Positions 1 through 64,000 of a stretch of 64,000 nt of DNA are shown in pieces. Under the pieces are notes generated by a model. The model made no database searches. It worked only from the letters and a program-made list of their open reading frames with translations, and had not been told where the DNA came from. The translations under genes were made by a program, and so were the position numbers. The stretch comes from Pedobacter sp. PACM 27299 (GTDB lineage Bacteria; Bacteroidota; Bacteroidia; Sphingobacteriales; Sphingobacteriaceae), in NCBI RefSeq assembly GCF_001412655.1, contig NZ_CP012996.1, forward strand, positions 4,340,001-4,404,000. The letters are read 5' to 3'. Within the stretch, counting starts at the first letter, position 1; every line of letters starts with the position of its first letter.

Positions 1-690
1 ATTTAGTATTGTGGTGAGATTGCTGACCGCATTTTTGATCTTACTGACATGCTTTGTGATGTTTTTATTGTCGTAAGGTTCTGCATATTTATCAATTAGC
101 GAGGCCGAAAGCTGCACTGAACTTAGGGGTGTTCTGAATTCATGGGAAGCCATAGACACAAACCGGCTTTTCAATTGATTGAGTTCCTTTTCTTTTTCAA
201 GAGAAAGACTGACCTCTTCTTTGGCTTCACTTAAGGCCATCACTGTTTTTTTGAGTGATTTTGTACGCTCCTCTACGAGTTCTTCTAACTCCGCAGCATA
301 TTCCCTCAGACGCTCTTCTGCTTCTTTTTCTTTGGAAAGATCATGTATAAATCCAGTGTAAATGATTCTATCTTCGTATTGCACCTCACTCACCGCCAAG
401 CGAAAAGGAAAAGTACTCCGGTCTTTTCTCAGACCTTTTACTTCTCTGCCTTTTCCGATGATTCTTTTCTCACCAGTCGATTGATAACGGTGAATGTAAC
501 CATCATGTCCGCTTCTATCAGGTTCAGGCATTAGGAATGAGATATTTTTTCCTTCCACTTCACCGATAGTATAGCCAAATAACCTTAATGCTGCTGGATT
601 AAGACTTTCAATTTTGCCCCTGTCATCGATGGTAATAATTCCGTCAATTGCAGTTTCAATAATGGCCTTTAATAACCTCGCCTCTTCCAT
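1..690 (-). CDS. FixL-like PAS sensor histidine kinase, 3' end cut by window edge
   Basis: Cytoplasmic two-component sensor; 230 N-terminal residues are visible and the ATPase domain lies beyond base 1. A PAS domain covers about residues 5-115 and has the FixL-family pattern (FGYTIGEVEGKNISFLMPEP, then HDGYI, RYQSTGEKRIIG, GREVKGLRKD). A charged coiled-coil linker covers about 120-170, and the HisKA phosphorylation site is SHEFRTPLSS with His at residue 183. There is no transmembrane segment. In oxygen-sensing FixL the heme ligand is a His just before the IIG motif; here that position is Arg76, so heme binding by the FixL mode is unlikely and the ligand is unknown. The start ATG at 690 gives a clean PAS N-terminus. 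It is divergent from the gene at 827 across 136 bp. Family call is firm; the signal is not known. Confidence 0.9.
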   Translation of the reverse strand, partial: MEEARLLKAIIETAIDGIITIDDRGKIESLNPAALRLFGYTIGEVEGKNISFLMPEPDRSGHDGYIHRYQSTGEKRIIGKGREVKGLRKDRSTFPFRLAVSEVQYEDRIIYTGFIHDLSKEKEAEERLREYAAELEELVEERTKSLKKTVMALSEAKEEVSLSLEKEKELNQLKSRFVSMASHEFRTPLSSVQLSASLIDKYAEPYDNKNITKHVSKIKNAVSNLTTILN

Positions 691-826
691 GTATTAATTT
701 TTACAAATATAATGATAACGATTGCACTGGGCTAATAACCTCAATCATACAAAAGTGTGACTAATATCATGTTTTTAAATGTAAATAGTCAGTTCTTTTG
801 CGATTCAAGTAAATTTTTCTCAGCAA

Positions 827-2596
827 ATGAACCATACTTTTCACATTCCAGTTTTAGGCTTAGGCTATTCAATTGATACTCCGTTAAAGGTGGCCAGATA
901 TGGCATCTCCTCTGTTGTTTCCATCGTAGATGATGAGTTGACGGAGCGCATGAGAAAATTTCATGCAGAAAAGACAGGAGAAACATTTACACTGATCGAC
1001 AAAAAAGAATCGGATAGCCGGGCGAGAAGAATTACGGCCTATCTCAACTTACTTGATGTGCTGGTAAAGCAGCAATTTTCCAGTTTAAAGGCACAGTCTT
1101 TTGAAGAGGGGACAGACCTGAACCTATATTTCGAGCTGCTGCCAGAGCGATCGATCTGGAGGTTAAAATACCAGGAAATGAAAAGTTTACCGGATGGCCT
1201 GCAAAAAACTGCAATGCAATCTGAATTAATTGAAGGCATTACACCTGGTGCAATTGATGTGAATATCATGTCTAAAGTAGACAAGGTAAATTACAATGCG
1301 AACCATGAAACTGAGGGTGATGATTTTACAGATGCCTTAGCCGCGATGCGTGGTTTTACAAATAGTACGCTAGATTCCTCCGTGATTATTTCCGCCGGAT
1401 TGAACCCGCGTTTATATGCCTATATGGAAAAATGTACGGCCTTTTATCCGGATGCAAATGGCGCCTTCCAAAAGAAGATCATTCTTAAAGTCAGCGATTT
1501 CCGATCTGCATTGATCCAGGCAAAAATGCTGGCAAAAAAAGGATTATGGGTGTCCGAATTCCGTGTAGAATCGGGATTAAACTGCGGGGGACATGCCTTT
1601 GCAACGGAAGGCTTTTTATTGGGCCCTATCCTCGAAGAATTCAAACAAAAACGTGGAGAACTGGCCGCTGAGCTTTACCAAATGTATATTAGTGCACTAA
1701 AAACTAAAGAAATCCTTGAAATAGCTTTACCTGAACAGCGCATTACTGCACAAGGTGGAATTGGTACTGCTGAAGAACATGAGTTCCTCCTCAATTATTA
1801 TGAGCTGGATGCTGCCGGATGGGGAAGTCCTTTTCTCCTGGTACCGGAAGCGACAAATGTGGACGATGAAACCTTAAACCAATTGACCAATGCTGTTGCG
1901 GAAGATTATTACCTGAGCAACTCCTCCCCGTTAGGTGTACTTTTCAATAACTTCAAAAAGAGTACTGCCGAAGAACAGCGCCTACAGCGAATAGAAAAAG
2001 GCAGACCAGGCAGTCCTTGTACCAAGAAATTCTTATGTACCAACACAGAATTTACTGCAGACCCCATCTGTACTGCATCCAGAGAATATCAGCACCTGAA
2101 AATAAAACAATTAAAAGAACAGGAGCTGTCTGAAACCGATTACCAGCGACAATTCCAATCCATTACGGAAAAAGTGTGTCTCTGTGAAGGTCTATGTGCC
2201 TCTACCTATATAAAAGTGGGTATTATGAAACCAAAGGAAAGTAAAGCAGTAAGTATATGTCCCGGTCCTAATCTAGCCTTCTTTTCAGGTAAATATTCTC
2301 TAAAAGAAATGATCAATCATATATACGGTCGTGAAAACTTGCTGGTTAATATTACCCGTCCTAACTTATTTATCAATGAACTTCATTTATATGTAGATTA
2401 TCTGAAAAAAGACATTGCCAATCAACTGGAAGAATTAACCACTAAAAAAGATAAATACTTCAATAAATTTAAACTGCAATTACTGGATGGCATCGCTTAT
2501 TATCGTGCCCTCATTCCAGAATTAAAATTACAGGACAATTTATCAGTCGAGGAAATGCTGAAGCAATTGCTGCTGGCTGAAAAAAGTTTAGGTTAA
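827..2596 (+). CDS. Conserved hypothetical, NPD-like (FMN TIM-barrel type) with Cys-rich segment
   Basis: A 589-residue soluble protein that I do not recognise as a named enzyme. Two glycine motifs recall the nitronate monooxygenase (2-nitropropane dioxygenase) FMN barrel: NCGGHAFATEG near residue 253 and AQGGIGTAEEHEF near 310, followed by a hydrophobic Gly-Ser stretch where that family closes its phosphate-binding site. After the barrel-like part comes a cysteine-rich region (about 398-457: CTKKFLC, a Cys near 414, CLCEGLC) and then CPGPN, which could hold an Fe-S cluster or metal. The last about 110 residues are charged and helical. There is no signal peptide. It is divergent from the FixL-like kinase, which hints at shared redox or oxygen control. 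That link, and the enzyme class, are inference. Confidence 0.6.
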   Translation: MNHTFHIPVLGLGYSIDTPLKVARYGISSVVSIVDDELTERMRKFHAEKTGETFTLIDKKESDSRARRITAYLNLLDVLVKQQFSSLKAQSFEEGTDLNLYFELLPERSIWRLKYQEMKSLPDGLQKTAMQSELIEGITPGAIDVNIMSKVDKVNYNANHETEGDDFTDALAAMRGFTNSTLDSSVIISAGLNPRLYAYMEKCTAFYPDANGAFQKKIILKVSDFRSALIQAKMLAKKGLWVSEFRVESGLNCGGHAFATEGFLLGPILEEFKQKRGELAAELYQMYISALKTKEILEIALPEQRITAQGGIGTAEEHEFLLNYYELDAAGWGSPFLLVPEATNVDDETLNQLTNAVAEDYYLSNSSPLGVLFNNFKKSTAEEQRLQRIEKGRPGSPCTKKFLCTNTEFTADPICTASREYQHLKIKQLKEQELSETDYQRQFQSITEKVCLCEGLCASTYIKVGIMKPKESKAVSICPGPNLAFFSGKYSLKEMINHIYGRENLLVNITRPNLFINELHLYVDYLKKDIANQLEELTTKKDKYFNKFKLQLLDGIAYYRALIPELKLQDNLSVEEMLKQLLLAEKSLG

Positions 2597-2599
2597 TTC

Positions 2600-2630
2600 C
2601 ATACAGACGCTTTAATCGCATACAGACGCT
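2600..2630. repeat. 12-bp direct repeat just after the 827-2596 gene
   Basis: The 12-mer CATACAGACGCT occurs at 2600-2611 and again at 2619-2630, a 19-bp period. It is followed by a long-loop inverted repeat (2640-2648 with 2691-2699, then a short T-run) that might act as a weak terminator. Role unknown. Confidence 0.5.
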
Positions 2631-2762
2631 AAAAACATAAGGCCACGTGTTAGAAAAGAACTTTGGTGTACAGTTCTCCCCCCTTCTTTCCGTGGCTTTT
2701 ATGGAACATATTTTTTCACTATATTAGTTAAAAGGAATTTCGATACTATAATCAAAAATAAC

Positions 2763-2957
2763 ATGGAAAAAGAAGCTATGAAATCATTACTGGGCATCAT
2801 TGACCAGCAAGTTAGTTCTTCGATTTTAGGAGGAATGGAAGAGCAGTACGAAGAATTGGAAAATTTAGGATATATCCACATCAATCGCGACCGTGTTCAG
2901 CACGCCGCTTCTATCACCCCTGAAGGCATGGAATTTTTATATCACGATAAAGAATAA
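2763..2957 (+). CDS. Small hypothetical protein, possible wHTH-like tail
   Basis: A 64-residue acidic protein with no signal peptide or membrane segment. The middle is a Glu-rich helix (GGMEEQYEELENLGYI), and the C-terminal part (ITPEGMEFLYHD) resembles the wing end of small winged-helix or PadR-like proteins, where a phrase of the type ITPxGxxxL is common. The protein is too short to be a complete winged helix, so a DNA-binding role is only a possibility. It stands alone, 166 bp after the upstream gene, and is followed by a good terminator at 3076, which supports a real transcription unit. Confidence 0.5.
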   Translation: MEKEAMKSLLGIIDQQVSSSILGGMEEQYEELENLGYIHINRDRVQHAASITPEGMEFLYHDKE

Positions 2958-3075
2958 GGGAATATTGTCATTAAATTGTTTTTATTTTTCATACTTAAAA
3001 CTTTTTGACAACAAACTCCGTTATATGATCAGTTTGTTTGGTTTAGGTTGATCTGTGGTGGGTCAGCCATTATTA

Positions 3076-3115
3076 AAACAGGGATAGATCTCTCCGATTC
3101 ATCCCTGTTTTTTTT
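3076..3115 (+). terminator. Rho-independent terminator
   Basis: A perfect 10-bp inverted repeat (AAACAGGGAT at 3076-3085, ATCCCTGTTT at 3101-3110) with a 15-nt loop, followed by a run of eight T from 3108. It ends the unit of the small gene at 2763-2957. It may also stop the convergent GH20 transcript, although the T-run on that side is short. Confidence 0.8.
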
Positions 3116-3164
3116 GTTTTAAACACTAGTCTTTAAAGGTTTCAATTGTTAGACTACCATATTT

Positions 3165-5684
3165 CTATTCGACCACAATACTTCGCCCTCCTCTATTCGT
3201 TACATCAAAAGCACAAAACTTCGCACCTTTCTGAAAAGGAATCGCCTGAGTATATATTTTACTGCTGGCTATGGGTTCCTTTCCATCCGTAGTATAACGA
3301 ATGATGAAGCCTGGCAACTGTATATTTGCCGCTATCTGGCCATCAATCAGTTGTAGTCCTGGAGTTGGAATTCGGTATTTAAACCCACCAGCATAATAAT
3401 TTAATCTTGGCAGTTCTTTTTTGCCCAGCACATTTACAAATTCCGACCAAGCCTGATCGTATAATACTTTCCCTTTTTCCGGATCTGCTTCCAATGCCCA
3501 TGCCGGATCTTTTGCCCAGGCACGTTCTGCCAATCCTAATAATTTCGGCAATAGCATATATTCAAATTGTTCGGTTGTTTTGATATTTTCGCTCCATAAT
3601 GGCGCCTGCAACCCGACAATATTTGATTTGCCAACCTCCGTTAAACCGGCTTTATTTTTATAGCGCTCTGGATTTGCAGGATTTCCTTCCTCATCTTCCT
3701 TCATATTCTTATAATAATCGAACGGAATGAAATAGAAAAGCTTGTCTACATCTACATAACCACCCCAATTCTGACCATTTTCTAAGAAGCTTTTGTTCGA
3801 AGCCAGGTCTATGTAAAAATTAGTAACTGGTGTTAACACCACTTTATAGCCTTCATTGGCCATTTTATAAGCTAGATCTTCATTGCCATGCAGGTTATTC
3901 CAAACATCTACATGAAAATTCTCCTTAAAAAACCGAGGTTCCGGCACCATTTTCATTGCGCCATTTATTTCTTTTTTATGCAATCCTATTTCTTCCCATC
4001 CAGATAAGTAGAGCGATTTAGATTGCAGCATTTTGTTCAATTTACTAAAGAAATAGAACCACAATTCATCGGTTCCTTTTACTGCGGGTTCTTTTATAGC
4101 GAGTTGGGCTGCAGCTGGTGATTTCTCCCATACACCTGCCGGCACCTCATCACCGCCAAAATGGATCGTAGTTAAGGGTGCATTTGCTGCTTTATGCATG
4201 GCGATCAGCTCATTGGTCACCTTTTCCAAAAAGTGATAGCTGGAAGGTAAAGCTGCATTGATCACATTATCATCAAAACCCTGTACGGAGCGATATTTAC
4301 TCTCATCTTTTAAATCACTTAACAAATAATATTCAGCGGCTTCTTTGTCGCCGGCCTTCATCAAACGGTGGTAACGGGCCTCCATTGCTTTTATGGCCGC
4401 TCTGGCATGACCGGGTGTTTCAATTTCTGGGATTACCCGGATATGTCTTGCCTTTGCATACTTCAAGATTTCTATATAGTCTGCTTTGGTATAAAAACCT
4501 GTACCAGAATTTAGGCCTGGTTGTGGTCCAGAACCATAAGCAGGTATGATTTGGGCGCTTTCCGTTACAGAATGACCGCGCGTTGCGCCTACAGTAGTTA
4601 ATTCCGGTAATCCTGGAATTTCCAAACGCCAGCCCTCATCTTCCGTCAGGTGAAAATGAAAAACATTTAACTTATAGAGGGCCATTAAATCCAGGACCTT
4701 CAGTACTGCTGATTTGGGTTGAAAGTTTCGGCCCACATCCATCATAAAACCTCTAAAGCCAAACCTCGGATTGTCATTGATCACCGCTGCAGGTATCGCG
4801 ATCGACTTTTCAACTTTCAACCAGGAACTTGCTGGGAACATCGTTTTCAAGGATTGTATTGCATAAAAGGCACCTGCAGCATCTGATGCTCCAATGCTGA
4901 TCCGACTCGGAGTGATGGTTAAGGTATAAGCTTCCTTAGCCAGTTTCTCATCTTTCAGAAAAACAATTTCCCCGGCAGCAGCATTTGATTTCCCTGCGGT
5001 CTTTTTACCTAATGCGCGACTGATTTCCTGAGACAGCAAAGCGGCTTCATCTGCAAAAGCAGGTATCCCCAGTACATTCACCGCTTTGGTTAAGCTGAAA
5101 ATACCTTTACCCTGGACATAGTCAGCGGGTGTTGGAAAAACCAATGGCAGTTGATTTACGGGAATATCTTTGATCTTTTTGTTCTCTTCGTAAGCTTTCT
5201 TTGCCAGCTCCTGCTCGAAAGTGGTATGAGCTGGCAAATGCTCAAATACTACATTTTTAATTGCAGTACCCTGATCAGGGGTTTTATCCCAAACCAGGTA
5301 AAACCCTGAAGGACGTTCGGAAACATTATACATGGTCTCCGTGGCCATGTTGAGTTTAACCCTTCCAGCCGGCGGAACTGCTTTAAAGGAAGGCAATGGC
5401 GACAAACGGAATAAAGCTCCGTTAACAAGGCTCACCTTCGCCAATAGGCTATCGGCCCCAACTGTATTTAACACCCTGGAATTGAAGTAAATTTTCCAGC
5501 CAGAAGCAGGTAAAGGCACTTTCCCATTGTTCTTAATGGTCAATACCATTCTATCGTTATCATTGGTTTGCGACCAGTTCAGCTCTAAATCGGCAGCAGC
5601 CACAAGGCTTGCTTGTTGAGCAGTAGCCGATCCGTTGATGCTGAGCATAAAAAAAGCAGCAAGTACGTAAATTTTCATGAGCAT
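3165..5684 (-). CDS. GH20 beta-N-acetylhexosaminidase with chitobiase-like N-terminal domain
   Basis: Secreted or periplasmic exo-enzyme removing terminal GlcNAc or GalNAc from chitin-type or glycoprotein glycans. Order of domains: signal peptide (residues 1-22, ending in ATAQQA), carbohydrate-binding chitobiase/HEX N-domain (about 25-150), GH20b alpha/beta domain (about 175-300), GH20 catalytic barrel (about 305-720) and a C-terminal HEX_C/FN3-like domain with the phrase YTTDGKEP. The catalytic Asp-Glu pair is in HFGGDEV (about residue 510), and FHFHLTEDEGWRLEI is also a GH20 signature. A second ATG two codons downstream (5678) gives an equally good signal peptide. It is the last gene of the sigma/FecR/SusCD locus, so it is probably induced with it. 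Confidence 0.95.
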   Translation of the reverse strand: MLMKIYVLAAFFMLSINGSATAQQASLVAAADLELNWSQTNDNDRMVLTIKNNGKVPLPASGWKIYFNSRVLNTVGADSLLAKVSLVNGALFRLSPLPSFKAVPPAGRVKLNMATETMYNVSERPSGFYLVWDKTPDQGTAIKNVVFEHLPAHTTFEQELAKKAYEENKKIKDIPVNQLPLVFPTPADYVQGKGIFSLTKAVNVLGIPAFADEAALLSQEISRALGKKTAGKSNAAAGEIVFLKDEKLAKEAYTLTITPSRISIGASDAAGAFYAIQSLKTMFPASSWLKVEKSIAIPAAVINDNPRFGFRGFMMDVGRNFQPKSAVLKVLDLMALYKLNVFHFHLTEDEGWRLEIPGLPELTTVGATRGHSVTESAQIIPAYGSGPQPGLNSGTGFYTKADYIEILKYAKARHIRVIPEIETPGHARAAIKAMEARYHRLMKAGDKEAAEYYLLSDLKDESKYRSVQGFDDNVINAALPSSYHFLEKVTNELIAMHKAANAPLTTIHFGGDEVPAGVWEKSPAAAQLAIKEPAVKGTDELWFYFFSKLNKMLQSKSLYLSGWEEIGLHKKEINGAMKMVPEPRFFKENFHVDVWNNLHGNEDLAYKMANEGYKVVLTPVTNFYIDLASNKSFLENGQNWGGYVDVDKLFYFIPFDYYKNMKEDEEGNPANPERYKNKAGLTEVGKSNIVGLQAPLWSENIKTTEQFEYMLLPKLLGLAERAWAKDPAWALEADPEKGKVLYDQAWSEFVNVLGKKELPRLNYYAGGFKYRIPTPGLQLIDGQIAANIQLPGFIIRYTTDGKEPIASSKIYTQAIPFQKGAKFCAFDVTNRGGRSIVVE

Positions 5685-5771
5685 ATATTTTTATATGTTT
5701 TCAATTGATTCTTATTTAAATCTTCCAATCCTGACATTTGAACGTGCCGTTGATAAAGTAATCAGCGCGAA

Positions 5772-6893
5772 TTAAACCCTGATGTATATCTTTTTCTTGT
5801 CTAAAACGTAGCCAATTAACCAGCAGACCAGCATAAAGCAAATCGCAAACAATAGCGAACCAAAAGGTCCTGGGGCAATCGCCTGAAAAAACACCGTATT
5901 GATCCAGCCTGCAAAATCAGATTTTGGGAATATGGTATTGATGATCACTAACAAAAGATCCGCTACAATATAAATAAACAAGGGATTCTTCCCGAATACG
6001 GTAAAGAAACCCGTCCATTTCACATAAGATTTAAGTTCGATGATATAAATCAATGCAGCGATAATGATGAGGTCCAATCCACAGGTGATCAATACGAAAG
6101 AACTCGTCCATAATTTCTTGTTAATCGGGAAAGAGAAGTTCCAGCACCAGGCCAAAAACACCAATAATACGCCTGCGAGTAATAGTCTGGCAATGCTTTC
6201 AAAACCTTTTCCTTTTTCCTGAATAAACTTACCTGCAAAGTAACCGATCACTACATTTACACAGGATGGAATTGTGCTTAAAATCCCTTCAGGATCAAAA
6301 GGAATACCTTCACCATGATACAGATGCGCATTTCCGAGCAAAAACTGATCGAGGTACTGGCCTGCGTTTCCGGTCATGCTTAATGGATCGCTGGAATTCC
6401 CAAAAATGAGCAGCAGGAACCAATATCCAATTAAGAACAAAACACTCAGCACCATGACCCATCTCGTAGATAAATAATGGACCATTAAAGAAACGATCCC
6501 ATAACATAGCGCTATCCTTTGTAATACCCCCATAATCCGGGTGTTTCCAATAGGAGAAAAACTGATTCCACCGGCCTCATTGTAATGAAAAAACGGGAAC
6601 CAATACATCAGATAGCCGATTAAAAAGATAAGCAGCGTCCGTTTAAATATTTTACCGAGCACTTCTCTGTCACTCATGAGGGCAAACTTTTTCGCAGAAA
6701 AGCTCATGGCATTCCCTACTGCAAAAAGAAAAGAAGGAAAAACCAGGTCGGTAGGTGTAAATCCATGCCATGCCGCATGCTCCAGCATCGAAAAAGGCTG
6801 GGCACCACTTCCTGGTGTGTTCACAATGATCATAAAACAGACTGTCATACCCCGGAATACATCAAGGGATAAAAAACGTTGTGGTTGGTTCAT
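5772..6893 (-). CDS. Heparan-alpha-glucosaminide N-acetyltransferase-like membrane protein
   Basis: An inner-membrane protein of 373 residues with about ten hydrophobic helices. The N-terminus FLSLDVFRGMTVCFMIIVN and the following WHGFTPTDLVFPSFLFAVG match the bacterial relatives of lysosomal HGSNAT (DUF5009 / acyltransferase-3-like), which in the human enzyme transfers acetyl from cytosolic acetyl-CoA to terminal glucosamine across a membrane. Bacterial homologues are frequent in polysaccharide loci, where they are suspected to modify or help process amino sugars. It lies between susD and the GH20 hexosaminidase, 87 bp before the latter, in keeping with amino-sugar metabolism. The precise substrate is not shown by the sequence. 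Confidence 0.85.
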   Translation of the reverse strand: MNQPQRFLSLDVFRGMTVCFMIIVNTPGSGAQPFSMLEHAAWHGFTPTDLVFPSFLFAVGNAMSFSAKKFALMSDREVLGKIFKRTLLIFLIGYLMYWFPFFHYNEAGGISFSPIGNTRIMGVLQRIALCYGIVSLMVHYLSTRWVMVLSVLFLIGYWFLLLIFGNSSDPLSMTGNAGQYLDQFLLGNAHLYHGEGIPFDPEGILSTIPSCVNVVIGYFAGKFIQEKGKGFESIARLLLAGVLLVFLAWCWNFSFPINKKLWTSSFVLITCGLDLIIIAALIYIIELKSYVKWTGFFTVFGKNPLFIYIVADLLLVIINTIFPKSDFAGWINTVFFQAIAPGPFGSLLFAICFMLVCWLIGYVLDKKKIYIRV

Positions 6894-6989
6894 TAGCTAT
6901 AATATAGGTTACAGGTAAATTTAATAGCGAGGAAGGAGCGACATCCGCCCCTCCTTCCTACAAAAGTTATCAATAGAAATGGTCATTTC

Positions 6990-8777
6990 CTAATTGTATC
7001 CTGGATTTTGTTTGAGTACAGATCCCCCACCTACATTGCTCAAATCAATTTGTCGCTGTGGAATCGGGTAAATATCATTTTTACCCTTTATAAATTTTCC
7101 ATTTCTAACATCAGAAGTTAATTTCCCCTGGTAATTAAAATAAGCATTCAGCTCAGTTTCCGCGATTCCCCAGCGTACCAGGTCAAAGAAACGATGACCT
7201 TCCATAGCCAGCTCAATTTTACGCTCAAAATAAATGGCAGATAAAGCATAGTCTTTTCCTTTTCCAGAAAAATCGCCGGCAGGATAAACATTAATTTTAT
7301 AATTTGCTGCAGGTACATTTGAAAACCCTGCTAAAGGATTTCCAGCATCCAGGTATTGATATACCCAGCCCACTGGGTTTGCCGCACGTGCCCTTACTAT
7401 ATCTACATAGTCCTGAGCTTTAACCAGACTTCCTGCCTGTGCTTCGGCCTCCGCAGCCATCAAGAGTACATCAGCAAAACGAATCACCAGATAATTGATA
7501 GAAGAACCTGGCGCCCAGGTTGTTTTATCTTCATCAGTTGCTCGGGTTGCCTGCCAGTAAATATTTTTTTTAGGACCGTACGGACCACCATAACGCTGAT
7601 CTCTGATCCAGGTTTCTCCAGGATAATTGCCCCAGTCTAAATATGGAATCCCACGTCTTCCTGCTGTCCAGTCCAATCGGGGATCTAAAGTTCCCTGGTC
7701 CGGCTGAAAAGGTTCAGCACCTTTAATTCCCATATCATTGGCTACAGCATGGTCATTATAATTGCTCAGGTATGGCAGGCCAGTTTGTTCATCCGTTCTA
7801 TAATGATTGACCAAATCAATAGAAGGCTGAAAAAACCCACAGCAACCAAAAGGACTCTCGCCATAAGGGAAATTCAGCATATCGCCGTTATTTCCTAATG
7901 AAGGACCATTAGCATCTACGTTTGCCGACATCTGAATTGCAAAAACCACTTCGGAATTGTCTTCTTTACTAGGTTTAAAATTATCTGCGAATTCATCATT
8001 CAGTTTGTATTTCTTACCGCTGCTGGTGACTCCTGAAGCGATCACGACATCAAATAAATCTCGTGCTTCCTTAAATTTATGCTGGTACAAATAAGCTTTA
8101 GCGAGGTAAGCCCCTGCTGCCCATTTATTGACTCTGCCAATCTCCGACTGTGTAGGGGGTAAATTCTCGTAAGCAAATTTTAGGTCCTCGGTGATCCTGG
8201 CCCAGATATCGGTATTGTTAGGCTGGTTGTACATGGTGGTGTTCTCATCAATCCAAGGCACCATATTCCACATTTTCTTCAACTCAAAATAATAATGTCC
8301 TCTTAAAAACTTATCCTCAGCCTGGATTCCTACGCGTTCTTCAGGCGTCAGATCCGTCGCCTTAGCTAAAATCATCAAAACATCATTTGTCCTTTTGACC
8401 CCTTCATATAAAGCTCTCCATTTGGCATTGAAAAAGGAGTTTGTCGCATCTGCATAGAATTTAGCAATGGGATCTATTGCTGGCTGATCGGTTCCATCAC
8501 TTCCTTTAGAGGCATCCCCACCGGCAATTGCGCCAAATACCCAATTGCTTGGAGAGCCGCCATAAACATCACCACCACCAAAAGAAGTGTTTCCGCCAGC
8601 CATCCCATCCAGTGCAGCATAAGCACCGATTAATAAACCATTTACTCCGTTTTTATTGGTCAGAATTTCCTGTGTCAAGGATCCCAGGGGCGGTTGTTCT
8701 AATGCTTTCTTGCAAGAAAAAAATGATTGTCCTGTAAAGAATAATACAGTTAACAATAGATATGTTGATTTTTTCAT
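6990..8777 (-). CDS. SusD/RagB family outer-membrane glycan-binding lipoprotein
   Basis: Surface lipoprotein that binds glycan and acts as the lid of its SusC partner. Residues 1-23 form a lipoprotein signal ending in FFSC followed by Lys-Lys. The body has the family layout: an N-terminal TPR-like part (KFLRGHYYFELKKMWNMVPW, WAAGAYLAKAYLYQHKFKEARDLFD) and the C-terminal phrases INYLVIRFADVLLMAAEAEAQAG and RKIELAMEGHRFFDLVRWG, diagnostic for RagB/SusD. Length of 595 is normal. It lies 18 bp downstream of susC in the same transcript. Which glycan it binds is inferred only from the downstream GH20 gene. Confidence 0.96.
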   Translation of the reverse strand: MKKSTYLLLTVLFFTGQSFFSCKKALEQPPLGSLTQEILTNKNGVNGLLIGAYAALDGMAGGNTSFGGGDVYGGSPSNWVFGAIAGGDASKGSDGTDQPAIDPIAKFYADATNSFFNAKWRALYEGVKRTNDVLMILAKATDLTPEERVGIQAEDKFLRGHYYFELKKMWNMVPWIDENTTMYNQPNNTDIWARITEDLKFAYENLPPTQSEIGRVNKWAAGAYLAKAYLYQHKFKEARDLFDVVIASGVTSSGKKYKLNDEFADNFKPSKEDNSEVVFAIQMSANVDANGPSLGNNGDMLNFPYGESPFGCCGFFQPSIDLVNHYRTDEQTGLPYLSNYNDHAVANDMGIKGAEPFQPDQGTLDPRLDWTAGRRGIPYLDWGNYPGETWIRDQRYGGPYGPKKNIYWQATRATDEDKTTWAPGSSINYLVIRFADVLLMAAEAEAQAGSLVKAQDYVDIVRARAANPVGWVYQYLDAGNPLAGFSNVPAANYKINVYPAGDFSGKGKDYALSAIYFERKIELAMEGHRFFDLVRWGIAETELNAYFNYQGKLTSDVRNGKFIKGKNDIYPIPQRQIDLSNVGGGSVLKQNPGYN

Positions 8778-8795
8778 CTCTTTAAACTGTTATGA

Positions 8796-11700
8796 TTAAA
8801 ATTTCAAATTTATACCCAAAAGGAAGGTACGCTGACTTGGGTAAGCACCATCATCCACTCCATAAGCAGTTTGGTTGTCTGTTTCGCTGGAAGTTCCAAT
8901 TTCAGGGTCAATACCAGAATATTTAGTGATGGTGAATAAGTTGGCTGCAGAAAGATAGACCCTCAATCGGCCGACGCCGAATTTCTCCAGCGTTTTCGCG
9001 GGCAGTGTATAACCCACCTGGATATTTTTAAGTCGCAGGTAAGAACCATTCTCTACAAAATAAGAGTTAGGTACTGCATTGGAACTGAATGTTCTATCTT
9101 TTTCCTGAATTGGCGCCTTCGCATTTCTATTGTCAGGAGTCCAGGAATCGTACAGCGCGGTATGACTTTTTGCTCCTCCAAAAGAAGAAGAGAAATCTGT
9201 CCACCATTTTACCTGATTCCAGATAGAGTTTCCTTGTACACCGTAGAAGAACATGCTCATATCGAAATCTTTGTAGTTCATAGCCAGGTTTAAGCCATAA
9301 CTAAAATCAGGATTGGCATTGCCTAGAAAGGTACGGTCGTCCGCATTAATCAGGCCATCACCATTCACATCTTCATACTTGAAACGACCTGGAGCCACCG
9401 CATTCTGGTACACGGAATTGGGATCTGAAGTTTGTTGCTGAACCTTTAAATTTGCCGCATCAATTTCCTCCTGCGACTGCCAGAAACCGGCTACTTTATA
9501 TCCAAAAAACTCACTTACAGAATGTCCAACCTGATTGCGAACGATGTTATTTCCATCAAAACGTCTGGCATCAAGGTCATAATAATTCGCATCACCGGAA
9601 ACTTTTTGGATCAGGTTATTATAGGTCGTAACCGTTGCCGTGGCACTCATTTTAAAATCCTTACCAATCCGCGTATGTCCGGTAATGGACAGATCAAGTC
9701 CATCATTTTTCATCTTTCCAATATTAAGAAAGGGTGTACTTGATGCTCCGGTTGTACCAATCATTTCTGGATTAAACAGGAGGTCAGTAATGTTTTTTCT
9801 ATAGTAATCAGCTGAGATCTCTAATTTACCTTGAAATAAGGTTGCATCAATACCAATATTGGTATTGGTATTTTTTTCCCATTTAGCACCTGGATTTCCG
9901 GTTCTGTTTTTATAAAAACCAGATACTACGTTATTTCCGCCGCCAATGGCATAATAAGAAGGTGCAATATCACTGCTATACGTATCAAATGAATTCCCTT
10001 CCGATACATTGAGCTGGTTACCCATTACTCCCCATCCACCTCTGACTTTTAAATCAGAGATCCATTTTACATCTTTCAGAAAAGATTCCTGAGAAATCCG
10101 CCATCCTGCGCTTACTGCAGGAAACCAGCCATACACATTTTCCAAAAACTTGGAAGAACCATCTCTTCTTAGCGTACCACCAAACAAATACTTATCATTA
10201 AAGTTATAGTCTAAGCGTCCAATTAAGGAGAACATCGCACTGGCAATACGTTCGCTATTGGTATCTTTTGGCCCGCTGCCGGTAGTCAGGTTTGTATAGT
10301 TTGGATCAAAAGAAAAATAACCCCTGTTGCTTCCGCTCATTGTACTGTAACGGTTGCGCAGATATTCTGTACCCACCAATGCTTTCAAACTATGTAAGCC
10401 GAATTGCTTATTGAAGGATAAGGTATTGGTCCAGGTATAATCAAAACTGGCATAAGAAGATTCTGAATAAGAATTGCTCGTATTGTTTTCTGCATTTTCA
10501 TACTGAGGATATACAAAGGCCCGGCTATTCCCATTCGAATTGGAACCACCGAATGAACTTCTCAAAGTAAGTGCTGCAGGAAGATCGGCCTCAATATATA
10601 CGTTACCAAATAGCCGGTTGTCTGTTGCCTTATTGTTTTTGGTTCTGGTAAGCATGGCTACCGGATTAAAGGCATCTCCAAGTGCTCCTCCATAAGAACC
10701 AGCAAAGTTACCCCTGATGTCATATACCGGAATAATCGGCTGCTCTCTAAACGCGTGACCAATGGCATTATCACCGGTTAAACCTCCGATTTTAGGGTTT
10801 GTACTAATGGAATAAGAAAGATTTTCCCCTACCCTCAGTTTTTTACTGATGTTGAATTGTGTGTTGGAACGTAAAGTATATCGCTCCAGATACGTATTCA
10901 TTAACGTTCCCTGCTGGTTAAAATAATTAGCAGAAAGCAGGTAATTCCCCTGGTCAGAGCCACCACTTACCGCCACATTATGACTAGTGATTGGTGCTGG
11001 ACTAAAGATCTCTTCATACCAGTTCGTACCCGTTTTATTGGCACGTGTAATCCGGTAAAACTTTTTGTATTCTGCATCAGAAGTAAAAAATGGGATGACA
11101 TTATAGAGGCTGGGATTTACTGAAGGATCGCCTTCTTTTGCCCCCTTTGGCAGGATATAATCCGGCAATACATACGTCGGACCATTTCCATAAAGATCAT
11201 CATTAAGATTGGTTTCTCCGGAATTGATCAACATCTGGCGTTTTAGTGTAGCCATTTCTGTTGGATTAAGGATATTCCATACATTGCCGGTTTTTGGGCG
11301 CTGCGTACCATAGTAGGCATCATAAGTCACCTGCACTTTTCCCTTTCCTTTTTTAGTGCTGATTACAATCACTCCATTGGCAGCACGGGAGCCATAAATA
11401 GAGGCTGAACCTGCATCTTTTAACACCTGTACAGATTCAATATCATTGGGATTGATATCTGCAACACTTTCCGTTGGCACACCATCTACTACATACAATG
11501 GGCTATTGTTCCCGAAAGTATTGATCCCCCGGATCTTGATCTGAGGCTCTTCTCCTGGTTGTCCGGAACCAAGTACGGTTACACCAGAGGCTTGGCCCTG
11601 TAACAGATTGGCCACTGATGCTGTGGGTTGTTTCAGCATTTCTGAAACGTTAACCACCGATACGGCACCTGTCAGGTCTTTCTTCTTTTGCGTAGAATAG

Positions 11701-12356
11701 CCAACTACGACTACTTCACCTAGAGAAGTGGGTTCTTCAGTTAACTGGACGTTGACTACCGTTTTACCTCCGGCTGCGACTTCCTTAGTCATAAAGCCGA
11801 TATAAGTGAAAACCAGGGTCACATCAGCAGAAACCACATTGATGGCATAATTACCATTTAAATCGGTCATTGCGCCAATTGAAGTCCCTTTTATTTTAAC
11901 ACTCACCCCAGGTAAAGTTTCTCCTTTAACTGAAGTTACCTGTCCTTTAATGATGACCACAGGTTTTTCTACACCTGCTGCTACGGCGGCAAGGCTGCCT
12001 TTGTCATATAATAAAATATGCTGATCTACTACCTTATAGGTAATATTTAGCGGTCCAAGCACCTCTACCAGGATATCTCCCAAACGCCTGTTGACGACAT
12101 TTAAAGAGGTAATCCTTTCAGACCTGATGGCCGAAGGACTATAAATAAACTTCACTTTAGTCAGGCTTTGTATTTCCTGTAAAAGCTGTTTGATTTTACC
12201 TTCGTTAATGTTTATGGAAATTTCTTTGTTGAGTACCCCCTGAGCTTCTGCTTTTTTCGCAAAAGTACTGCAGGTGAATAAGATGACAAGAAATATTTGG
12301 CTTACAGATATTCGCATTGCTGTTATTATTAAAGCAACAAATCGCTTTTTATTCAT
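8796..12356 (-). CDS. SusC/RagA TonB-dependent glycan transporter with STN signalling domain
   Basis: Outer-membrane TonB-linked transporter of 1186 residues. After a signal peptide (about 1-39) there is a secretin/TonB short N-terminal (STN) domain (about 45-120), the part that contacts a FecR protein in transducing receptors. Then follow a carboxypeptidase-like repeat domain (VIIKGQVTSVKGETLPGVSVKIKG), a plug (VSVVNVSEMLKQPTASVANLLQGQ, with the SusC phrases PLYVVDGVP and GSASIYGSRAANGVI) and a barrel ending in FLLGINLKF. Presence of STN fits the upstream anti-sigma and sigma genes: substrate binding would signal through FecR to the ECF sigma factor. It forms the uptake complex with the adjacent SusD. 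Confidence 0.97.
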   Translation of the reverse strand: MNKKRFVALIITAMRISVSQIFLVILFTCSTFAKKAEAQGVLNKEISININEGKIKQLLQEIQSLTKVKFIYSPSAIRSERITSLNVVNRRLGDILVEVLGPLNITYKVVDQHILLYDKGSLAAVAAGVEKPVVIIKGQVTSVKGETLPGVSVKIKGTSIGAMTDLNGNYAINVVSADVTLVFTYIGFMTKEVAAGGKTVVNVQLTEEPTSLGEVVVVGYSTQKKKDLTGAVSVVNVSEMLKQPTASVANLLQGQASGVTVLGSGQPGEEPQIKIRGINTFGNNSPLYVVDGVPTESVADINPNDIESVQVLKDAGSASIYGSRAANGVIVISTKKGKGKVQVTYDAYYGTQRPKTGNVWNILNPTEMATLKRQMLINSGETNLNDDLYGNGPTYVLPDYILPKGAKEGDPSVNPSLYNVIPFFTSDAEYKKFYRITRANKTGTNWYEEIFSPAPITSHNVAVSGGSDQGNYLLSANYFNQQGTLMNTYLERYTLRSNTQFNISKKLRVGENLSYSISTNPKIGGLTGDNAIGHAFREQPIIPVYDIRGNFAGSYGGALGDAFNPVAMLTRTKNNKATDNRLFGNVYIEADLPAALTLRSSFGGSNSNGNSRAFVYPQYENAENNTSNSYSESSYASFDYTWTNTLSFNKQFGLHSLKALVGTEYLRNRYSTMSGSNRGYFSFDPNYTNLTTGSGPKDTNSERIASAMFSLIGRLDYNFNDKYLFGGTLRRDGSSKFLENVYGWFPAVSAGWRISQESFLKDVKWISDLKVRGGWGVMGNQLNVSEGNSFDTYSSDIAPSYYAIGGGNNVVSGFYKNRTGNPGAKWEKNTNTNIGIDATLFQGKLEISADYYRKNITDLLFNPEMIGTTGASSTPFLNIGKMKNDGLDLSITGHTRIGKDFKMSATATVTTYNNLIQKVSGDANYYDLDARRFDGNNIVRNQVGHSVSEFFGYKVAGFWQSQEEIDAANLKVQQQTSDPNSVYQNAVAPGRFKYEDVNGDGLINADDRTFLGNANPDFSYGLNLAMNYKDFDMSMFFYGVQGNSIWNQVKWWTDFSSSFGGAKSHTALYDSWTPDNRNAKAPIQEKDRTFSSNAVPNSYFVENGSYLRLKNIQVGYTLPAKTLEKFGVGRLRVYLSAANLFTITKYSGIDPEIGTSSETDNQTAYGVDDGAYPSQRTFLLGINLKF

Positions 12357-12410
12357 ACCTTTAGAAGTTTTTGTTCGTTAATGTGAAAAGTTTCGTTCAA
12401 AATCATTTTA

Positions 12411-12447
12411 ACTGGCAATGTTCCGCAACATTGTCAGTTTTTTTTTT
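12411..12447 (+). terminator. Hairpin with T-run between fecR and susC genes
   Basis: A 12-bp stem (12411-12422 with 12427-12438, one G-T wobble), a 4-nt loop and ten T on the plus-strand side. Oriented like a terminator for plus-strand RNA, although no plus-strand gene lies upstream. In the sense (minus) direction it lies in the fecR-susC leader without a long U-tract, so it could attenuate or stabilise rather than terminate. Confidence 0.5.
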
Positions 12448-12483
12448 GCCCTGGGCTGCTAGTAAAAGTCTTTCTTTTTCATG

Positions 12484-12514
12484 CGCATTTGGTTTAGGTT
12501 TAGGTTTAGGTTGG
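12484..12514. repeat. Short tandem repeat of TTAGGT type in the fecR-susC spacer
   Basis: Four near-identical six-base units (GGTTTA repeated) lie at about 12489-12513, within the 176-bp gap between the end of the anti-sigma gene and the susC start. On the sense strand they read as AAACCT repeats. Function unknown; they may be a simple slippage tract. Confidence 0.45.
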
Positions 12515-12532
12515 TGAATTAAACAGCCCGGT

Positions 12533-13606
12533 TTAATGGGCGTTACTTTTACTTTTAATGACGATTGTGGTTCCTGAGATCTCATAAGACGCCTTGATGG
12601 CAGCACATAGAAAATCCAGTTTACTGTATAAATTCTGCTCGGTCAGGTCGCCGGTAAACGTGTCCTCCAGCAAGTGCTGATCTGCAATCAGAAATTTGAT
12701 CCCGTATGTCTTTTCCAGCATGGCAACCACCTCCGCAAGTGGTGCATCGTTAAAAGAAAACAGTTCTTTAACTTCCGTTTTAGTCGTGATATGTAAAGGT
12801 TCCGGGTTAGCAACGAGGCTTTGTTCGAAGGTTTGGTCGGCCAGTTTAAACACCGTTTTTTGATTTGGGGTTAAGATCACTTCTTTGCGATGACCCAGAA
12901 TGCTTTCTACCAGCTCCAGTCTGCCGAAAACTGGAGAAACTGCAACTTTTCCAGTTTTCACAGCCACTTCCGTTCCTTTGCTGCTTCCATTTGTGCTCAT
13001 CAGGAAACTGGTTCCTAATACTTTAGTGACCACATCTTTACTGTACACCATAAAAGGCCTGGAGGCATCCGGGCTAATCTCAAAAAAACCTGTGCCTTCC
13101 AGTACGACTTCACGTTTATCTTTCAAAAAATGAACAGGATACTGGATACTTGCATTTGATTCCAGCATCACAAAGCTACCATCCTCAAAGACTACCTTTT
13201 GCGGCTGCTGACCAAGATTCTGCTGCCGTTTAATTTCATTGGATAAGGCTGCAGTCATAAATTGTGGGCTAGCCACCTGCTCTTTAAAGAACAGGTATCC
13301 TGTGATTAAACAAAAGCCAGTGATGGCTGCAGCAATTCCAGACCATAACCAGCGCCTTGAATGCTGGATTTCAGGAAGGGGTTCAGCAACTTCAGAAATA
13401 TCTGTATGAATCCGGTCCCAAAGTTTCTGCTCCAGCGTAGTGATTTCTCTGGGATTGATTTCTTCCAAATCTTCTTTATCCAGCATCCCGTACCATTCTT
13501 CAACAACACGTTTTTCTTCCGCTGTACATTTTCCTTCCAGATACCGATCCAATAAAAGATGAAATGCTTCTCTACTCATTCTTATAGCTTTTAAACTATA
13601 TGTCAA
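12533..13606 (-). CDS. FecR family anti-sigma factor
   Basis: Inner-membrane anti-sigma protein of 357 residues. A cytoplasmic N-terminal sigma-binding part (about 1-85, with the phrase LEGKCTAEEKRVVEEWY) is followed by one transmembrane helix (about 88-110: WLWSGIAAAITGFCLITGYLFF), the FecR domain (about 130-230: RQQNLGQQPQKVVFEDGSFVMLESNASIQYP, VVLEGTGFFEI, VKTGKVAVSP) and the C-terminal DUF4974 domain (FNDAPLAEVVAMLEKTYGIKF), which contacts the STN domain of SusC. It follows the sigma gene by 46 bp. Role: holds the ECF sigma factor inactive until SusC signals substrate. Confidence 0.95.
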   Translation of the reverse strand: MTYSLKAIRMSREAFHLLLDRYLEGKCTAEEKRVVEEWYGMLDKEDLEEINPREITTLEQKLWDRIHTDISEVAEPLPEIQHSRRWLWSGIAAAITGFCLITGYLFFKEQVASPQFMTAALSNEIKRQQNLGQQPQKVVFEDGSFVMLESNASIQYPVHFLKDKREVVLEGTGFFEISPDASRPFMVYSKDVVTKVLGTSFLMSTNGSSKGTEVAVKTGKVAVSPVFGRLELVESILGHRKEVILTPNQKTVFKLADQTFEQSLVANPEPLHITTKTEVKELFSFNDAPLAEVVAMLEKTYGIKFLIADQHLLEDTFTGDLTEQNLYSKLDFLCAAIKASYEISGTTIVIKSKSNAH

Positions 13607-13652
13607 TTAAAGCAGGGCGATCCCTAAAGAAAATTAAAATATATTTTTATGC

Positions 13653-14231
13653 CTATAGAAACAGCAGCACAATTAAAGGGAGTAAGAGGTAATCTTTCAA
13701 ATGAAACCGCATAGATTTAAGCGATTGGGTGATGTGGTATTCTACGGCTTTTTCGGAGATATTGAGTTCCCGGGAGATGTCTTTCACGGAATAATGCTCC
13801 ATTCTACTCAGTTTGAATACTTCGCCGGTTTTTTTTGGCAATCTGGCGATGCCCACATTCAGCGCTTCCGACAATTCATTCAGCATCAATAAATAGTCCG
13901 TATTGGCTACATAATCATTATTGCAGCTTTTCAGATGATCCTGATATTTTGTACGCACCAGCTGTGCCCTGTAATGATTGATAATATTATACTTCAGGCT
14001 CCCAAATAGGTAATTGCTAATCGAAACAATATGGACACTTTCTCTTTTCCTCCAAAGTTCTACAAAAAGGTTTTGTGTGAGCTCTTCTGCCAGTTCCTTA
14101 TGGTGAACCTTCTTAAAAGCGACCTGGAATACCCCTTTCCAATAACGACTATAGATTTCCTGGAATGCACGCTCGCTTCCGTGCTTAAAAAGCACGATCA
14201 ACTCATCATCGGTTAGAATTGAGAGATTCAT
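13653..14231 (-). CDS. ECF sigma-70 factor, Bacteroidota expansion type
   Basis: RNA polymerase sigma factor of 192 residues with region 2 at about 22-90 (FQEIYSRYWKGVFQVAFKKV, ELTQNLFVELWRKRESV) and region 4 at about 125-175 (LPKKTGEVFKLSRMEHYSV, ISRELNISEKAVEYHITQSL). It is the first gene of the locus and its product probably activates its own operon and the susC promoter. An oddity is the C-terminal tail after region 4, YLLLPLIVLLFL, which is strongly hydrophobic and could anchor the protein at the membrane. Such tails occur in some members of this Bacteroidota sigma family. Confidence 0.95.
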   Translation of the reverse strand: MNLSILTDDELIVLFKHGSERAFQEIYSRYWKGVFQVAFKKVHHKELAEELTQNLFVELWRKRESVHIVSISNYLFGSLKYNIINHYRAQLVRTKYQDHLKSCNNDYVANTDYLLMLNELSEALNVGIARLPKKTGEVFKLSRMEHYSVKDISRELNISEKAVEYHITQSLKSMRFHLKDYLLLPLIVLLFL

Positions 14232-14328
14232 ACGGTCGTTAAGATAGGTTAGTTAGGGTCTGGCTATAACAAACTTAACAATTTAAACCGAAGGTTTATC
14301 ACAAATTCTTTACAATAAATCAGCAAAT

Positions 14329-14360
14329 GACTCAGCAGGATTCTCCATTTCTGCTGAGTC
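14329..14360 (-). terminator. Hairpin after the outer-membrane barrel gene
   Basis: Perfect 10-bp inverted repeat (GACTCAGCAG at 14329-14338, CTGCTGAGTC at 14351-14360) with a 12-nt loop, 17 bp past the stop of the gene ending at 14378. The T-content after it is modest, so termination efficiency is uncertain. Confidence 0.6.
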
Positions 14361-14377
14361 GTTTAAATTAAAATGGA

Positions 14378-15304
14378 TTAAAAAGGAAGAGAAACGTGTA
14401 CCATCATACGGTTTCCAGCCTTTGCTCTACCGTCCGCAAGATTCTGTGAACGTACATTCTGATAATTTGCGCCCAGCGTTATTCCTTTCAATGCGAGTTC
14501 CATACCAGCCACTGCAGATAATGAATAACCGCCGGAAACCTGTACGTCATACTTGTTGTTTTCTACATCTTTTTGTGCGGTTTCATACAATACACCAGCA
14601 TTTGGTGCTACCGTTATTTTTTCTGCAATCCGAAACTTATAATAAGCCAGTAAATTAGCCGTCAGCTTATTCCCATAGCGATAATCGTATTTATTTTCCG
14701 TATTCATCTTATAATTGACATTGGCATTTAAACCCAGGTCATTGTAACGGATATCATAAGCTGCATTGAGTGTAAAATCGGTACTGGCCGTACCCAATTG
14801 AAAATTATTAGGTGATTCGCTGACTGCTAAACGTTCTGTCGGTTCATATTTTCCGGTGGGTACTTTTATGCCGCCGCCAATCCAGATCGACTGTACCAAT
14901 AAACGGTCTCCAAGCGTTCCCGTCTGGTCCAGTAATTTATAATACCCCATCAAGGCAATGTCGCCAAGCCCCGTTTTTGTTCCGTTTCCTGTCTGACTAA
15001 CCCGTTCGTTAAAATTATAAGGAAGGAAAGCCAGTACCCTGAATTTAGAACCGAAATTCCATCCTCCCCAAACCTCCATACTCTGATAAGTTTCATCAGC
15101 AGTGATTGGGGTCCTTTCTCCTAAGGGTCCTAAATGAGTCTGCAAGGTTTTATGCTGATACCTTAACCCTATAAAACGCTTATTATATTCCGGCAAAATC
15201 CCAAGGTAATAACTTCCTACACCGCAGCCACAAATGTCACATGCCTTACTTGCAGTGATGATAAACAGCATAAATAGGGTCAGCACTATTGTTTTATTTC
15301 TCAT
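14378..15304 (-). CDS. Outer-membrane beta-barrel protein with CxxCxC N-terminus, MbnP/MbnH-linked
   Basis: Start taken at 15304 because this ATG leads straight into a signal peptide (MRNKTIVLTLFMLFIITASKA) and lies 13 bp after the preceding stop; an upstream in-frame ATG at 15358 would overlap that gene by 41 bp. The mature N-terminus is CDICGCGVG, three close Cys that could bind a metal ion. The rest (about 308 residues in all) alternates as beta-strands typical of an outer-membrane barrel and ends in MVHVSLPF, with a terminal Phe. It is the last gene of the mbnP-mbnH-mbnP-mbnH unit, so a role in passing copper or another substrate across the outer membrane is a reasonable guess. No specific family name is claimed. 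Confidence 0.75.
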   Translation of the reverse strand: MRNKTIVLTLFMLFIITASKACDICGCGVGSYYLGILPEYNKRFIGLRYQHKTLQTHLGPLGERTPITADETYQSMEVWGGWNFGSKFRVLAFLPYNFNERVSQTGNGTKTGLGDIALMGYYKLLDQTGTLGDRLLVQSIWIGGGIKVPTGKYEPTERLAVSESPNNFQLGTASTDFTLNAAYDIRYNDLGLNANVNYKMNTENKYDYRYGNKLTANLLAYYKFRIAEKITVAPNAGVLYETAQKDVENNKYDVQVSGGYSLSAVAGMELALKGITLGANYQNVRSQNLADGRAKAGNRMMVHVSLPF

Positions 15305-15317
15305 TTCTATTTGAATA

Positions 15318-16361
15318 TTATTGTTCTGAAAAGCGTTTATCATTGATAAATACTTCATCGTTCAGCGTTCCTAGGAACGCAGTTAATTTTAATTTGTCTG
15401 TTGCCGATAATACCATCCCCAACCTGCCGTTTTTACGAAGCAGGGGATCAAGATTTGGTGTATCTCTTACTTCAGAATTGTAATGCTCCAACATCCCGTC
15501 CAACGCTAAAAAACGACCATCATGAGTAAAAGGAGCTGTATACTTCAGGTTTCTCAGGGAAGGCACTTTAAACTTATAGCGATCCGTTTCGATCAAAGTA
15601 ACCGCGTATAATCCCTGGTCATTTACAGCACTGGTTCCTAAACCATTGTTTCGAAAAGAGCCATCTGTAAATAAGGGTTCTGAGTGACAGGAAGCACATT
15701 TCTCCTTAAAAAGAACATAACCTTCCTGTTCATCAGCCGTAAAAACCGGACCTTCTTTTCGCATCACCTGATCGTACTTTGAATTACTGCTCACACACAT
15801 CAGCATAAATTGCGACAATGCTTTCATAAACCTGGCAGTAGTCACTTCTTCCGTTCCGAAAGCCTGTTTAAACATGGCGGTATATTTAGGCAGCGCCCTG
15901 ATTTTATTCAAGACATTTTCCAGGTTTTCATCCATTTCCTCATGGGTAGTAATTGGGGTAATTGGCTGAAGATCCAGATCATACACTCCTCCACCCCACA
16001 TAAAGGCTTTACTCCAGGCCAGATTCATGATCGGCGGAGAATTTCTGGTGCCCAAACGGTCGTCGATCCCATGGCTCACATCATGCCCATGCTGTGTAAA
16101 TGCTGCAGATTGAATGTGACAGGAACCACAGCTGATCGTATTGTTTCTGGAAAGCCTTGGCTCATAAAACAAGGCCCTTCCCAGCTCAAAACCTTCCTTG
16201 GTGACCTCATTATTGGCGAAATTATAGACCGGATCAGGGAAATTTGATGGCTTATGAAAACCTAAAAACCTGTCTATTTCTTCTTTAATAGGATGATCCT
16301 TCTTACAAGCCAGAATAAACAAGCCGAATACCAGTAAAACCATCCAATGTTTCTTCCTCAT
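15318..16361 (-). CDS. Di-heme cytochrome c peroxidase family lipoprotein, MbnH-like (copy B)
   Basis: Exported MauG/CcpA-type di-heme protein of 347 residues. The lipoprotein signal (FGLFILAC, then Lys-Lys) suggests membrane anchoring. Two heme c sites are visible: SCGSCHIQ near residue 80 and CASCHSEP near residue 232. The phrases PSLRNLKYTAPFTHDGRF and LGTRNSPPIMNLAWS are typical of the peroxidase family. MbnH of methanotrophs is such a protein and oxidises a Trp of its partner MbnP to kynurenine; here it follows an mbnP gene by 6 bp. Family membership is clear. That it modifies MbnP rather than reducing peroxide is inferred from the gene pairing. Confidence 0.88.
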   Translation of the reverse strand: MRKKHWMVLLVFGLFILACKKDHPIKEEIDRFLGFHKPSNFPDPVYNFANNEVTKEGFELGRALFYEPRLSRNNTISCGSCHIQSAAFTQHGHDVSHGIDDRLGTRNSPPIMNLAWSKAFMWGGGVYDLDLQPITPITTHEEMDENLENVLNKIRALPKYTAMFKQAFGTEEVTTARFMKALSQFMLMCVSSNSKYDQVMRKEGPVFTADEQEGYVLFKEKCASCHSEPLFTDGSFRNNGLGTSAVNDQGLYAVTLIETDRYKFKVPSLRNLKYTAPFTHDGRFLALDGMLEHYNSEVRDTPNLDPLLRKNGRLGMVLSATDKLKLTAFLGTLNDEVFINDKRFSEQ

Positions 16362-16367
16362 CTTCGC

Positions 16368-17219
16368 TTAATTTTCAGTGTGATCGTGCTTAAACATATC
16401 CACATAATTCCCAGCTACCGTGCTGCTAAAATCATTAAACATCACGTTTGGATGTGCGGCAATGCTGAAAGGAGTCTTTCCGTTAAACACCTTCATCAGG
16501 TCTACAAAAAGATGCACATTGCTCTGTCTGTCTTTTCTTACTTTAGCAATTCCCGCAGCATTTAAGTCTATGGTGATCACTTTAATATTATTGATAGTAG
16601 GCACGGAATAACCGCCAAAAAAACCGATATGATATTTAAACTGCTTTTTGCCCGTTGGATCTCCCGTGGCATCATCAGAAATTACGTTAGAATTCCCCTC
16701 ATATTTAAAGAAGATATAGCCGTTGTTCCATCCCCAATACATGCCACCATTCTCATGATCGCCGCCCGCCGCAGGATCTAACACGCCGGTACGCTTATCT
16801 ATAGGCATTGTGCTGCGCAGGCTATCCACGCCTAACGTAAAAGTAACTTTGGTATAATCTCCTTCCGGTACCTGCACCTTCGCAAAGCGGGAGGCTTTAT
16901 CTGCCCCTTTAATCAGGAAATAACTGCTATCCGGATTCACGGTATAGCTTTTACCAGCAGCAGTTTCCACCTTAATATTGCTGATAAAATACTGTAAAAA
17001 AGAAATCGTAAACTCCTCTCCCGCAGCATTTTTATAAGGACTTCCGGTATTGTTTAGCGTGAAAGTTCTGGCGCCAACAATATTATCGAACTCTATAGAT
17101 AATGGAGCTAGATTTGTTTCCTGAAACTCAGGAGTGGGACTGTCTTTTTTGGAACATCCGGCAAAGCCGATGCTTAAAACGGACAATAGGCTTGCTATTT
17201 TGAAGTATGTATTTTTCAT
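16368..17219 (-). CDS. MbnP family lipoprotein, His-rich (copy B)
   Basis: Periplasmic lipoprotein of 283 residues (signal ends FAGC followed by Ser-Lys-Lys). The MbnP pattern is plain: LSIEFDNIVGARTFTLN, then YKNAAGEEFTISFLQYFISNI near the N-terminus, and a central MYWGWNNGYIFFKYEG. The WGW contains the only two Trp of the protein, so either could be the residue oxidised by the partner MbnH. It has six His (in DHEN, YHIG, VHLF, AHPN and the C-terminal KHDH), consistent with copper binding. It is 7 bp downstream of one di-heme gene and 6 bp upstream of another, so it probably works with one or both. Confidence 0.87.
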   Translation of the reverse strand: MKNTYFKIASLLSVLSIGFAGCSKKDSPTPEFQETNLAPLSIEFDNIVGARTFTLNNTGSPYKNAAGEEFTISFLQYFISNIKVETAAGKSYTVNPDSSYFLIKGADKASRFAKVQVPEGDYTKVTFTLGVDSLRSTMPIDKRTGVLDPAAGGDHENGGMYWGWNNGYIFFKYEGNSNVISDDATGDPTGKKQFKYHIGFFGGYSVPTINNIKVITIDLNAAGIAKVRKDRQSNVHLFVDLMKVFNGKTPFSIAAHPNVMFNDFSSTVAGNYVDMFKHDHTEN

Positions 17220-17226
17220 TTTGATT

Positions 17227-18375
17227 TTAATTAGTCGGACCTTGAAGCTTGTTTTTTATAAATTCATGGTCCGTAAGTGTGTTTAAGAAGGCTAGAATGG
17301 CCTTCCTTTCTGTTATTGACATTGGGATACCTGGTTTTCCCTGATCCTGGAACAAGCTGACATCAGTAGTTGAAGACAGCTTGATACCATACTGATAATG
17401 ATCCAGTACTTCTTTCAGTGTCTTGAACCTGCCATCATGCATATAAGGGGCGCTGAGCACTACATTTCTCAGGGAAGGCGTTTTAAATTTCCCTACATCT
17501 GAAGGATTAAAACTGACCCTGAAATGTCCCTGATAAATCCCTTCATTGGCTTCAGAAAAATGATCATCCAAACCATTGTTGTGAAAATTATGGTCGGTAA
17601 ACAGCACTCCGGTATGGCAGCTGCCGCATTTATCCTGAACAAGGTTCATCCCCAGCAACTCCTCCGCATTCAGCACCGTTGATTTTTCCTGACGGATGTA
17701 TTGATCATAGCGGGAATTCCCGGAGATTAACGTCCGCTGAAATTGTGCTAAGGCCTTTACCACATCCGCAGATTTGATTGCTGAGTTAAAAACCTGTTTA
17801 AAGCGGCTGACATAATCTGGCACTGCTTTCAACTCTGCTTCGAGTTCATACAAATCCTGATGCATTTCGTCTGCACTGGTTAAAGGGCCAAAAGCCTGAG
17901 ATTCCAGGTTTTTAGCACCTCCATCCCAGAATAGGCCCTGATCTGCCCAAGCCAGGTTAAACAAAACCGGGGCATGGCGATCCAAAGTTTTCCCAGAAGT
18001 ACCTTGGTTGCTTATGGCCAGGCCATCTGAGAATGCCAGTTCCTGATGGTGACAAGAAGCACAGGAGATCCGGTTATTACCAGACAATCGAACGTCGTAA
18101 AACAACCTCCTACCCAATTCAATTCCTTCTGCTGTGAGTCGGTTATCAGGCTGTTTCATCACTGCAGGGAAGTTTGCAGGACGCGGTAATTCCAGGTCAT
18201 GCAAGCCATCTGGATTCACAAGCTCCGGATCTGACTCCTTTTTACAGGAAACAAATAACAGCAGCAGCAGTATTGCACTGAAAAACGAGGCCTTAATCCC
18301 TGTAAACGATCCGAAAAAAGATCGCTTGAAAAAGCCCTGAAAATCAAGCAGTAGAAAAGTTGAATTACGACGCAT
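17227..18375 (-). CDS. Di-heme cytochrome c peroxidase family protein, MbnH-like (copy A)
   Basis: A 382-residue paralogue of the gene at 15318-16361. Heme sites are SCASCHHQE near residue 105 and CGSCHTGVL near residue 250; TPSLRNVVLSAPYMHDGRF and RHAPVLFNLAWAD are family phrases. The N-terminus is unusual: 25-30 residues (MRRNSTFLLLDFQGFFKRSF...) precede the hydrophobic core that ends in LLLFVSC followed by Lys-Lys, longer than a normal lipoprotein n-region. There is no later ATG before the core, and the chosen start lies 6 bp after the upstream mbnP stop. It pairs with MbnP copy A. Role presumed as for the other copy. Confidence 0.87.
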   Translation of the reverse strand: MRRNSTFLLLDFQGFFKRSFFGSFTGIKASFFSAILLLLLFVSCKKESDPELVNPDGLHDLELPRPANFPAVMKQPDNRLTAEGIELGRRLFYDVRLSGNNRISCASCHHQELAFSDGLAISNQGTSGKTLDRHAPVLFNLAWADQGLFWDGGAKNLESQAFGPLTSADEMHQDLYELEAELKAVPDYVSRFKQVFNSAIKSADVVKALAQFQRTLISGNSRYDQYIRQEKSTVLNAEELLGMNLVQDKCGSCHTGVLFTDHNFHNNGLDDHFSEANEGIYQGHFRVSFNPSDVGKFKTPSLRNVVLSAPYMHDGRFKTLKEVLDHYQYGIKLSSTTDVSLFQDQGKPGIPMSITERKAILAFLNTLTDHEFIKNKLQGPTN

Positions 18376-18381
18376 GATTTA

Positions 18382-19182
18382 TTAATTCACTGCTTTTACG
18401 GTAAACACTTTATTGCTGTAATTGGTGGCTACTGCCGCCATAGCCGAAGCTTGTGCTGCACCTACAACTGGAGTAGTCATGACATCAATCCCATCAAAAG
18501 CCTTTGCCAAATCCACATTTAAGCTAACCCCAGAGCTCTTTTCGCCACTAACTTTCAAAGTCTGTGGCAAATCCAGGACTACTGTTTTGTAGTTTGCATT
18601 TAATCCAGTTTCAATTTTTAAGGTTTTAGAATTGGCGCCCTCAGTGACCTTTCCGGTTGCCGAAGTAAAAATATAGCTGGTCAGCCACATCCAGGAAACA
18701 TTGGTCATCCCGTTCAATGGGGAGAGCTCTCCGGCCAATAAACTCAGGTTATCATTGTATTTCGGATCCACGCCTACCGCGAATTTCAGTGTTTTATAGT
18801 CTCCTGCTTTCAGGTCTTTCAACACCACTTCTTCTCTTTTTGTAGCCGGGTAGACCGTAGTAGGCAGGTCGTTATTTACCCCTGTCAGCGTAATCGTTCC
18901 GGTTTCTTCCAGTAAATAGTAGGAACCGGGCACTTTGAATTCTTCACCATTGGTATTCACCAATACAACATTACTGATCCAATACCTGAATTTATTGAAG
19001 TTGAAAGTTTTTCCCTCAGCAGTAAAATCGGTATTCAATGCAAAATCCTGATTTCCAAACCTTGCATCGAAGCTAAGGGTGGTTTTTCCGTTAGTTTCAA
19101 CGGCATTAATTGGATCTTTATCTTTTGAGCAAGCGCTGAATAGCAATGCTGATACCGTCATTAGGGTAAGTATTTTTTTCAT
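18382..19182 (-). CDS. MbnP family lipoprotein lacking histidine (copy A)
   Basis: A 266-residue lipoprotein (LLFSAC, then Ser-Lys) with the MbnP layout: LSFDARFGNQDFALN, then FNFNKFRYWISNVVLV, KFAVGVD, and the central VSWMWLTSYIF. It keeps a W-x-W at the position of WGW in copy B. In contrast to copy B it contains no His at all and ends without a His tail, so it should not bind copper the same way. First gene of the five-gene unit (copy A MbnP, MbnH, copy B MbnP, MbnH, barrel), with a 126-bp gap upstream that could hold a promoter. The pair probably arose by duplication followed by divergence. Confidence 0.83.
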   Translation of the reverse strand: MKKILTLMTVSALLFSACSKDKDPINAVETNGKTTLSFDARFGNQDFALNTDFTAEGKTFNFNKFRYWISNVVLVNTNGEEFKVPGSYYLLEETGTITLTGVNNDLPTTVYPATKREEVVLKDLKAGDYKTLKFAVGVDPKYNDNLSLLAGELSPLNGMTNVSWMWLTSYIFTSATGKVTEGANSKTLKIETGLNANYKTVVLDLPQTLKVSGEKSSGVSLNVDLAKAFDGIDVMTTPVVGAAQASAMAAVATNYSNKVFTVKAVN

Positions 19183-19308
19183 TTTATTTGAAATAGTGAT
19201 GCCATAGTCCTCCCCTTAAGTCGGAAAAATGGACTTTTTATAAAAAAACTGATAAATTGTAAGGGAATAGCGGGAGCTTTTTTTGGTCAAAGAAGCAGCC
19301 TGCTATCT

Positions 19309-19698
19309 TTAAGAATAAATGAAAAAGATGCTGGGAGGCGGGTGAGGAATCTCGTTATTGCTTTCCGGAAGATCAAAAGAAAACTCGCCAGGAAATTCAG
19401 GCGTTTTTAAACAAAGCGGAAGCAGAGGCAAATCAATTGCTTTCACAAAGAAAACATCCTGTGCGTTTTTCTTTTGTGCATCTCTTTCCTGTTTCTTTTC
19501 TTTTTCCTCTGCCTGTTTCAGCTTTTTAGCGAGGTAACATTTACCATTGCAGTGCATGGCTGGCTTGTCTTTATTTTCACAAAGAACCGTCGCAATGTAC
19601 TGCTGATTGAGCTCAAACCCCGCGTATACGAAAACCCTGCTGAACTGTGCCAGCAATAAGGTCATCAATAAAACAATTGCGGTAAAGCGTTTAGGCAT
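19309..19698 (-). CDS. Small membrane-anchored protein with C-x9-C-x3-C motif (copy 1)
   Basis: 129 residues: an N-terminal hydrophobic signal or anchor (about 5-22), then FELNQQYIATVLCENKDKP with the motif C-x9-C-NGK-C-Y-L, a Lys/Glu/Gln-rich helix (KKLKQAEEKEKKQERDAQKK) and a Pro-rich C-terminus with HPPPS. The three close Cys suggest metal or redox function in the periplasm. It starts 4 bp after the SCO gene, so it is cotranscribed with it. A paralogue lies at 20903-21286. I do not recognise a named family; a copper or cytochrome-oxidase assembly role is inferred from the SCO and MbnP neighbours only. Confidence 0.75.
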   Translation of the reverse strand: MPKRFTAIVLLMTLLLAQFSRVFVYAGFELNQQYIATVLCENKDKPAMHCNGKCYLAKKLKQAEEKEKKQERDAQKKNAQDVFFVKAIDLPLLPLCLKTPEFPGEFSFDLPESNNEIPHPPPSIFFIYS

Positions 19699-19702
19699 CT
19701 AC

Positions 19703-20341
19703 TTATTTTTTATACTCTTTTAACAGAATATCCATATCAGACATCAACTGCTGTACATCCTTGTCCAGCGTTCCGTCATAAGCCCCTCTGATGCGTTTTT
19801 CTTTGTCTACCAGCACCAGGTATCCCTGATGGATAAAACCGCCGGGTGCATTCTTATCTTCTTGTGCGGAAACCAGGTAATTACGTTCCGCAAGGGCATA
19901 AATATCATCCCTGCTGCCCCATAAATACTCCCATTTCGTACCGTCAACACCTAACTTTTTCGCGTAAGCTTTCATTCTGGAAGGGGTATCATATTTCACG
20001 TCAATGGTATGGGAAGCCAGTTTAACTTCGGGATTGCCTTTATACTTTTCATACACTTTCATTAAATTCCGGTGCATGGTGGGGCATATCGTCGGACAGG
20101 AGGTAAAAAAGAAATCGGCCACATAAATCGCTCCATTGAAGTCTTTCTCTGTCACCACCGTACTGTCCTGATTGAAGAGTTTAAAGGCAGGAATCGTTCT
20201 AAAAATGCTATCTATCACCGTTTTGCCATCGACCACCCGCTCTGTTTGTTCCAACTGCAGAAAAGGCAACCTTTTCGGTTGGTCTTTACAGCTAGAAAGA
20301 AACAAGGCAGCGAGGGTCAGGCCAGCTAAAATTCCCCTCAT
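19703..20341 (-). CDS. SCO1/SenC family copper-binding thioredoxin-fold lipoprotein
   Basis: 212-residue lipoprotein (signal ends LFLSSC, then Lys) with a thioredoxin fold. The copper ligands of the SCO family are present: the two Cys of SCPTICP within DFFFTSCPTICPTMHRNL, and the later His in ASHTIDVKYD. SCO proteins deliver copper or keep thiols reduced during assembly of the CuA site of cytochrome oxidases. Start codon overlaps the stop of the upstream small lipoprotein by one base (TAATG), showing translational coupling. A close paralogue lies at 35942-36595 next to a cytochrome c. Confidence 0.95.
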   Translation of the reverse strand: MRGILAGLTLAALFLSSCKDQPKRLPFLQLEQTERVVDGKTVIDSIFRTIPAFKLFNQDSTVVTEKDFNGAIYVADFFFTSCPTICPTMHRNLMKVYEKYKGNPEVKLASHTIDVKYDTPSRMKAYAKKLGVDGTKWEYLWGSRDDIYALAERNYLVSAQEDKNAPGGFIHQGYLVLVDKEKRIRGAYDGTLDKDVQQLMSDMDILLKEYKK

Positions 20342-20775
20342 TACTTTTTGAATTTACTGAAGTAAGCTTCCGATGATTTGATCTCTTTTTTATAAAGGCT
20401 GTCGACTGCCACAATCTTTGCTTTTTCCGCCTGGAAATACTGGATGGCTTCCTCATTTGATTTACCGGTAATATCCGGCTCAAATTTATGCATCCAATCG
20501 TTCATACTGTCTTCAGCAACCGTCAGCTCCTTCAAAAGCGCCTTGATATTTTCCTTTTCTTTCAGCGTATCGATTTCAGGAAATTTGGTTTTCAAATCTG
20601 CCATATTCCGCTGTAACGTATCTAGTTTCATTTGATAGTTTACAATCGTACTATGATCGCCCATAACCAGGTCATGAAATTTCATGACTTCATCGCGTTC
20701 TTTTTTATAATCAACAGGGGCCGTGCAGGCCATAGCAGTAATTGCCAGTAGCATTGCGCCAACTAATTTCTTCAT
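20341..20775 (-). CDS. Small hypothetical lipoprotein, helical
   Basis: Start placed at 20775 (MKKLVGAM), which gives a proper lipoprotein signal ending TAMAC; a longer form from 20841 would put 22 residues before it. The mature part of about 125 residues is highly charged and probably a helical bundle (NYQMKLDTLQRNMADLKTKF, ENIKALLKELTVAEDSMNDW), with no Cys beyond the lipobox and no recognised domain. It overlaps the SCO start by one base, so both are made from one transcript, and a role next to SCO in copper or oxidase assembly is likely but unproven. Confidence 0.75.
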   Translation of the reverse strand: MKKLVGAMLLAITAMACTAPVDYKKERDEVMKFHDLVMGDHSTIVNYQMKLDTLQRNMADLKTKFPEIDTLKEKENIKALLKELTVAEDSMNDWMHKFEPDITGKSNEEAIQYFQAEKAKIVAVDSLYKKEIKSSEAYFSKFKK

Positions 20776-20902
20776 TTTTACTCTTTTAAAAGACACCAAA
20801 ATATTAAGCGCGTCAAAAACAGCGCATTCCCAAAAAGGCATAAAAAGGCGGAAACCCGATTATCAAAAACCAGTATTCGCTTTTTATCCTAAAATTTGTT
20901 AA

Positions 20903-21286
20903 TTATACTGGAAATTGTGGAGGGTGGAAAATGGCATTTAGCAGCTCCTGCGGCATTCCGGTAGAAACGGGAACATGTAAGGTAATTTCCGCAAAAGCAT
21001 ATTGTTTGAATACAAATGGATTTACTACGAGTGCATCTTGAATTTGTGTTTTCTGTGCTTGTCTTTCCTGCTTTTGTTCTTTGTCTTGCGCTTGTTTTAA
21101 CTTTTTCATTAAATAGCACTTCCCATTACATTGCAGCTGGGGTTTATCTTTATTCACACAGAGTTCGGCAGCGATATAACGCTGATTCATCTCAAAACCA
21201 GCAAATACAAAGGCATTGGCAAAGTTTACAGTAAGTAAACTGAACAAAAGCAATATGGCTGTTGGTTTGATTAACATCTGGCGCAA
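20903..21286 (-). CDS. Small membrane-anchored protein with C-x9-C-x3-C motif (copy 2)
   Basis: 127-residue paralogue of the protein at 19309-19698: hydrophobic N-terminus (AILLLFSLLTVNFANAF), then FEMNQRYIAAELCVNKDKP, the C-x9-C-NGK-C-Y-L motif, a Lys/Gln-rich helix (KKLKQAQDKEQKQERQAQ) and a C-terminal FHPP. An ATG three codons later (21277) is an equally good start. It lies upstream of the lipoprotein-SCO pair, separated from it by about 130 bp. The same strand and the paralogy suggest a shared pathway. Family name not recognised. Confidence 0.75.
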   Translation of the reverse strand: MRQMLIKPTAILLLFSLLTVNFANAFVFAGFEMNQRYIAAELCVNKDKPQLQCNGKCYLMKKLKQAQDKEQKQERQAQKTQIQDALVVNPFVFKQYAFAEITLHVPVSTGMPQELLNAIFHPPQFPV

Positions 21287-21326
21287 AGATAAGGAACAAA
21301 TCCGGGGATTTACCCATTAAAAGCAT

Positions 21327-21353
21327 AAAAAAAGCAGACCAGAGCCTGCTTTT
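21327..21353 (-). terminator. Rho-independent terminator of the thioesterase/fabH unit
   Basis: An 8-bp stem (AAAAGCAG at 21330-21337, CTGCTTTT at 21346-21353) with an 8-nt loop; read on the minus strand it is followed by seven T. It begins 7 bp after the thioesterase stop. Confidence 0.75.
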
Positions 21354-21360
21354 CATTTGA

Positions 21361-21801
21361 TTATTTTAATATTTTAATCGGTTTCTTGTGTTCATCGATG
21401 GCTACAAATGAAAATTCTCCGGTTACCGCTTTTTCGCGGTCTTCGGAGTACATCTGCTCTACATATATTTCGACTCTCACTTTCAAACTCGTATTTCCGA
21501 TATGTGTAACAGTGCCTATCAGCTCAACAATGGTTCCGGCAGGAATAGGCTTTTTAAAGTCAATCCTGTCGCTGCTTACTGTCACCATAATCTGCCTGCT
21601 GAAACGCGTAGCGGTGATAAAAGCCACCTCGTCCATCATGTGCATGGCTGTTCCGCCAAATAAGGTGTCGTAGTGGTTGGTTGTATTAGGAAACACCGCT
21701 TTAAAAATGCGGGTCTCAGAAGCTTTAATTCTATCTTCTACGGTAATGCTGTTTTCTGTGGTAATATTATCTTGTACTGTCATTTGATTTTCTTTAATCA
21801 T
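21361..21801 (-). CDS. Acyl-CoA thioesterase, hotdog fold
   Basis: 146-residue cytoplasmic enzyme of the YciA/BFIT-like branch, hydrolysing acyl-CoA to free acid and CoA. The active-site segment HYDTLFGGTAMHMMDEVAFITATRF has the typical Asn/His-Gly-Gly region followed by the catalytic Asp, and TVSSDRIDFKKPIPAGTIVEL and VTGEFSFVAID complete the hotdog pattern. It lies 18 bp downstream of fabH on the same strand, so both probably share a transcript serving acyl-chain metabolism. Preferred chain length cannot be told. Confidence 0.88.
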   Translation of the reverse strand: MIKENQMTVQDNITTENSITVEDRIKASETRIFKAVFPNTTNHYDTLFGGTAMHMMDEVAFITATRFSRQIMVTVSSDRIDFKKPIPAGTIVELIGTVTHIGNTSLKVRVEIYVEQMYSEDREKAVTGEFSFVAIDEHKKPIKILK

Positions 21802-21819
21802 TTTCCCTGCGGGGAGGTT

Positions 21820-22824
21820 CTATTTCCCTCTCAGTTTGCCCCATTTTAAATAGGTAGCACCCCATGAGAATCCAGCGCCAAATGCGGTTAACAATAGCTT
21901 GTCACCATACTTGAAATCATCTTTAAAATCCCATAAAACCAATGGAATAGTAGCGGCAGTGGTATTTCCGTAACGTTCAATATTCACTTTCACTTGTGAT
22001 TCCGTTAAGTTCAGCTGCTCTCCTACCGCCTGAATGATTCTTAAATTTGCCTGGTGAGGAATCAGATAGTTGATTTGTTTGATGTCCAGATCATTTGCTT
22101 TTAAGATTGCTCTGCAAGTATCTGTCATGCCCTGGATTGCTGCTTTAAACACTACACGTCCATCCTGGCGCACATAATGCAATTTCTGGTCTAAGGTTTC
22201 TTGTGATGCAGGGTGTTTAGAGCCACCGGCAGTAACAATAAGATTTTCCTTACCGCTGCCATCAGTTCTGAAATAACTATCAATTAATCCTACTTCTTCT
22301 TCTGTTTGTTCTAATAAAACCGCTCCGGCACCATCACCAAAAAGAATACAGGTATTGCGGTCTTTATAGTTTACGATCGAACTGTTTTTATCCGCACCAA
22401 TGACAACTACGCGTTTGCATCGGCCGCTTTCAATCATACTTGCGCCTAAGGTCAGGGCATAAAGGAAACCACTGCAAGCAGCGTTGGTATCAATACCCCA
22501 GGCATTTTTCAATCCTGCTTTTTCACACACCATACTCCCCGTAGAAACCATCACATAATCCGGAGTGGATGTAGATACAATCACACAGTCTATATCATCC
22601 GGATTCACATTCCCATCTTCCATTAACCTCATCAAGGCCTTTGTAGCCATATCCGAAGTGGCTATACTCGCATCATTTACTATTCTCCGCTCCTTGATTC
22701 CGGTTCTGGACACGATCCATTCTTCGTTGGTATCCACCATTGTTTCCAGATCATGGTTGCTCAAAACAGTTTCCGGAACATAACCTCCAACTCCGGTTAT
22801 CACCGCATTTTTACGTATTCTCAT
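21820..22824 (-). CDS. fabH: 3-oxoacyl-[acyl-carrier-protein] synthase III (KAS III)
   Basis: Condenses acetyl-CoA, or a branched acyl-CoA, with malonyl-ACP to start fatty acid synthesis. The catalytic triad is visible: Cys in DTNAACSGFLYAL (about residue 117), His in LIPHQANLRI and Asn in ERYGNTTAA. Start placed at 22824 (MRIRKNAVITGVGGYVPE), the usual N-terminus; an upstream in-frame ATG adds ten residues of no family character. About 334 residues, normal length. Bacteroidota often have several FabH paralogues, so it may be the housekeeping copy or a second one. Not beside plsX or acpP, where the primary copy often lies. Confidence 0.92.
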   Translation of the reverse strand: MRIRKNAVITGVGGYVPETVLSNHDLETMVDTNEEWIVSRTGIKERRIVNDASIATSDMATKALMRLMEDGNVNPDDIDCVIVSTSTPDYVMVSTGSMVCEKAGLKNAWGIDTNAACSGFLYALTLGASMIESGRCKRVVVIGADKNSSIVNYKDRNTCILFGDGAGAVLLEQTEEEVGLIDSYFRTDGSGKENLIVTAGGSKHPASQETLDQKLHYVRQDGRVVFKAAIQGMTDTCRAILKANDLDIKQINYLIPHQANLRIIQAVGEQLNLTESQVKVNIERYGNTTAATIPLVLWDFKDDFKYGDKLLLTAFGAGFSWGATYLKWGKLRGK

Positions 22825-23271
22825 TCTGTGTGCTGTATGTATTGAAACAGGCAAGTATACCGATGCCTGTTATATTTTTTTTTGCAAAGTTACGGCTTCT
22901 CCAACATATTCCCGCAGTACTTTTGCAGCTGCGGCCATTTCTATCCGTGCTTTTTTTGTTTCCTCTCCAGCTCTGGTCTTCAAACCGCAATCTGGATTTC
23001 CACAAACTTGGCCTGCAAGACGCCATGCAGGCGCTTTTTTAAGCAGTAAAAATGGTACTTATTTTGATGAAACACCCGACAAAACACAACCATAAACATC
23101 TGATGATGTTTTACTTAGCTCATTAAAACCAGGAAAAACAGCCTATAATCCTATGTAAGCAGGAGCTCCTGCCTGATGTTCAGCGCTGCATTCCTATCCC
23201 CATTGTTCTGAATACTGTCATAAAATTCAAAATAACCTATAGGAATGTGAATTTTTCTATCATTTAATACC
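22825..23271. other. 447-bp stretch between fabH and the kinase gene: metE relic only
   Basis: No intact gene seen. It holds the metE 3' remnant (22870-23058), a perfect 14-bp palindrome GCAGGAGCTCCTGC at 23159-23172 without a following T-run, and otherwise non-coding A/T-rich sequence. Confidence 0.7.
22870..23058 (-). pseudogene. Relic of the 3' end of cobalamin-independent methionine synthase (metE)
   Basis: On the minus strand a stop-bounded frame of 62 codons reads through CGNPDCGLKTRAGEETKKAR and then MAAAAKVLREYV to a TAA at 22870-22872. NPDCGLKTR is the zinc-binding signature at the very C-terminus of MetE-type enzymes (the Cys is a zinc ligand), and the following helix ending in AAKxLR is also in place. 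There is no start codon ahead of the signature; an in-frame TAA lies at 23059-23061, and I find no further MetE sequence upstream. So only about the last 50 residues of a 350-750-residue enzyme remain, just upstream of fabH on the same strand. Confidence 0.72.
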
Positions 23272-25026
23272 TTAAACCGCAACAGGCAGAGAGAAACAGA
23301 ACCTACTGCCTTCTCCTAAGGCACTTTCCACCCAGATCGTACCCCCTTCCGCTGCTATAAAATCTTTAGAAATCGCCAATCCTAATCCTGATCCGGATTT
23401 ATTATTCCCGTCTGTAGGTACTTGAAAGTACTTATCGAACAACCTTTTTTGGTAAACCTCTTCGATACCTTTTCCAAAATCCCTTACAGAAAACTCGATA
23501 TGTTCCGCATTTTCAATCACCTGAATCACCACTTTAGATTTTTCAGGGCTATAGCGGAGTGCATTGGAAAGGAAATTGACCAATACCCAGGCTGTTTTTT
23601 CCACATCTACATAGATTTTCGGCAGGTTATTTCTGCTGATCAGCTCCAGCTCAATAGATTTTTGCTCTGCCTGGAAGCGTACTGAATCCATGGCATAAAT
23701 CGCAATCTTACGGGGGTCAGATTTCACAAAATTCAATTGCAGGTTACCGGTTTCTACCTGTGCCAGGTCTAAAAGTTCTGAAGTGATTTTCAATAGTCGC
23801 CCGCAATCTTCCCTGATGTGCTGTACCAGTTCTTTCTGCTCTCCATTCATCAAACCTACGCGCTCATCGTCCATCAATTTTAAACTCATTTTTATAGAAG
23901 AGATTGGCGTTTTCAGTTCATGGGATACCGTAGCAATGAAATTGGTTTTTGCCTCATCCAGTTCTTTAAACTGCGTGATATTTTTTAAGATGTACACCTC
24001 TCCCGCTGTTTTTCCTGTTTGCGACATCGCTACATCAGCCTCCGCATCATAACTGGGAACCGTAATTTCTCTTTTCTCCAGCTGGAAATATGACTCTTTC
24101 TGATCGGCATAAATTTTCATCGTTTTCTCTGCTGTTTTATCCTGAAGAATCCGGTTGAGCAGGTCATTTTTTTTCATCAGTTCCTGCGCATTTTTACCGA
24201 TCACTTCCGGACCATTCAGGTTTAAAAGTTCACCAGCCACTTTATTAAAGAAAAGGATTTCTTTTTTCTCATTTAAACCGATAATGGCGTCCTGCATCTG
24301 CTCTATAATCGCTTCAATCCTTAGCTTTTCGGACTGGATTTTGGAGAGGTTGCTATTTTCCCATTTATTCAATTCCTGGGCCATCGTATTAAAAGAAACC
24401 GCCAGTTCAGAAAACTCATCAGTACCATTAAATTCCAGGCGCTGTTTGTAATTTTTACGCGAGATTTCGCGGATAGCTTCAGAAAACTCCTTTAAAGGGT
24501 TGGCTACGAAACCAGGAAAATTCACGATAAAAGAGAATAGAATCAGGAAGCAGATAGAAGCGGTAAAGATTACATAAAGTGCTGCTTTTTCCACGGCTTT
24601 TTGGGCGGTATCATTTTTACGCACAATCGCCGCCATATTCAATTGATCAATCTTTCTCAATTCCGCTCTTAATGCAGTAACGGCCTCATGAACCTGATCG
24701 TCAGTGGCACCGGGAAGCATCATGGCCTGATAAGCCTGCCCCAAAGCGGAAACTGCTGCCCCCTCTCCTTTTTCCGTTATATTTTTACCCTCCATGGTCA
24801 TGTAACGTTCAAACTCCTCCCTGGTAGCGCCGGAAAGCGGTAGAGGCTGTTCGTCCAGTACCGCTCGCATTTTACTGGTATAGCTCAATGTTTCATAGTT
24901 ATCCTTCAGGATCACCTTTGAACTCAATGAAATCTGATTCATGTAAAACAAAGAAATTGCCCCAAAAAAGAGTACCACAATGAATAGGAATCCGAATCCA
25001 AGGCGGAGTTTGGTTTTAATTTTCAT
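23272..25026 (-). CDS. Membrane sensor histidine kinase linked to kdp (HAMP-PAS-HisKA-HATPase)
   Basis: 584 residues: a transmembrane helix at about 8-28, a periplasmic helical sensor to about 155, a second helix (YVIFTASICFLILFSFIV), HAMP (about 180-235), a PAS domain with NEKKEILFFNKVAGELLN (about 250-360), HisKA with SHELKTPISSIKMSL and an HATPase domain with NFLSNALRYS, RDFGKGIE and GSGLGLAISKDF. It lies 93 bp downstream of the KdpD sensor-half gene and ends the kdp cluster. Because that KdpD has no kinase domain, this protein probably supplies the kinase activity of the Kdp signalling pair. The closest family style is NtrY/PhoR-like. Confidence 0.9.
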   Translation of the reverse strand: MKIKTKLRLGFGFLFIVVLFFGAISLFYMNQISLSSKVILKDNYETLSYTSKMRAVLDEQPLPLSGATREEFERYMTMEGKNITEKGEGAAVSALGQAYQAMMLPGATDDQVHEAVTALRAELRKIDQLNMAAIVRKNDTAQKAVEKAALYVIFTASICFLILFSFIVNFPGFVANPLKEFSEAIREISRKNYKQRLEFNGTDEFSELAVSFNTMAQELNKWENSNLSKIQSEKLRIEAIIEQMQDAIIGLNEKKEILFFNKVAGELLNLNGPEVIGKNAQELMKKNDLLNRILQDKTAEKTMKIYADQKESYFQLEKREITVPSYDAEADVAMSQTGKTAGEVYILKNITQFKELDEAKTNFIATVSHELKTPISSIKMSLKLMDDERVGLMNGEQKELVQHIREDCGRLLKITSELLDLAQVETGNLQLNFVKSDPRKIAIYAMDSVRFQAEQKSIELELISRNNLPKIYVDVEKTAWVLVNFLSNALRYSPEKSKVVIQVIENAEHIEFSVRDFGKGIEEVYQKRLFDKYFQVPTDGNNKSGSGLGLAISKDFIAAEGGTIWVESALGEGSRFCFSLPVAV

Positions 25027-25119
25027 GACTGTTAGTTGTTATAAAGAATTATATTCTGGTTAAATTGTCCTTCTATTTTATACTGCGCCAGTGACCTGCA
25101 TGGAATGGGGATTATCCCA

Positions 25120-26247
25120 TTATGACAAAATCACAAGATCAGTTTCTGTGGTTGAAATGTGTTTTAAAAGCTGGTTAAAAATAGCTGTTCTCCATACGAC
25201 CTGAAAAATATTTAAATGCGGTTTTCCAATACAAATTGTGGTGACCTCTTTTTCATCTGCAATCCGCATGATGGTTTGCGTGACTTCATCACTTTTCACT
25301 TTGATCACCTCTGCGCCAAGCTCTGTCGCCAGCTTAAAATTATTGATCAAATGCCGCTGCAAATCTAACTTAATTCTATTACCGCCCTCATTGCTATTCT
25401 GCACATACAACACAATCCAGGGGGAATTGTAATAGGAAGCCAGTCTTGCGGTTTTCCGGATCACCGTCTTCGCCGTTTCATGGTTGCTGGATATACAGGC
25501 CAAGAAACGCTCCGGTCTTAATTTGATTTGCTTAGGAATTTCCAGACTGATCTTCCTTTCCAGGCGATGTGCCACCTCCTTCAGGGCCATTTCCCGAAGC
25601 TGCAGTATCTTTTCCGACTGGAAAAAGTTCCCCAATGCCCGGGCAATCTTACTCTCATCATATATTTTTCCCGCTTTTAAACGGTCAATCAGTTCATCAG
25701 CGGTCAAATCAATGTTGACCACTTCATCAGCAAATTCTAATATTTTATCAGGAATCCTTTCAGTAATGGCAATTCCGGTAATTTTTTCAATTTCCGCGTT
25801 CATACTTTCCAGGTGCTGAATATTGACAGCAGAGATCACACTGATTCCAGCTTCCAAAATATCAATTACATCCTGCCAGCGTTTAGTATTCTTGCTTCCT
25901 TCCACATTGGTATGGGCCAATTCGTCTACAATAACCACTTCCGGATGAATATTCAAGATCGATTGCAGGTCCATTTCTTCCAGCTCCTTTCCTCTGTAAA
26001 AGAGCTTACGTCTCGGAATAATGGGAATACCTCCTAGCAAGGCCTGTGTTTCTGCGCGGCTATGTGTTTCTACATAACCAATCTGCAGGTCTATCCCGTT
26101 TTTTAACAATGCATGAGATTCCTGCAGCATCCGATAGGTTTTTCCTACCCCCGCACTCATACCGATATAGACCTTAAACTTTCCCCTTCGGGAGCGCTTT
26201 ACAAGGTCTATAAAATCTTTTACTGCGCTTGGTTTTTGCTCTTCCAT
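25120..26247 (-). CDS. kdpD: KdpD N-terminal sensor protein (KdpD + Usp domains, no kinase)
   Basis: 375 residues matching only the cytoplasmic N-terminal half of E. coli KdpD. The KdpD domain has a Walker A (GMSAGVGKTYRM) and Walker B (PEVVIVDELAHTNVEGSKNTKRW), then a universal-stress (Usp) domain from about 245 (FLACISSNHETAKTVIRKTARLA) to the end. The four-helix membrane domain, GAF and kinase domains of canonical KdpD are missing; the next gene encodes a separate membrane kinase. This split form is known in Bacteroidota. Expected to sense potassium or nucleotide state and regulate the partner kinase. Confidence 0.92.
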   Translation of the reverse strand: MEEQKPSAVKDFIDLVKRSRRGKFKVYIGMSAGVGKTYRMLQESHALLKNGIDLQIGYVETHSRAETQALLGGIPIIPRRKLFYRGKELEEMDLQSILNIHPEVVIVDELAHTNVEGSKNTKRWQDVIDILEAGISVISAVNIQHLESMNAEIEKITGIAITERIPDKILEFADEVVNIDLTADELIDRLKAGKIYDESKIARALGNFFQSEKILQLREMALKEVAHRLERKISLEIPKQIKLRPERFLACISSNHETAKTVIRKTARLASYYNSPWIVLYVQNSNEGGNRIKLDLQRHLINNFKLATELGAEVIKVKSDEVTQTIMRIADEKEVTTICIGKPHLNIFQVVWRTAIFNQLLKHISTTETDLVILS

Positions 26248-26253
26248 CTGGGC

Positions 26254-26376
26254 TTACCATTTAATAATCACGTAGGCTTGATCTATCAAATACCACAACA
26301 ATATCGCCAATAGCAGAGCAACACTCAGCAAGGGGATTAGTTTAACAGCTGTGGTACTATAATTTCTTTTTCTCAT
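26254..26376 (-). CDS. Small single-pass membrane protein in the kdp operon
   Basis: From the ATG at 26376 it is a 40-residue peptide: a basic start (MRKRNYSTTAVK), one long hydrophobic helix (LIPLLSVALLLAILLWYLI) and a short tail. It ends 6 bp before kdpD-like gene's start, with which it is probably co-translated. The same frame is open back to 26490 (78 codons), but the added part looks non-coding. No family recognised. Position in the operon hints at a helper for KdpD or the porin; that is a guess. Confidence 0.5.
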   Translation of the reverse strand: MRKRNYSTTAVKLIPLLSVALLLAILLWYLIDQAYVIIKW

Positions 26377-26498
26377 GAATAGCTGTATAATATTTAACAT
26401 AAACACGTTCATCATTTTGAGATCACGAAAGGGACCGGAGGGGGAAATAAGTCGCTTTTGAGCAACAAAATGATGAACATATTTCTTCAACTATGATT

Positions 26499-27569
26499 TT
26501 AAAAAGAGACCGCAATACTTGCAGTCACTGCAGCATTATAATTTACTGCGGATGCGCGACGTGTAAAGATTTTGTCTTTGCTATCATACAGTTTTCCTTC
26601 CAATCTAACCACGGCGTTGGTTACCGGCGCATAGTCAAGGTTTAAAGAATATCCGGTTGTTTTAAATCCCTCGGCTGTTCCGGTAGCGATCAGCATTCCC
26701 TTTCTATCTTCATAATATTCTACTCTTCCTGCTACTGCCCAATTTGGGTTAAAGCGGTACTGCGCGATCGCTACCGGCGAAAGCACTTCATTTTTCGCAG
26801 ATTTACCCTTCTCTTTTTGCTGCGTACCATAGTCAAATCCAAGCGTCAGACCTAAATGATCCGTGACCTGGAAAATCCCGTACACATTGTGGTAAAAACG
26901 CTGTACACGTATCGAATCTGCACCTTCCGAACCTAAGTAGTTGCTATAATTGACCGTGATCTTATCTGTAGGTTTCCAGGTCAGCTGCAGCCCCCCGGCA
27001 GGCTTTGAATTTTCATGCTGACGGGTAATGCGCTGCCATCCGTTTAAGTAAAGCACCGTTGCGCTAAACTTCCCATCAGCGGTTCCGTAACTGATTTTCG
27101 CTCCAGTCTCAAAATAGGGCGTATTTTCCGAAGAAATATTCCGGGTCAGTACCCAGCAATCTTTTGATACCGCACTTTCAAAACCGATGTGTGAAGAGAA
27201 CACCCCTGCATCGATCCATAAGTTCTGAGTTTTTGACAGTTTAACACCTGCATTTGCTTCATAAATATTTTTCAATACCCCAGGCTCAGCAGCCAGGTTT
27301 GCATTGGTATAAGAACCGGCCATGAGGGCCATATTTGCACGTACAGCGCCATTGTCGTACGCTGCTTTAATAAACCCTAAGTTCAGGGCTACTTCATTAC
27401 TGCGGTTATGAGAATAAATAAACCCAGGTCTGTTGTTGTCTGAAGGTCTGTTGAAATCATAACCATAAGACGCTTCTACATAACCTGAGACTTTAATCTT
27501 TGATTCTTCCTGCCCATAAGAACAAATGGCAGTGCCTAATACAGCTGATAATGCTATTAATTTTTTCAT
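26499..27569 (-). CDS. Outer-membrane beta-barrel porin (BBP2/OmpL-like), kdp-linked
   Basis: 356 residues with a clear signal peptide (MKKLIALSAVLGTAICSYGQ) and beta-strand-rich sequence such as KVSGYVEASYGYDFNRP, LTLGFDYGTQQKEKG and WAVAGRVEYYEDR, ending in ASIAVSF with terminal Phe as in outer-membrane barrels. It fits the putative beta-barrel porin-2 family found inside kdp operons of Bacteroidota. Likely role: let potassium or other small solutes cross the outer membrane when the Kdp pump is in use. It is 241 bp from kdpC, with a strong hairpin at 27751-27772 in the gap. Confidence 0.82.
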   Translation of the reverse strand: MKKLIALSAVLGTAICSYGQEESKIKVSGYVEASYGYDFNRPSDNNRPGFIYSHNRSNEVALNLGFIKAAYDNGAVRANMALMAGSYTNANLAAEPGVLKNIYEANAGVKLSKTQNLWIDAGVFSSHIGFESAVSKDCWVLTRNISSENTPYFETGAKISYGTADGKFSATVLYLNGWQRITRQHENSKPAGGLQLTWKPTDKITVNYSNYLGSEGADSIRVQRFYHNVYGIFQVTDHLGLTLGFDYGTQQKEKGKSAKNEVLSPVAIAQYRFNPNWAVAGRVEYYEDRKGMLIATGTAEGFKTTGYSLNLDYAPVTNAVVRLEGKLYDSKDKIFTRRASAVNYNAAVTASIAVSF

Positions 27570-27750
27570 TGATATATCTATTTTTAACTATTATAAAACT
27601 TCCGCCAGTCTATTCACAACGTTTGTAAACACCTGCTGATCGCTTCATTTGTAATTTCATTTAAGGGATTTACACAGGCCCCTTTCCGCCTTTTTTATTG
27701 TTTTTTATGGATGAGCTCCAAATTTTCTAAGCATAGTTTCCCCGTCGGGC

Positions 27751-27772
27751 TGCCAAACCTTATGGTTTGGCA
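27751..27772. promoter_or_regulatory. Hairpin in the kdpC-porin spacer
   Basis: A perfect 9-bp stem (TGCCAAACC at 27751-27759, GGTTTGGCA at 27764-27772) with the tetraloop TTAT and no T-run. It could be an mRNA processing or stability element that sets porin level apart from the pump, or an operator. Nothing else recognisable is in this 241-bp gap. Confidence 0.45.
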
Positions 27773-27810
27773 AACGCGTTTAGTTTAGGCAGCACAATCG
27801 GGAGGGATAC

Positions 27811-28377
27811 TTATTTTTTTAACTCATCGAGGGCAACATTTAATTTGAGCACATTCACTTTTGACGGACCGAATAGACCGAACAATGGGCCTTCGGTATT
27901 TTTCAGTACCAATTCTGCTACTGTCCTATCGCTCAGTTTACGGTAAGCCGCTACTCTTTTGATCTGCATAATGGCTCCGGTTTCTGAAATATCAGGGTCT
28001 AATCCACTTCCAGAAGCAGTTACCATATCCGAAGGGATATCTGCTTTTTTCAAATAAGGATGGTATTTCAACAACGTATCAATTCTCTCTGAGACCTGTT
28101 TCAGATACTCCTCGTTTGTTGCGCCTTTATTGGAACCTCCGGAACCTGCCGCATTGTAACCTACAGCTGAAGGTCTGCCCCAGAAATATTCTGGTTTTGT
28201 GAAGGACTGGCCAATTAAAGCATACCCCACCACCTTACCGTTTTTAGTGATTTTCTCGCCACCTCCTTCACCTGGTGTAAATTTCCCGATGAAAGCAATA
28301 GTTAATGGGTAAATGATGCAAAGCAGTACCAGGAGTACTCCGGTTAATCTAAGTGATTGTATGATGTATTTTTTCAT
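27811..28377 (-). CDS. kdpC: Potassium-transporting ATPase subunit C
   Basis: 188 residues with one N-terminal membrane helix (LTGVLLVLLCIIYPLTIAFI) and the KdpC phrases GQSFTKPEYFWGRPSAVGYNA, GSNKGATN, SGSGLDPDIS and PLFGLFGPSKVNVLKLN. KdpC sits on the periplasmic side of the KdpFABC complex and raises its potassium affinity. It follows kdpB by 45 bp. Normal length. Confidence 0.97.
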   Translation of the reverse strand: MKKYIIQSLRLTGVLLVLLCIIYPLTIAFIGKFTPGEGGGEKITKNGKVVGYALIGQSFTKPEYFWGRPSAVGYNAAGSGGSNKGATNEEYLKQVSERIDTLLKYHPYLKKADIPSDMVTASGSGLDPDISETGAIMQIKRVAAYRKLSDRTVAELVLKNTEGPLFGLFGPSKVNVLKLNVALDELKK

Positions 28378-28422
28378 GACAATGTGTATTTTAATATTTT
28401 ATATGATCTTTTTACAATGCGA

Positions 28423-30456
28423 TTAGGCCATCAGGGAAATCACCATATCAATTAATTTTATCCCGATAAATGGAGCGATTACGCCTCCAATTCCATAAAT
28501 CAGCAAGTTGCGGCGTAACAATGCACTTGCGCCAATTGGCTTATAAGATACCCCGCGTAAAGCAACCGGAATCAATAAAGGAATCACGATTGCATTGAAT
28601 ATCACAGCGGATAAGATGGCTGTTTCCGGGCTGTGCAGATTCATGATGTTCAGACTGCGTAAAGCAGGAATTGACACGATGAACAAAGCAGGTACAATGG
28701 CAAAATATTTGGCCACATCATTGGCAATGGAAAACGTAGTCAGGGTTCCTCTGGTGATCAATAACTGTTTTCCAATTTCAACGATTTCGATCAGTTTCGT
28801 TGGATCGTTGTCCAGATCCACCATATTACCTGCCTCTTTTGCGGCTTGAGTACCACTGTTCATGGCCACACCTACATCTGCTTGTGCCAGTGCTGGCGCA
28901 TCATTGGTACCATCACCCATCATGGCTACTAATTTGCCCAATGCCTGTTCTTCTTTGATATAGTTCATTTTATCCTCAGGTTTAGCCTCTGCGATAAAAT
29001 CATCTACTCCTGCTTTCTGCGCAATAAACTTAGCCGTTAATGGATTATCACCAGTCACCATTACTGTTTTCACCCCCATTTTACGCAAACGCTCAAAACG
29101 CTCAGAGATCCCAGGTTTAATGATGTCCTGCAGTTCAATCACACCTAAAGCATGCTCATTTTCTGAAACTACGAGCGGCGTACCCCCATTGCTGGCAATT
29201 CTTTTCACCTGCTCTTCAATGTCCATTGGGAAAGGATTTCCTGCAGCCAGCACTATGTTTCTGATCGAATCAAAAGCACCTTTTCTAATGCGTCTGCCAT
29301 CCTGAGTATCTAAACCACTAGACCTCGTTTCTGCGGTAAATTTGATGAACTTCGAACCTTCAGGAGCAGTAGTAATCAGCTTAGGGTCTTGTGCTGCTGC
29401 CAGTTCAACAATCGACTTTCCTTCCGGAGTTTCATCCGCTAAAGAGCTCAGTACACAAGCATCAGTAAAGCTTTTAATGATGATTCCAGCGGTTGGATAA
29501 AAGTGAGTAGCCTTACGGTTACCAATGGTAATTGTTCCGGTTTTATCTAATAATAACACGTCAATATCACCTGCAGTCTCTACAGCTTTACCCGATTTCG
29601 TGATTACATTAGCCCTTAAAGCCCTGTCCATTCCCGCAATACCGATTGCCGATAACAAACCGCCAATTGTTGTTGGAATCAGACATACAAATAGTGCGAT
29701 GAAAGAAGCAATCGTAATCGGTGTATTGGAGTAATCAGCGAATGGTTTTAAGGTGATACATACGATGATAAACACCAGGGTAAAACCGGCTAGTAAAATC
29801 GTCAATGCAATCTCGTTTGGTGTTTTCTGGCGGGAAGCGCCTTCTACTAAAGCAATCATTTTATCCAGGAAGCTTTCTCCGGGGGCAGTGCTTACCTGCA
29901 CTTTAATCTGATCTGACAGGACTTTTGTACCACCAGTGACCGATGATTTATCACCACCAGACTCACGGATTACCGGAGCAGATTCTCCTGTAATTGCCGA
30001 TTCATCGATGGTGGCAATCCCTGAAATGATCTCTCCATCTGTTGGGATGGTATCTCCGGTTTCACAGAAAAACACATCTCCTTTTTTCAATTGATTAGAA
30101 GAGCGAACTACAATAGTACCATCGCTCATCACTACTTTTGCAGGTGTTTCTTCTCTGGTTTTACGTAAACTATCTGCCTGTGCTTTACCTCTTGCTTCGG
30201 CGATAGCCTCTGCAAAATTGGCGAACAAAACAGTTAATAACAGCACCAGGAATACCACAAAGTTATATCCGAAGGAACCCTGACTGGAATTACTGATGGA
30301 ATAAATGGTGACAAACAGCATCACAAATGTTCCAATCTCTACGGTAAACATTACCGGATTCCGGATCATCAAACGCGGATCAAGTTTGATAAATGATTGC
30401 TTTAATGCGGTATTCACTAAAGCAGGTTCAAATAATATGTTGGATTTATTTTTCAT
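28423..30456 (-). CDS. kdpB: Potassium-transporting P-type ATPase subunit B
   Basis: 677 residues; the catalytic subunit of KdpFABC. P-type ATPase motifs are all visible: TGES in AITGESAPV (actuator domain), the phosphorylated Asp in [13 protein letters not shown] (about residue 302), [14 protein letters not shown] and [20 protein letters not shown] (hinge). Membrane helices lie at about 35-80, 215-265 and 570-677. Together with KdpA and KdpC it forms the high-affinity, ATP-driven potassium importer used at low external potassium. Confidence 0.98.
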
Positions 30457-30547
30457 TATAATCTTTTGTTTTTCAATGGTGATCAGGAGATCTCAGCTCT
30501 TTTCATCACCATATTTTTGTTTTTTATAGATGCCTAATGTTGTTTTC

Positions 30548-32266
30548 TTACTTGACCATACTGAAATGTTCGGCTAAAGGACCAAGTGTGAGCGCAGGGA
30601 AAAAGGCAAGTGCCGCGATGATCACGATGACCACAAACGTCATCACACCAAACGTTAACGTATCTGTTTTTAAAGTACCTGCAGATTCAGGAATGTATTT
30701 CTTCGAGGCCAATAATCCAGCAATAGCTACCGGACCAATGATTGGAAGGAAACGTCCAAGGATCAGCACAAAACCAGTCAGCACGTTCCAGAAGACGTTG
30801 TTATCACCCAAACCTTCAAAGCCAGATCCGTTGTTGGCAGCTGCTGAAGTGTTTTCATACAGCATCTCAGAAAAACCATGAAAACCAGGATTATTTAACC
30901 AGCTTGCCGGTTTCACCAACCAATCTGCATCCGGGAAATTAGTGACAGTATAAGCGGCAAGGGCCGTCCCAACCAGGATAATAAAAGGGTGTAAAAGCGC
31001 GATGATAGAAGCAATTTTAACCTCTCTGGCTTCTACTTTATGTCCGAGGAATTCCGGTGTTCTACCCACCATCAATCCCGAAATGAATACCGCAATAATG
31101 ATAAATATGAAGTAGTTTAAGATTCCTACACCACAGCCGCCGTAAAAGCAGTTCATCATCATGGCAATCAATTGATACATCCCGGTTAAAGGCATGGCAC
31201 TATCGTGCATCGAGTTCACCGAGCCGGTCGAAATAATTGTCGTTACTGTGCTCCAGTAAGCAGTTGCGGTAGGTCCAAACCGGATTTCCTTCCCTTCCAT
31301 CGCTCCTGTGAGCTGACTAACGCCCATTTTTGCAATATTCGGACTGCCTCCAGTTTCAGATATGACGGTAGGCACGAGCAACAACATCATCCCTAAAGTC
31401 ATGATCCCGAAGATCACCCAGGCCATTTTCTTCCTGCGGATAAAATACCCAAAAGCGAAAACCATGGCAATTGGAATGATCACTTGTGAAATCAATTCCA
31501 CCATATTGGTGAGGTAGTTTGGATTTTCCAATGGATGCGCACCATTGACCCCAAACCAACCACCACCATTTGTTCCTAAATGTTTAATGGCTACAAAACC
31601 TGCTGCCGGACCACGGGAAACATGTACTGTATCGCCTTGCAATGAAATAAACTGGTCTTTACCTTCATAACTGGTAGTGGTACCGTTAAAGGCAAGAATA
31701 ATAGCAACCACTACTGAAAGTGGCAGCAGCAAACGGGTAATTGCGCGGGTAAAAAACACCCAGAAGTTACCAAGATTAGTCGTTGTTTTATCTCTGAAAG
31801 CTTTAAATAAGACTACTGCAGCAGCAATACCTGTAGCGGCACTCACAAATTGTAAGAACATAAATACAAAGTGCTGTGTGAAATAGGTAGCCCCGCTTTC
31901 GCCTGAATAATGCTGCAGGTTACAGTTCACCACAAAACTGATGATACTGTTAAAGGCAAGATCCGGTGATTGGCCAAGGTTACCGTCTGGATTTAAAGGC
32001 AATTTATCCTGATAAATCAGTGCAAAAAAGCCATAAACCAACCAGACCATATTGATCATCAACAGCGCTTTCATGTGCTGTTTCCAATTCATAGATTCCT
32101 CCGGGTTAATTCCGGATAATTTATAGATTCCTTTTTCAAAGGGTTTTAGAAAGTCAGTCCAGACTTTCTCACCTGCAAACATCTTTGCCAGATAGATACC
32201 CAAAGGGATTCCGATCAGCAAGGTTAGGGCGTAGGTGGCAATGATACCTAGTAATTCAGTGTTCAT
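30548..32266 (-). CDS. kdpA: Potassium-transporting ATPase subunit A (channel-like)
   Basis: 572 residues, about ten membrane helices. KdpA-type selectivity-filter segments are visible, e.g. SFVVNCNLQHYSGE (about 110-125) and LGTNGGGWFGVNGAHPLENP (about 230-250), and GGCGVGILNYFIF and GRTPEFLGHKVE are further KdpA hallmarks. It takes up potassium from the periplasm and passes the ion to KdpB through the intersubunit tunnel. It starts 6 bp after kdpF. Normal length. Confidence 0.98.
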   Translation of the reverse strand: MNTELLGIIATYALTLLIGIPLGIYLAKMFAGEKVWTDFLKPFEKGIYKLSGINPEESMNWKQHMKALLMINMVWLVYGFFALIYQDKLPLNPDGNLGQSPDLAFNSIISFVVNCNLQHYSGESGATYFTQHFVFMFLQFVSAATGIAAAVVLFKAFRDKTTTNLGNFWVFFTRAITRLLLPLSVVVAIILAFNGTTTSYEGKDQFISLQGDTVHVSRGPAAGFVAIKHLGTNGGGWFGVNGAHPLENPNYLTNMVELISQVIIPIAMVFAFGYFIRRKKMAWVIFGIMTLGMMLLLVPTVISETGGSPNIAKMGVSQLTGAMEGKEIRFGPTATAYWSTVTTIISTGSVNSMHDSAMPLTGMYQLIAMMMNCFYGGCGVGILNYFIFIIIAVFISGLMVGRTPEFLGHKVEAREVKIASIIALLHPFIILVGTALAAYTVTNFPDADWLVKPASWLNNPGFHGFSEMLYENTSAAANNGSGFEGLGDNNVFWNVLTGFVLILGRFLPIIGPVAIAGLLASKKYIPESAGTLKTDTLTFGVMTFVVIVIIAALAFFPALTLGPLAEHFSMVK

Positions 32267-32272
32267 AACAGT

Positions 32273-32353
32273 TAATTAAAATTTTTCGGGTTTAATCAGC
32301 ACGTATACCATGTAGATAAATACTGCGATTGCGATAATGAATAATGCGATCAT
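32273..32353 (-). CDS. kdpF: KdpF, small membrane subunit of the Kdp pump
   Basis: A 26-residue peptide: start ATG at 32351-32353, stop at 32273-32275. One hydrophobic helix (IALFIIAIAVFIYMVYVLI) followed by KPEKFN, the typical KdpF build (a short helix ending in a Lys-Pro-Glu/Asp tail). KdpF stabilises the KdpABC complex in the membrane. It lies 5 bp after a 27-residue peptide gene and 6 bp before kdpA. Confidence 0.88.
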
Positions 32354-32358
32354 AATTT

Positions 32359-32442
32359 TTAGATTTTCTCGAACCAGTCGATTGATTTGTAGAATACCCA
32401 GACCATCAGGAGTAGGGCAAGAAGTAATGCGATTGTTAACAT
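32359..32442 (-). CDS. 27-residue membrane peptide upstream of kdpF
   Basis: From the ATG at 32442: one hydrophobic helix (MLTIALLLALLLMVWVFY) followed by the tail KSIDWFEKI. The same frame is open back to 32598, but that longer form would be read through the terminator at 32563-32593 and is unlikely. It ends 5 bp before kdpF and has the same size and layout as KdpF without its sequence, so it could be an extra small subunit or regulator of the pump. Not a family I recognise. Confidence 0.55.
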   Translation of the reverse strand: MLTIALLLALLLMVWVFYKSIDWFEKI

Positions 32443-32455
32443 AATATGGTTTGTT

Positions 32456-32473
32456 TTGACCGGGCTATGCCAA
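32456..32473 (-). promoter_or_regulatory. Weak sigma-54-like -24/-12 element before the kdp operon
   Basis: On the minus strand TTGGCATAGCCCGGTCAA has the -24 TGGCA and the right spacing, but the -12 GC reads TC. It would place the start of transcription just before the 27-residue peptide. Offered only because the regulator gene next door is of the sigma-54-dependent class; the match is poor. Confidence 0.25.
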
Positions 32474-32562
32474 TCTATATACCAAAAGAGAAGACCAATA
32501 CACAAAAGACTGACTATCAATGAATAAAACAGGTTTTTATCAAAACGAAAATATTGGAAATA

Positions 32563-32593
32563 AAAAAACCCTTCCATTTTGGAAGGGTTTTTT
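32563..32593 (-). terminator. Bidirectional-type terminator after the NtrC-like regulator gene
   Basis: A 13-bp inverted repeat (32563-32575 with 32581-32593) with a 5-nt loop and T-runs on both strands. On the minus strand it stops the GNAT-M20-regulator transcript 30 bp after its end, so the kdp operon must have its own promoter between here and 32442. Confidence 0.9.
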
Positions 32594-32623
32594 ATCATAT
32601 TGAATGGTTGGTTATTGATCAGT

Positions 32624-33955
32624 TTAACTGATTTTATACTCTTCCATCTTACGGTATAGGGTGGTTAAACCAATTCCTAATAGCCTGGCGGCTTCCGTTT
32701 TATTCCCTCGGGTATGTTTTAATACTTTATTGATGTGCTGTTTTTCCATCACCTGCATTTTCATAGAATCTTCTTCCTGAACTTCAGCATGGAACTCATA
32801 AGGCAGCAAATTGGCCGTAGCCACATTCCCATCTGCAAGAATCACCACCCTTTCCATCACGTTTTTTAATTCCCTGATGTTTCCTTTCCAGATATGCTTC
32901 ATCAGCAAGTCGGAAAATTGCTCATCCATTGTAAAGTCCTGCTTATTCACTTTCGCGGCAAACTCCTTTAAATAATGCCTGGCAATCATCATGATGTCGG
33001 TTTTCCTTTGTGCGAGGTTTGGCAGCTCTATAGAAAATACCGAAAGCCGGTAATACAGGTCTAACCTGAACCTTCCCGCATCGGCTTCTTCTTTTAAGCT
33101 CCTGTTCGTAGCCGCAATGATCCTGACATTGACTTTACTAGTTTGTGTGTCTCCAAGCTTGATGAAAGTTTGATTTTCCAATACCCTCAGTAATTTGGCC
33201 TGCAAATCCAGGTTCATCTCTCCGATTTCATCTAAGAATAAAGTTCCTTCATGGGCTTCTTCCAATAAACCTCTCTTATCCTTGTTCGCTCCCGTAAATG
33301 CACCTTGTTTGTACCCAAAAAGCTCGCTTTCTAAAAGCTCCGGATTAAATCCGCTGCAATTCAACGCAACAAAAGGTTTATTTTTTCTGGGGCTTTCATA
33401 ATGAATCGCCTGTGCAAAAACTTCTTTACCAGTACCAGTTTCTCCTAATAAGAGTACCGTAGTGTCTGTACCAGCAACTTTCTGCGCCAGGTCCAATGCC
33501 TCTTTCATGGCTTTCGACTGTCCCAGAATGCTGCTAAAGCTATATTTTTTGCTGATTTTATTCTCCAGGTCATACACCCTGCGTTGAAGTTTCACCTTGT
33601 CCATTGCTTTATAAACCAGTGGAATGATCTTATCATTATCATCACCTTTGGTGATGTAATCAAAAGCACCATTCCTCATGGCCATGACCCCATCCGAAAT
33701 GGTTCCAAAAGCAGTAAGGTTAATGACTTCTACATAAGGCTTTATCTTTTTGATTTCTTTTACCAGCTCTACGCCGTTGAAATCAGGTAATTTCACATCG
33801 CTGATCACGACATTCACATCCTGCATGGCAAGGGTTTTCAATCCTTCCTTTCCGGTGTTAGCCTGAAACACCTTAAATCCCTCCAGCTCAATAATCCTGG
33901 CCAGAAGGCTGCAGATCTTTTTCTCGTCATCAATGATTAGGACGGTGTCTTGCAT
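32624..33955 (-). CDS. Sigma-54-dependent response regulator (NtrC family)
   Basis: Start placed at 33955 (MQDTVLIIDDE); the 13 residues from an earlier ATG at 33994 would overlap the M20 gene. About 443 residues: receiver domain with phospho-Asp in VVISDVKLPDFNG, AAA+ domain with Walker A GETGTGKE, an intact GAFTGA loop (YKQGAFTGANKDKRG), Walker B TLFLDEIGEM, and a C-terminal Fis-type helix-turn-helix (HTRGNKTEAARLLGIGLTTLYRKM). Activates sigma-54 promoters. It lies between the arginine-like genes and the kdp operon, and no kdpE exists here, so it may serve the Kdp kinase. That assignment is inference. Confidence 0.92.
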   Translation of the reverse strand: MQDTVLIIDDEKKICSLLARIIELEGFKVFQANTGKEGLKTLAMQDVNVVISDVKLPDFNGVELVKEIKKIKPYVEVINLTAFGTISDGVMAMRNGAFDYITKGDDNDKIIPLVYKAMDKVKLQRRVYDLENKISKKYSFSSILGQSKAMKEALDLAQKVAGTDTTVLLLGETGTGKEVFAQAIHYESPRKNKPFVALNCSGFNPELLESELFGYKQGAFTGANKDKRGLLEEAHEGTLFLDEIGEMNLDLQAKLLRVLENQTFIKLGDTQTSKVNVRIIAATNRSLKEEADAGRFRLDLYYRLSVFSIELPNLAQRKTDIMMIARHYLKEFAAKVNKQDFTMDEQFSDLLMKHIWKGNIRELKNVMERVVILADGNVATANLLPYEFHAEVQEEDSMKMQVMEKQHINKVLKHTRGNKTEAARLLGIGLTTLYRKMEEYKIS

Positions 33956-33965
33956 ATCGTTAATT

Positions 33966-35129
33966 TCAGCAATTATAATAATTATCTGACACAACTAAGT
34001 TTTTCTTGCGGTCATGATGGCTAAATAAATTTTCCAGCATCCAAATGTACGTCACAATTCCAGACCTGATTTCCTCTACATAAATAAATTCATCGGCAGT
34101 ATGGGATCTGGCAGAATCACCAGGCCCCATTTTTAAGGAAGGCACTTCCAGCCAGCCCTGATCGGAACTGGTTGGAGAGCAATACGTTGTTTTTCCAATT
34201 TCTTTACCTGCCATGACTAAAGGATGGTAACCATCAATAAAAGATGGATTCATCACATTTGGCCTTACTTTAACCTGGCAGTTCGTATGGTTTTGAATCG
34301 TAGTTAAAATTTCTTTTGGCGTCCAGCTGTGGGTAAAACGGATGTCTACTGTAAATTCGCATTCTCCAGGCACAATATTGTGCTGCAAACCGGCATGGAC
34401 TTCGGTCACAGTCATTTTAACCGGGCTCTGCAAATCTCCTTCAATGGGAAAAATAAAGTCCGAGAACCATTGAATGTCCTGCAATGCTTTGTAGATCGCA
34501 TTGTCGCCCTCTTCCCTTGCAGCATGTCCTGGTTTTCCGAAACTGATACAATCTAATACCATAGATCCTTTCTCTGCGACGGCCATTTCCATTTGTGTAG
34601 GTTCTCCTACGATGGCAAAAGCAATATTGTGAAGTTCAGGGAGAATAGATTTTAATCCATATTCTCCAGAAGTCTCTTCTTCTGCTGTTGCCGCCAGACA
34701 AAGGTTGTAAGGTAGGTTTTCGAATTGATGAAAATGAAGGAAAGCAGCAATCAGAGACACTAGACAGCCTCCTGCATCATTACTGCCCAGACCATACAAT
34801 TTTCCTTCCTCAATAAAAGGAAGAAAAGGATTGAAATGATAGGCTTTTGTTGGCCGAACCGTATCGTGGTGAGAATTTAACAGCAAAGTAGGTTTTGCAG
34901 GATCAAAATTCTTATTGTAACACCAGATATTATTGCGTTTGCGAAAAGTAAAAACATGGTGTTTGTGAAGGAAAGCCTCGATCAGGTCGGCAGTATCCTG
35001 CTCTTCGCCACTAAAAGAAGGCGTGGCAATCATTTTTTTTAATAGCTCCAGTGGGTCATCACTCAAAGTATACAGGTCTGGCATTTGACCATTGCGATTA
35101 TCGTTATGGGTGTTCATCATTGATTTCAT
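33966..35129 (-). CDS. M20 family metallopeptidase, ArgE-like deacetylase
   Basis: 387-residue cytoplasmic zinc hydrolase. Metal-site and catalytic segments: LLLNSHHDTVRP, GSNDAGGCLVSL, and the Glu-Glu pair in ATAEEETSGEYG; GEPTQMEMAVAEKGS is typical of acetylornithine deacetylase / succinyl-diaminopimelate desuccinylase. In Bacteroidota a protein of this type removes the acyl group from N-acyl-ornithine in arginine synthesis (N-succinyl in Bacteroides). It starts in the stop codon of the GNAT gene (TAATG), so the two are coupled. Substrate not shown by the sequence. Confidence 0.85.
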   Translation of the reverse strand: MKSMMNTHNDNRNGQMPDLYTLSDDPLELLKKMIATPSFSGEEQDTADLIEAFLHKHHVFTFRKRNNIWCYNKNFDPAKPTLLLNSHHDTVRPTKAYHFNPFLPFIEEGKLYGLGSNDAGGCLVSLIAAFLHFHQFENLPYNLCLAATAEEETSGEYGLKSILPELHNIAFAIVGEPTQMEMAVAEKGSMVLDCISFGKPGHAAREEGDNAIYKALQDIQWFSDFIFPIEGDLQSPVKMTVTEVHAGLQHNIVPGECEFTVDIRFTHSWTPKEILTTIQNHTNCQVKVRPNVMNPSFIDGYHPLVMAGKEIGKTTYCSPTSSDQGWLEVPSLKMGPGDSARSHTADEFIYVEEIRSGIVTYIWMLENLFSHHDRKKNLVVSDNYYNC

Positions 35130-35746
35130 TAGGAAGGAAGATTAGTTTTAGAAAAATATCGTTGATAGGATTCGGTGGCAAACTCCTGCGCTTGTACCTG
35201 TTTTATCTTTTCAGGGTCGAATAGCATGGCGGTACACAGGCAATTGCATTTTTTCTTGCCTTCCAATACGTCATAGTTGACACAGCTTTTACAGCCTTCC
35301 CAAAAATTAGGGTCATGGGTAATTTCCGCAAAGGTGACCGGCTCAAAGCCAAGCTGGGTATTCATCTTCATAATGGCCATTCCAGAGGTGATACTAAACA
35401 CCTTTGCCTGAGGATACCTTCTCCTAGAAATTTTGAAAACACGGTCTTTTATAGCTCTGGCAACGCCAGACTTTCTAAATTTAGGAGCAACAATTAGTCC
35501 GGAGTTGGAAATAAACTGGTCATTCTCCCAGGTTTCAAAGTAGGCGAAACCTACCCATTCCCCAGTACTGGTTACCGCGATTACGGCTTTTTCATCCCTC
35601 ATCTTCTGTGCAAGCGATTCTGGCGTTCTTTTTGAAATACCCGATCCGCGGGCAATAGCAGAGGATTCCGTTTCCTGAATTATTTCATCTACGTATTTTA
35701 TATCATTTATGGTAGCAATACGCACAAAGATCATTGGATTTTCCAT
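35129..35746 (-). CDS. GNAT family N-acetyltransferase with C-terminal Cys cluster
   Basis: 205 residues. A GNAT fold covers about 8-145, with acetyl-CoA-site phrase APKFRKSGVARAIKDRVFK. After it comes an unusual Cys cluster, WEGCKSCVNYDVL then KKCNCLCTAMLFDP (five Cys), which could bind zinc or iron. In Bacteroidota such GNAT genes usually stand at the head of arginine-biosynthesis operons and are proposed N-acyl-glutamate synthases; here the partner is the ArgE-like gene that overlaps it by one base. Divergent from the SCO gene at 35942. Confidence 0.82.
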   Translation of the reverse strand: MENPMIFVRIATINDIKYVDEIIQETESSAIARGSGISKRTPESLAQKMRDEKAVIAVTSTGEWVGFAYFETWENDQFISNSGLIVAPKFRKSGVARAIKDRVFKISRRRYPQAKVFSITSGMAIMKMNTQLGFEPVTFAEITHDPNFWEGCKSCVNYDVLEGKKKCNCLCTAMLFDPEKIKQVQAQEFATESYQRYFSKTNLPS

Positions 35747-35941
35747 TAGTATTCTAATTTTACCAAAGCCCTATTCAAAGTCGGTGCCTAAGCAGGAAAA
35801 ATCAACGAAACTGGGTTTTAACGTTGATTAAGGCAGGAATATTAATTTCATGACGTTCTGATGTCAATAGTAAACCTTACCAGAATGAAAGGGTTAATTT
35901 CATTTTAGTTACCTTTACCGAAATTCTATAATCAAAAAATT

Positions 35942-36595
35942 ATGAAGCTAAACTTTTCCATTCCTACTACATTTCTATTTGCGCTCGCTCTCTTTGTTTC
36001 TTCCTGTCAGGATACTAAAAAACTGCCTATTCTCGGGCCCAGAGAAGCGGTTACGGTAAAAAATGCAGATGGTTCAATGGGTGTGGATACAGTTTATAAA
36101 ACTATTCCTGCATTTAGTTTCTTAAATCAGGATAGCGTTTTGATCAATAATGATACTTTCAAAGACAAAATCTATATCGCTGATTTCTTCTTTACGTCCT
36201 GTACTACGATTTGTCCGACGATGCACAGAAATATGAAAACCATTTTTGAGGAGTATAAAGAAAATCCGGAAGTGATGTTTCTATCTCATACCATCGACTT
36301 TAAATACGACAAGCCATCTGTATTAAAAAAATACGCGGAGAAGCTGGGTGTTGATGGTCCAAAATGGCAGTTTGTATATGGTTCAAAAGACAGCATCTAT
36401 AAAATTGCAGAAAAAGATTATTTGGTAGCGGTAATTGAGGACAGCACCAATAAAGATGGTTACATTCATCAGGGATGGTTGATGCTGATCGATAAGAACA
36501 AACGTATTCGTGGTGCTTATGATGGCACTGACGATAAACAAGTTGCACAGCTTAAGAAAGATGTGGCCGTTTTACTTGCTGAAGATAAAAAATAA
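35942..36595 (+). CDS. SCO1/SenC family protein (second copy)
   Basis: 217-residue lipoprotein (signal ends FVSSC, then Gln-Asp) with the SCO ligands: the two Cys of SCTTICP within DFFFTSCTTICPTMHRNM, and the His in LSHTIDFKYD. It is clearly a paralogue of the gene at 19703-20341; the two share long identical stretches around the copper site and the phrase KRIRGAYDGT. It is followed after 2 bp by a cytochrome c gene, so the likely role is copper delivery or thiol reduction for an oxidase or cytochrome. Confidence 0.95.
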   Translation: MKLNFSIPTTFLFALALFVSSCQDTKKLPILGPREAVTVKNADGSMGVDTVYKTIPAFSFLNQDSVLINNDTFKDKIYIADFFFTSCTTICPTMHRNMKTIFEEYKENPEVMFLSHTIDFKYDKPSVLKKYAEKLGVDGPKWQFVYGSKDSIYKIAEKDYLVAVIEDSTNKDGYIHQGWLMLIDKNKRIRGAYDGTDDKQVAQLKKDVAVLLAEDKK

Positions 36596-36597
36596 CC

Positions 36598-37020
36598 ATG
36601 CGCAAATTACTGATTTCTATCCCTGTACTTTTCACCTTCATCATGATGATTTACTCCTGCCAAAGTGCGGATCAGGTTACTCAAGATTTGTATTATGTGA
36701 GCGGAAGAGACTATTATATCAAATATTGTCAAAACTGCCATGGTGCTAAAGGTGAAGGCCTCGGCGCTCTTGCTCCACCACTTACCGATACTGTTTTCCT
36801 AAAAGAAAATAGAAATAAGCTGGCTTGTTTTATTAAAAACGGAATGTCTGAGCCCATTACGATTCATGGCAAGAAATATGAAGAAAAAATGCCCGATTTC
36901 CAGACGCTGGGCAATATAGACATTGCAAAGATCGTGGTGTACATCACCAATTCATTTGGAAATAAGCAAGGTATGTATCCTCTTGAACAAGCCAACGAAG
37001 ACCTTAAAAAATGTAAATAG
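36598..37020 (+). CDS. Class I cytochrome c lipoprotein
   Basis: 140 residues: lipoprotein signal ending MIYSC, one heme c site (YCQNCHGAKGEGLG, about residue 45) and a probable axial Met in EEKMPDFQTLGNIDIAKIVVYI (about residue 100). It carries electrons in the periplasm, anchored to the membrane. It is co-transcribed with the SCO gene just upstream. A good terminator follows at 37053. Confidence 0.92.
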   Translation: MRKLLISIPVLFTFIMMIYSCQSADQVTQDLYYVSGRDYYIKYCQNCHGAKGEGLGALAPPLTDTVFLKENRNKLACFIKNGMSEPITIHGKKYEEKMPDFQTLGNIDIAKIVVYITNSFGNKQGMYPLEQANEDLKKCK

Positions 37021-37052
37021 GTTTTCTTTTTATTACTCCTGTTTTTAAAAGT

Positions 37053-37093
37053 AAAGGCTGAATTTTCTAACGTTTAGAAAATTCAGCCTTTTT
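37053..37093 (+). terminator. Rho-independent terminator after the SCO-cytochrome pair
   Basis: A perfect 18-bp stem (37053-37070 with 37074-37091), a 3-nt loop and a T-run. It also has A/T tracts in the other direction and may serve the convergent SPFH gene. Confidence 0.9.
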
Positions 37094-37173
37094 GCTTAGA
37101 ACGCTATAATATAGGTTTAGCTCTTCTGACCTACGTTTTGCAGATTGGAATTTATGGCGCCGAGTAAAACTAA

Positions 37174-38178
37174 TTATAGTTGCGTCAAATACTCTTTTTT
37201 CTTTTGATCGAATTCCTCCTGCGTAATGATTTGCTCATCTAGCAACAGTTTTAAAGTCTTCAACTGTTCAACAGGATCTTTTCCCGCAGCAGGCTGGATC
37301 ACTTCATCTATTTTATCATGGAATACTTTTCCCATATTCATGGCGGCACCCAATGCAATTCCGGCACCAGCCATACCGCCTTCATTTTTGGCAGCATCTC
37401 TTAAGGCGCGTAGCTTTTCTAATTCAAAGTAGGATAATCCACCTTTGGCGGCAGCCATAGCATCTGCTGACACATCGGCAACTCTACCGATTCGAAGTTC
37501 GGTTTCTTCATCAAATGAATTTCCTTCTACTCTGAAATCAGTCAGCACAGTCCCTAGTTTCGCAAACTCAACTTCCAGCTCGCTTTTCATTTCCAAGGCA
37601 ATGCTGTTCAGTTCTGAATCGATTCTCGTAAAAGGGATTTTAGATCCGGAAAGGTACGAAGACAGCATTTGAGGGATACGAGACTGAATCAGATCACGAA
37701 ACACTTCAGTCGTATATTCCTGTTGTGTACCGGCATATTCCGTAAAAAGTTTTTTCGCATCGAGCAGTCGATAAGAAAAGTTTCCAAATGCAGAAAGCTG
37801 TACAGGAATCTGGTATTCCGCATCTATATATTTCACTGGTGATGAGGTCCCCCATCCCTGATTAACCACTTCAGCTTTGCGATAAAAGTATAGCCCCACT
37901 TTGTGCTCAGACTCGAAAAGCTGTGCTGCTTTGAGTAAAGAGGTCACAAAAGGATGGTTATCTGTAGCAATATGATACACACCTTCGCTGTCGAGCACAT
38001 CGGTAACCTGTCCTTCGTAGATCAGGATGCAGCCTTGTCCTGGCGCAATGACTAGCTTACTTGCATTCTTGATCTCGTCTGTAGCGCTGGGATATTTCCA
38101 GAGCAGCACATCAGGCTGTTGAGGCTGCCACTCAATAACGGTGGCCAGTTGTTTTTTTAGAAAATTAAAAAATCCCAT
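37174..38178 (-). CDS. SPFH domain protein (YdjI/virion-core type) with C-terminal SHOCT segment
   Basis: 334 residues. An SPFH/band-7 domain covers about 30-250 (KLVIAPGQGCILIYEGQVTDVLDSEGVYHI, FTEYAGTQQEYTTEVFRDLIQSRIP), then an Ala/Gly-rich stretch (GGMAGAGIALGAAMNMG) and a C-terminal SHOCT-like helix pair (LKLLLDEQIITQEEFDQKKKEYL). No membrane helix. YdjI of Bacillus is a related membrane-stress protein. It lies 11 bp downstream of the zinc-ribbon protein gene, a pairing that suggests a joint role, probably at membranes; not proven. Confidence 0.88.
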   Translation of the reverse strand: MGFFNFLKKQLATVIEWQPQQPDVLLWKYPSATDEIKNASKLVIAPGQGCILIYEGQVTDVLDSEGVYHIATDNHPFVTSLLKAAQLFESEHKVGLYFYRKAEVVNQGWGTSSPVKYIDAEYQIPVQLSAFGNFSYRLLDAKKLFTEYAGTQQEYTTEVFRDLIQSRIPQMLSSYLSGSKIPFTRIDSELNSIALEMKSELEVEFAKLGTVLTDFRVEGNSFDEETELRIGRVADVSADAMAAAKGGLSYFELEKLRALRDAAKNEGGMAGAGIALGAAMNMGKVFHDKIDEVIQPAAGKDPVEQLKTLKLLLDEQIITQEEFDQKKKEYLTQL

Positions 38179-38189
38179 ATCTCCTTTTT

Positions 38190-39563
38190 TTATTTTGAGT
38201 CAAACAAATTATCCGAATCCAATTCTTTAATCACTTTTCCAGCATTGTCTATGATCACTATTTTATTGACACGCCCTGGTGATCCATAATTGTAATAGTT
38301 GAAAACCAATCCATTTCGATAACCGTAGAAATTATGGTCATCAAAAGAATACTTTACGACAGGCGGCGTATAGGACCAAATCACTTTTCCTGTTTTGCTG
38401 TCGATTTTCTGAACAAAGGGATTACCCTGAGGATTGGCATTCGGCAGTCCTTTAATGTAAAGATTTGCACTATCCTGGTAGACAATATCAGCATCGAAAA
38501 ACATTCTATCAGGTGTAAGGTCAATGAACCTGGTAAAACGTGGCTCAGCAAACAGTTTTTTTTCATAGGTATACGTACCTGTATACCTACCAGAGCCTGT
38601 GGGGTCCATGCGGACTTTCCGCCACTTCAGCTCGTAGTTATACGGATGCTGCACAGGAAAACCCGGATTATTTTTATACCAATATTTGATGAGCTGTACC
38701 TTTTCCTCAGGATATTCATTACTCTTTTCCGAGAAAACATAATGTACCGTTTCTACCGCGCCTGGATATAGACTTTCTAATCCTTCCCTTGCTGCTCTTA
38801 ATTCCTGGTAGCCAGGATAGATTTTCCTCGCCAAGGGATAATAAGAGTATTCTTTGCCATCATTACTCATAATTTTAAAACCATCTCCTTGTTTCTCAGA
38901 AATAAATCCCAGCGTGGCTATACCTGAACTCAATTCGGGTAAATTCCCAAAAAACTTGGTGGTCATATCCTCCAGGGTGTTGCGGTCTTGGTTTACCCGG
39001 TACACCCGATTGCTTTTGTCCGGGCAGATATAAATATGCCCATCGCTAAACAGCTGAGAACGCAAATAATAACTTTCCTTCCAATCCGTCATTGGCTCAT
39101 CATTTAATACCTTATTTTTGATTGGGTCGTAAAATCGCATCAGATACTGATCAGCCCCCCGCTCTCCATAAGTGCTCCTTATGATCTTAAACAACAGTAT
39201 TGGATATGGCGAATCTTTAGTGCTATACGCAACAAAAGAGTCAAAACGCTCGTGGTATTCCTTGGCTTTGCTGCTTCCTGTACCCGATTTCGTTTTTCCA
39301 CTAAAAAAAACACCAAGAAACATTTGTAAAAATGCCACTAAAATGATGGCTCCTAAGACACAGAAAATAATCTTTCTTGCTTTTGGATTTAAGGAGCTGG
39401 TTCCAGGATCATTGTAGCTGTGCCTAATATTCACATTAATATCATCATTATCCAGAAAATATTCAGTACCACAATTGTTGCAGACATAATGGTCTTCTTT
39501 AATCTCCTGCTTTTTAACGCTGCCACATTGTGGACATTTTAATGCTTTTATTTGTTTCGACAT
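38190..39563 (-). CDS. Zinc-ribbon membrane protein of unknown function
   Basis: 457 residues. N-terminal zinc ribbon (CPQCGS at about residue 10 and CNNCGTEYF at about 28), one transmembrane helix at about 68-90 (IIFCVLGAIILVAFLQMFLGVFF) and a large outer domain rich in Tyr and Asp with possible beta-propeller-like strands (KIDSKTGKVIWSYTPP, NKIVIIDNAGKVIKELD). The zinc ribbon would be cytoplasmic and the rest periplasmic. Partner of the SPFH gene downstream. I do not recognise the large domain. Confidence 0.75.
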   Translation of the reverse strand: MSKQIKALKCPQCGSVKKQEIKEDHYVCNNCGTEYFLDNDDINVNIRHSYNDPGTSSLNPKARKIIFCVLGAIILVAFLQMFLGVFFSGKTKSGTGSSKAKEYHERFDSFVAYSTKDSPYPILLFKIIRSTYGERGADQYLMRFYDPIKNKVLNDEPMTDWKESYYLRSQLFSDGHIYICPDKSNRVYRVNQDRNTLEDMTTKFFGNLPELSSGIATLGFISEKQGDGFKIMSNDGKEYSYYPLARKIYPGYQELRAAREGLESLYPGAVETVHYVFSEKSNEYPEEKVQLIKYWYKNNPGFPVQHPYNYELKWRKVRMDPTGSGRYTGTYTYEKKLFAEPRFTRFIDLTPDRMFFDADIVYQDSANLYIKGLPNANPQGNPFVQKIDSKTGKVIWSYTPPVVKYSFDDHNFYGYRNGLVFNYYNYGSPGRVNKIVIIDNAGKVIKELDSDNLFDSK

Positions 39564-40347
39564 ATCTAATCATCCATCAGGGCCTGTTCCATCATTCAAT
39601 AAATCAGTATTTATCAGTCAATAGTGACCCTTTAATTTTTTAAATTTAAGAATATCTTTTCTTTTCCTTAGTGAACATCCCGCTTTAACATTAATGCGCC
39701 ATTCAGCTCTTTTAATTGTAGACTAGATTTAACTCGTAATTAACCCCGATATACGCTATATTCTTTTCATAGATTTCCCGCAGTTACACTTGCTCCTGCT
39801 TTACTTTCGTGTTGTTCAAGCAATACCAATGCAAGACAAATACAAAACAAAAGCAAAACAAAAGCAAAACAAATGGGCCATTCAACCTGGTCAAATTACG
39901 ACTTCTACTCCTTCATTTTCTTTAATTTTTAAAACCGATCAAATACACTATCCTATTTTTTGAAGAAATCATAACTCAGCTCATGAAGAAACATTGATTT
40001 CCGTATAAATTATTTTATTTCTCCTAAAAAACAACAGAATTGGATGATTACAGCAATCTTCATGTTAAAAATTATACCTAAGATTACTTTAGGTATCAAT
40101 GAAACCACTAAAATCTCATTGAATCCTGCAGCAGCAGGCAAACAACAGCTAGAGCTTACCAAAGAGAAAATGGCTAAAACAGAAAGAACTAGTCCTGAAC
40201 CATTTAACCACAGAAAGCCGCGGCACAACCCTTGAACAGGAAACAGCTTAAAAATAAATGAAGCATACGAATAATTATATCCTTAGCAATGAACTGATCT
40301 CAAAGGGATAAAAGACCTGCTTTATAGCAAACAACACTGTTTTTTTG
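39564..40347. other. 780-bp A/T-rich intergenic stretch before rnpB
   Basis: No supportable gene. There are a 31-bp Adenine-rich tandem repeat (39843-39873) and scattered poly-A and poly-T tracts. Short opposing open frames near 40010-40235 show no coding character. It might hide a small RNA, but nothing specific is visible. Confidence 0.6.
39843..39873. repeat. 11-bp tandem repeat
   Basis: The unit CAAAACAAAAG is repeated 2.8 times without mismatch. A simple low-complexity repeat in the long intergenic stretch; no function inferred. Confidence 0.8.
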
Positions 40348-40355
40348 TATCTTTG
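40348..40355 (+). promoter_or_regulatory. -7 promoter element of rnpB (TAnnTTTG type)
   Basis: TATCTTTG exactly matches the Bacteroidota housekeeping -7 consensus TAnnTTTG and lies 6 bp before the first pairing base of the RNase P RNA. The -33 element is not obvious; the nearest candidate is TTTA at 40321. Confidence 0.6.
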
Positions 40356-40361
40356 TCGCAC

Positions 40362-40741
40362 AAAAAATGCAAGCTGTTCTATCGCTGCGATTTATCGGAG
40401 AGGAAAGTCCGGGCAACACAGAGCATCCCGCTTCCTAACGGGAAGAGGCTTAGGAATGAATACCTGAGTTATGGAAAGTGCCGCAGAAAATATACCGCCA
40501 ATGGCTTTTTAAGCACAGGTAAGGTTGAAAACGTGAGGTAAGAGCTCACGAGTATTCCGGGCAACCGGATTGCTGGTAAACCCCGGGAGTTGAAAGACCA
40601 AATAGGCTAACGCATGTAGGGCTGCTCGTCCGATGTTAGTGGGTAGGTCGTTAGAGATAAATGGTGACATTTATACTGGATTAATGGTAGAAAGGCTGAG
40701 CAATCAGCTTACAGAACCCGGCTTATAGGCTTGCATTTTTT
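40362..40741 (+). ncRNA. rnpB: RNase P RNA component
   Basis: Catalytic RNA that matures the 5' ends of tRNAs. The bacterial type-A signatures are in order: GAGGAAAGTCCGGGC near the 5' end (about 40398), then CACAGAGCA-like sequence, ACGTGAGGTAAGAGCTCAC (about 40530), and AGAACCCGGCTTATAGGC at the 3' end (about 40713). The outer helix P1 forms between AAAATGCAAGC at the 5' end and GCTTGCATTTT at the 3' end, and the T-run after it acts as terminator. About 380 nt, normal length. Ends are set by P1 and may be off by a few bases. Confidence 0.95.
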
Positions 40742-40807
40742 TATTTAATCCCTACGTGCTAAAAAGCAGGTAAATACGTTTTACCCCTGGTTACAAAAAG
40801 AGTTTTA

Positions 40808-40870
40808 TTCAATTGAAATAATTGCAGGATCAAGCATCATCAGTGTTAAAAGCAATTATATTCAAATGAA
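40808..40870. promoter_or_regulatory. Two dyads before the sigma-54-type regulator gene
   Basis: A perfect palindrome TTCAATTGAA (40808-40817) and a near copy TTCAAATGAA (40861-40870) lie 53 bp apart, close to five helical turns, in the 172-bp gap between rnpB and the gene at 40914. They could bind a dimeric regulator twice on one DNA face. Speculative. Confidence 0.35.
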
Positions 40871-40913
40871 AATAATATATTCGTATTCCTATTAAAATTG
40901 ATGAGCAATACCT

Positions 40914-42317
40914 ATGGCAAAATTATTAATAATTGATGATGAACGCGCAATAAGGAGCACACTTCGTGAAATCCTAGAGTATGAAAATTACGATGTAGAA
41001 GATATTGATAATGGTGTTGACGGTTTAGATTTGATCAAAAAAAAGAAATTTGATCTGGTATTGTGTGACATTAAAATGAATAAAATGGACGGTATGGAAG
41101 TGCTGGAACAAGCACAGGCCTATAGTCCGGACCTTCCTTTTATCATGATTTCTGGTCACGGAACCGTAGAAACAGCGATTGAAGCTAGTAAAAAAGGAGC
41201 CTTTGACTTTATCTCTAAACCACCAGATTTAAACAGGTTATTAATTACCGTAAGAAATGCGCTGGACAGAGGCACATTAGTCACCGAAACTAAGGTTCTG
41301 AAAAGAAAAGCCAGCAAGACAAGAGATATATTGGGTAGCTCTGAGAGTATTGGAAAAATCAAAGAAACTATTGAGCGTGTTGCCCCTACTGATGCCCGTG
41401 TATTGATTACCGGCGCAAATGGTAGCGGTAAAGAACTAGTTGCAAGGTGGTTACATGAAAAATCCAACCGTGCAGACAGCCCGTTAATTGAAGTTAACTG
41501 CGCAGCTATTCCTTCGGAACTGATCGAGAGTGAACTATTTGGACATGAAAAAGGATCCTTTACTTCGGCTGTAAAGCAGCGTATTGGTAAATTCGAACTG
41601 GCCAATGGCGGAACTTTATTTCTGGATGAGATTGGTGACATGAGTCTTTCTGCTCAGGCGAAAGTTTTACGTGCTTTACAAGAACATAAAATCAGCCGTG
41701 TTGGCGGAGAAAAAGAGCTTGAAGTGAACGTAAGAGTACTTGCAGCAACCAACAAAGATCTTTTAAAAGAAATCGAAGATGGTAATTTCCGTATGGATTT
41801 ATACCACCGTCTGAACGTCATCAACATTCATGTCCCTCATTTAACAGAGCGTATTGAAGACATACCGGAGATCGCACTGCACTTCCTGGAGGAAATTTGT
41901 AAAGAATACGGCATGCCGGTTAAAAAGATCGGTGATGCGGCTATGGCAGCCTTACAGGCTTTACCATGGACTGGAAACGTACGTGAGCTGCACAATATGA
42001 TCGAACGTTTAATTATCCTGAGTGATAAAGCGATTACTGAACAAGACGTAGCTGCGTTTGCGAACCCTGGCGGTGGCACCAACATCGGAGCTGCACATGC
42101 TGCTACTGGTCAGCAGGCGGTACGTAGTGTAGGTCAGAATTATGACAGTTTTAGCAATTTCCAGGATTATAAAGACCATGCGGAAAAGGAATTTATCAAG
42201 TTCAAGTTGGAGAAAAACAACTGGAATGTGTCTAAGACCGCTGACGATATTGATATTCAGCGCAGTCACCTTTACAGTAAGATTGAAAAATTCGGACTAA
42301 AAAGAACTGCAGAATAA
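40914..42317 (+). CDS. Sigma-54-type response regulator with variant GAFTGA loop
   Basis: 467 residues: receiver domain with phospho-Asp in LVLCDIKMNKMDG, AAA+ ATPase with Walker A GANGSGKE and Walker B TLFLDEIGDM, and a C-terminal Fis-like helix-turn-helix (NNWNVSKTADDIDIQRSHLYSKI). The loop that contacts sigma-54 reads EKGSFTSAVKQ, i.e. GSFTSA in place of GAFTGA. The Phe-Thr core is kept, but two of six positions differ, so sigma-54 contact may be altered or tuned. No kinase gene is adjacent. Probably NtrX/AtoC-like; its targets are unknown. Confidence 0.9.
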   Translation: MAKLLIIDDERAIRSTLREILEYENYDVEDIDNGVDGLDLIKKKKFDLVLCDIKMNKMDGMEVLEQAQAYSPDLPFIMISGHGTVETAIEASKKGAFDFISKPPDLNRLLITVRNALDRGTLVTETKVLKRKASKTRDILGSSESIGKIKETIERVAPTDARVLITGANGSGKELVARWLHEKSNRADSPLIEVNCAAIPSELIESELFGHEKGSFTSAVKQRIGKFELANGGTLFLDEIGDMSLSAQAKVLRALQEHKISRVGGEKELEVNVRVLAATNKDLLKEIEDGNFRMDLYHRLNVINIHVPHLTERIEDIPEIALHFLEEICKEYGMPVKKIGDAAMAALQALPWTGNVRELHNMIERLIILSDKAITEQDVAAFANPGGGTNIGAAHAATGQQAVRSVGQNYDSFSNFQDYKDHAEKEFIKFKLEKNNWNVSKTADDIDIQRSHLYSKIEKFGLKRTAE

Positions 42318-42341
42318 ATCGCATTTCAACGGCAAACCATA

Positions 42342-42376
42342 AGAAAGCCAGCTTCCTATAAAGGAGCTGGCTTTCT
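42342..42376. terminator. Hairpin between two convergent genes
   Basis: A perfect 12-bp stem (AGAAAGCCAGCT at 42342-42353, AGCTGGCTTTCT at 42365-42376) with an 11-nt loop, placed between the regulator stop at 42317 and the ClC stop at 42378. Likely serves both directions, although T-runs are short. Confidence 0.7.
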
Positions 42377-42377
42377 G

Positions 42378-44159
42378 TTATTCCATATAATCGGCCTGTC
42401 GGGCCAGTAATTTACGGTATTTATTAAAGATGGCCGTTTTGGATACAAAGCCAAGATAGCGGTCTTCTTCTGTCAATACCGGCAGGGCCCATACATTTTC
42501 CTTTTCCATCTTCTGCATCACAATTCTCATGGAATCGTTGATATGAACGGTATCAGGAGCCTCCTGAATTAAATCATTGGCCCTTACTTCCAGATGGTCC
42601 ACCTGATTGATCCCTTTTTTCAGGAGTTCTTCCAGATAAATCAAACCTTTAAAGCTCTGGTCTTCCTGAGCAACAACCGGAAAAACACTGCGTTTAGATT
42701 GTAAAATCTCCGGTAAGCGGTCTAGGATTAAATCATCCTGATTTAAAATCAGGTAATCTTTCTCTACCAGGAACCTTAATTTCATCATGTTCAACACTGT
42801 AGAGTCTTTGTCTTCATAAGACAGCAGCTCTCCTTTTTCCGCAAGGGGTTTGGTATAGATCGAATATTTGTTTTTACTTCTGTTGATCAGGTAAGAAATT
42901 GCTGAAACAATCATCAGTGGTACCATTAATACATAACCACCAGTAATTTCAGCGATCAAAAATATCCCCGTTAGCGGCGCATGCATGATGGCACTTAAAG
43001 AACCTGCCATTCCCGCAACAATAAAATTGGCCACATTTAGCTCTGCAAGCCCCAGGGTATTCACGGTAAAAGCGAGCATAAAACCCATTAAACCACCCAT
43101 AATTAAGCTGGGGGCAAAGATTCCACCGTTTCCTCCAGCACTTAAAGTGATGAGCGTTGCTGCAGATTTAGCAAAAAGTGTGGCTAAAGTAAAGATCAGC
43201 ACCAGCCATGGCAGATGTCTATATTCAGAAAAAATGCTGTTGTTGATTACGGTAGAATAGTTTCCACCCAATAGATTTTTGATCGTGATGTAGCCCTCTC
43301 CATACAAAGTAGGGAATAGAAACACCAATAAACCTAACATTAATCCGCCTACCAGAACTTTCTTATAAGGATGCTTAATCTTATAAAAAGAACCCTTTAT
43401 ATAGGCACTGACTTTGGTAAAATAGATCGAAAAGAAACCGATAAATACGGCAAGAATCACATAATAAATCAAGGCCTCTATTTTCCAGCCTTCGGTGACT
43501 AAAAAGAACAGCTGTTCATTGTAAAATAGCCTGGCCACTACCGCTGCTGTGGCTGAAGCCAGCAGCAAAGGAATAAAGGCGGGAATGCTGAATTCTGGGA
43601 GCAGGATTTCTACCGCGAACACAATCCCTGCAATCGGGCTATTAAAGGCACCTGCAATACCCGCAGCGGCTCCACAAGCCAAAAGCATGGTCGTTTCCTT
43701 ATAGGACAAGCCCAGAAAACGGCCTACTACAGATCCGATTCCAGCGCCACTGGTTACAATGGGTGCCTCTAGCCCCGTAGAACCACCAAAGCCTACCGTT
43801 AAGGCGGCTGTGATGATCTGGGAATAAATATTATGGGGTTCTACCTTACTGGATTTTCTGGAAATCGTGTATAGCAAAGGGGTCAATCCGGTTTCAAATT
43901 TCCCTTTTCTAATAAAACGCCGGACATACATGACCGACAACAAGATTCCGATAAATGGAAAAAAAAAGAAGAGGTAATACTTGTACTCCCAATGAAAGCC
44001 TGTTTGCAGGAAATCCTCAATGTGGTGTGTAATGGTTTTCAGCAAGGAAGCAGCAAGTCCGGCAAGGACCCCAACGATCAATGCCGCAATTACCAAAAAG
44101 TTCCTGTTTGAGATTTTAGTCTTCCGGTACTGGTTAATTCTGTCTACATAATTTACCAT
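42378..44159 (-). CDS. ClC family chloride channel with CBS pair
   Basis: About 593 residues; start placed at 44159 (MVNYVDRINQYRK), four codons after another ATG. About ten membrane helices make the ClC core, then two CBS domains (about 465-590). Signatures: GGSTGLEAPIV with the gating Glu (GxExP), GGNGGIFAPSLIMGG (GxFxP), and FNSPIAGIVFAVEILLPEF. In the last, the residue equal to the proton Glu203 of E. coli ClC is Ile, and the first motif GSGIP is not present (the region reads FETGLTPLLY). This points to a channel or an unusual exchanger rather than a standard 2Cl-/H+ antiporter. Confidence 0.9.
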   Translation of the reverse strand: MVNYVDRINQYRKTKISNRNFLVIAALIVGVLAGLAASLLKTITHHIEDFLQTGFHWEYKYYLFFFFPFIGILLSVMYVRRFIRKGKFETGLTPLLYTISRKSSKVEPHNIYSQIITAALTVGFGGSTGLEAPIVTSGAGIGSVVGRFLGLSYKETTMLLACGAAAGIAGAFNSPIAGIVFAVEILLPEFSIPAFIPLLLASATAAVVARLFYNEQLFFLVTEGWKIEALIYYVILAVFIGFFSIYFTKVSAYIKGSFYKIKHPYKKVLVGGLMLGLLVFLFPTLYGEGYITIKNLLGGNYSTVINNSIFSEYRHLPWLVLIFTLATLFAKSAATLITLSAGGNGGIFAPSLIMGGLMGFMLAFTVNTLGLAELNVANFIVAGMAGSLSAIMHAPLTGIFLIAEITGGYVLMVPLMIVSAISYLINRSKNKYSIYTKPLAEKGELLSYEDKDSTVLNMMKLRFLVEKDYLILNQDDLILDRLPEILQSKRSVFPVVAQEDQSFKGLIYLEELLKKGINQVDHLEVRANDLIQEAPDTVHINDSMRIVMQKMEKENVWALPVLTEEDRYLGFVSKTAIFNKYRKLLARQADYME

Positions 44160-44181
44160 CCGTACATACATATCTTACCGT

Positions 44182-44928
44182 TTAAGCGTCAAATTTATCA
44201 AGTAGTTTTATCAGTGTTGCAAAATCCTTAGGATATGGTGCATCAATTACGATATCAGCGCCGTCTAATCCTTTAAATACCAAATGTCTGGCATGTAAAG
44301 CAAAACGTTTCATAATCGGAAGTTCTTCATCATCTTTTGCAATGCGGTAACCTTTTTTCATGGTCGATAAGAATACCGGCTTTCCACGATACATATCATC
44401 ACCAGCAATTGCTGCGCGCTGTGTCGCCAGGTGAATCCTGATCTGGTGCATACGACCGGTAATCGGCTTACATTCTACCAGGGTATAATGACGGTAATGT
44501 TTTATGGAATTAAAAATGGTTTCTGCACGTTTACCCTCTTTTCTGTCGATGGTAACGCTCTTATTCCCGTCATTAAGGATGGGAAGGTCGATAAACAGCT
44601 CGTTAAAAGTAAACTGTCCGTCTACCACTGCGTGGTATACTTTGTTTACTCTACGCTTTTCAAATTGTATCGCAACGTTGCGATAGGCATCAGGAGTTTT
44701 CGCAATGATAATCGCGCCTGAAGTTTCTTTGTCTAAACGATGACATACCTGTGCATCAGCAGAATACTGCTTTGCCAAACGTAATATATTGACCTCGCCT
44801 GATCCGCCGCGCTCATCCAGCGAGGCTACAAAAGGAGGTTTATTTACGACGATATAATCATCGTTTTCGAATAGGATAAGATCTTTAAAAGAAGGATATT
44901 TCAATACAGTGGATTTAATACTGCACAA
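44182..44928 (-). CDS. RluA family pseudouridine synthase
   Basis: 248 residues. Converts uridine to pseudouridine in rRNA or tRNA. The catalytic Asp is in VCHRLDKETSGAIIIAK (about residue 65); VNKVYHAVVDG, ITGRMHQIRIHLA and FALHARHLVF are further RluA phrases. The S4 RNA-binding domain found in many family members is missing, so it belongs to the shorter branch. Target site cannot be told. It starts 5 bp after the OmpR-type regulator. Confidence 0.92.
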   Translation of the reverse strand: MCSIKSTVLKYPSFKDLILFENDDYIVVNKPPFVASLDERGGSGEVNILRLAKQYSADAQVCHRLDKETSGAIIIAKTPDAYRNVAIQFEKRRVNKVYHAVVDGQFTFNELFIDLPILNDGNKSVTIDRKEGKRAETIFNSIKHYRHYTLVECKPITGRMHQIRIHLATQRAAIAGDDMYRGKPVFLSTMKKGYRIAKDDEELPIMKRFALHARHLVFKGLDGADIVIDAPYPKDFATLIKLLDKFDA

Positions 44929-44933
44929 AAATA

Positions 44934-45623
44934 CTAAGAAAGTTCGAATTTATAGCCTACACCCTTCACTGTTGCTACATAAGTCTCGCCTAATTTCTCA
45001 CGAAGCTTGCGGATATGCACATCAATTGTACGGTTGGTGACCACTACAGAATCTTCCCAAATATTTTTAAGAATAGATTCTCTGGTGTATACTTTTCCTG
45101 GTTTAGAGGCTAATAAGTACAATAATTCGAATTCTTTTTTGGCTAATACTACCTTTTGTCCGCCTTGAAATACCAGGTAAGCTTCCCTGTCAATGACCAA
45201 ATCTCCGATTTCTACTTTATTATCAGAAACCTCATCAGCACTTGAATTTCTTCTTAATATGGCATTAATTCTACTCACCAATGCACGAGGTTTAATCGGT
45301 TTGGCGATATAATCATCTGCACCTACATTAAAACCAGCAATTTCTGAGTACTCTTCACTCCTGGCGGTTAGGAACACCATGAACGTATTTTTAAACTCTG
45401 GAATGGCACGCATTAACCTGCAAGCCTCAATTCCATCCATTTTAGGCATCATGATGTCCAGGATGATCAAATCAGGATGAACCTTCTTGGCTACCGTAAT
45501 TCCTTCCTGGCCATTACTAGCCAAAAAAACCTGATATCCTTCTTTTTTCAAGTTGTACTCGATCAATTCAAGGATATCAGGTTCATCATCAACAATCAGT
45601 ATCTTTTGTTTTACGGTGCTCAT
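44934..45623 (-). CDS. OmpR/PhoB family response regulator
   Basis: 229 residues: receiver domain with phospho-Asp in LIILDIMMPKMDG and the conserved Lys in GADDYIAKPIKP, then a winged-helix DNA-binding domain (KKEFELLYLLASKPGKVYTRESIL, VTNRTIDVHIRKLREKLGE, VKGVGYKFE). No kinase gene is adjacent, so it is an orphan here. It is probably cotranscribed with the pseudouridine synthase downstream. Confidence 0.94.
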   Translation of the reverse strand: MSTVKQKILIVDDEPDILELIEYNLKKEGYQVFLASNGQEGITVAKKVHPDLIILDIMMPKMDGIEACRLMRAIPEFKNTFMVFLTARSEEYSEIAGFNVGADDYIAKPIKPRALVSRINAILRRNSSADEVSDNKVEIGDLVIDREAYLVFQGGQKVVLAKKEFELLYLLASKPGKVYTRESILKNIWEDSVVVTNRTIDVHIRKLREKLGETYVATVKGVGYKFELS

Positions 45624-45728
45624 AGCTTTAAATATTTGTTACGAAATTAGGTAATCAATTATAATATACCGTTAAACCCAAGTTAACAAATTGTTAAGTA
45701 ACTCCAGTGTGTTAACACGGATTTAGGA

Positions 45729-46835
45729 TTATTTTAAAGTTTTATTTAAGAAAGTATCCAGCTCTTCACCACGTAGGTTCTTTGCAATAATCTTTCCGTT
45801 AGGGTCTAATAGAAAGGAACTTGGGATCGCTTCGATCTCATATTGCCTCACTACAGGGCCATCAAAATCTTTCAATTCGCCAGCATGCGTCCATGTTAAA
45901 TGATCTGCAGCAATTGCGTTTTTCCATGCGCTAGCGTCTTTATCTAATGAGATTCCAAGGATGGTAAAGTTCTTGTCTTTGAAAGTATTGTAAGCTTTTA
46001 CCAGGTTTGGATTTTCCTGACGACAAGGCATACACCAGGATGCCCAGAAGTCGATCAGCACATATTTGCCTTTAAAATCTGACAATTTAACTGGTTTACC
46101 ATCTAAACCTGCAATCGTAAATTCTGGTGCCTGAGAGCCTACAGATAAAGATTTCAGCTTAGACATTTTAGTTAAAAACTCTGTCACCGAAGGATTGTCG
46201 TTGAAACTACTTTTGATTTTATCTGAGTATTCTACCATTTCTTTTTCATATTCAGCAGGGTTTAGTAAGTTGATCGCATAGAAACCAGCTAAAGAACTGC
46301 TGTTGTCTTGTGCAAATTTCAATACGGCTTTGTTCAAGCCATCGATCTCTTTCGTGTACTCTGGTCTGAATTGCTCCATGATCGCCTCTCTTTTATCAGG
46401 TTGAGCAGCTACTGCTTCTTCAAACTTCGCTTGAATTGCACCAAGTTTGGCCATGTATTGGTTTTTGACCGTGTTCAATTCCTGTAGTTTATCGGCTTCC
46501 ATTGCACCAGAAACTGTATAACCTAAGTTTTTATCCGTTAAATCGGCAGCGATTTTAATGTCATCACCATTCTTGGCGATGATCATATATTCATTATGTC
46601 CGGCAGAGATTCTAAAGAAATCTACGCCTGGTGTACTGTGTGAAAATTTAAACTCTCCTTTTTCAGAAAGCACTGTAGAATCCAAAGGAAGCACATTTTC
46701 TTTTTGTAGACCAAATAAGTAAACTTTACTTTGAGGCGTTGCGTTTTTAAATTCACCACTAATGGTAAACTTACTTGTGTCCTTACATGCAGTAAATGCA
46801 AAACAGATCAATAACAGATATCCGAGTTTTTTCAT
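45729..46835 (-). CDS. TlpA-like thioredoxin lipoprotein with DUF4369 domain
   Basis: 368 residues: lipoprotein signal ending FAFTAC followed by Lys, an N-terminal beta-rich DUF4369-type domain (FTISGEFKNATPQSKVYLFG, about 25-120), a helical linker, and a C-terminal thioredoxin fold with active site FWASWCMPCRQENP (about residue 268) and IEAIPSSFLLDPNGKIIAKN. Periplasmic thiol-disulfide protein, probably reducing, common in several copies in Bacteroidota. It stands alone, 98 bp after gatB. Confidence 0.93.
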   Translation of the reverse strand: MKKLGYLLLICFAFTACKDTSKFTISGEFKNATPQSKVYLFGLQKENVLPLDSTVLSEKGEFKFSHSTPGVDFFRISAGHNEYMIIAKNGDDIKIAADLTDKNLGYTVSGAMEADKLQELNTVKNQYMAKLGAIQAKFEEAVAAQPDKREAIMEQFRPEYTKEIDGLNKAVLKFAQDNSSSLAGFYAINLLNPAEYEKEMVEYSDKIKSSFNDNPSVTEFLTKMSKLKSLSVGSQAPEFTIAGLDGKPVKLSDFKGKYVLIDFWASWCMPCRQENPNLVKAYNTFKDKNFTILGISLDKDASAWKNAIAADHLTWTHAGELKDFDGPVVRQYEIEAIPSSFLLDPNGKIIAKNLRGEELDTFLNKTLK

Positions 46836-46933
46836 TTGTATATATTTGTCTTTTAACGGTTATGAAGCTATCAACAGCATTTTCATAAAGTTTGGTAAGC
46901 AGTATGCTGTTGATGGTTTCATGTGTATTCTTT

Positions 46934-48397
46934 TTACTTTAATTTATCTTGTAACAATTCGTTTATTTTCTGGGCATCTGCTTTTCCTTTGGCCAGTTTC
47001 ATCACCTCGCCGACAAACAGACCGAGCACTCCTTTTTTTCCTTTTTTATAGGCTTGTACCTGTGCATCAAATTTCGCGAGTACCTCATCTACAAAGCCGG
47101 ACAATTCATCGCTGTTCTCTACAATCAATAGATTTAAAGATGCAGCTATCGCCATCGCTTCCGCTTTAGGATCTTTTACCAGCTCTGGAAGTAATTGCTG
47201 TAACGCAATCTGCTGGGTAACCTTTTTATCGTCAACAAGGTTGATCAGTTCGGCCAGCTGTACAGGCTGCAGTTTAAAATCAGCAATGCTGATCTCCTGC
47301 TCACTCAGCAATGCTCTAATCGAGCCCGTAAGCCAGTTTACCAGACTTTTCTTATTTCCTACAATGGGTAAAGCGTCATTAAAATAGCTCAGCAAATCAC
47401 GGTCTTCAGAAAGCATAGCCGCCTCAGAAGCATTAACGCCAAAGTCGGCAACTAATTGCTTGGAGATTTCTGCTGGTAATGCTGGCATATCGAACTTAAT
47501 CTGCGCCAGCCATTCGGCAGAGACATGAATCGGTGCAAGGTCAGGATCAGGGAAATAGCGGTAATCATTGGCTTCTTCTTTGGTTCGCATCGGGGCAGTT
47601 GTTCCCTGGTCTGCGTCGAAGTTTAAGGTGCTCTGGATGATCTTCCCTCCCTCAGAAATTACTTCCTGCTGACGGTTGAATTCAAATTCCATCGCTCTTC
47701 GGACATTGCGGATAGAATTCAGGTTTTTCACTTCGCATCGTGTACCGAACTCACTGGTTCCGAATTTACGGATCGAGATGTTCGCATCGCAGCGTAAGCT
47801 ACCTTCTTCCATATTCCCATCGCTCACATCCAGGTGGCGTACCAGTTTCCTGATTTCTAATAATAATGCCGAAGCCTCTTCCGCAGAACGGATATCCGGC
47901 TCGGTCACAATTTCTATTAATGGAACTCCGGCCCGGTTGAGGTCTACAAAAGAGAAGCGATCATCCTGATCGTGTAAGCTCTTCCCTGCATCTTCTTCCA
48001 GGTGGATTCTGTTGATTCCTATTCTTTTTTCCTCGCCATTTGGCAAAGTCACATTCAGGAAACCATTCTGACAGATCGGCTTATTGTCTTGCGTAATCTG
48101 GTATCCTTTCGGCAGATCTGCATAGAAATAATTTTTGCGGTCAAAATAATTGATTTCATTAATCGTGCAATTTAGTGCCAAACCCATTCTAACGGCTTTT
48201 GCCACCACCTCTTTATTGAGTTTTGGCAACGCACCGGGCAAGGCAAGAGATACCGCAGAAATATGTTCATTGGGTTTAGCCCCGAAAGAAGCACTGTCTG
48301 AGGAGAAAATTTTTGATTTTGTATTTAGCTGTACGTGGATTTCTAAACCAGATACCAATTCAAATTCTGATGGAGAAACTGCTGTATTCGTACTCAT
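46934..48397 (-). CDS. gatB: Asp-tRNA(Asn)/Glu-tRNA(Gln) amidotransferase subunit B
   Basis: 487 residues; part of GatCAB, which amidates Glu-tRNA(Gln) or Asp-tRNA(Asn). Signatures: FELVSGLEIHVQLNTKSKIF at the N-terminus, LPGALPKLN, FDRKNYFYADLPKGYQI with the zinc/catalytic cradle region, RCDANISIR, and the C-terminal helical tail domain ending in LLQDKLK. Full length. gatA and gatC are not in the window, which is usual in Bacteroidota where the genes are scattered. Confidence 0.97.
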   Translation of the reverse strand: MSTNTAVSPSEFELVSGLEIHVQLNTKSKIFSSDSASFGAKPNEHISAVSLALPGALPKLNKEVVAKAVRMGLALNCTINEINYFDRKNYFYADLPKGYQITQDNKPICQNGFLNVTLPNGEEKRIGINRIHLEEDAGKSLHDQDDRFSFVDLNRAGVPLIEIVTEPDIRSAEEASALLLEIRKLVRHLDVSDGNMEEGSLRCDANISIRKFGTSEFGTRCEVKNLNSIRNVRRAMEFEFNRQQEVISEGGKIIQSTLNFDADQGTTAPMRTKEEANDYRYFPDPDLAPIHVSAEWLAQIKFDMPALPAEISKQLVADFGVNASEAAMLSEDRDLLSYFNDALPIVGNKKSLVNWLTGSIRALLSEQEISIADFKLQPVQLAELINLVDDKKVTQQIALQQLLPELVKDPKAEAMAIAASLNLLIVENSDELSGFVDEVLAKFDAQVQAYKKGKKGVLGLFVGEVMKLAKGKADAQKINELLQDKLK

Positions 48398-48587
48398 TTA
48401 TAGGCAATGATTAAAACTTGATTTTCGATATATTTTATAGACAAATATAACGGAATTGAGCATTAACAGGGCAGTTTCCATCCATAATTATACAGTACAT
48501 CAAACTTTGATCGTTTAAATGCCTAAAAACACGAGGTTTCGCTGAGGACTACCCGGCACATCACCTATAGTTGACAGTACTGCTGAT

Positions 48588-49586
48588 TCAGGATTCCTGG
48601 CCAAAACTCACCTCGCTGGGCAAGATTCCAAAATACCGCTTAAAGGCATCTGTCAGGTGACTCTGGTGGTTAAAACCTACTGCTGCAGCCACCTGGCCTA
48701 TGCTCATCCTTTCTTCCAGAATCAGTCTTTTCGCCTCTTCCATCCGCAAGCGCGTCACATAACCGTAAATAGTGATTCCGAAATACTCTTTAAAGCCACG
48801 CTTCAGTTTGAACTCATTTAAAGCGGTGATTTTCGACAATTCTATGATCGTAGGGGGATAGCGATAGCCTGCATCCAACACCTCACGTGCATGTTCTATT
48901 TTCTTCAGGTCATCAGGTTTGATCTGGTATTTTTCGACCTCCACACCAGATTGCATTTGTTCCAGCTGCAGCATCAGCAGTTCCAGAATCTTAGATTCTG
49001 TATGCATTCTTTTCAAATCTCCTGCCCGCTTACACTCGCAAATATCGTTGATAACCCTGCGCATTTCCGGAGTTACGGAAAGATCTTTGGCTACAAAAGA
49101 AGTGAATTTTCCTTTGAGAATTTCCTTTACGAAATCGGTATGCAGCAGGGAATGCTGATCAATCAAATGAAAATAATAGGCTTTAGAGAGTACCAGCAGA
49201 AAGTATTTATATTCTACACCAGGAACCATAGGGTATTTTCCTTTTAAAGAAGGAATATACCGGATATTGTGCCTGCTCCCCATCCTCCTGCTATTCTTTG
49301 AAGCACCTTTTTCGCTGGTCGGACTTGTTCCATAAAAGATAAACTGAGAAGTAATTGTCTCCCCCTCCACTTCCGAAAGCACTTTAACATTTTCATTGAA
49401 CTGCATGGTGGAATGAACCAGAAATAAGCCACCAGAACTCAGCTGATAGTTGATCAGTTTATTTACAGCAGGCATTTTTATATTGATATTCTTTTCTGAA
49501 AGCGGCGTATTGGCCACATACATTTCAGGAATCTCTTCGATGAACAACCAGTCTTCCGCTCCTTCTATCTTTGATTTAATTTTCAT
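48588..49586 (-). CDS. AraC family transcriptional regulator (PchR-like)
   Basis: 332 residues. A C-terminal AraC helix-turn-helix pair (about 235-330) is plain: ITALNEFKLKRGFKEYFGITIYGYVTRLRMEEAKRLILE and IGQVAAAVGFNHQSHLTDAFKRYFGILPSEV. The N-terminal 200 residues form a ligand or sensor domain without cupin motifs that I can name. It is of the PchR type, a group known to control iron and siderophore genes. It is the last gene of the minus-strand heme island, so it may regulate it; the ligand may be heme or a siderophore. Confidence 0.9.
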   Translation of the reverse strand: MKIKSKIEGAEDWLFIEEIPEMYVANTPLSEKNINIKMPAVNKLINYQLSSGGLFLVHSTMQFNENVKVLSEVEGETITSQFIFYGTSPTSEKGASKNSRRMGSRHNIRYIPSLKGKYPMVPGVEYKYFLLVLSKAYYFHLIDQHSLLHTDFVKEILKGKFTSFVAKDLSVTPEMRRVINDICECKRAGDLKRMHTESKILELLMLQLEQMQSGVEVEKYQIKPDDLKKIEHAREVLDAGYRYPPTIIELSKITALNEFKLKRGFKEYFGITIYGYVTRLRMEEAKRLILEERMSIGQVAAAVGFNHQSHLTDAFKRYFGILPSEVSFGQES

Positions 49587-49642
49587 TAGTTTTCTTTTTG
49601 GGGATTACATCTTGAAGATATATTCCCTGGATTTCGCTTATT

Positions 49643-49963
49643 TTATTTACTCATCAGCTGATACACCTCATTCATATAAATCGATTCGTCAATGGCGAGT
49701 TTAAAACTTTCAAATTCCTCATAACAAAAGGCAAAGCAAATGTCGTCATTAGGGGTATGCAGGATGATCCGCTCTTCCTGATCTGGGAATGGCAAGCTAT
49801 TTTTATGAAAAGGCAGACTAAAAACCACCCCTCTAAATGCTTCAAAGGCATCAATACTGAAATTTAGCAACAAATTATTATGCCACAGATAATACATTTT
49901 ACATCCCATACAGCTGCTGATTACTGTATCTCCTTTGGCACTTAACACTCTCGTTTTGCACAT
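49643..49963 (-). CDS. Small CxxC protein, DUF6686-like
   Basis: 106 residues with an N-terminal SCMGCKMYYLWHNNLLLNF and a C-terminal part CFAFCYEEFESFKLAIDESIYMNEVY. The pattern of a CxxC next to YLWHNN is that of a small Bacteroidota protein family often found by heme-uptake genes (called DUF6686 if I recall correctly). No signal peptide, so probably cytoplasmic. A metal, heme or redox function is possible through the CxxC. It sits between the S41 protease gene (13 bp) and the AraC regulator. Confidence 0.7.
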   Translation of the reverse strand: MCKTRVLSAKGDTVISSCMGCKMYYLWHNNLLLNFSIDAFEAFRGVVFSLPFHKNSLPFPDQEERIILHTPNDDICFAFCYEEFESFKLAIDESIYMNEVYQLMSK

Positions 49964-49976
49964 CTTCTTCTATATT

Positions 49977-51536
49977 TTATTTCAACTTTAATTTTCTTTT
50001 GATCATTCCATTAAACCTAGCCCTGGATTCCATAAAAGTGGTGGATGGAAAGGGAATACTTTGCTGAGTGGCGGCTGACAACGCCAGTTTCGCCAGAGCG
50101 CCTCCTGAAGATCTGCCATTAACCAGCGAAAGCGCTGCAGCAACACAAGCCTCTTTCGGATCTGCAAAATCTTTCGATAAATCATCTTGTTCCAGTTGAT
50201 CAGGGATAAAACCATTGAAATAATCGCCAGTTCCTACTGCATTTTCTATTTTAAAATTGGGCAGATACATCGTATACTGATCGATATTGATCCCAAAAAA
50301 ACCGACTGGTTTCCCGTAAGTATGACTGCCGATTAATTTCACATTGAGGTATGGTTTCAGACAATTGATGAGCATTTCACTGGCAGAGGCGGTTTGTCCA
50401 CTGACAATGAAATACACATTTCTGATACTTTCTATACTCCCTTTTTTGGCATAAGCGTAAGTATTTCCGCTGAGACTATAATCGACATTGAACAATGTTG
50501 CCCTTTTTCCATTCAGCTCAACCGGGTTTCCCTGTTCATCAAAATATGGCTGGTTTTTCAGATAAGTTGCTTTCCCCTGCTGAAGCATCTCATTGTAACG
50601 CTCCACATACATTGTTTTTCCGTTTAAGCCAGAATTGGCGATAAGATTGGCCACATAAGCCGCAGTTTCTACGTATCCACCTTTGTTGTACCTGAGGTCG
50701 ACAATCATTGTAGATGGCATCGCTGCTGCTAAAACCTCAAAAGCCTGATCTAATAGATATTTTGAACTGGATAGGGTATTAAAATCAGACAGGGCGATGT
50801 AGCCAACATGTTCATTTCCGGCAGATAAAGCCGCGGTTTTCAGCACCGGACTGCTTTGATAATTGCTGGTCGATAAAGTAACATTTGCCAGGCTGCCATC
50901 TGTTTTTTCCAACTGCAAGTTTATGCTGTTTAACCCAATTGCATTTTGAGCAATAGATAAAGTTGCAGGTTGTCCATTAATAGCTAAAATCCGGCAGGCA
51001 CGAGTTAAACCCGCATTTGCTGCAGGGGAGCCTGGATTTATATAACTAATCCTCAGCTCAGTACCAAAAGCCGCAATATTTAAACCCAGATCGGCCCCTT
51101 TTCCGTTCAAAGAAACTGCAGCCAGCTGATTTAAACTACCCGCAGCAAGGCTTACTGAACGAGATCCTGAGGCCTGTATAAAAGAATACTTAGCTTGGCC
51201 TGGCGTAAAAGACCTTTCATAGGCAAGCCCATTTTCAGGATTAATTTTCAATTGGCTCAGGCCAAAAACCAACGCATTAAATGCCTTTAAGTCAGTAGTC
51301 CCTTGATACTGCCGCGGATTAAAATCCCCGTAAGCAGGTAAAGCATCATTCCATAAATACGTTTGCGTCGCATAGAGGTAAATAGAATCCAGCGTAAATT
51401 CTGTCCGGCTTCCTGTTAACGGCGAAACCGGTAAGTCGCTTGGAGTTACCGAATTTTTCTTACAGCTATAAAACACAGACAGCACTAATAAAAGTGCCAG
51501 CCTGAGGGGAATATGAAAGGGATAACTGATGCTCAT
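49977..51536 (-). CDS. S41 family (C-terminal-processing) protease lipoprotein
   Basis: 519 residues: lipoprotein signal ending VFYSC followed by Lys-Lys, a PDZ domain (about 165-225: GTELRISYINPGSPAANAGLTRACRILAINGQ) and an S41 serine protease core with Ser in VSGQTASASEMLINCLKP (about residue 383) and Lys in THTYGKPVGFF-like context, read here as SHTYGKPVGFF (about 407). VDLRYNKGGYVETA is a family phrase. Envelope protease. In this operon with HmuY and HmuR it could release heme from host or environmental hemoproteins; that role is inference. Overlaps the next gene by one base. Confidence 0.92.
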   Translation of the reverse strand: MSISYPFHIPLRLALLLVLSVFYSCKKNSVTPSDLPVSPLTGSRTEFTLDSIYLYATQTYLWNDALPAYGDFNPRQYQGTTDLKAFNALVFGLSQLKINPENGLAYERSFTPGQAKYSFIQASGSRSVSLAAGSLNQLAAVSLNGKGADLGLNIAAFGTELRISYINPGSPAANAGLTRACRILAINGQPATLSIAQNAIGLNSINLQLEKTDGSLANVTLSTSNYQSSPVLKTAALSAGNEHVGYIALSDFNTLSSSKYLLDQAFEVLAAAMPSTMIVDLRYNKGGYVETAAYVANLIANSGLNGKTMYVERYNEMLQQGKATYLKNQPYFDEQGNPVELNGKRATLFNVDYSLSGNTYAYAKKGSIESIRNVYFIVSGQTASASEMLINCLKPYLNVKLIGSHTYGKPVGFFGINIDQYTMYLPNFKIENAVGTGDYFNGFIPDQLEQDDLSKDFADPKEACVAAALSLVNGRSSGGALAKLALSAATQQSIPFPSTTFMESRARFNGMIKRKLKLK

Positions 51537-52186
51537 TAGCGCGCGATTTTAAATGGCCCTTTAATTAGTGTCCGGGAACCTGTAATCATTTTAATATGAT
51601 AACTGCCCGTATCTATGACACTTACAGCCGGCACCGCAGCATTCAATCTGGCGGTAGTCAGCAGCGCTATCGGATTAATTCTAGTTTCTTTTTTCGATTT
51701 GTCGATCAGGTAAACTTTTGTCTTTGAGGTATCTGCCACAAAGTAGCTGCCACTTAAAAGAAAAAGTCCCCCTCTCGTCATCGTCCTTGCCAACTCAAAA
51801 TCAAATATTGGCTGATTGTTCAACCGTTTCAAATGATAAACTTTAGTATTGCCATCCTGAGCAGTCACCCTATAACTCGTTTTATCAGAATAAGCAACTT
51901 TCTTTCCAGAAGCAGGAAGAATGCTGGCACGTTCAGAAACTGTGATTTGAGGGGTAATCGAATCCGGAATATTAATAAATGGAGGCCAGTATAAAATGAT
52001 GCTATCGCCTTTAATTACGGCATCAATATTACTTTTTTCATCTATGCTGACTTGAAATTGTTCAATGTTATGGTAAGGAAAATCGGTATACTCCTTTTTA
52101 CAGGCAGAAAAAATAGTTAAAAATAAGGCCAGTACGAATATCGTACAAGACATTATTGTGGTTTTTGTAAACTTATAATCAGGCAT
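51536..52186 (-). CDS. Hypothetical lipoprotein with Ig-like/TIG-type region
   Basis: 216 residues: signal ending TIFSAC followed by Lys-Lys, then a beta-rich part with SITPQITVSERASILPASGK and SYRVTAQDGNTKVYHLK, the type of phrase found in DUF5018/Ig-like repeats of Bacteroidota surface proteins. A second ATG at 52153 also gives a good signal. Its sequence is akin in layout to the 53027-53986 protein of the same operon. It overlaps the S41 gene by one base, so the two are coupled. Function unknown; surface binding is likely. Confidence 0.75.
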   Translation of the reverse strand: MPDYKFTKTTIMSCTIFVLALFLTIFSACKKEYTDFPYHNIEQFQVSIDEKSNIDAVIKGDSIILYWPPFINIPDSITPQITVSERASILPASGKKVAYSDKTSYRVTAQDGNTKVYHLKRLNNQPIFDFELARTMTRGGLFLLSGSYFVADTSKTKVYLIDKSKKETRINPIALLTTARLNAAVPAVSVIDTGSYHIKMITGSRTLIKGPFKIAR

Positions 52187-52269
52187 TTTCAGTTTAATTT
52201 GATAAAATTGATGAGTTGAAAATATAGCGCGTGCCGGAATGCTCCGACAAGCGCTACAGGCAGATGATA

Positions 52270-52866
52270 TTAAAGGATTTCTCCGTATTGAATCACGAAT
52301 TTACCACGGTTAAGTGTGGCAGTACCCTCTCCAACAATTGCTGTGAATCTTAAAGCATAATCAGGTCTGGTATCGTTTGAGCGTGCGATAATGTAAAAAT
52401 TAGGCGCTAAAGTATTGCCATTTGGCGCAACATAGCCATACCATCCATTAGCAGCAGTAAGCGCGGTAGTGCTTCTGCCGATAGAGGTCGCAGCAGTTCC
52501 AATGGTAAAAGCGTCAATTGTTGCAAATGAAACATTTTGTACATATTCCAAAGTGTAACCATTTACACCCTCTACGAAAGAGTTGTTCGTACCGGTCAAC
52601 ACTACATCGAACCTGCTATTATTTGTAGATGCTGTATCCAGGCTTGCCGACTGGCTAAGGTTCAGGTAAATAGAACCGAAGTTACCGCCTCTTGGATTTG
52701 CCCAGTGGCCATAAAGGGTATCTGAAGTTACAGGAGTTACTGCAGCGATGCCACTAGTAGATTTTAAAGACCCTGTAGGTTCGGTTCCTTCACTTTGTTT
52801 TTTACAAGAAGTTACAGCTAAAGCAATGGCAGTTACAGCAAATACGGTTTTTATAATAGTTTTCAT
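52270..52866 (-). CDS. Lipoprotein, divergent HmuY-like
   Basis: 198 residues: signal ending AVTSC followed by Lys-Lys. The stretch SRFDVVLTGTNNSFVEGVNG parallels HRWDMGLSGLYNSFVSGNNG of the HmuY-like protein at 54030-54806, and NGWYGYVAPNG and ALRFTAI sit where HmuY proteins have their GWYxY and strand motifs. So it may be a third heme-binding HmuY-type surface lipoprotein, shortened. The match is partial and I would not insist on it. Part of the minus-strand heme operon. Confidence 0.6.
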   Translation of the reverse strand: MKTIIKTVFAVTAIALAVTSCKKQSEGTEPTGSLKSTSGIAAVTPVTSDTLYGHWANPRGGNFGSIYLNLSQSASLDTASTNNSRFDVVLTGTNNSFVEGVNGYTLEYVQNVSFATIDAFTIGTAATSIGRSTTALTAANGWYGYVAPNGNTLAPNFYIIARSNDTRPDYALRFTAIVGEGTATLNRGKFVIQYGEIL

Positions 52867-53026
52867 GTTGATTTTTTTAATGATGATTTAAATTTGTTAA
52901 GGATTAATTTGAAGCGTTAATTGGTGAGATAGAAGCGTTAGTGGTCATTTAATTCATTAGCATCAGTTTTTAAGTTTAACATTAGGGATTTATAAAACCT
53001 CCTCTGTACACAAGTCGGTCGTATGT

Positions 53027-53986
53027 CTATTTAGCGGCTACCGTGAGCGATCCTAGTTTGCTCACTGATTTCCAATTTTCAAATTCAAAGGTGAATAAAG
53101 CGGTATAATCATAAGTACCTACCGGGAAATTATCCGGCACTTTCAGCGTCATTTCCGTTGCCGTAAAGCCGACGACAGGCAAGTCGTAAGCTGCTGCGTC
53201 ATTCAGTTTTACCCTGGCAGATTTCAGTCCCAGGAAAATACTGTTGAAAGCCGGGAAGGAAATCGTCGCCCCCTGTTTCACACTCTTGGAAGGCATGAGT
53301 AAATCCGGCTGGCGATGGATGATATGCAGGGGCTCTTTCATTGTCATTTCCTGATCATAGTATTTCACTTTTACCTGATAAACACCTGTATCAATAGCTG
53401 GATTAAAACTCAAACTTGCGCTCTGTGTTGGAGAAGCCAGTACCCAGGTCACCAGTGCATCATTGATAACCGTTAGCTTTCCTGTCTTTTTATGCAGCAG
53501 GTCTATTCGTAAAAGCCCTTGCCCAAAGGCGTTGAAATTCCCTATAAAATTTCCATCAGAATTTGGATAGGCGATCATTTCTCCGTTAACCAGGTTAAAC
53601 GCTGGCCAGGAAACATCCAGTTTCACCGGGTTCATCACTTTGATTTTTAGGGTATAGGTATTGGTACTTCCGTCTTTACCTTTCACCGTGTACTTTTTTT
53701 TCTGATCATAAACATCTACAGGCACCGGAACTTCTGTTAATGTTGCCCCTTCTGAGACTTTAATCTCCGGATCGATCAGCGAAAGGCCATAAACCACTGG
53801 CAAGTAAACTGTAATGGTATTATTCAGCTGATTAATGGAGCCATACATCACTGTATCCTTCAAATTGCTGACCTTATATTCTAATATTTTATTTTGTGGA
53901 ACAGGATCTAAACCAATCGACTTTTTACAGGCAGTAAGACCAATAAATGCAGCGATCAGTAGAAAGTAAGCGTAATGTTGTTTCAT
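53027..53986 (-). CDS. Hypothetical lipoprotein with Ig-like (DUF5018/TIG-type) domains
   Basis: About 319 residues from the ATG at 53986, chosen because it gives a lipoprotein signal (MKQHYAYFLLIAAFIGLTAC, then Lys-Lys); an ATG at 54079 would add 31 residues overlapping the HmuY gene. N-terminal domain has EIKVSEGATLTEVPVPV and KYTVKGKDGSTNTYTLKI, like Bacteroidota Ig-like repeats; the rest has two more beta-rich units ending in SKLGSLTVAAK. Probably surface-exposed and binding to something, perhaps heme-protein; no specific ligand is visible. Confidence 0.75.
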   Translation of the reverse strand: MKQHYAYFLLIAAFIGLTACKKSIGLDPVPQNKILEYKVSNLKDTVMYGSINQLNNTITVYLPVVYGLSLIDPEIKVSEGATLTEVPVPVDVYDQKKKYTVKGKDGSTNTYTLKIKVMNPVKLDVSWPAFNLVNGEMIAYPNSDGNFIGNFNAFGQGLLRIDLLHKKTGKLTVINDALVTWVLASPTQSASLSFNPAIDTGVYQVKVKYYDQEMTMKEPLHIIHRQPDLLMPSKSVKQGATISFPAFNSIFLGLKSARVKLNDAAAYDLPVVGFTATEMTLKVPDNFPVGTYDYTALFTFEFENWKSVSKLGSLTVAAK

Positions 53987-54029
53987 ATCAATTGAGTGTC
54001 GTATTAAATTTTTAATAAGGGTTATTGTA

Positions 54030-54806
54030 TTATTTAACTTCGAATTTGGTGCTGCCTTTCGGAACCAATACGTACTCAAAACTGAAGTACATGTGTGGTG
54101 TATTTCTAAACCACAGCTCCGGACTATAGGTGTCTTTATAGCAGCTGATCATTTTGATCTTGGCATAATTCCCTCTGGAGGTACGGACAATCAGCGTTCT
54201 TGCCGGCGCTGTATTTCCATTTACCATTTTAATTGGATTACCCAGCGCATAAGCAACGTGCGATTTTTCAAAGCTTTTATCCCCAATGATTCCACCTCCG
54301 AAATCATAGATATACCAGCCTATTCCTTCGCCAAAATCACCCAGATTATCTGTTCCGATCGCCCCGGCGCCCGTTTTAAACTCAGAATCTGCAGGAATAT
54401 CAACCACCTCATTAAAAGGCTTTACAACGATCATTACCCCACCCTTCCCTGGACCTCCGGAGCCGAAATTGGTTGTATTATCTCCGTTATTTCCGGACAC
54501 AAAACTGTTGTACAAACCACTTAATCCCATGTCCCAGCGATGGGTTTTGGCCATATTCAAAGGCACTTCCTGTTTATCCTCCAGGCTAAAATAAACCGCC
54601 TTTTTAGGCACTGTGGGGTTATTATCGTCGGTTTCCGCAGCCAGATTATCTACCCGCTGAATTTTATAAAAGGCTACTGTACCTGGCTCTATAACCGGTT
54701 CTGTAGTCCCTGGATCATCATCTTTCGAACAAGCACTGACCATCGTGACCATCAAGCCTATCATCAGCAGGCAGCTATGTTTTTTGAAGTAGTTAAGCAT
54801 ATTCAT
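54030..54806 (-). CDS. hmuY: HmuY family heme-binding lipoprotein (copy 1)
   Basis: 258 residues: signal ending MVSAC followed by Ser-Lys. HmuY-type surface protein that captures heme and hands it to the HmuR receptor. HmuY phrases: KTHRWDMGLSGLYNSFVSG, FGSGGPGKGGVMIVVKPFNEV, GIGWYIYDFGGG and RTLIVRTSRGNYAKIKMISCY, ending in FSFEYVLVPKGS. The heme ligands of P. gingivalis HmuY are two His that I cannot align here by eye. It is 18 bp downstream of another hmuY-like gene. Confidence 0.87.
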   Translation of the reverse strand: MNMLNYFKKHSCLLMIGLMVTMVSACSKDDDPGTTEPVIEPGTVAFYKIQRVDNLAAETDDNNPTVPKKAVYFSLEDKQEVPLNMAKTHRWDMGLSGLYNSFVSGNNGDNTTNFGSGGPGKGGVMIVVKPFNEVVDIPADSEFKTGAGAIGTDNLGDFGEGIGWYIYDFGGGIIGDKSFEKSHVAYALGNPIKMVNGNTAPARTLIVRTSRGNYAKIKMISCYKDTYSPELWFRNTPHMYFSFEYVLVPKGSTKFEVK

Positions 54807-54824
54807 TTATGTAGCTTTAAAAGG

Positions 54825-55484
54825 TTAATCTTTGGTGGATAGGTTTCTGCTGCCATCGCTCTGCAGGAAATAGCGGAAAGTAAAATAAGGTGCCGGCCAG
54901 CTCAGATCACTCACCACTTTCGGCGCTCCTTTGTACATACTGATCAGTTCCAGCTTTGCAAATTTTCCATCTGCAGTTCGAATCACAAACGTTCTGTTTT
55001 TTACGGGAACCGCGATATGCGTGTTCATCTCATAGAAAAACCAGCCGTTGCCATTGCCAACATCGATACCGGTGCTGCTGATTCCATTTGCACTAAACTC
55101 CGCATCTGAGGGGGCAGTTTTCAATTGATCATAGGCCTGATTAACAACTATCATCGCTCCTTTACCTGGGCCACCAAAACCCAGACTATTGGCATCAGCA
55201 CCATTATTGATAGACACATAAGAATTGTATTCTCTGGCAAATGCCAGGTCCCAGGCAACAGTTAATTTTTCAGTGGCAGGTACTTTCGCTCCAGTTTTAA
55301 TGCTGAAATAAAAAGGCTCGAAAGGCTTCCCGCTGCCTACGGTATTGCCTACATCACCAGGGAGGTCCTTAATTACGGCGCTTTTTCCGTCTTCCAGTTC
55401 AGGCTTATTTTCCTTCTTCGTGCAGGAAGCCAGTGTCAGGATGCTGAGCAATACCAGGAATGCCGATTTTAAACTTTTGTTCAT
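54825..55484 (-). CDS. HmuY family heme-binding lipoprotein (copy 2)
   Basis: About 219 residues from the ATG at 55484 (MNKSLKSAFL...), which leads into the lipoprotein signal LTLASC followed by Thr-Lys-Lys; an ATG at 55562 would overlap hmuR. HmuY-type phrases: VAWDLAFAREYNSYVSINNG, LGFGGPGKGAMIVVNQAYDQL, GNGWFFYEMN, RTFVIRTADGKFAKLELISMYKG, ending in PYFTFRYFLQ. The GGPGKG loop is shared with copy 1. Follows hmuR, so both are likely made together for heme capture at the cell surface. Confidence 0.87.
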   Translation of the reverse strand: MNKSLKSAFLVLLSILTLASCTKKENKPELEDGKSAVIKDLPGDVGNTVGSGKPFEPFYFSIKTGAKVPATEKLTVAWDLAFAREYNSYVSINNGADANSLGFGGPGKGAMIVVNQAYDQLKTAPSDAEFSANGISSTGIDVGNGNGWFFYEMNTHIAVPVKNRTFVIRTADGKFAKLELISMYKGAPKVVSDLSWPAPYFTFRYFLQSDGSRNLSTKD

Positions 55485-55527
55485 GTGGTTATTGTTGATG
55501 CGTTTATATATTTTTTCGTTGTTGATG

Positions 55528-57891
55528 TTAACCTTTAAAAAACCTCCAGCTAATTCCGGCAATAATTGCCCTTCCCTGCTGTGAGGGCATCAGCTGATCC
55601 CGGTAATCCATCAGGTTATCGACAGTCAGCTGCAGTTGTAAATGTTTGCGATAAAAACTTTTTTGCAGGGCCGCGTTGAATAAGAAATAACTGGGCACAT
55701 ACGTATCATAAGGATCGATAAACAGGTTGGCACTATTGGCTTCTGTGAAGCCATATTTACTGCGGTAATTGATACGAAAAGAACCCGTAATTCCAGAGGG
55801 CACATGCTCATAGCTTGCCCTGATATTGGCCATGTGTCTGGACCTGTTGGCCATCCCAAAATAATCTGATCTTTTAGAGCGTCTCGGTGGATTTACGCCA
55901 TCATAAACCTGGGCATACAAACCGGTACCATTTTTTATAGCTTCAACAATACCTAGATCGACTGCATATAACAACTGGTAACCGGCGGAGAGACTAAGTT
56001 CTTTTGTCGCTTTCCAGCTCATTCCAATTTCCGTTCCGGCGGTATAAGCTTTGGCTACATTGATATAAGAAAATACCTGCTGCTGGTTTGTTTTTATCGC
56101 TACCGGCTCGGCACTAATGAAATTCCTCATATCGTTATAGAAAACATTAACATCGAGTTTGATTGAGGAAATCGGTTGATAAGCGAATCCTCCGCTATAA
56201 GAAACCGACCTTTCCGGCCTCAGCGTACCGATTTGATTGGCAATAGGGAAAATGCTCATGATCTGTCCGGCTTCCTTTAGCAGTTGGATTTCCCGCCAAA
56301 ACTCTTCTGCGCCAAACACGGTATAACCGGTTTGCACATTGGTAAACACCATGTACAGTTGCTGGAAACTCGGGGTTTTGAAACCTGTACCTATCGATGC
56401 CCTTAGTGTCAGTTTATCAAATGGCTGGTAGCGCAAACCTACACTTGGGTTTAATTTAGAGCCATATTTATCATGGTAATCAAAACGCGCACCAGCAGTC
56501 ATGTTGAGGCTGGAGGATAAGCTCCAGTCTGCCTGCCCATAAGCAAAGTAATTGCTCATGTTCTTTTTGCCACGGTAATAGGAATTGTCTAAAATTTCAA
56601 AGGCTGCACCCAGACCACCGGTTATATTTAGCGTTTCAAAAAACTGATGACTGCCTTGCGTTTCCAACCGGTGCAGAAATTGTTTAAACCGACTTCCCGG
56701 AATGAGGGTATTGGTATTTAAATCGGTCACATCCTGCGCAGTTTGATACCTCGTCAGGTAATATTGCGTTCTCCATTTAGTCCCATTTCTGAAGTTATTG
56801 TTCAAGGAAAGCGAAGCATTCAAATCATGCTCATCTAAAATATCTTTGCTGGGAGAAACCCCATAAGAAATATCATTCACTGAATGTCTATTGGCATACC
56901 GGCCGTTAAAACTCAGGCTGCTGATCTCATTTAAAAGGTAACGCCCACGGCTCTGGAAGGAATAGCTATCAAAAGGAGGTGCCGTTTTGCCCTCTTCCAG
57001 GTAAGGATTTGAGTTAAAACCGTCCGTGCGGTAATAATTCCCCGATACGTAAACTGATCCTTTTTTGCCGGCAAAAGGTGTTTCTCCTTCCAGCGTAGCA
57101 TCCAGCATGTTAAAACTGCCATAGCGGATTGCGGCCAACCCCTGTGGCTGTGTAATATTTTTACGCGTCACGATGTTAACCACCCCTGCCAGGGCTTCAC
57201 TGCCAAACAAACAGGAAGAAGCACCTTTAATGATTTCGATTCTCTCGATATCCGATACCGTTACTCTGGAAAGATCGAAATTACCACTGTTTCGACCCAC
57301 CATCGGCTGCCCATCAATCATGATCATCGTGTACCCACTGTCGAAACCCTGCATCTGCAGGCCTACCGCCCTATTTCCAGCACCAATATCACTCACGATC
57401 GCCAATCCCGTTTGTTCTTTTAAAACTTCGTCCAGTCTGCGACTTCCCATTTGCTCAATTTCTTTTCTGGTGATCACCGTGCTGGGCATGGTAGTACGGG
57501 TCATGTCAATAAAATTATCTGGATTGCCATGTACACCATTCACGCTGACTTCCTTTAGAGATTCGTTTTTGCGAAACAGCCTGATCGTAATCGTGTTCTT
57601 TTGGCCTGATAAAACTTCTACTTCCTGCGTGTAAGTTTGAAAACCTATTGCCGAAATACGAAGTGAATAAGTGCCTGGATACAACTGATCCATCTGGAAA
57701 TTTCCTTTAGCGTCTGTTAAAGCACGTTTCCTATCGGGCTCTAAGGCTACAGTTATTCCGGAAAGCGCCTTATTAGCGTCGTCATAGACGATCCCTGTCA
57801 GCCTTCCTTTAATGTCCTTTGCAAAACCAGCATTGGTCAGGAAGATCAGTAACAGTAATAAGTAATTTTTTCCAGCACTAAGAGAGATCAT
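55528..57891 (-). CDS. hmuR: TonB-dependent heme receptor, HmuR-like
   Basis: 787 residues: signal peptide (to AGFA), a carboxypeptidase-regulatory-like domain (RLTGIVYDDANKALSGITVAL, about 28-110), a plug (RTTMPSTVITRKEIEQMG, SDIGAGNRAVGLQMQGFDSGYTMIMIDGQP) and a barrel ending in GISWRFFKG. TonB-dependent transporter; the adjacent HmuY genes and the divergent hmuTUV identify heme as the likely substrate. First gene of the minus-strand heme operon. A candidate promoter and a dyad lie just upstream (57904-57966). Confidence 0.93.
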   Translation of the reverse strand: MISLSAGKNYLLLLLIFLTNAGFAKDIKGRLTGIVYDDANKALSGITVALEPDRKRALTDAKGNFQMDQLYPGTYSLRISAIGFQTYTQEVEVLSGQKNTITIRLFRKNESLKEVSVNGVHGNPDNFIDMTRTTMPSTVITRKEIEQMGSRRLDEVLKEQTGLAIVSDIGAGNRAVGLQMQGFDSGYTMIMIDGQPMVGRNSGNFDLSRVTVSDIERIEIIKGASSCLFGSEALAGVVNIVTRKNITQPQGLAAIRYGSFNMLDATLEGETPFAGKKGSVYVSGNYYRTDGFNSNPYLEEGKTAPPFDSYSFQSRGRYLLNEISSLSFNGRYANRHSVNDISYGVSPSKDILDEHDLNASLSLNNNFRNGTKWRTQYYLTRYQTAQDVTDLNTNTLIPGSRFKQFLHRLETQGSHQFFETLNITGGLGAAFEILDNSYYRGKKNMSNYFAYGQADWSLSSSLNMTAGARFDYHDKYGSKLNPSVGLRYQPFDKLTLRASIGTGFKTPSFQQLYMVFTNVQTGYTVFGAEEFWREIQLLKEAGQIMSIFPIANQIGTLRPERSVSYSGGFAYQPISSIKLDVNVFYNDMRNFISAEPVAIKTNQQQVFSYINVAKAYTAGTEIGMSWKATKELSLSAGYQLLYAVDLGIVEAIKNGTGLYAQVYDGVNPPRRSKRSDYFGMANRSRHMANIRASYEHVPSGITGSFRINYRSKYGFTEANSANLFIDPYDTYVPSYFLFNAALQKSFYRKHLQLQLTVDNLMDYRDQLMPSQQGRAIIAGISWRFFKG

Positions 57892-57903
57892 TTATGTTCA
57901 GTA

Positions 57904-57926
57904 TTATTTTTAATCAGTCTAAATAA
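57904..57926. promoter_or_regulatory. Dyad operator candidate 1 at the hmuR start
   Basis: Arms TTATTTTTA and TCTAAATAA around the core ATCAG: nine-base arms, five-base core, seven of nine arm positions complementary. It lies between the -7 element and the hmuR ATG, where a bound repressor would block transcription. The same core and layout recur at 58180-58202. Confidence 0.55.
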
Positions 57927-57932
57927 AGTAGG

Positions 57933-57966
57933 CAAATATGCTTACATTTACCAATATGTTAGCAAC
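57933..57966 (-). promoter_or_regulatory. hmuR promoter candidate
   Basis: On the minus strand GTTG (57963-57966), a 22-nt spacer and CATATTTG (57933-57940), one base off the -7 consensus TAnnTTTG. It would start transcription near 57926, inside dyad 1. Confidence 0.45.
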
Positions 57967-58179
57967 GCAAAAGGGATTATTTTTAACCTTTTCGGGATAA
58001 TATTTACGGAATCGGGATAAATTATAGACAGAATTAACCGGAATAACCTCAAAATGAGAGGTGATGAAAAAGACACAACATACTAAAAATCAATAATTTG
58101 GATTACAAACCCACTTTACAACAAGCGCCATCAGGCCTATAAAACTGTAATGAACCCAATACCGACAATCGTAAATTAT

Positions 58180-58202
58180 TTATTTGGAATCAGTATAATT
58201 AA
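58180..58202. promoter_or_regulatory. Dyad operator candidate 2 in the hmuT promoter
   Basis: Arms TTATTTGGA and TATAATTAA around the core ATCAG; 19 of 23 bases equal dyad 1 in the same orientation. It covers the -33 element and most of the spacer of the hmuT promoter, a place where a repressor would block polymerase. Confidence 0.55.
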
Positions 58203-58213
58203 GTATTCCTTTG
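58183..58213 (+). promoter_or_regulatory. hmuT promoter candidate
   Basis: TTTG (58183-58186), a 19-nt spacer and TTCCTTTG (58206-58213), one base off the Bacteroidota -7 consensus TAnnTTTG with the ideal spacing. Transcription would start near 58220, giving a leader of about 25 nt. Confidence 0.6.
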
Positions 58214-58244
58214 CACCGTAATCAAGCCCATACCCTTTTTAAAA

Positions 58245-59075
58245 ATGACCAAAACACTTCATTCTACACTATTGCTGCTCCTATGTTATGTCTGTTCTTT
58301 TGCGACGGCTCCTCAGCGAATCCTCACTTTAAGCGGCGCCATCACAGAAACTGTAGATGCTTTAGGTTTAGGAAATCAAATTGTAGCCGTAGATGTAACG
58401 AGCATCTACCCTGCTTATGCAGCCAAATTACCTAGAGTAAGTCAAAACAGGGTTTTATCTGCGGAAGGGATCATTTCCTTTTCCCCAGACCTGGTGATTG
58501 CGCCAGAAGGAGACATTTCGAAAGCAATTGCGTATCAGTTAAAATCAGCAGATATTCAGGTGCTCAGCATCAAGCAGGAATTTTCGCCAAACGGCAGCAT
58601 AAAATTCATCAGAGCAGTTGCAGCAGCAGTCGGACAAAGCCCAAAAGGCGAAGTTTTAGTCAAACAGCTTTCTTCAAATTTACAGCAGACCCTGGCCGAC
58701 ATCAGTAAAAACCCGAAGCATCCAAAAGTACTTTTTGTGTATGCACGTGGTACTGGCGTAATGATGGTAGCCGGTAAAAACACCAATATGGATGCGATGA
58801 TCAGCCTTGCTGGTGGAAAAAATGCGGCACAGGGCTTTTCTAATTACAAGCCTTATACTACAGAAGCGCTGGTGAACGCGAATCCAGACCTGATTTTGAT
58901 GTTTGATTTCGGATATAAAAGCCTTGGAGGAATCAACAGTATTTTAAAAATGCCTGGTGTATCGCTCACCAATGCTGGAAAAAACAAAAGAATAGTGCAG
59001 ATGGACGGGGAATTGTTAACAGGTTTTACGGTAAGATTGCCACAGGCCATCAAAGAATTAAACAGTAAATGGTAA
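58245..59075 (+). CDS. hmuT: Heme ABC transporter substrate-binding protein, HmuT-like
   Basis: 276 residues: signal peptide to CSFATA, then a type III periplasmic binding fold (RILTLSGAITETVDALGLGNQIVAVDVTS, LIAPEGD-like LVIAPEGDISKAIAYQL). HmuT family phrases: VYARGTGVMMVAGKNTNMDAMISLAGGKNA and GELLTGFTVRLPQAI. Binds heme in the periplasm and gives it to HmuUV. First gene of the plus-strand operon; its last seven bases overlap hmuU. Confidence 0.93.
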   Translation: MTKTLHSTLLLLLCYVCSFATAPQRILTLSGAITETVDALGLGNQIVAVDVTSIYPAYAAKLPRVSQNRVLSAEGIISFSPDLVIAPEGDISKAIAYQLKSADIQVLSIKQEFSPNGSIKFIRAVAAAVGQSPKGEVLVKQLSSNLQQTLADISKNPKHPKVLFVYARGTGVMMVAGKNTNMDAMISLAGGKNAAQGFSNYKPYTTEALVNANPDLILMFDFGYKSLGGINSILKMPGVSLTNAGKNKRIVQMDGELLTGFTVRLPQAIKELNSKW

Positions 59076-60115
59076 TCAGAAAAGCAAGCTTATATATTGC
59101 GCTAACTCTTGCCTTGCTGCTTGCCGCCGCCTTTTCATTGGGATTAGGAGCCGTTAAGATCCCGGTAACTGATGTAATGGTTATTCTGGTTAAAAAACTA
59201 GGATTTTTCAGCGAATACACAATTTCCATACAGCATGAGGGCGTCATGAATATTGTACGCCTGCCAAGGGTATTGCTGGGAATCCTGGTCGGCGCTGCAT
59301 TGGGCATCTCCGGTGCCGCTGTACAAGGTATTTTCCGTAATCCACTTGCAGAACCCGGATTGATTGGAATTTCGGCCGGCGCTTCCTTAATGGCAGTGAT
59401 CGTGATCGTCTTAGAAATGGCGCTATTTGCCGGATTGAGCAATTTACTCGGTTATTATTTACTGGCATTTGGTGCTTTCGTAGGCGCAGGAATTGCGGCA
59501 ATGGTGGTGTATCAAATTTCCCGTACAGATGGGAAATCAAATGTGGCCACGATGCTGCTGGCAGGCATTGCCATCAATGCTTTAGCCGGTGCATTAACAG
59601 GGCTGATTACTTATATGGCAGACGATCAGCAATTGCGAAACATCACCTTTTGGATGCTGGGAAGCCTGGCTGGAGCCACCTGGGAGACTGTAATTGCCAT
59701 TCTTCCTTTTGTGCTGCTGCCGGTTTTCATCCTTCCTTATATGGGAAAAGCGCTCAATGCTTTTGCTTTAGGAGAGACGCAGGCCAACCAAATTGGATTG
59801 CGGGTAAACCGGATTAAGCGTAATGTGGTGATTCTTTCTACCCTCGCCGTTGGCGCCTCAGTAGCCGTATCTGGGATCATTGGATTTGTCGGCTTGCTGG
59901 TACCGCATACGATCAGACTCCTGATTGGTGTCGACAATAAATATGTGCTGCCTGCATCTGCATTGATGGGTGCTTTAATGCTGACCTTAGCTGATATGCT
60001 TTGCAGGACGATCATTGCCCCCATTGAGTTACCAATCGGTGTCATCACCGCCTTATTAGGTACGCCGCTCTTCCTTTATATATTAATTAAAGATAAAAAG
60101 AAACTGATTTTATAA
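59069..60115 (+). CDS. hmuU: Heme ABC transporter permease (FecCD family)
   Basis: 348 residues, about ten membrane helices. FecCD hallmarks: RLPRVLLGILVGAALGISGAAVQGIFRNPLAEPGLIGISAGA and VSGIIGFVGLLVPHTIRLLIG, and ALLGTPLFLYIL near the end. Inner-membrane channel for heme with HmuV as motor. It overlaps hmuT by seven bases and its stop codon touches the hmuV ATG. Confidence 0.96.
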   Translation: MVIRKASLYIALTLALLLAAAFSLGLGAVKIPVTDVMVILVKKLGFFSEYTISIQHEGVMNIVRLPRVLLGILVGAALGISGAAVQGIFRNPLAEPGLIGISAGASLMAVIVIVLEMALFAGLSNLLGYYLLAFGAFVGAGIAAMVVYQISRTDGKSNVATMLLAGIAINALAGALTGLITYMADDQQLRNITFWMLGSLAGATWETVIAILPFVLLPVFILPYMGKALNAFALGETQANQIGLRVNRIKRNVVILSTLAVGASVAVSGIIGFVGLLVPHTIRLLIGVDNKYVLPASALMGALMLTLADMLCRTIIAPIELPIGVITALLGTPLFLYILIKDKKKLIL

Positions 60116-60913
60116 ATGTTAATCGCAGACCACATCAGTTACGAAGCAGGAAAAAGAACGCTGGTTAAAGAAATTTCTTTTAGCCTGCGCCCGGGCGAGA
60201 TGCTCGTGATCCTGGGTGCCAATGGTGCCGGAAAATCGACGCTGCTACGACTGTTGAGTGGAGAAAGAAAACCTTCCAATGGAAGTATCCATTTACATGG
60301 AAAATCGATCTCCAGCTACTCATCACCAGAACTCGCCTTAAAAAGAGCCGTACTAAATCAACAAAATATCATAAATATGGCCTTTATGGCACAAGAAATT
60401 GTCATGATGGGACGTTATCCTCATTACCAGAACCACCCAAGTCCAAAAGATAAGGAAATCTGTGATGAAGTGATGAAATTAACCGGTATCAGTCAGCTTG
60501 CAGAACGTTCTTACCTCAGTCTTTCCGGGGGAGAACAACAAAGAGTACAATTATCCAGAATTCTGGTGCAGATATGGAATGTTCCCAATGCTTTGCTCCT
60601 ATTGGATGAGCCGGTATCTGGATTAGACCTGCAATACCAGCAGCAAACGCTAGCCATTGCCCAAGCATTAGCCCGTAAAGGTTTTATGGTAATCGGGATT
60701 CTCCATGACCTTAACCTGGCGGCACAGTATGCAGACCGGATTCTAATGCTTAAAAACGGCAGAAAATGGTATGATGGCACCGCCTCCGAAGTCTTGAACA
60801 CTAAGAATATCTATGAGGTATTTGAAATCGATGCCGATGTCTTTACCAATCCAAAAACACTAAAACCCTTTTTTATCCCTAAAAATACAAACGTACAAAT
60901 CAATTCATTTTAA
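60116..60913 (+). CDS. hmuV: Heme ABC transporter ATP-binding protein
   Basis: 265 residues. ABC motifs: Walker A GANGAGKSTLLRLLSG, Q-loop region, signature YLSLSGGEQQRVQLSRIL, Walker B ALLLLDEPVSGLD and switch His in GILHDLNLAAQYAD. The HmuV type is shown by DADVFTNPKTLKPFFIP near the C-terminus. Drives heme import with HmuU; gene starts directly after the hmuU stop. Confidence 0.96.
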   Translation: MLIADHISYEAGKRTLVKEISFSLRPGEMLVILGANGAGKSTLLRLLSGERKPSNGSIHLHGKSISSYSSPELALKRAVLNQQNIINMAFMAQEIVMMGRYPHYQNHPSPKDKEICDEVMKLTGISQLAERSYLSLSGGEQQRVQLSRILVQIWNVPNALLLLDEPVSGLDLQYQQQTLAIAQALARKGFMVIGILHDLNLAAQYADRILMLKNGRKWYDGTASEVLNTKNIYEVFEIDADVFTNPKTLKPFFIPKNTNVQINSF

Positions 60914-60926
60914 CCCAACACCCTTT

Positions 60927-61952
60927 ATGATCACCGCAACCAAGCCCCTTAAAGAAAAATACGAAGCCTACAAAATAGCCAACCCTAAGAAACGTATCAG
61001 AGAAGCCGCACAGGAGTTAGCCGTATCCGAAGCAGAATTATTAATGACCGGTCTGGGTACTACGGTTACTTTTTTACAACCTGATTTCGAGAAAATCCTG
61101 GAATCTGTGACTTCTTTAGGCTACGTAATGGCCTTAACCCGCAATGAATATTGCGTAAACGAAAGAAAAGGCGTTTATGAAGACATTTCCTTCACACCGC
61201 ATGCGGGCCTGGTTTTAGGTGCCGATATCGATCTTCGCTTGTTCCTGCGCGTCTGGAAATACGCTTTCGCAGTAGCTGAAAATGACCGTCAGAGTTTACA
61301 GTTTTTTGATGCCAATGGTAACGCCATACACAAGATTTACCTGACTGACCGCAGCAATATGGACGCTTATGAAGCTTTAGTCGCGCAATTCCTGAACGCT
61401 GAACAAGAAGCTGTCCTGATTGAACCTGCGCCAGTAGCTGCACCAATCACAGAAATTCCAGATTCAGAAATCGATGTCGCTGGTTTCCAGGAAGCCTGGA
61501 ACAAAATGGGCGACAGCCATGAGTTTTTCATGTTGCTGAGAAAATTCAAGGTAACCAGAACTCAGGCCTTACGTCTTGCACCAGCAGGAAGAGCAAAAGA
61601 AACTACTGTTGAAGGGTTTAGAAAAGCAATGACTGCCTGCTCAGAAAAACAGGTTCCAGTAATGGTTTTCACCGCAAATGCAGGTTGTATCCAGATTCAC
61701 AGTGGAAATATTACAAAATTGGTAGACATGGGTCCCTGGTTTAATGTTTTAGATCCAGAATTTAATTTGCACCTTCGTGAAGATGAAGTTCACAGCGTAT
61801 GGCAGGTGGTTAAACCTTCTACCGATGGCGATGTCAACTCCATCGAATTGTTTGACAAAAACGGAGAAATGATTGTTCAATTTTTTGGTAAACGTAAGCC
61901 TGGAATTCCTGAATTAGAGAGCTGGCGTGAAGTCCTGAAAGAATCGCTTTAA
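60927..61952 (+). CDS. hmuS: Hemin-degrading factor / heme-trafficking protein, HmuS/HemS family
   Basis: 341 residues; two repeated HemS domains (about 10-165 and 180-335). Phrases: RIREAAQELAVSEAELLMTGLG, VMALTRNEYCVNERKGVYED, NAGCIQIHSGNITKLVDMGPWFNVLDPEFNLHLRE. Receives heme in the cytoplasm from HmuUV and stores, passes on or breaks it to release iron. It follows hmuV by 13 bp. Confidence 0.95.
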   Translation: MITATKPLKEKYEAYKIANPKKRIREAAQELAVSEAELLMTGLGTTVTFLQPDFEKILESVTSLGYVMALTRNEYCVNERKGVYEDISFTPHAGLVLGADIDLRLFLRVWKYAFAVAENDRQSLQFFDANGNAIHKIYLTDRSNMDAYEALVAQFLNAEQEAVLIEPAPVAAPITEIPDSEIDVAGFQEAWNKMGDSHEFFMLLRKFKVTRTQALRLAPAGRAKETTVEGFRKAMTACSEKQVPVMVFTANAGCIQIHSGNITKLVDMGPWFNVLDPEFNLHLREDEVHSVWQVVKPSTDGDVNSIELFDKNGEMIVQFFGKRKPGIPELESWREVLKESL

Positions 61953-61954
61953 AT

Positions 61955-62089
61955 ATGACAAATACACCCACATCAGAAAAAAAAGCCACCATTATTAAAT
62001 GGATAAAGAAATTTGGTTTCTGGGGATTTCTATTCTTCCTCATCAAAGGCCTGCTCTGGCTGGCACTTGGTTACTGGGTTATCAAATAA
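61955..62089 (+). CDS. Small membrane protein at the end of the hmu operon
   Basis: 44 residues, start ATG 61955-61957 only 2 bp after the hmuS stop, end TAA 62087-62089. A polar start with Lys-Lys (TPTSEKKATIIKWIKK) is followed by one hydrophobic segment (FGFWGFLFFLIKGLLWLALGYWVI) and a final Lys. It is translated in tandem with hmuS and ahead of the operon terminator, so it is very likely expressed. Family not recognised; perhaps a helper of heme transport in the inner membrane. Confidence 0.75.
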   Translation: MTNTPTSEKKATIIKWIKKFGFWGFLFFLIKGLLWLALGYWVIK

Positions 62090-62104
62090 GCTAATTTTAA
62101 TAAG

Positions 62105-62155
62105 AAGGGGTATTTCGTTGAGGTCTGAACCTGAACAAAATACCCCTTTATTATT
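62105..62155 (+). terminator. Terminator of the hmuTUVS operon
   Basis: An 11-bp outer stem (AAGGGGTATTT at 62105-62115, AAATACCCCTT at 62138-62148) with a smaller inner pairing (AGGT/ACCT) and a T-rich tail. Confidence 0.85.
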
Positions 62156-62201
62156 TTGAAAACCGTTGATTTAAGTCAATATCTTGTCTTGATCTTCTTT
62201 C

Positions 62202-63275
62202 CTATTTCGAACTCAGCTTTTCAATCTGATGGATCACTTCATTAATTCCTCTTAATTTTCCAGCAGGAATTAACATCCCATTAGCCAAAAAGATAACGGT
62301 AACCTTACTCGCAGGAAACTTTCTATATGCCGTAGCCACTCCTCCTGAAAAGCCATAAGATATTTTTCCATCTGTTTTGATCAAGTCCAGGCCATAGGTA
62401 AAATCTCTTTCCTGTTGATAACGGTAAGGTTTCAGCAACTGCTGCTTTGTACTTTCTTTAATCAACAAACCATCATCAAACTGTTTATTCCAATTGATAA
62501 AATCGTTTAGACTGAGGTTTAAAGCAGCGGTACCATACATATATTCCGGAAAAAACCAGTTGCGTTTCAGCATCGTCTGCTCATTTTCATACACATAACC
62601 ATAGCTTAGATTTTTGACTACCCTTAAGTTATTTCCTTCAAAAACAGCAGTGTTTTTGAAACTGGAAAACTGATTTTCGATGATGTATTGGGCTAAAGTC
62701 TTACCAGTCATTTTTTGAATGATACGGTTTAAAAGCCAGAAGTTCGTCTGGTTGTAATCGAACTGATGTCCCGGTTGAAACTTGATCGCATCTTTGTAGA
62801 CTTTTGCTTTTGCAACAGCTTCCTCTCTTTCCGTTTCATAATCTACAATATCAGGTAAACCAGAAGAGTGTGTGAGCAGGTTTTCTATTTTTACCGCTTT
62901 CCAGGTATCCGGAAGATCGGTGATAAATTCTGCTATTTTGCTGTCTAATGAAAATTTCTTTCGCTGGATCAACTGAAAAGCCGCTACCACAGAAAACACT
63001 TTCGTGGTAGAAAACAAAGGAAAGATCACCTGGTCATTTAATGGAATTTGATACTCCATGTTCGAGAGCCCGTAGCTATTTTTATGAATTACTTTTCCAT
63101 CTTTTATCACGGCTAAAGCGAGGCCAGGAATATGGTACTGCTGCTGAATTTCTCCGATATATTCATCAAGATCTTTATTCAGCTTCGTGTTTGAAGCTGC
63201 GATCTGGGCACTGGATGCTCCAGTGCTGGCGATCACAAGAAACAATGCAATCATCAAGCGCAATGGGTTTTTCAT
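62202..63275 (-). CDS. Serine hydrolase, class C beta-lactamase / PBP4*-like
   Basis: 357 residues with a signal peptide (to SSAQ). The SxxK motif is STTK in FPLFSTTKVFSVVAAF (about residues 90-93), the YxN is YNQ in FDYNQTNFWLLNRI, and YGFSGGVATAYR takes the place of the HxG box. Family members cleave D-Ala peptides, esters or beta-lactams; the role here is unknown. Stand-alone gene. Confidence 0.9.
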   Translation of the reverse strand: MKNPLRLMIALFLVIASTGASSAQIAASNTKLNKDLDEYIGEIQQQYHIPGLALAVIKDGKVIHKNSYGLSNMEYQIPLNDQVIFPLFSTTKVFSVVAAFQLIQRKKFSLDSKIAEFITDLPDTWKAVKIENLLTHSSGLPDIVDYETEREEAVAKAKVYKDAIKFQPGHQFDYNQTNFWLLNRIIQKMTGKTLAQYIIENQFSSFKNTAVFEGNNLRVVKNLSYGYVYENEQTMLKRNWFFPEYMYGTAALNLSLNDFINWNKQFDDGLLIKESTKQQLLKPYRYQQERDFTYGLDLIKTDGKISYGFSGGVATAYRKFPASKVTVIFLANGMLIPAGKLRGINEVIHQIEKLSSK

Positions 63276-63499
63276 GAATGAGGCGGTTTGGTTTATTTGA
63301 TTGCAAATATATAATTATACGCCGCAGCTGCTGAATTACCTCTCAATAATCTGAAAAATAAAGCATTATACTATTCAAACTATCAATTTAAAACAGAGAT
63401 ATGCGGAAGTAAGTATACGAATAACACACTTGCTCATTAATGATCAAATTGAAAGGCATAAATATGCCTTCAAACGACAAATACAGTCTATAAATTGAG

Positions 63500-63859
63500 T
63501 TATTCTTTAACATTTAGTATCTTTTTGATCAGCGCAATCTGTCCAAGATGGTAATGGGTATGTTTAATAATTCCATGAACGTTCCTAAAATAGTTTCCAT
63601 ACTTCGGATCTGTGAAATCTTCAAAAAGCTGCTCCTCCTTTAACCGCTCTATTTGCAGCGCAAAGCACTCCGCTTCCATCAAAGCTTTGTCTACTAATTT
63701 TTGCCAATCTCCTTCAGAGTTTATCGCAGGCGCATTAAAACTCAATTGATCACTAGCCTCCAAAGCCTCTCCTTCTAATACCTTTAATACCGCACTAACA
63801 TAATAATTCGTAAGACTATAAAGATACCACAGCGCAATAAGCCTGTTATTTGTTAGCAT
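63500..63859 (-). CDS. DinB-like protein, shortened N-terminus
   Basis: 119 residues resembling the C-terminal two-thirds of DinB/YfiT-like four-helix metalloproteins: NYYVSAVLKVLEGEALEASDQLSF, PAINSEGDWQKLVDKA, and FRNVHGIIKHTHYHLGQIALIKKIL with two of the His ligands. Family members are usually 150-170 residues; here about 40-50 N-terminal residues, including the first helix, are missing, and the first metal ligand (His in the YHxxYY-type phrase) appears to be Ser (YLYSLTNYY). Upstream is A/T-rich with no ATG that would lengthen it. It may be decaying, or a short variant. Confidence 0.6.
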   Translation of the reverse strand: MLTNNRLIALWYLYSLTNYYVSAVLKVLEGEALEASDQLSFNAPAINSEGDWQKLVDKALMEAECFALQIERLKEEQLFEDFTDPKYGNYFRNVHGIIKHTHYHLGQIALIKKILNVKE

Positions 63860-64000
63860 TAAAATAAATACATAATATTAATTAACAATAAACGATAATA
63901 TTCTATATCAGATTAACACGATTTAACTAAAATTTTTTTTCTGTATGAAGTTTAACAAATCTAAAATCATGTTTCAAAGCTCTGTGTCGAATTTTTGCAC

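Follow-up and report, generated by a model that had tools for sequence, protein, structure and literature searches.

A recurrent two-branch MbnP-MbnH system in Bacteroidota, one branch of which has Glu or Asp in place of the copper histidine

The closest described counterparts of the locus analysed here are MbnP and MbnH of Methylosinus trichosporium (PDB 7L6G and 6E1C). From the work of Manesis et al. in 2021, the Cu(I) site of MbnP 7L6G is said to be made up of a Met, a His and a kynurenine. The copper-repressible protein MopE/CorA of methanotrophs, which can be likened to the present system by description, has a kynurenine near Cu(I) and is accompanied by a neighbouring di-heme cytochrome, SACCP/CorB, according to PMC3912023. 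Its copper site, in contrast to the Met/His of MbnP, consists of two His and the kynurenine. The enzyme MauG belongs to the same di-heme superfamily as MbnH, but acts on another substrate. On the regulatory side, small CutF-like leader ORFs are common in Bacteroidota and mostly stand ahead of copper genes, as described in PMC9973294. In the presence of copper, CruR silences the operon of a TonB receptor; ORFs related to CruR likewise stand ahead of MbnPH-like genes (PMC9426467). A 2025 survey names groups in which copper genes lack RAPP/RGPP leaders, Bacteroidota being one of them (PMC12992588). In the titles and abstract openings of the open literature searched we found no description of a His-less or tandem MbnP pair; the main family paper of 2021 lies outside that scope, and a prior mention there is possible.

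The window, a stretch of 64,000 nucleotides from the genome of Pedobacter sp. PACM 27299, differs from the M. trichosporium system by two tandem pairs, A and B, with the copper His absent from MbnP-A. On the minus strand, the module runs in the order MbnP-A (18382..19182, 266 aa), MbnH-A (17227..18375, 382 aa), MbnP-B (16368..17219, 283 aa), MbnH-B (15318..16361, 347 aa) and a probable outer-membrane barrel (14378..15304), with intergenic gaps of 6, 7 and 6 bp among the four MbnP/MbnH genes; both P proteins are lipoprotein-like. The original prediction, made from the DNA letters alone, had given coordinates, alternating order and gaps of 6-7 bp for both pairs; re-derivation from the sequence reproduced all of these exactly and placed the genes on the minus strand. 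Counting confirmed the absence of His from MbnP-A and the presence of six in MbnP-B, with its FKHDHTEN end, as well as one WxW motif per MbnP, namely WMW (W164-M165-W166, 18685..18693, by pattern match) in MbnP-A and WGW in MbnP-B. Analysis of the ORF starts bore out the claim that a barrel with CDICGCG comes next after MbnH-B: read as its longest ORF, the barrel gene shares 41 bp with MbnH-B, whereas the likelier ATG at 15304, just ahead of a hydrophobic stretch, gives a spacing of 13 bp. CDICGCG falls where the mature protein would begin.

The MbnP-MbnH genes are headed, at a gap of 126 nt, by a CutF-like ORF on the minus strand (19309..19698, 129 aa) with three conserved Cys and a C-terminal HPPP. 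Farther upstream on this strand are a SCO1/SenC-family lipoprotein-like protein (19703..20341, PF02630, 1.4e-24), a small lipoprotein-like protein that is a recurrent SCO neighbour and has no Pfam family above the cut-off (20341..20841), and, 61 nt before these two genes, a second CutF-like ORF (20903..21286, 127 aa), again with three conserved Cys and ending in HPPQ. Because these upstream genes share the strand and a terminator-like site (21354-21329) precedes the outermost ORF, the block from the second CutF-like ORF to the barrel looks like one nine-gene unit. Terminator-like sites, including the class of this one, are frequent by chance (12 were found against 7.8 expected, s.d. 3.2). The host is a soil bacterium with a 6.15-Mb genome in one contig; a genome-wide profile search for PF20243 matched the two window MbnP proteins only, and two of the seven PF03150 rows are MbnH-A and MbnH-B. 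The MbnB family (PF05114) has no match in the whole host genome, and a methanobactin operon was rejected on this ground.

The profile search suggested in the original prediction assigned both P proteins to the MbnP family PF20243 (1.5e-37 and 5.9e-46; 129.8 and 157.2 bits against a gathering cut-off of 27) and both H proteins, likewise far above the cut-off, to the CCP_MauG family PF03150 (MbnH-A 1.3e-55, MbnH-B 1.1e-52), each of the latter with the two CxxCH hemes of an MbnH/MauG-like di-heme enzyme. Membership of the pairs in unrelated families had been named beforehand as an outcome speaking against the idea; in fact, both pairs fall in the same MbnP and MauG/MbnH-like families. The curated NCBI models match as well, yet below their cut-offs: the MbnP equivalog TIGR04052 gave 43.3 and 36 bits (cut-off 140 bits), and the MbnH model TIGR04039 gave 242.2 bits for MbnH-A and 199.3 for MbnH-B (cut-off 362.85), and therefore the window proteins are a divergent form of MbnP/MbnH. 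Scores with the MauG model (185.5 and 190.3 bits) are far under its cut-off of 443.85. A further difference from the M. trichosporium MbnP is that each window P protein has one Cys, and so is without the four-Cys motif. The predicted fold of both P proteins has PDB 7L6G as its sole significant match, and each has WxW and an adjoining MbnH-like gene. Searching PDB with a profile of canonical proteins recovered 7L6G, the sole MbnP structure found by the searches, whereas single-sequence and A-type-profile searches of PDB found no credible relative. Among named relatives in the P tree, Pedobacter polysacchareus stands nearest, at 97% for MbnP-A.

The copper-site columns were compared in 150 distinct canonical rows, MbnP-B included, and 85 distinct A-type rows, after P rows below 220 aa and exact duplicates had been left out. 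Because a WxW regular expression defined the classes, the Trp residues and WMW are invariant by definition; the His column played no part in the classing. GMxWxW and HVG of 7L6G align with M160/W162/W164 (M160-Y-W162-G-W164, 16728..16742) and H197 (16629..16631) of MbnP-B, a protein of the canonical GMYWGW type; its Met and His columns are those that we take to be the copper ligands. Canonical rows have the Met of GMxWxW in 146/150 cases, with Leu in the other 4, and the HxG His, the expected copper His, in 18/18 and 150/150; MbnP-B itself has both. In the A type, the His column, occupied by E191 in MbnP-A (18610..18612), holds Glu in 80/85 rows and Asp in 5/85, and the Met column holds V (40), I (27), D (11), E (3), S (2), L (1) or T (1) and Met in 0/85. 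The replacement of the copper His by Glu/Asp sets MbnP-A outside the known Cu(I) site. By fold and profile it is an MbnP, yet it lacks the Cu(I)-site residues, while MbnP-B is, as judged from these columns, a normal MbnP.

In MbnP-A such a Met is found solely at a displaced position: an invariant NGM of the A type lies three residues farther from the Trp than the canonical Met, and a Met ligand may be retained there. M159 (five residues before W164), M165 and M248 are each present in 85/85 A-type rows (M165 by construction of the class), as are R66, W68, R116, N143, E152 and N195. The W68 column, the last of an RYW motif, is Trp in 85/85 rows of the A type and F, Y, V, I or R, with Trp in 0/150, among canonical rows; Y67 and Y170 are invariant in the A type as well. 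RYW and WMW co-occur in 98/98 proteins, compared with 0/168 for other P proteins. This independent motif defines the same set. The contrast between a His-rich and a His-free protein, put forward in the original prediction, failed as the conserved difference, for the 85 distinct A-type proteins carry 0 to 6 His and 18 have none; zero His was therefore dropped as the key trait. What is conserved in the A type is that Glu/Asp takes the place of one specific His.

The enzymes were compared in 80 distinct MbnH-A rows and 117 B-type rows, duplicates and H proteins below 280 aa, two of them A-type, having been left out; split copies such as those in loci L045 and L150 are among them. In 80/80 MbnH-A rows the first heme motif (CxxCH) is intact and the second has both its Cys; the inter-heme Trp and the distal Gln, Pro and Glu are likewise present in all of them, and the His of the second heme in 79/80. 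The B types have Trp in 115 of the 117, Gln in 47, Pro in 73 and Glu in 117. The Tyr of 'DIY' in 6E1C stands in a column that is Tyr in 79/79 A rows with a letter there and in 116/117 B-type rows, its presumed ligand role being our assignment; the bCcP reference 1IQC ends before it. MbnH-A keeps the catalytic residues checked. Its likeness to MauG extends over the presumed Tyr-ligand column, the distal Gln/Pro/Glu, which have roles in MauG, and the inter-heme Trp; what the inter-heme Trp and the Tyr do in MauG is described in PMC6405878.

A P tree was built from 150 rows, 64 of the A type and 86 canonical, drawn from the 252 classed pairs that include an H gene. In it, one branch with support 100 (quick search) separates A from canonical proteins, and a recent tandem duplication in this genome was rejected, as the two lie on opposite sides of it. 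The tree of the H partners needs two changes, and its best split matches the P split in 149/150 rows, the odd row being the long-branched L170 of Echinicola. For 66 loci in which a single A pair accompanies a canonical pair, partial correlations of distances were computed, using 500 permutations. Within pairs they reach 0.675 (PA-HA) and 0.782 (PB-HB), with 0/500 permutations as high in each case, versus 0.207 for PA-HB (1/500 as high) and 0.043 for PB-HA (133/500) across pairs. This supports partner specificity of each H for its P at the level of the sequences. Thus the two-branch idea of the original prediction survives in its claim of separate enzyme-substrate branches, to which trees and covariation point. 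Its division into a copper branch and another one is borne out as far as MbnP-B has the known copper-site residues and MbnP-A, in a setting of copper type, is without the His. The PA-HB correlation is weak but nonzero. Common ancestry or co-transfer of adjacent genes could yield part of the covariation in pairs.

PF20243 is found in 106/201 genomes of the host's family. The loci read from this sample comprised 60 stretches chosen among the listed matches and 30 short loci; an A-type gene is present in 18/60 fetched stretches and in the window, each time alongside a canonical P of that locus, so that at least 19 of the 201 family genomes have the A type. In sister genomes (e.g., L051, L053 and L054) the corresponding locus holds a single canonical pair, and the A pair thus acts as a presence/absence unit. 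A broader scan of 84,980 species, one genome per species, seeded by two short peptide patterns (one with WMW, one with RYW), found 103 loci, of which 80 were kept; these named loci, spread across Bacteroidota, hold 83 A genes. Among the 83, an own H lies directly downstream of 76, and a canonical P is in the locus of 74, accompanied by an H of its own in 73. One of the seven A genes without their own H is at a contig end (L116). The nine without a canonical P include five at contig ends (L116, L117, L136, L151 and L168), L169 with an unclassed MbnP, L125 with an upstream H and a barrel, and L163, which shares its contig with the doubled locus L159 at a distance of about 12 kb; L142 is an outright exception. 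In Sphingobacteriaceae, 37/41 A genes have another MbnP, unclassed ones included, on the downstream side only; it is on the upstream side only for 9/11 in Flavobacteriaceae and 11/12 in Spirosomataceae. From this distribution, the partnership of A and canonical types is one that outlasts changes of gene order. In a phylum sample, 97/395 genomes have PF20243; the WMW pattern occurs in 17/395, at 18 places, of which only the window's own is at a PF20243 place among the matches listed. The A type is patchy and rare phylum-wide, in 1/395 genomes (the window's own). Spread of MbnP-A by plasmid or phage was also considered and rejected: there was no phage match, and a single plasmid match, from Deinococcus, was distant (28.6% identity). 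Profile E-values and recurrence in many genomes confirm that the doubled module is more than chance, and it is a real, recurrent two-branch system.

The small Cys ORFs, which point strongly to a copper setting, fit CutF-like leader ORFs. Like CutF/CruR, they are short and exported-looking, with a Cys motif and a C-terminal Pro-Pro, and head copper-related genes (PMC9973294, PMC9426467); they differ by ending in HPP rather than RAPP, and a profile search for DUF2946 matched neither window ORF. By leader criteria drawn from PMC9973294 (below 150 aa, Pro-Pro in the last 15 residues, a same-strand downstream gene within 1000 nt), both count as CutF-like. Their N-termini are hydrophobic by eye. Among 192 distinct relatives, CxxxC is present in 192/192 and Pro-Pro within the last 25 residues in 191/192, a conservation that is partly a selection effect, as a profile of this family (score > 60) had been used to collect them. 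The same features occur in 0/246 P, 2/241 H, 0/131 barrel, 0/58 SCO and 0/41 lipoprotein sequences. Three Cys, one Gly and two Pro are conserved at 99% or above, the ends are mostly HPP, QPP or RPP, and the gap that follows has a median of 137.5 nt (n = 164), whereas P and H genes are separated by 4 nt (n = 341), gaps above 500 being excluded. In D-type loci, the same kind of small Cys ORF stands ahead of a protein with a YtkA match (2/3 tested) and of a long ORF with a weak TonB Plug match (1/2 tested), and this TonB-receptor-like neighbour adds to the copper-type setting. Together with the SCO protein, the CutF-like leaders suggest copper control of the module.

The barrel has relatives (102 distinct) with CxxCGC near the start in 94 and CxxC in the other 8. 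The window protein has weak Pfam matches only, Phenol_MetA_deg was matched by 1/21 scanned relatives, and the barrel profile found no relative in PDB at E <= 1. Barrels of this kind are also found behind single canonical pairs, which makes the barrel part of the core module rather than a companion of the A pair. The outer-membrane outlet of its own that had been proposed for the doubled system is therefore unproven. A simple lipobox rule fits 78/89 A-type and 132/150 canonical P proteins, and 63/82 A-type and 73/145 canonical H proteins.

On balance we consider it probable that the locus encodes two partner-specific, Trp-oxidising MbnH-MbnP branches, of which B alone would have the known Cu(I) site and A would be a non-identical helper. 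Both pairs would operate in parallel at the cell envelope. MbnH-B would convert W162 of MbnP-B to kynurenine, as extrapolated from the M. trichosporium system, completing the known Cu(I) site with Met160, His197 and Kyn162. MbnH-A would oxidise MbnP-A, most likely at W164, and with Glu/Asp for the copper His the known site would not be formed. The A branch might then assist the copper branch in redox work or hand-over, or provide a site for a species different from Cu(I); it would not be a second copper store. MbnP-A could instead still be a copper protein that uses other ligands, the shifted M159, M165, M248 and/or Glu/Asp plus Kyn164, so that the pairs would differ in affinity or in preference for Cu(I) or Cu(II). 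The conservation of all three Met residues in the 85 A-type rows and the copper-type setting of the operon speak for this reading, which we nevertheless regard as unlikely: Glu and Asp are poor Cu(I) ligands, and no A-type row retains the known site's His.

Another product of MbnH-A on MbnP-A, e.g., a Trp-Trp, Trp-Tyr or Trp-Met link for copper-free redox, would draw on the A-specific W68 of RYW besides WMW and the invariant Y67 and Y170, and MauG itself cross-links two Trp (PMC6405878 and PMC3912023). Nothing places W68 near W164, however. MbnH is also not known to form any product other than kynurenine, and we consider such a link rather improbable. Broader in scope, and held by us as a tentative possibility, is the reading in which an anciently split second Bacteroidota MbnP-MbnH branch makes some other Trp-derived site (Trp/Tyr/Met-linked, or kynurenine with a carboxylate for the copper His), works without Cu(I) and would be the redox or hand-over partner of the adjoining copper MbnP. 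The patchy presence of the A type and the splitting of HA in two loci (L045 and L150) could be read as signs of a decaying duplicate without a function of its own. Against three relatives with dS < 1.5 (L093, L104 and L094, three further ones being left out as saturated or undefined), dN/dS is, however, 0.071, 0.116 and 0.087 for PA and 0.177, 0.113 and 0.113 for HA, compared with 0.015, 0.028 and 0.033 for PB and 0.046, 0.031 and 0.036 for HB. The A genes are under purifying selection, constrained less tightly than B. They have residues that stay invariant over several families, and MbnH-A keeps the distal Gln and Pro more strictly than the B types do; decay is thus hardly credible and was rejected on dN/dS and these invariant residues.

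Named hits among the A-type relatives are labelled, for example, 'MbnP family protein' or 'Copper-binding protein MbnP-like domain', although the copper His is replaced in each of the 85 distinct proteins. If, as in the two-branch reading that we favour, MbnH-A still modifies its Trp, the chemistry of this family would be broader than copper binding. The tandem pairs are a natural control within one operon, with the same fold and an enzyme for each P protein, with and without the copper ligand, and this built-in control makes the purpose of kynurenine directly testable.

The MbnP of the D-type loci (for example L066, L068 and L074 among the MbnP loci fetched from other genomes) is of the W[EQ]W type, and YtkA-like and TonB-receptor-like genes adjoin it in those D-type loci that were inspected. 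In the MbnH partners of this MbnP, the His of the HDG motif is replaced by Ser in 16 of 16 proteins, and the alignment column of the Tyr that is the presumed heme ligand is occupied by Phe, Met or Leu, again in all 16.

An additional kind of MbnP is found in four Dyadobacter loci (L127:458-1279, L128:418-1287, L133:323-1234 and L137:326-1237), where WxW is absent, with YSD or YTN at that position, and the position of the copper His is, as judged by eye, Gln. Despite the missing WxW, this protein has its own MbnH immediately downstream, and all four loci also possess both a canonical pair and an A pair. A-type MbnP without its own MbnH occurs at L099:4140-4934, L157:5962-6729, L160:5962-6729 and L163:5917-6765; another MbnP lies about 3 kb away in the first three cases, and the doubled locus L159 about 12 kb away in the last. 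In L045 (G142) and L150, MbnH-A, accompanied by a canonical pair, is broken into pieces while the reading frame of MbnP-A is continuous, reflecting either loss of the enzyme or a sequencing error.

The two CutF-like ORFs of the window (19309-19698 and 20903-21286), proposed copper-sensing leaders, have 192 distinct relatives. In this set of CutF-like ORFs of Bacteroidota, the CxxxC motif precedes the C-terminal Pro-Pro by 62 to 73 residues in 189 of 191, and the genes headed by such ORFs include those for MbnP, lipoprotein-SCO and TonB-receptor-like proteins. Directly downstream of the module in the window, the genes for SusD, a SusC-type TonB receptor, a FecR anti-sigma factor and an ECF sigma factor (6990-14231) probably constitute a separate uptake unit.
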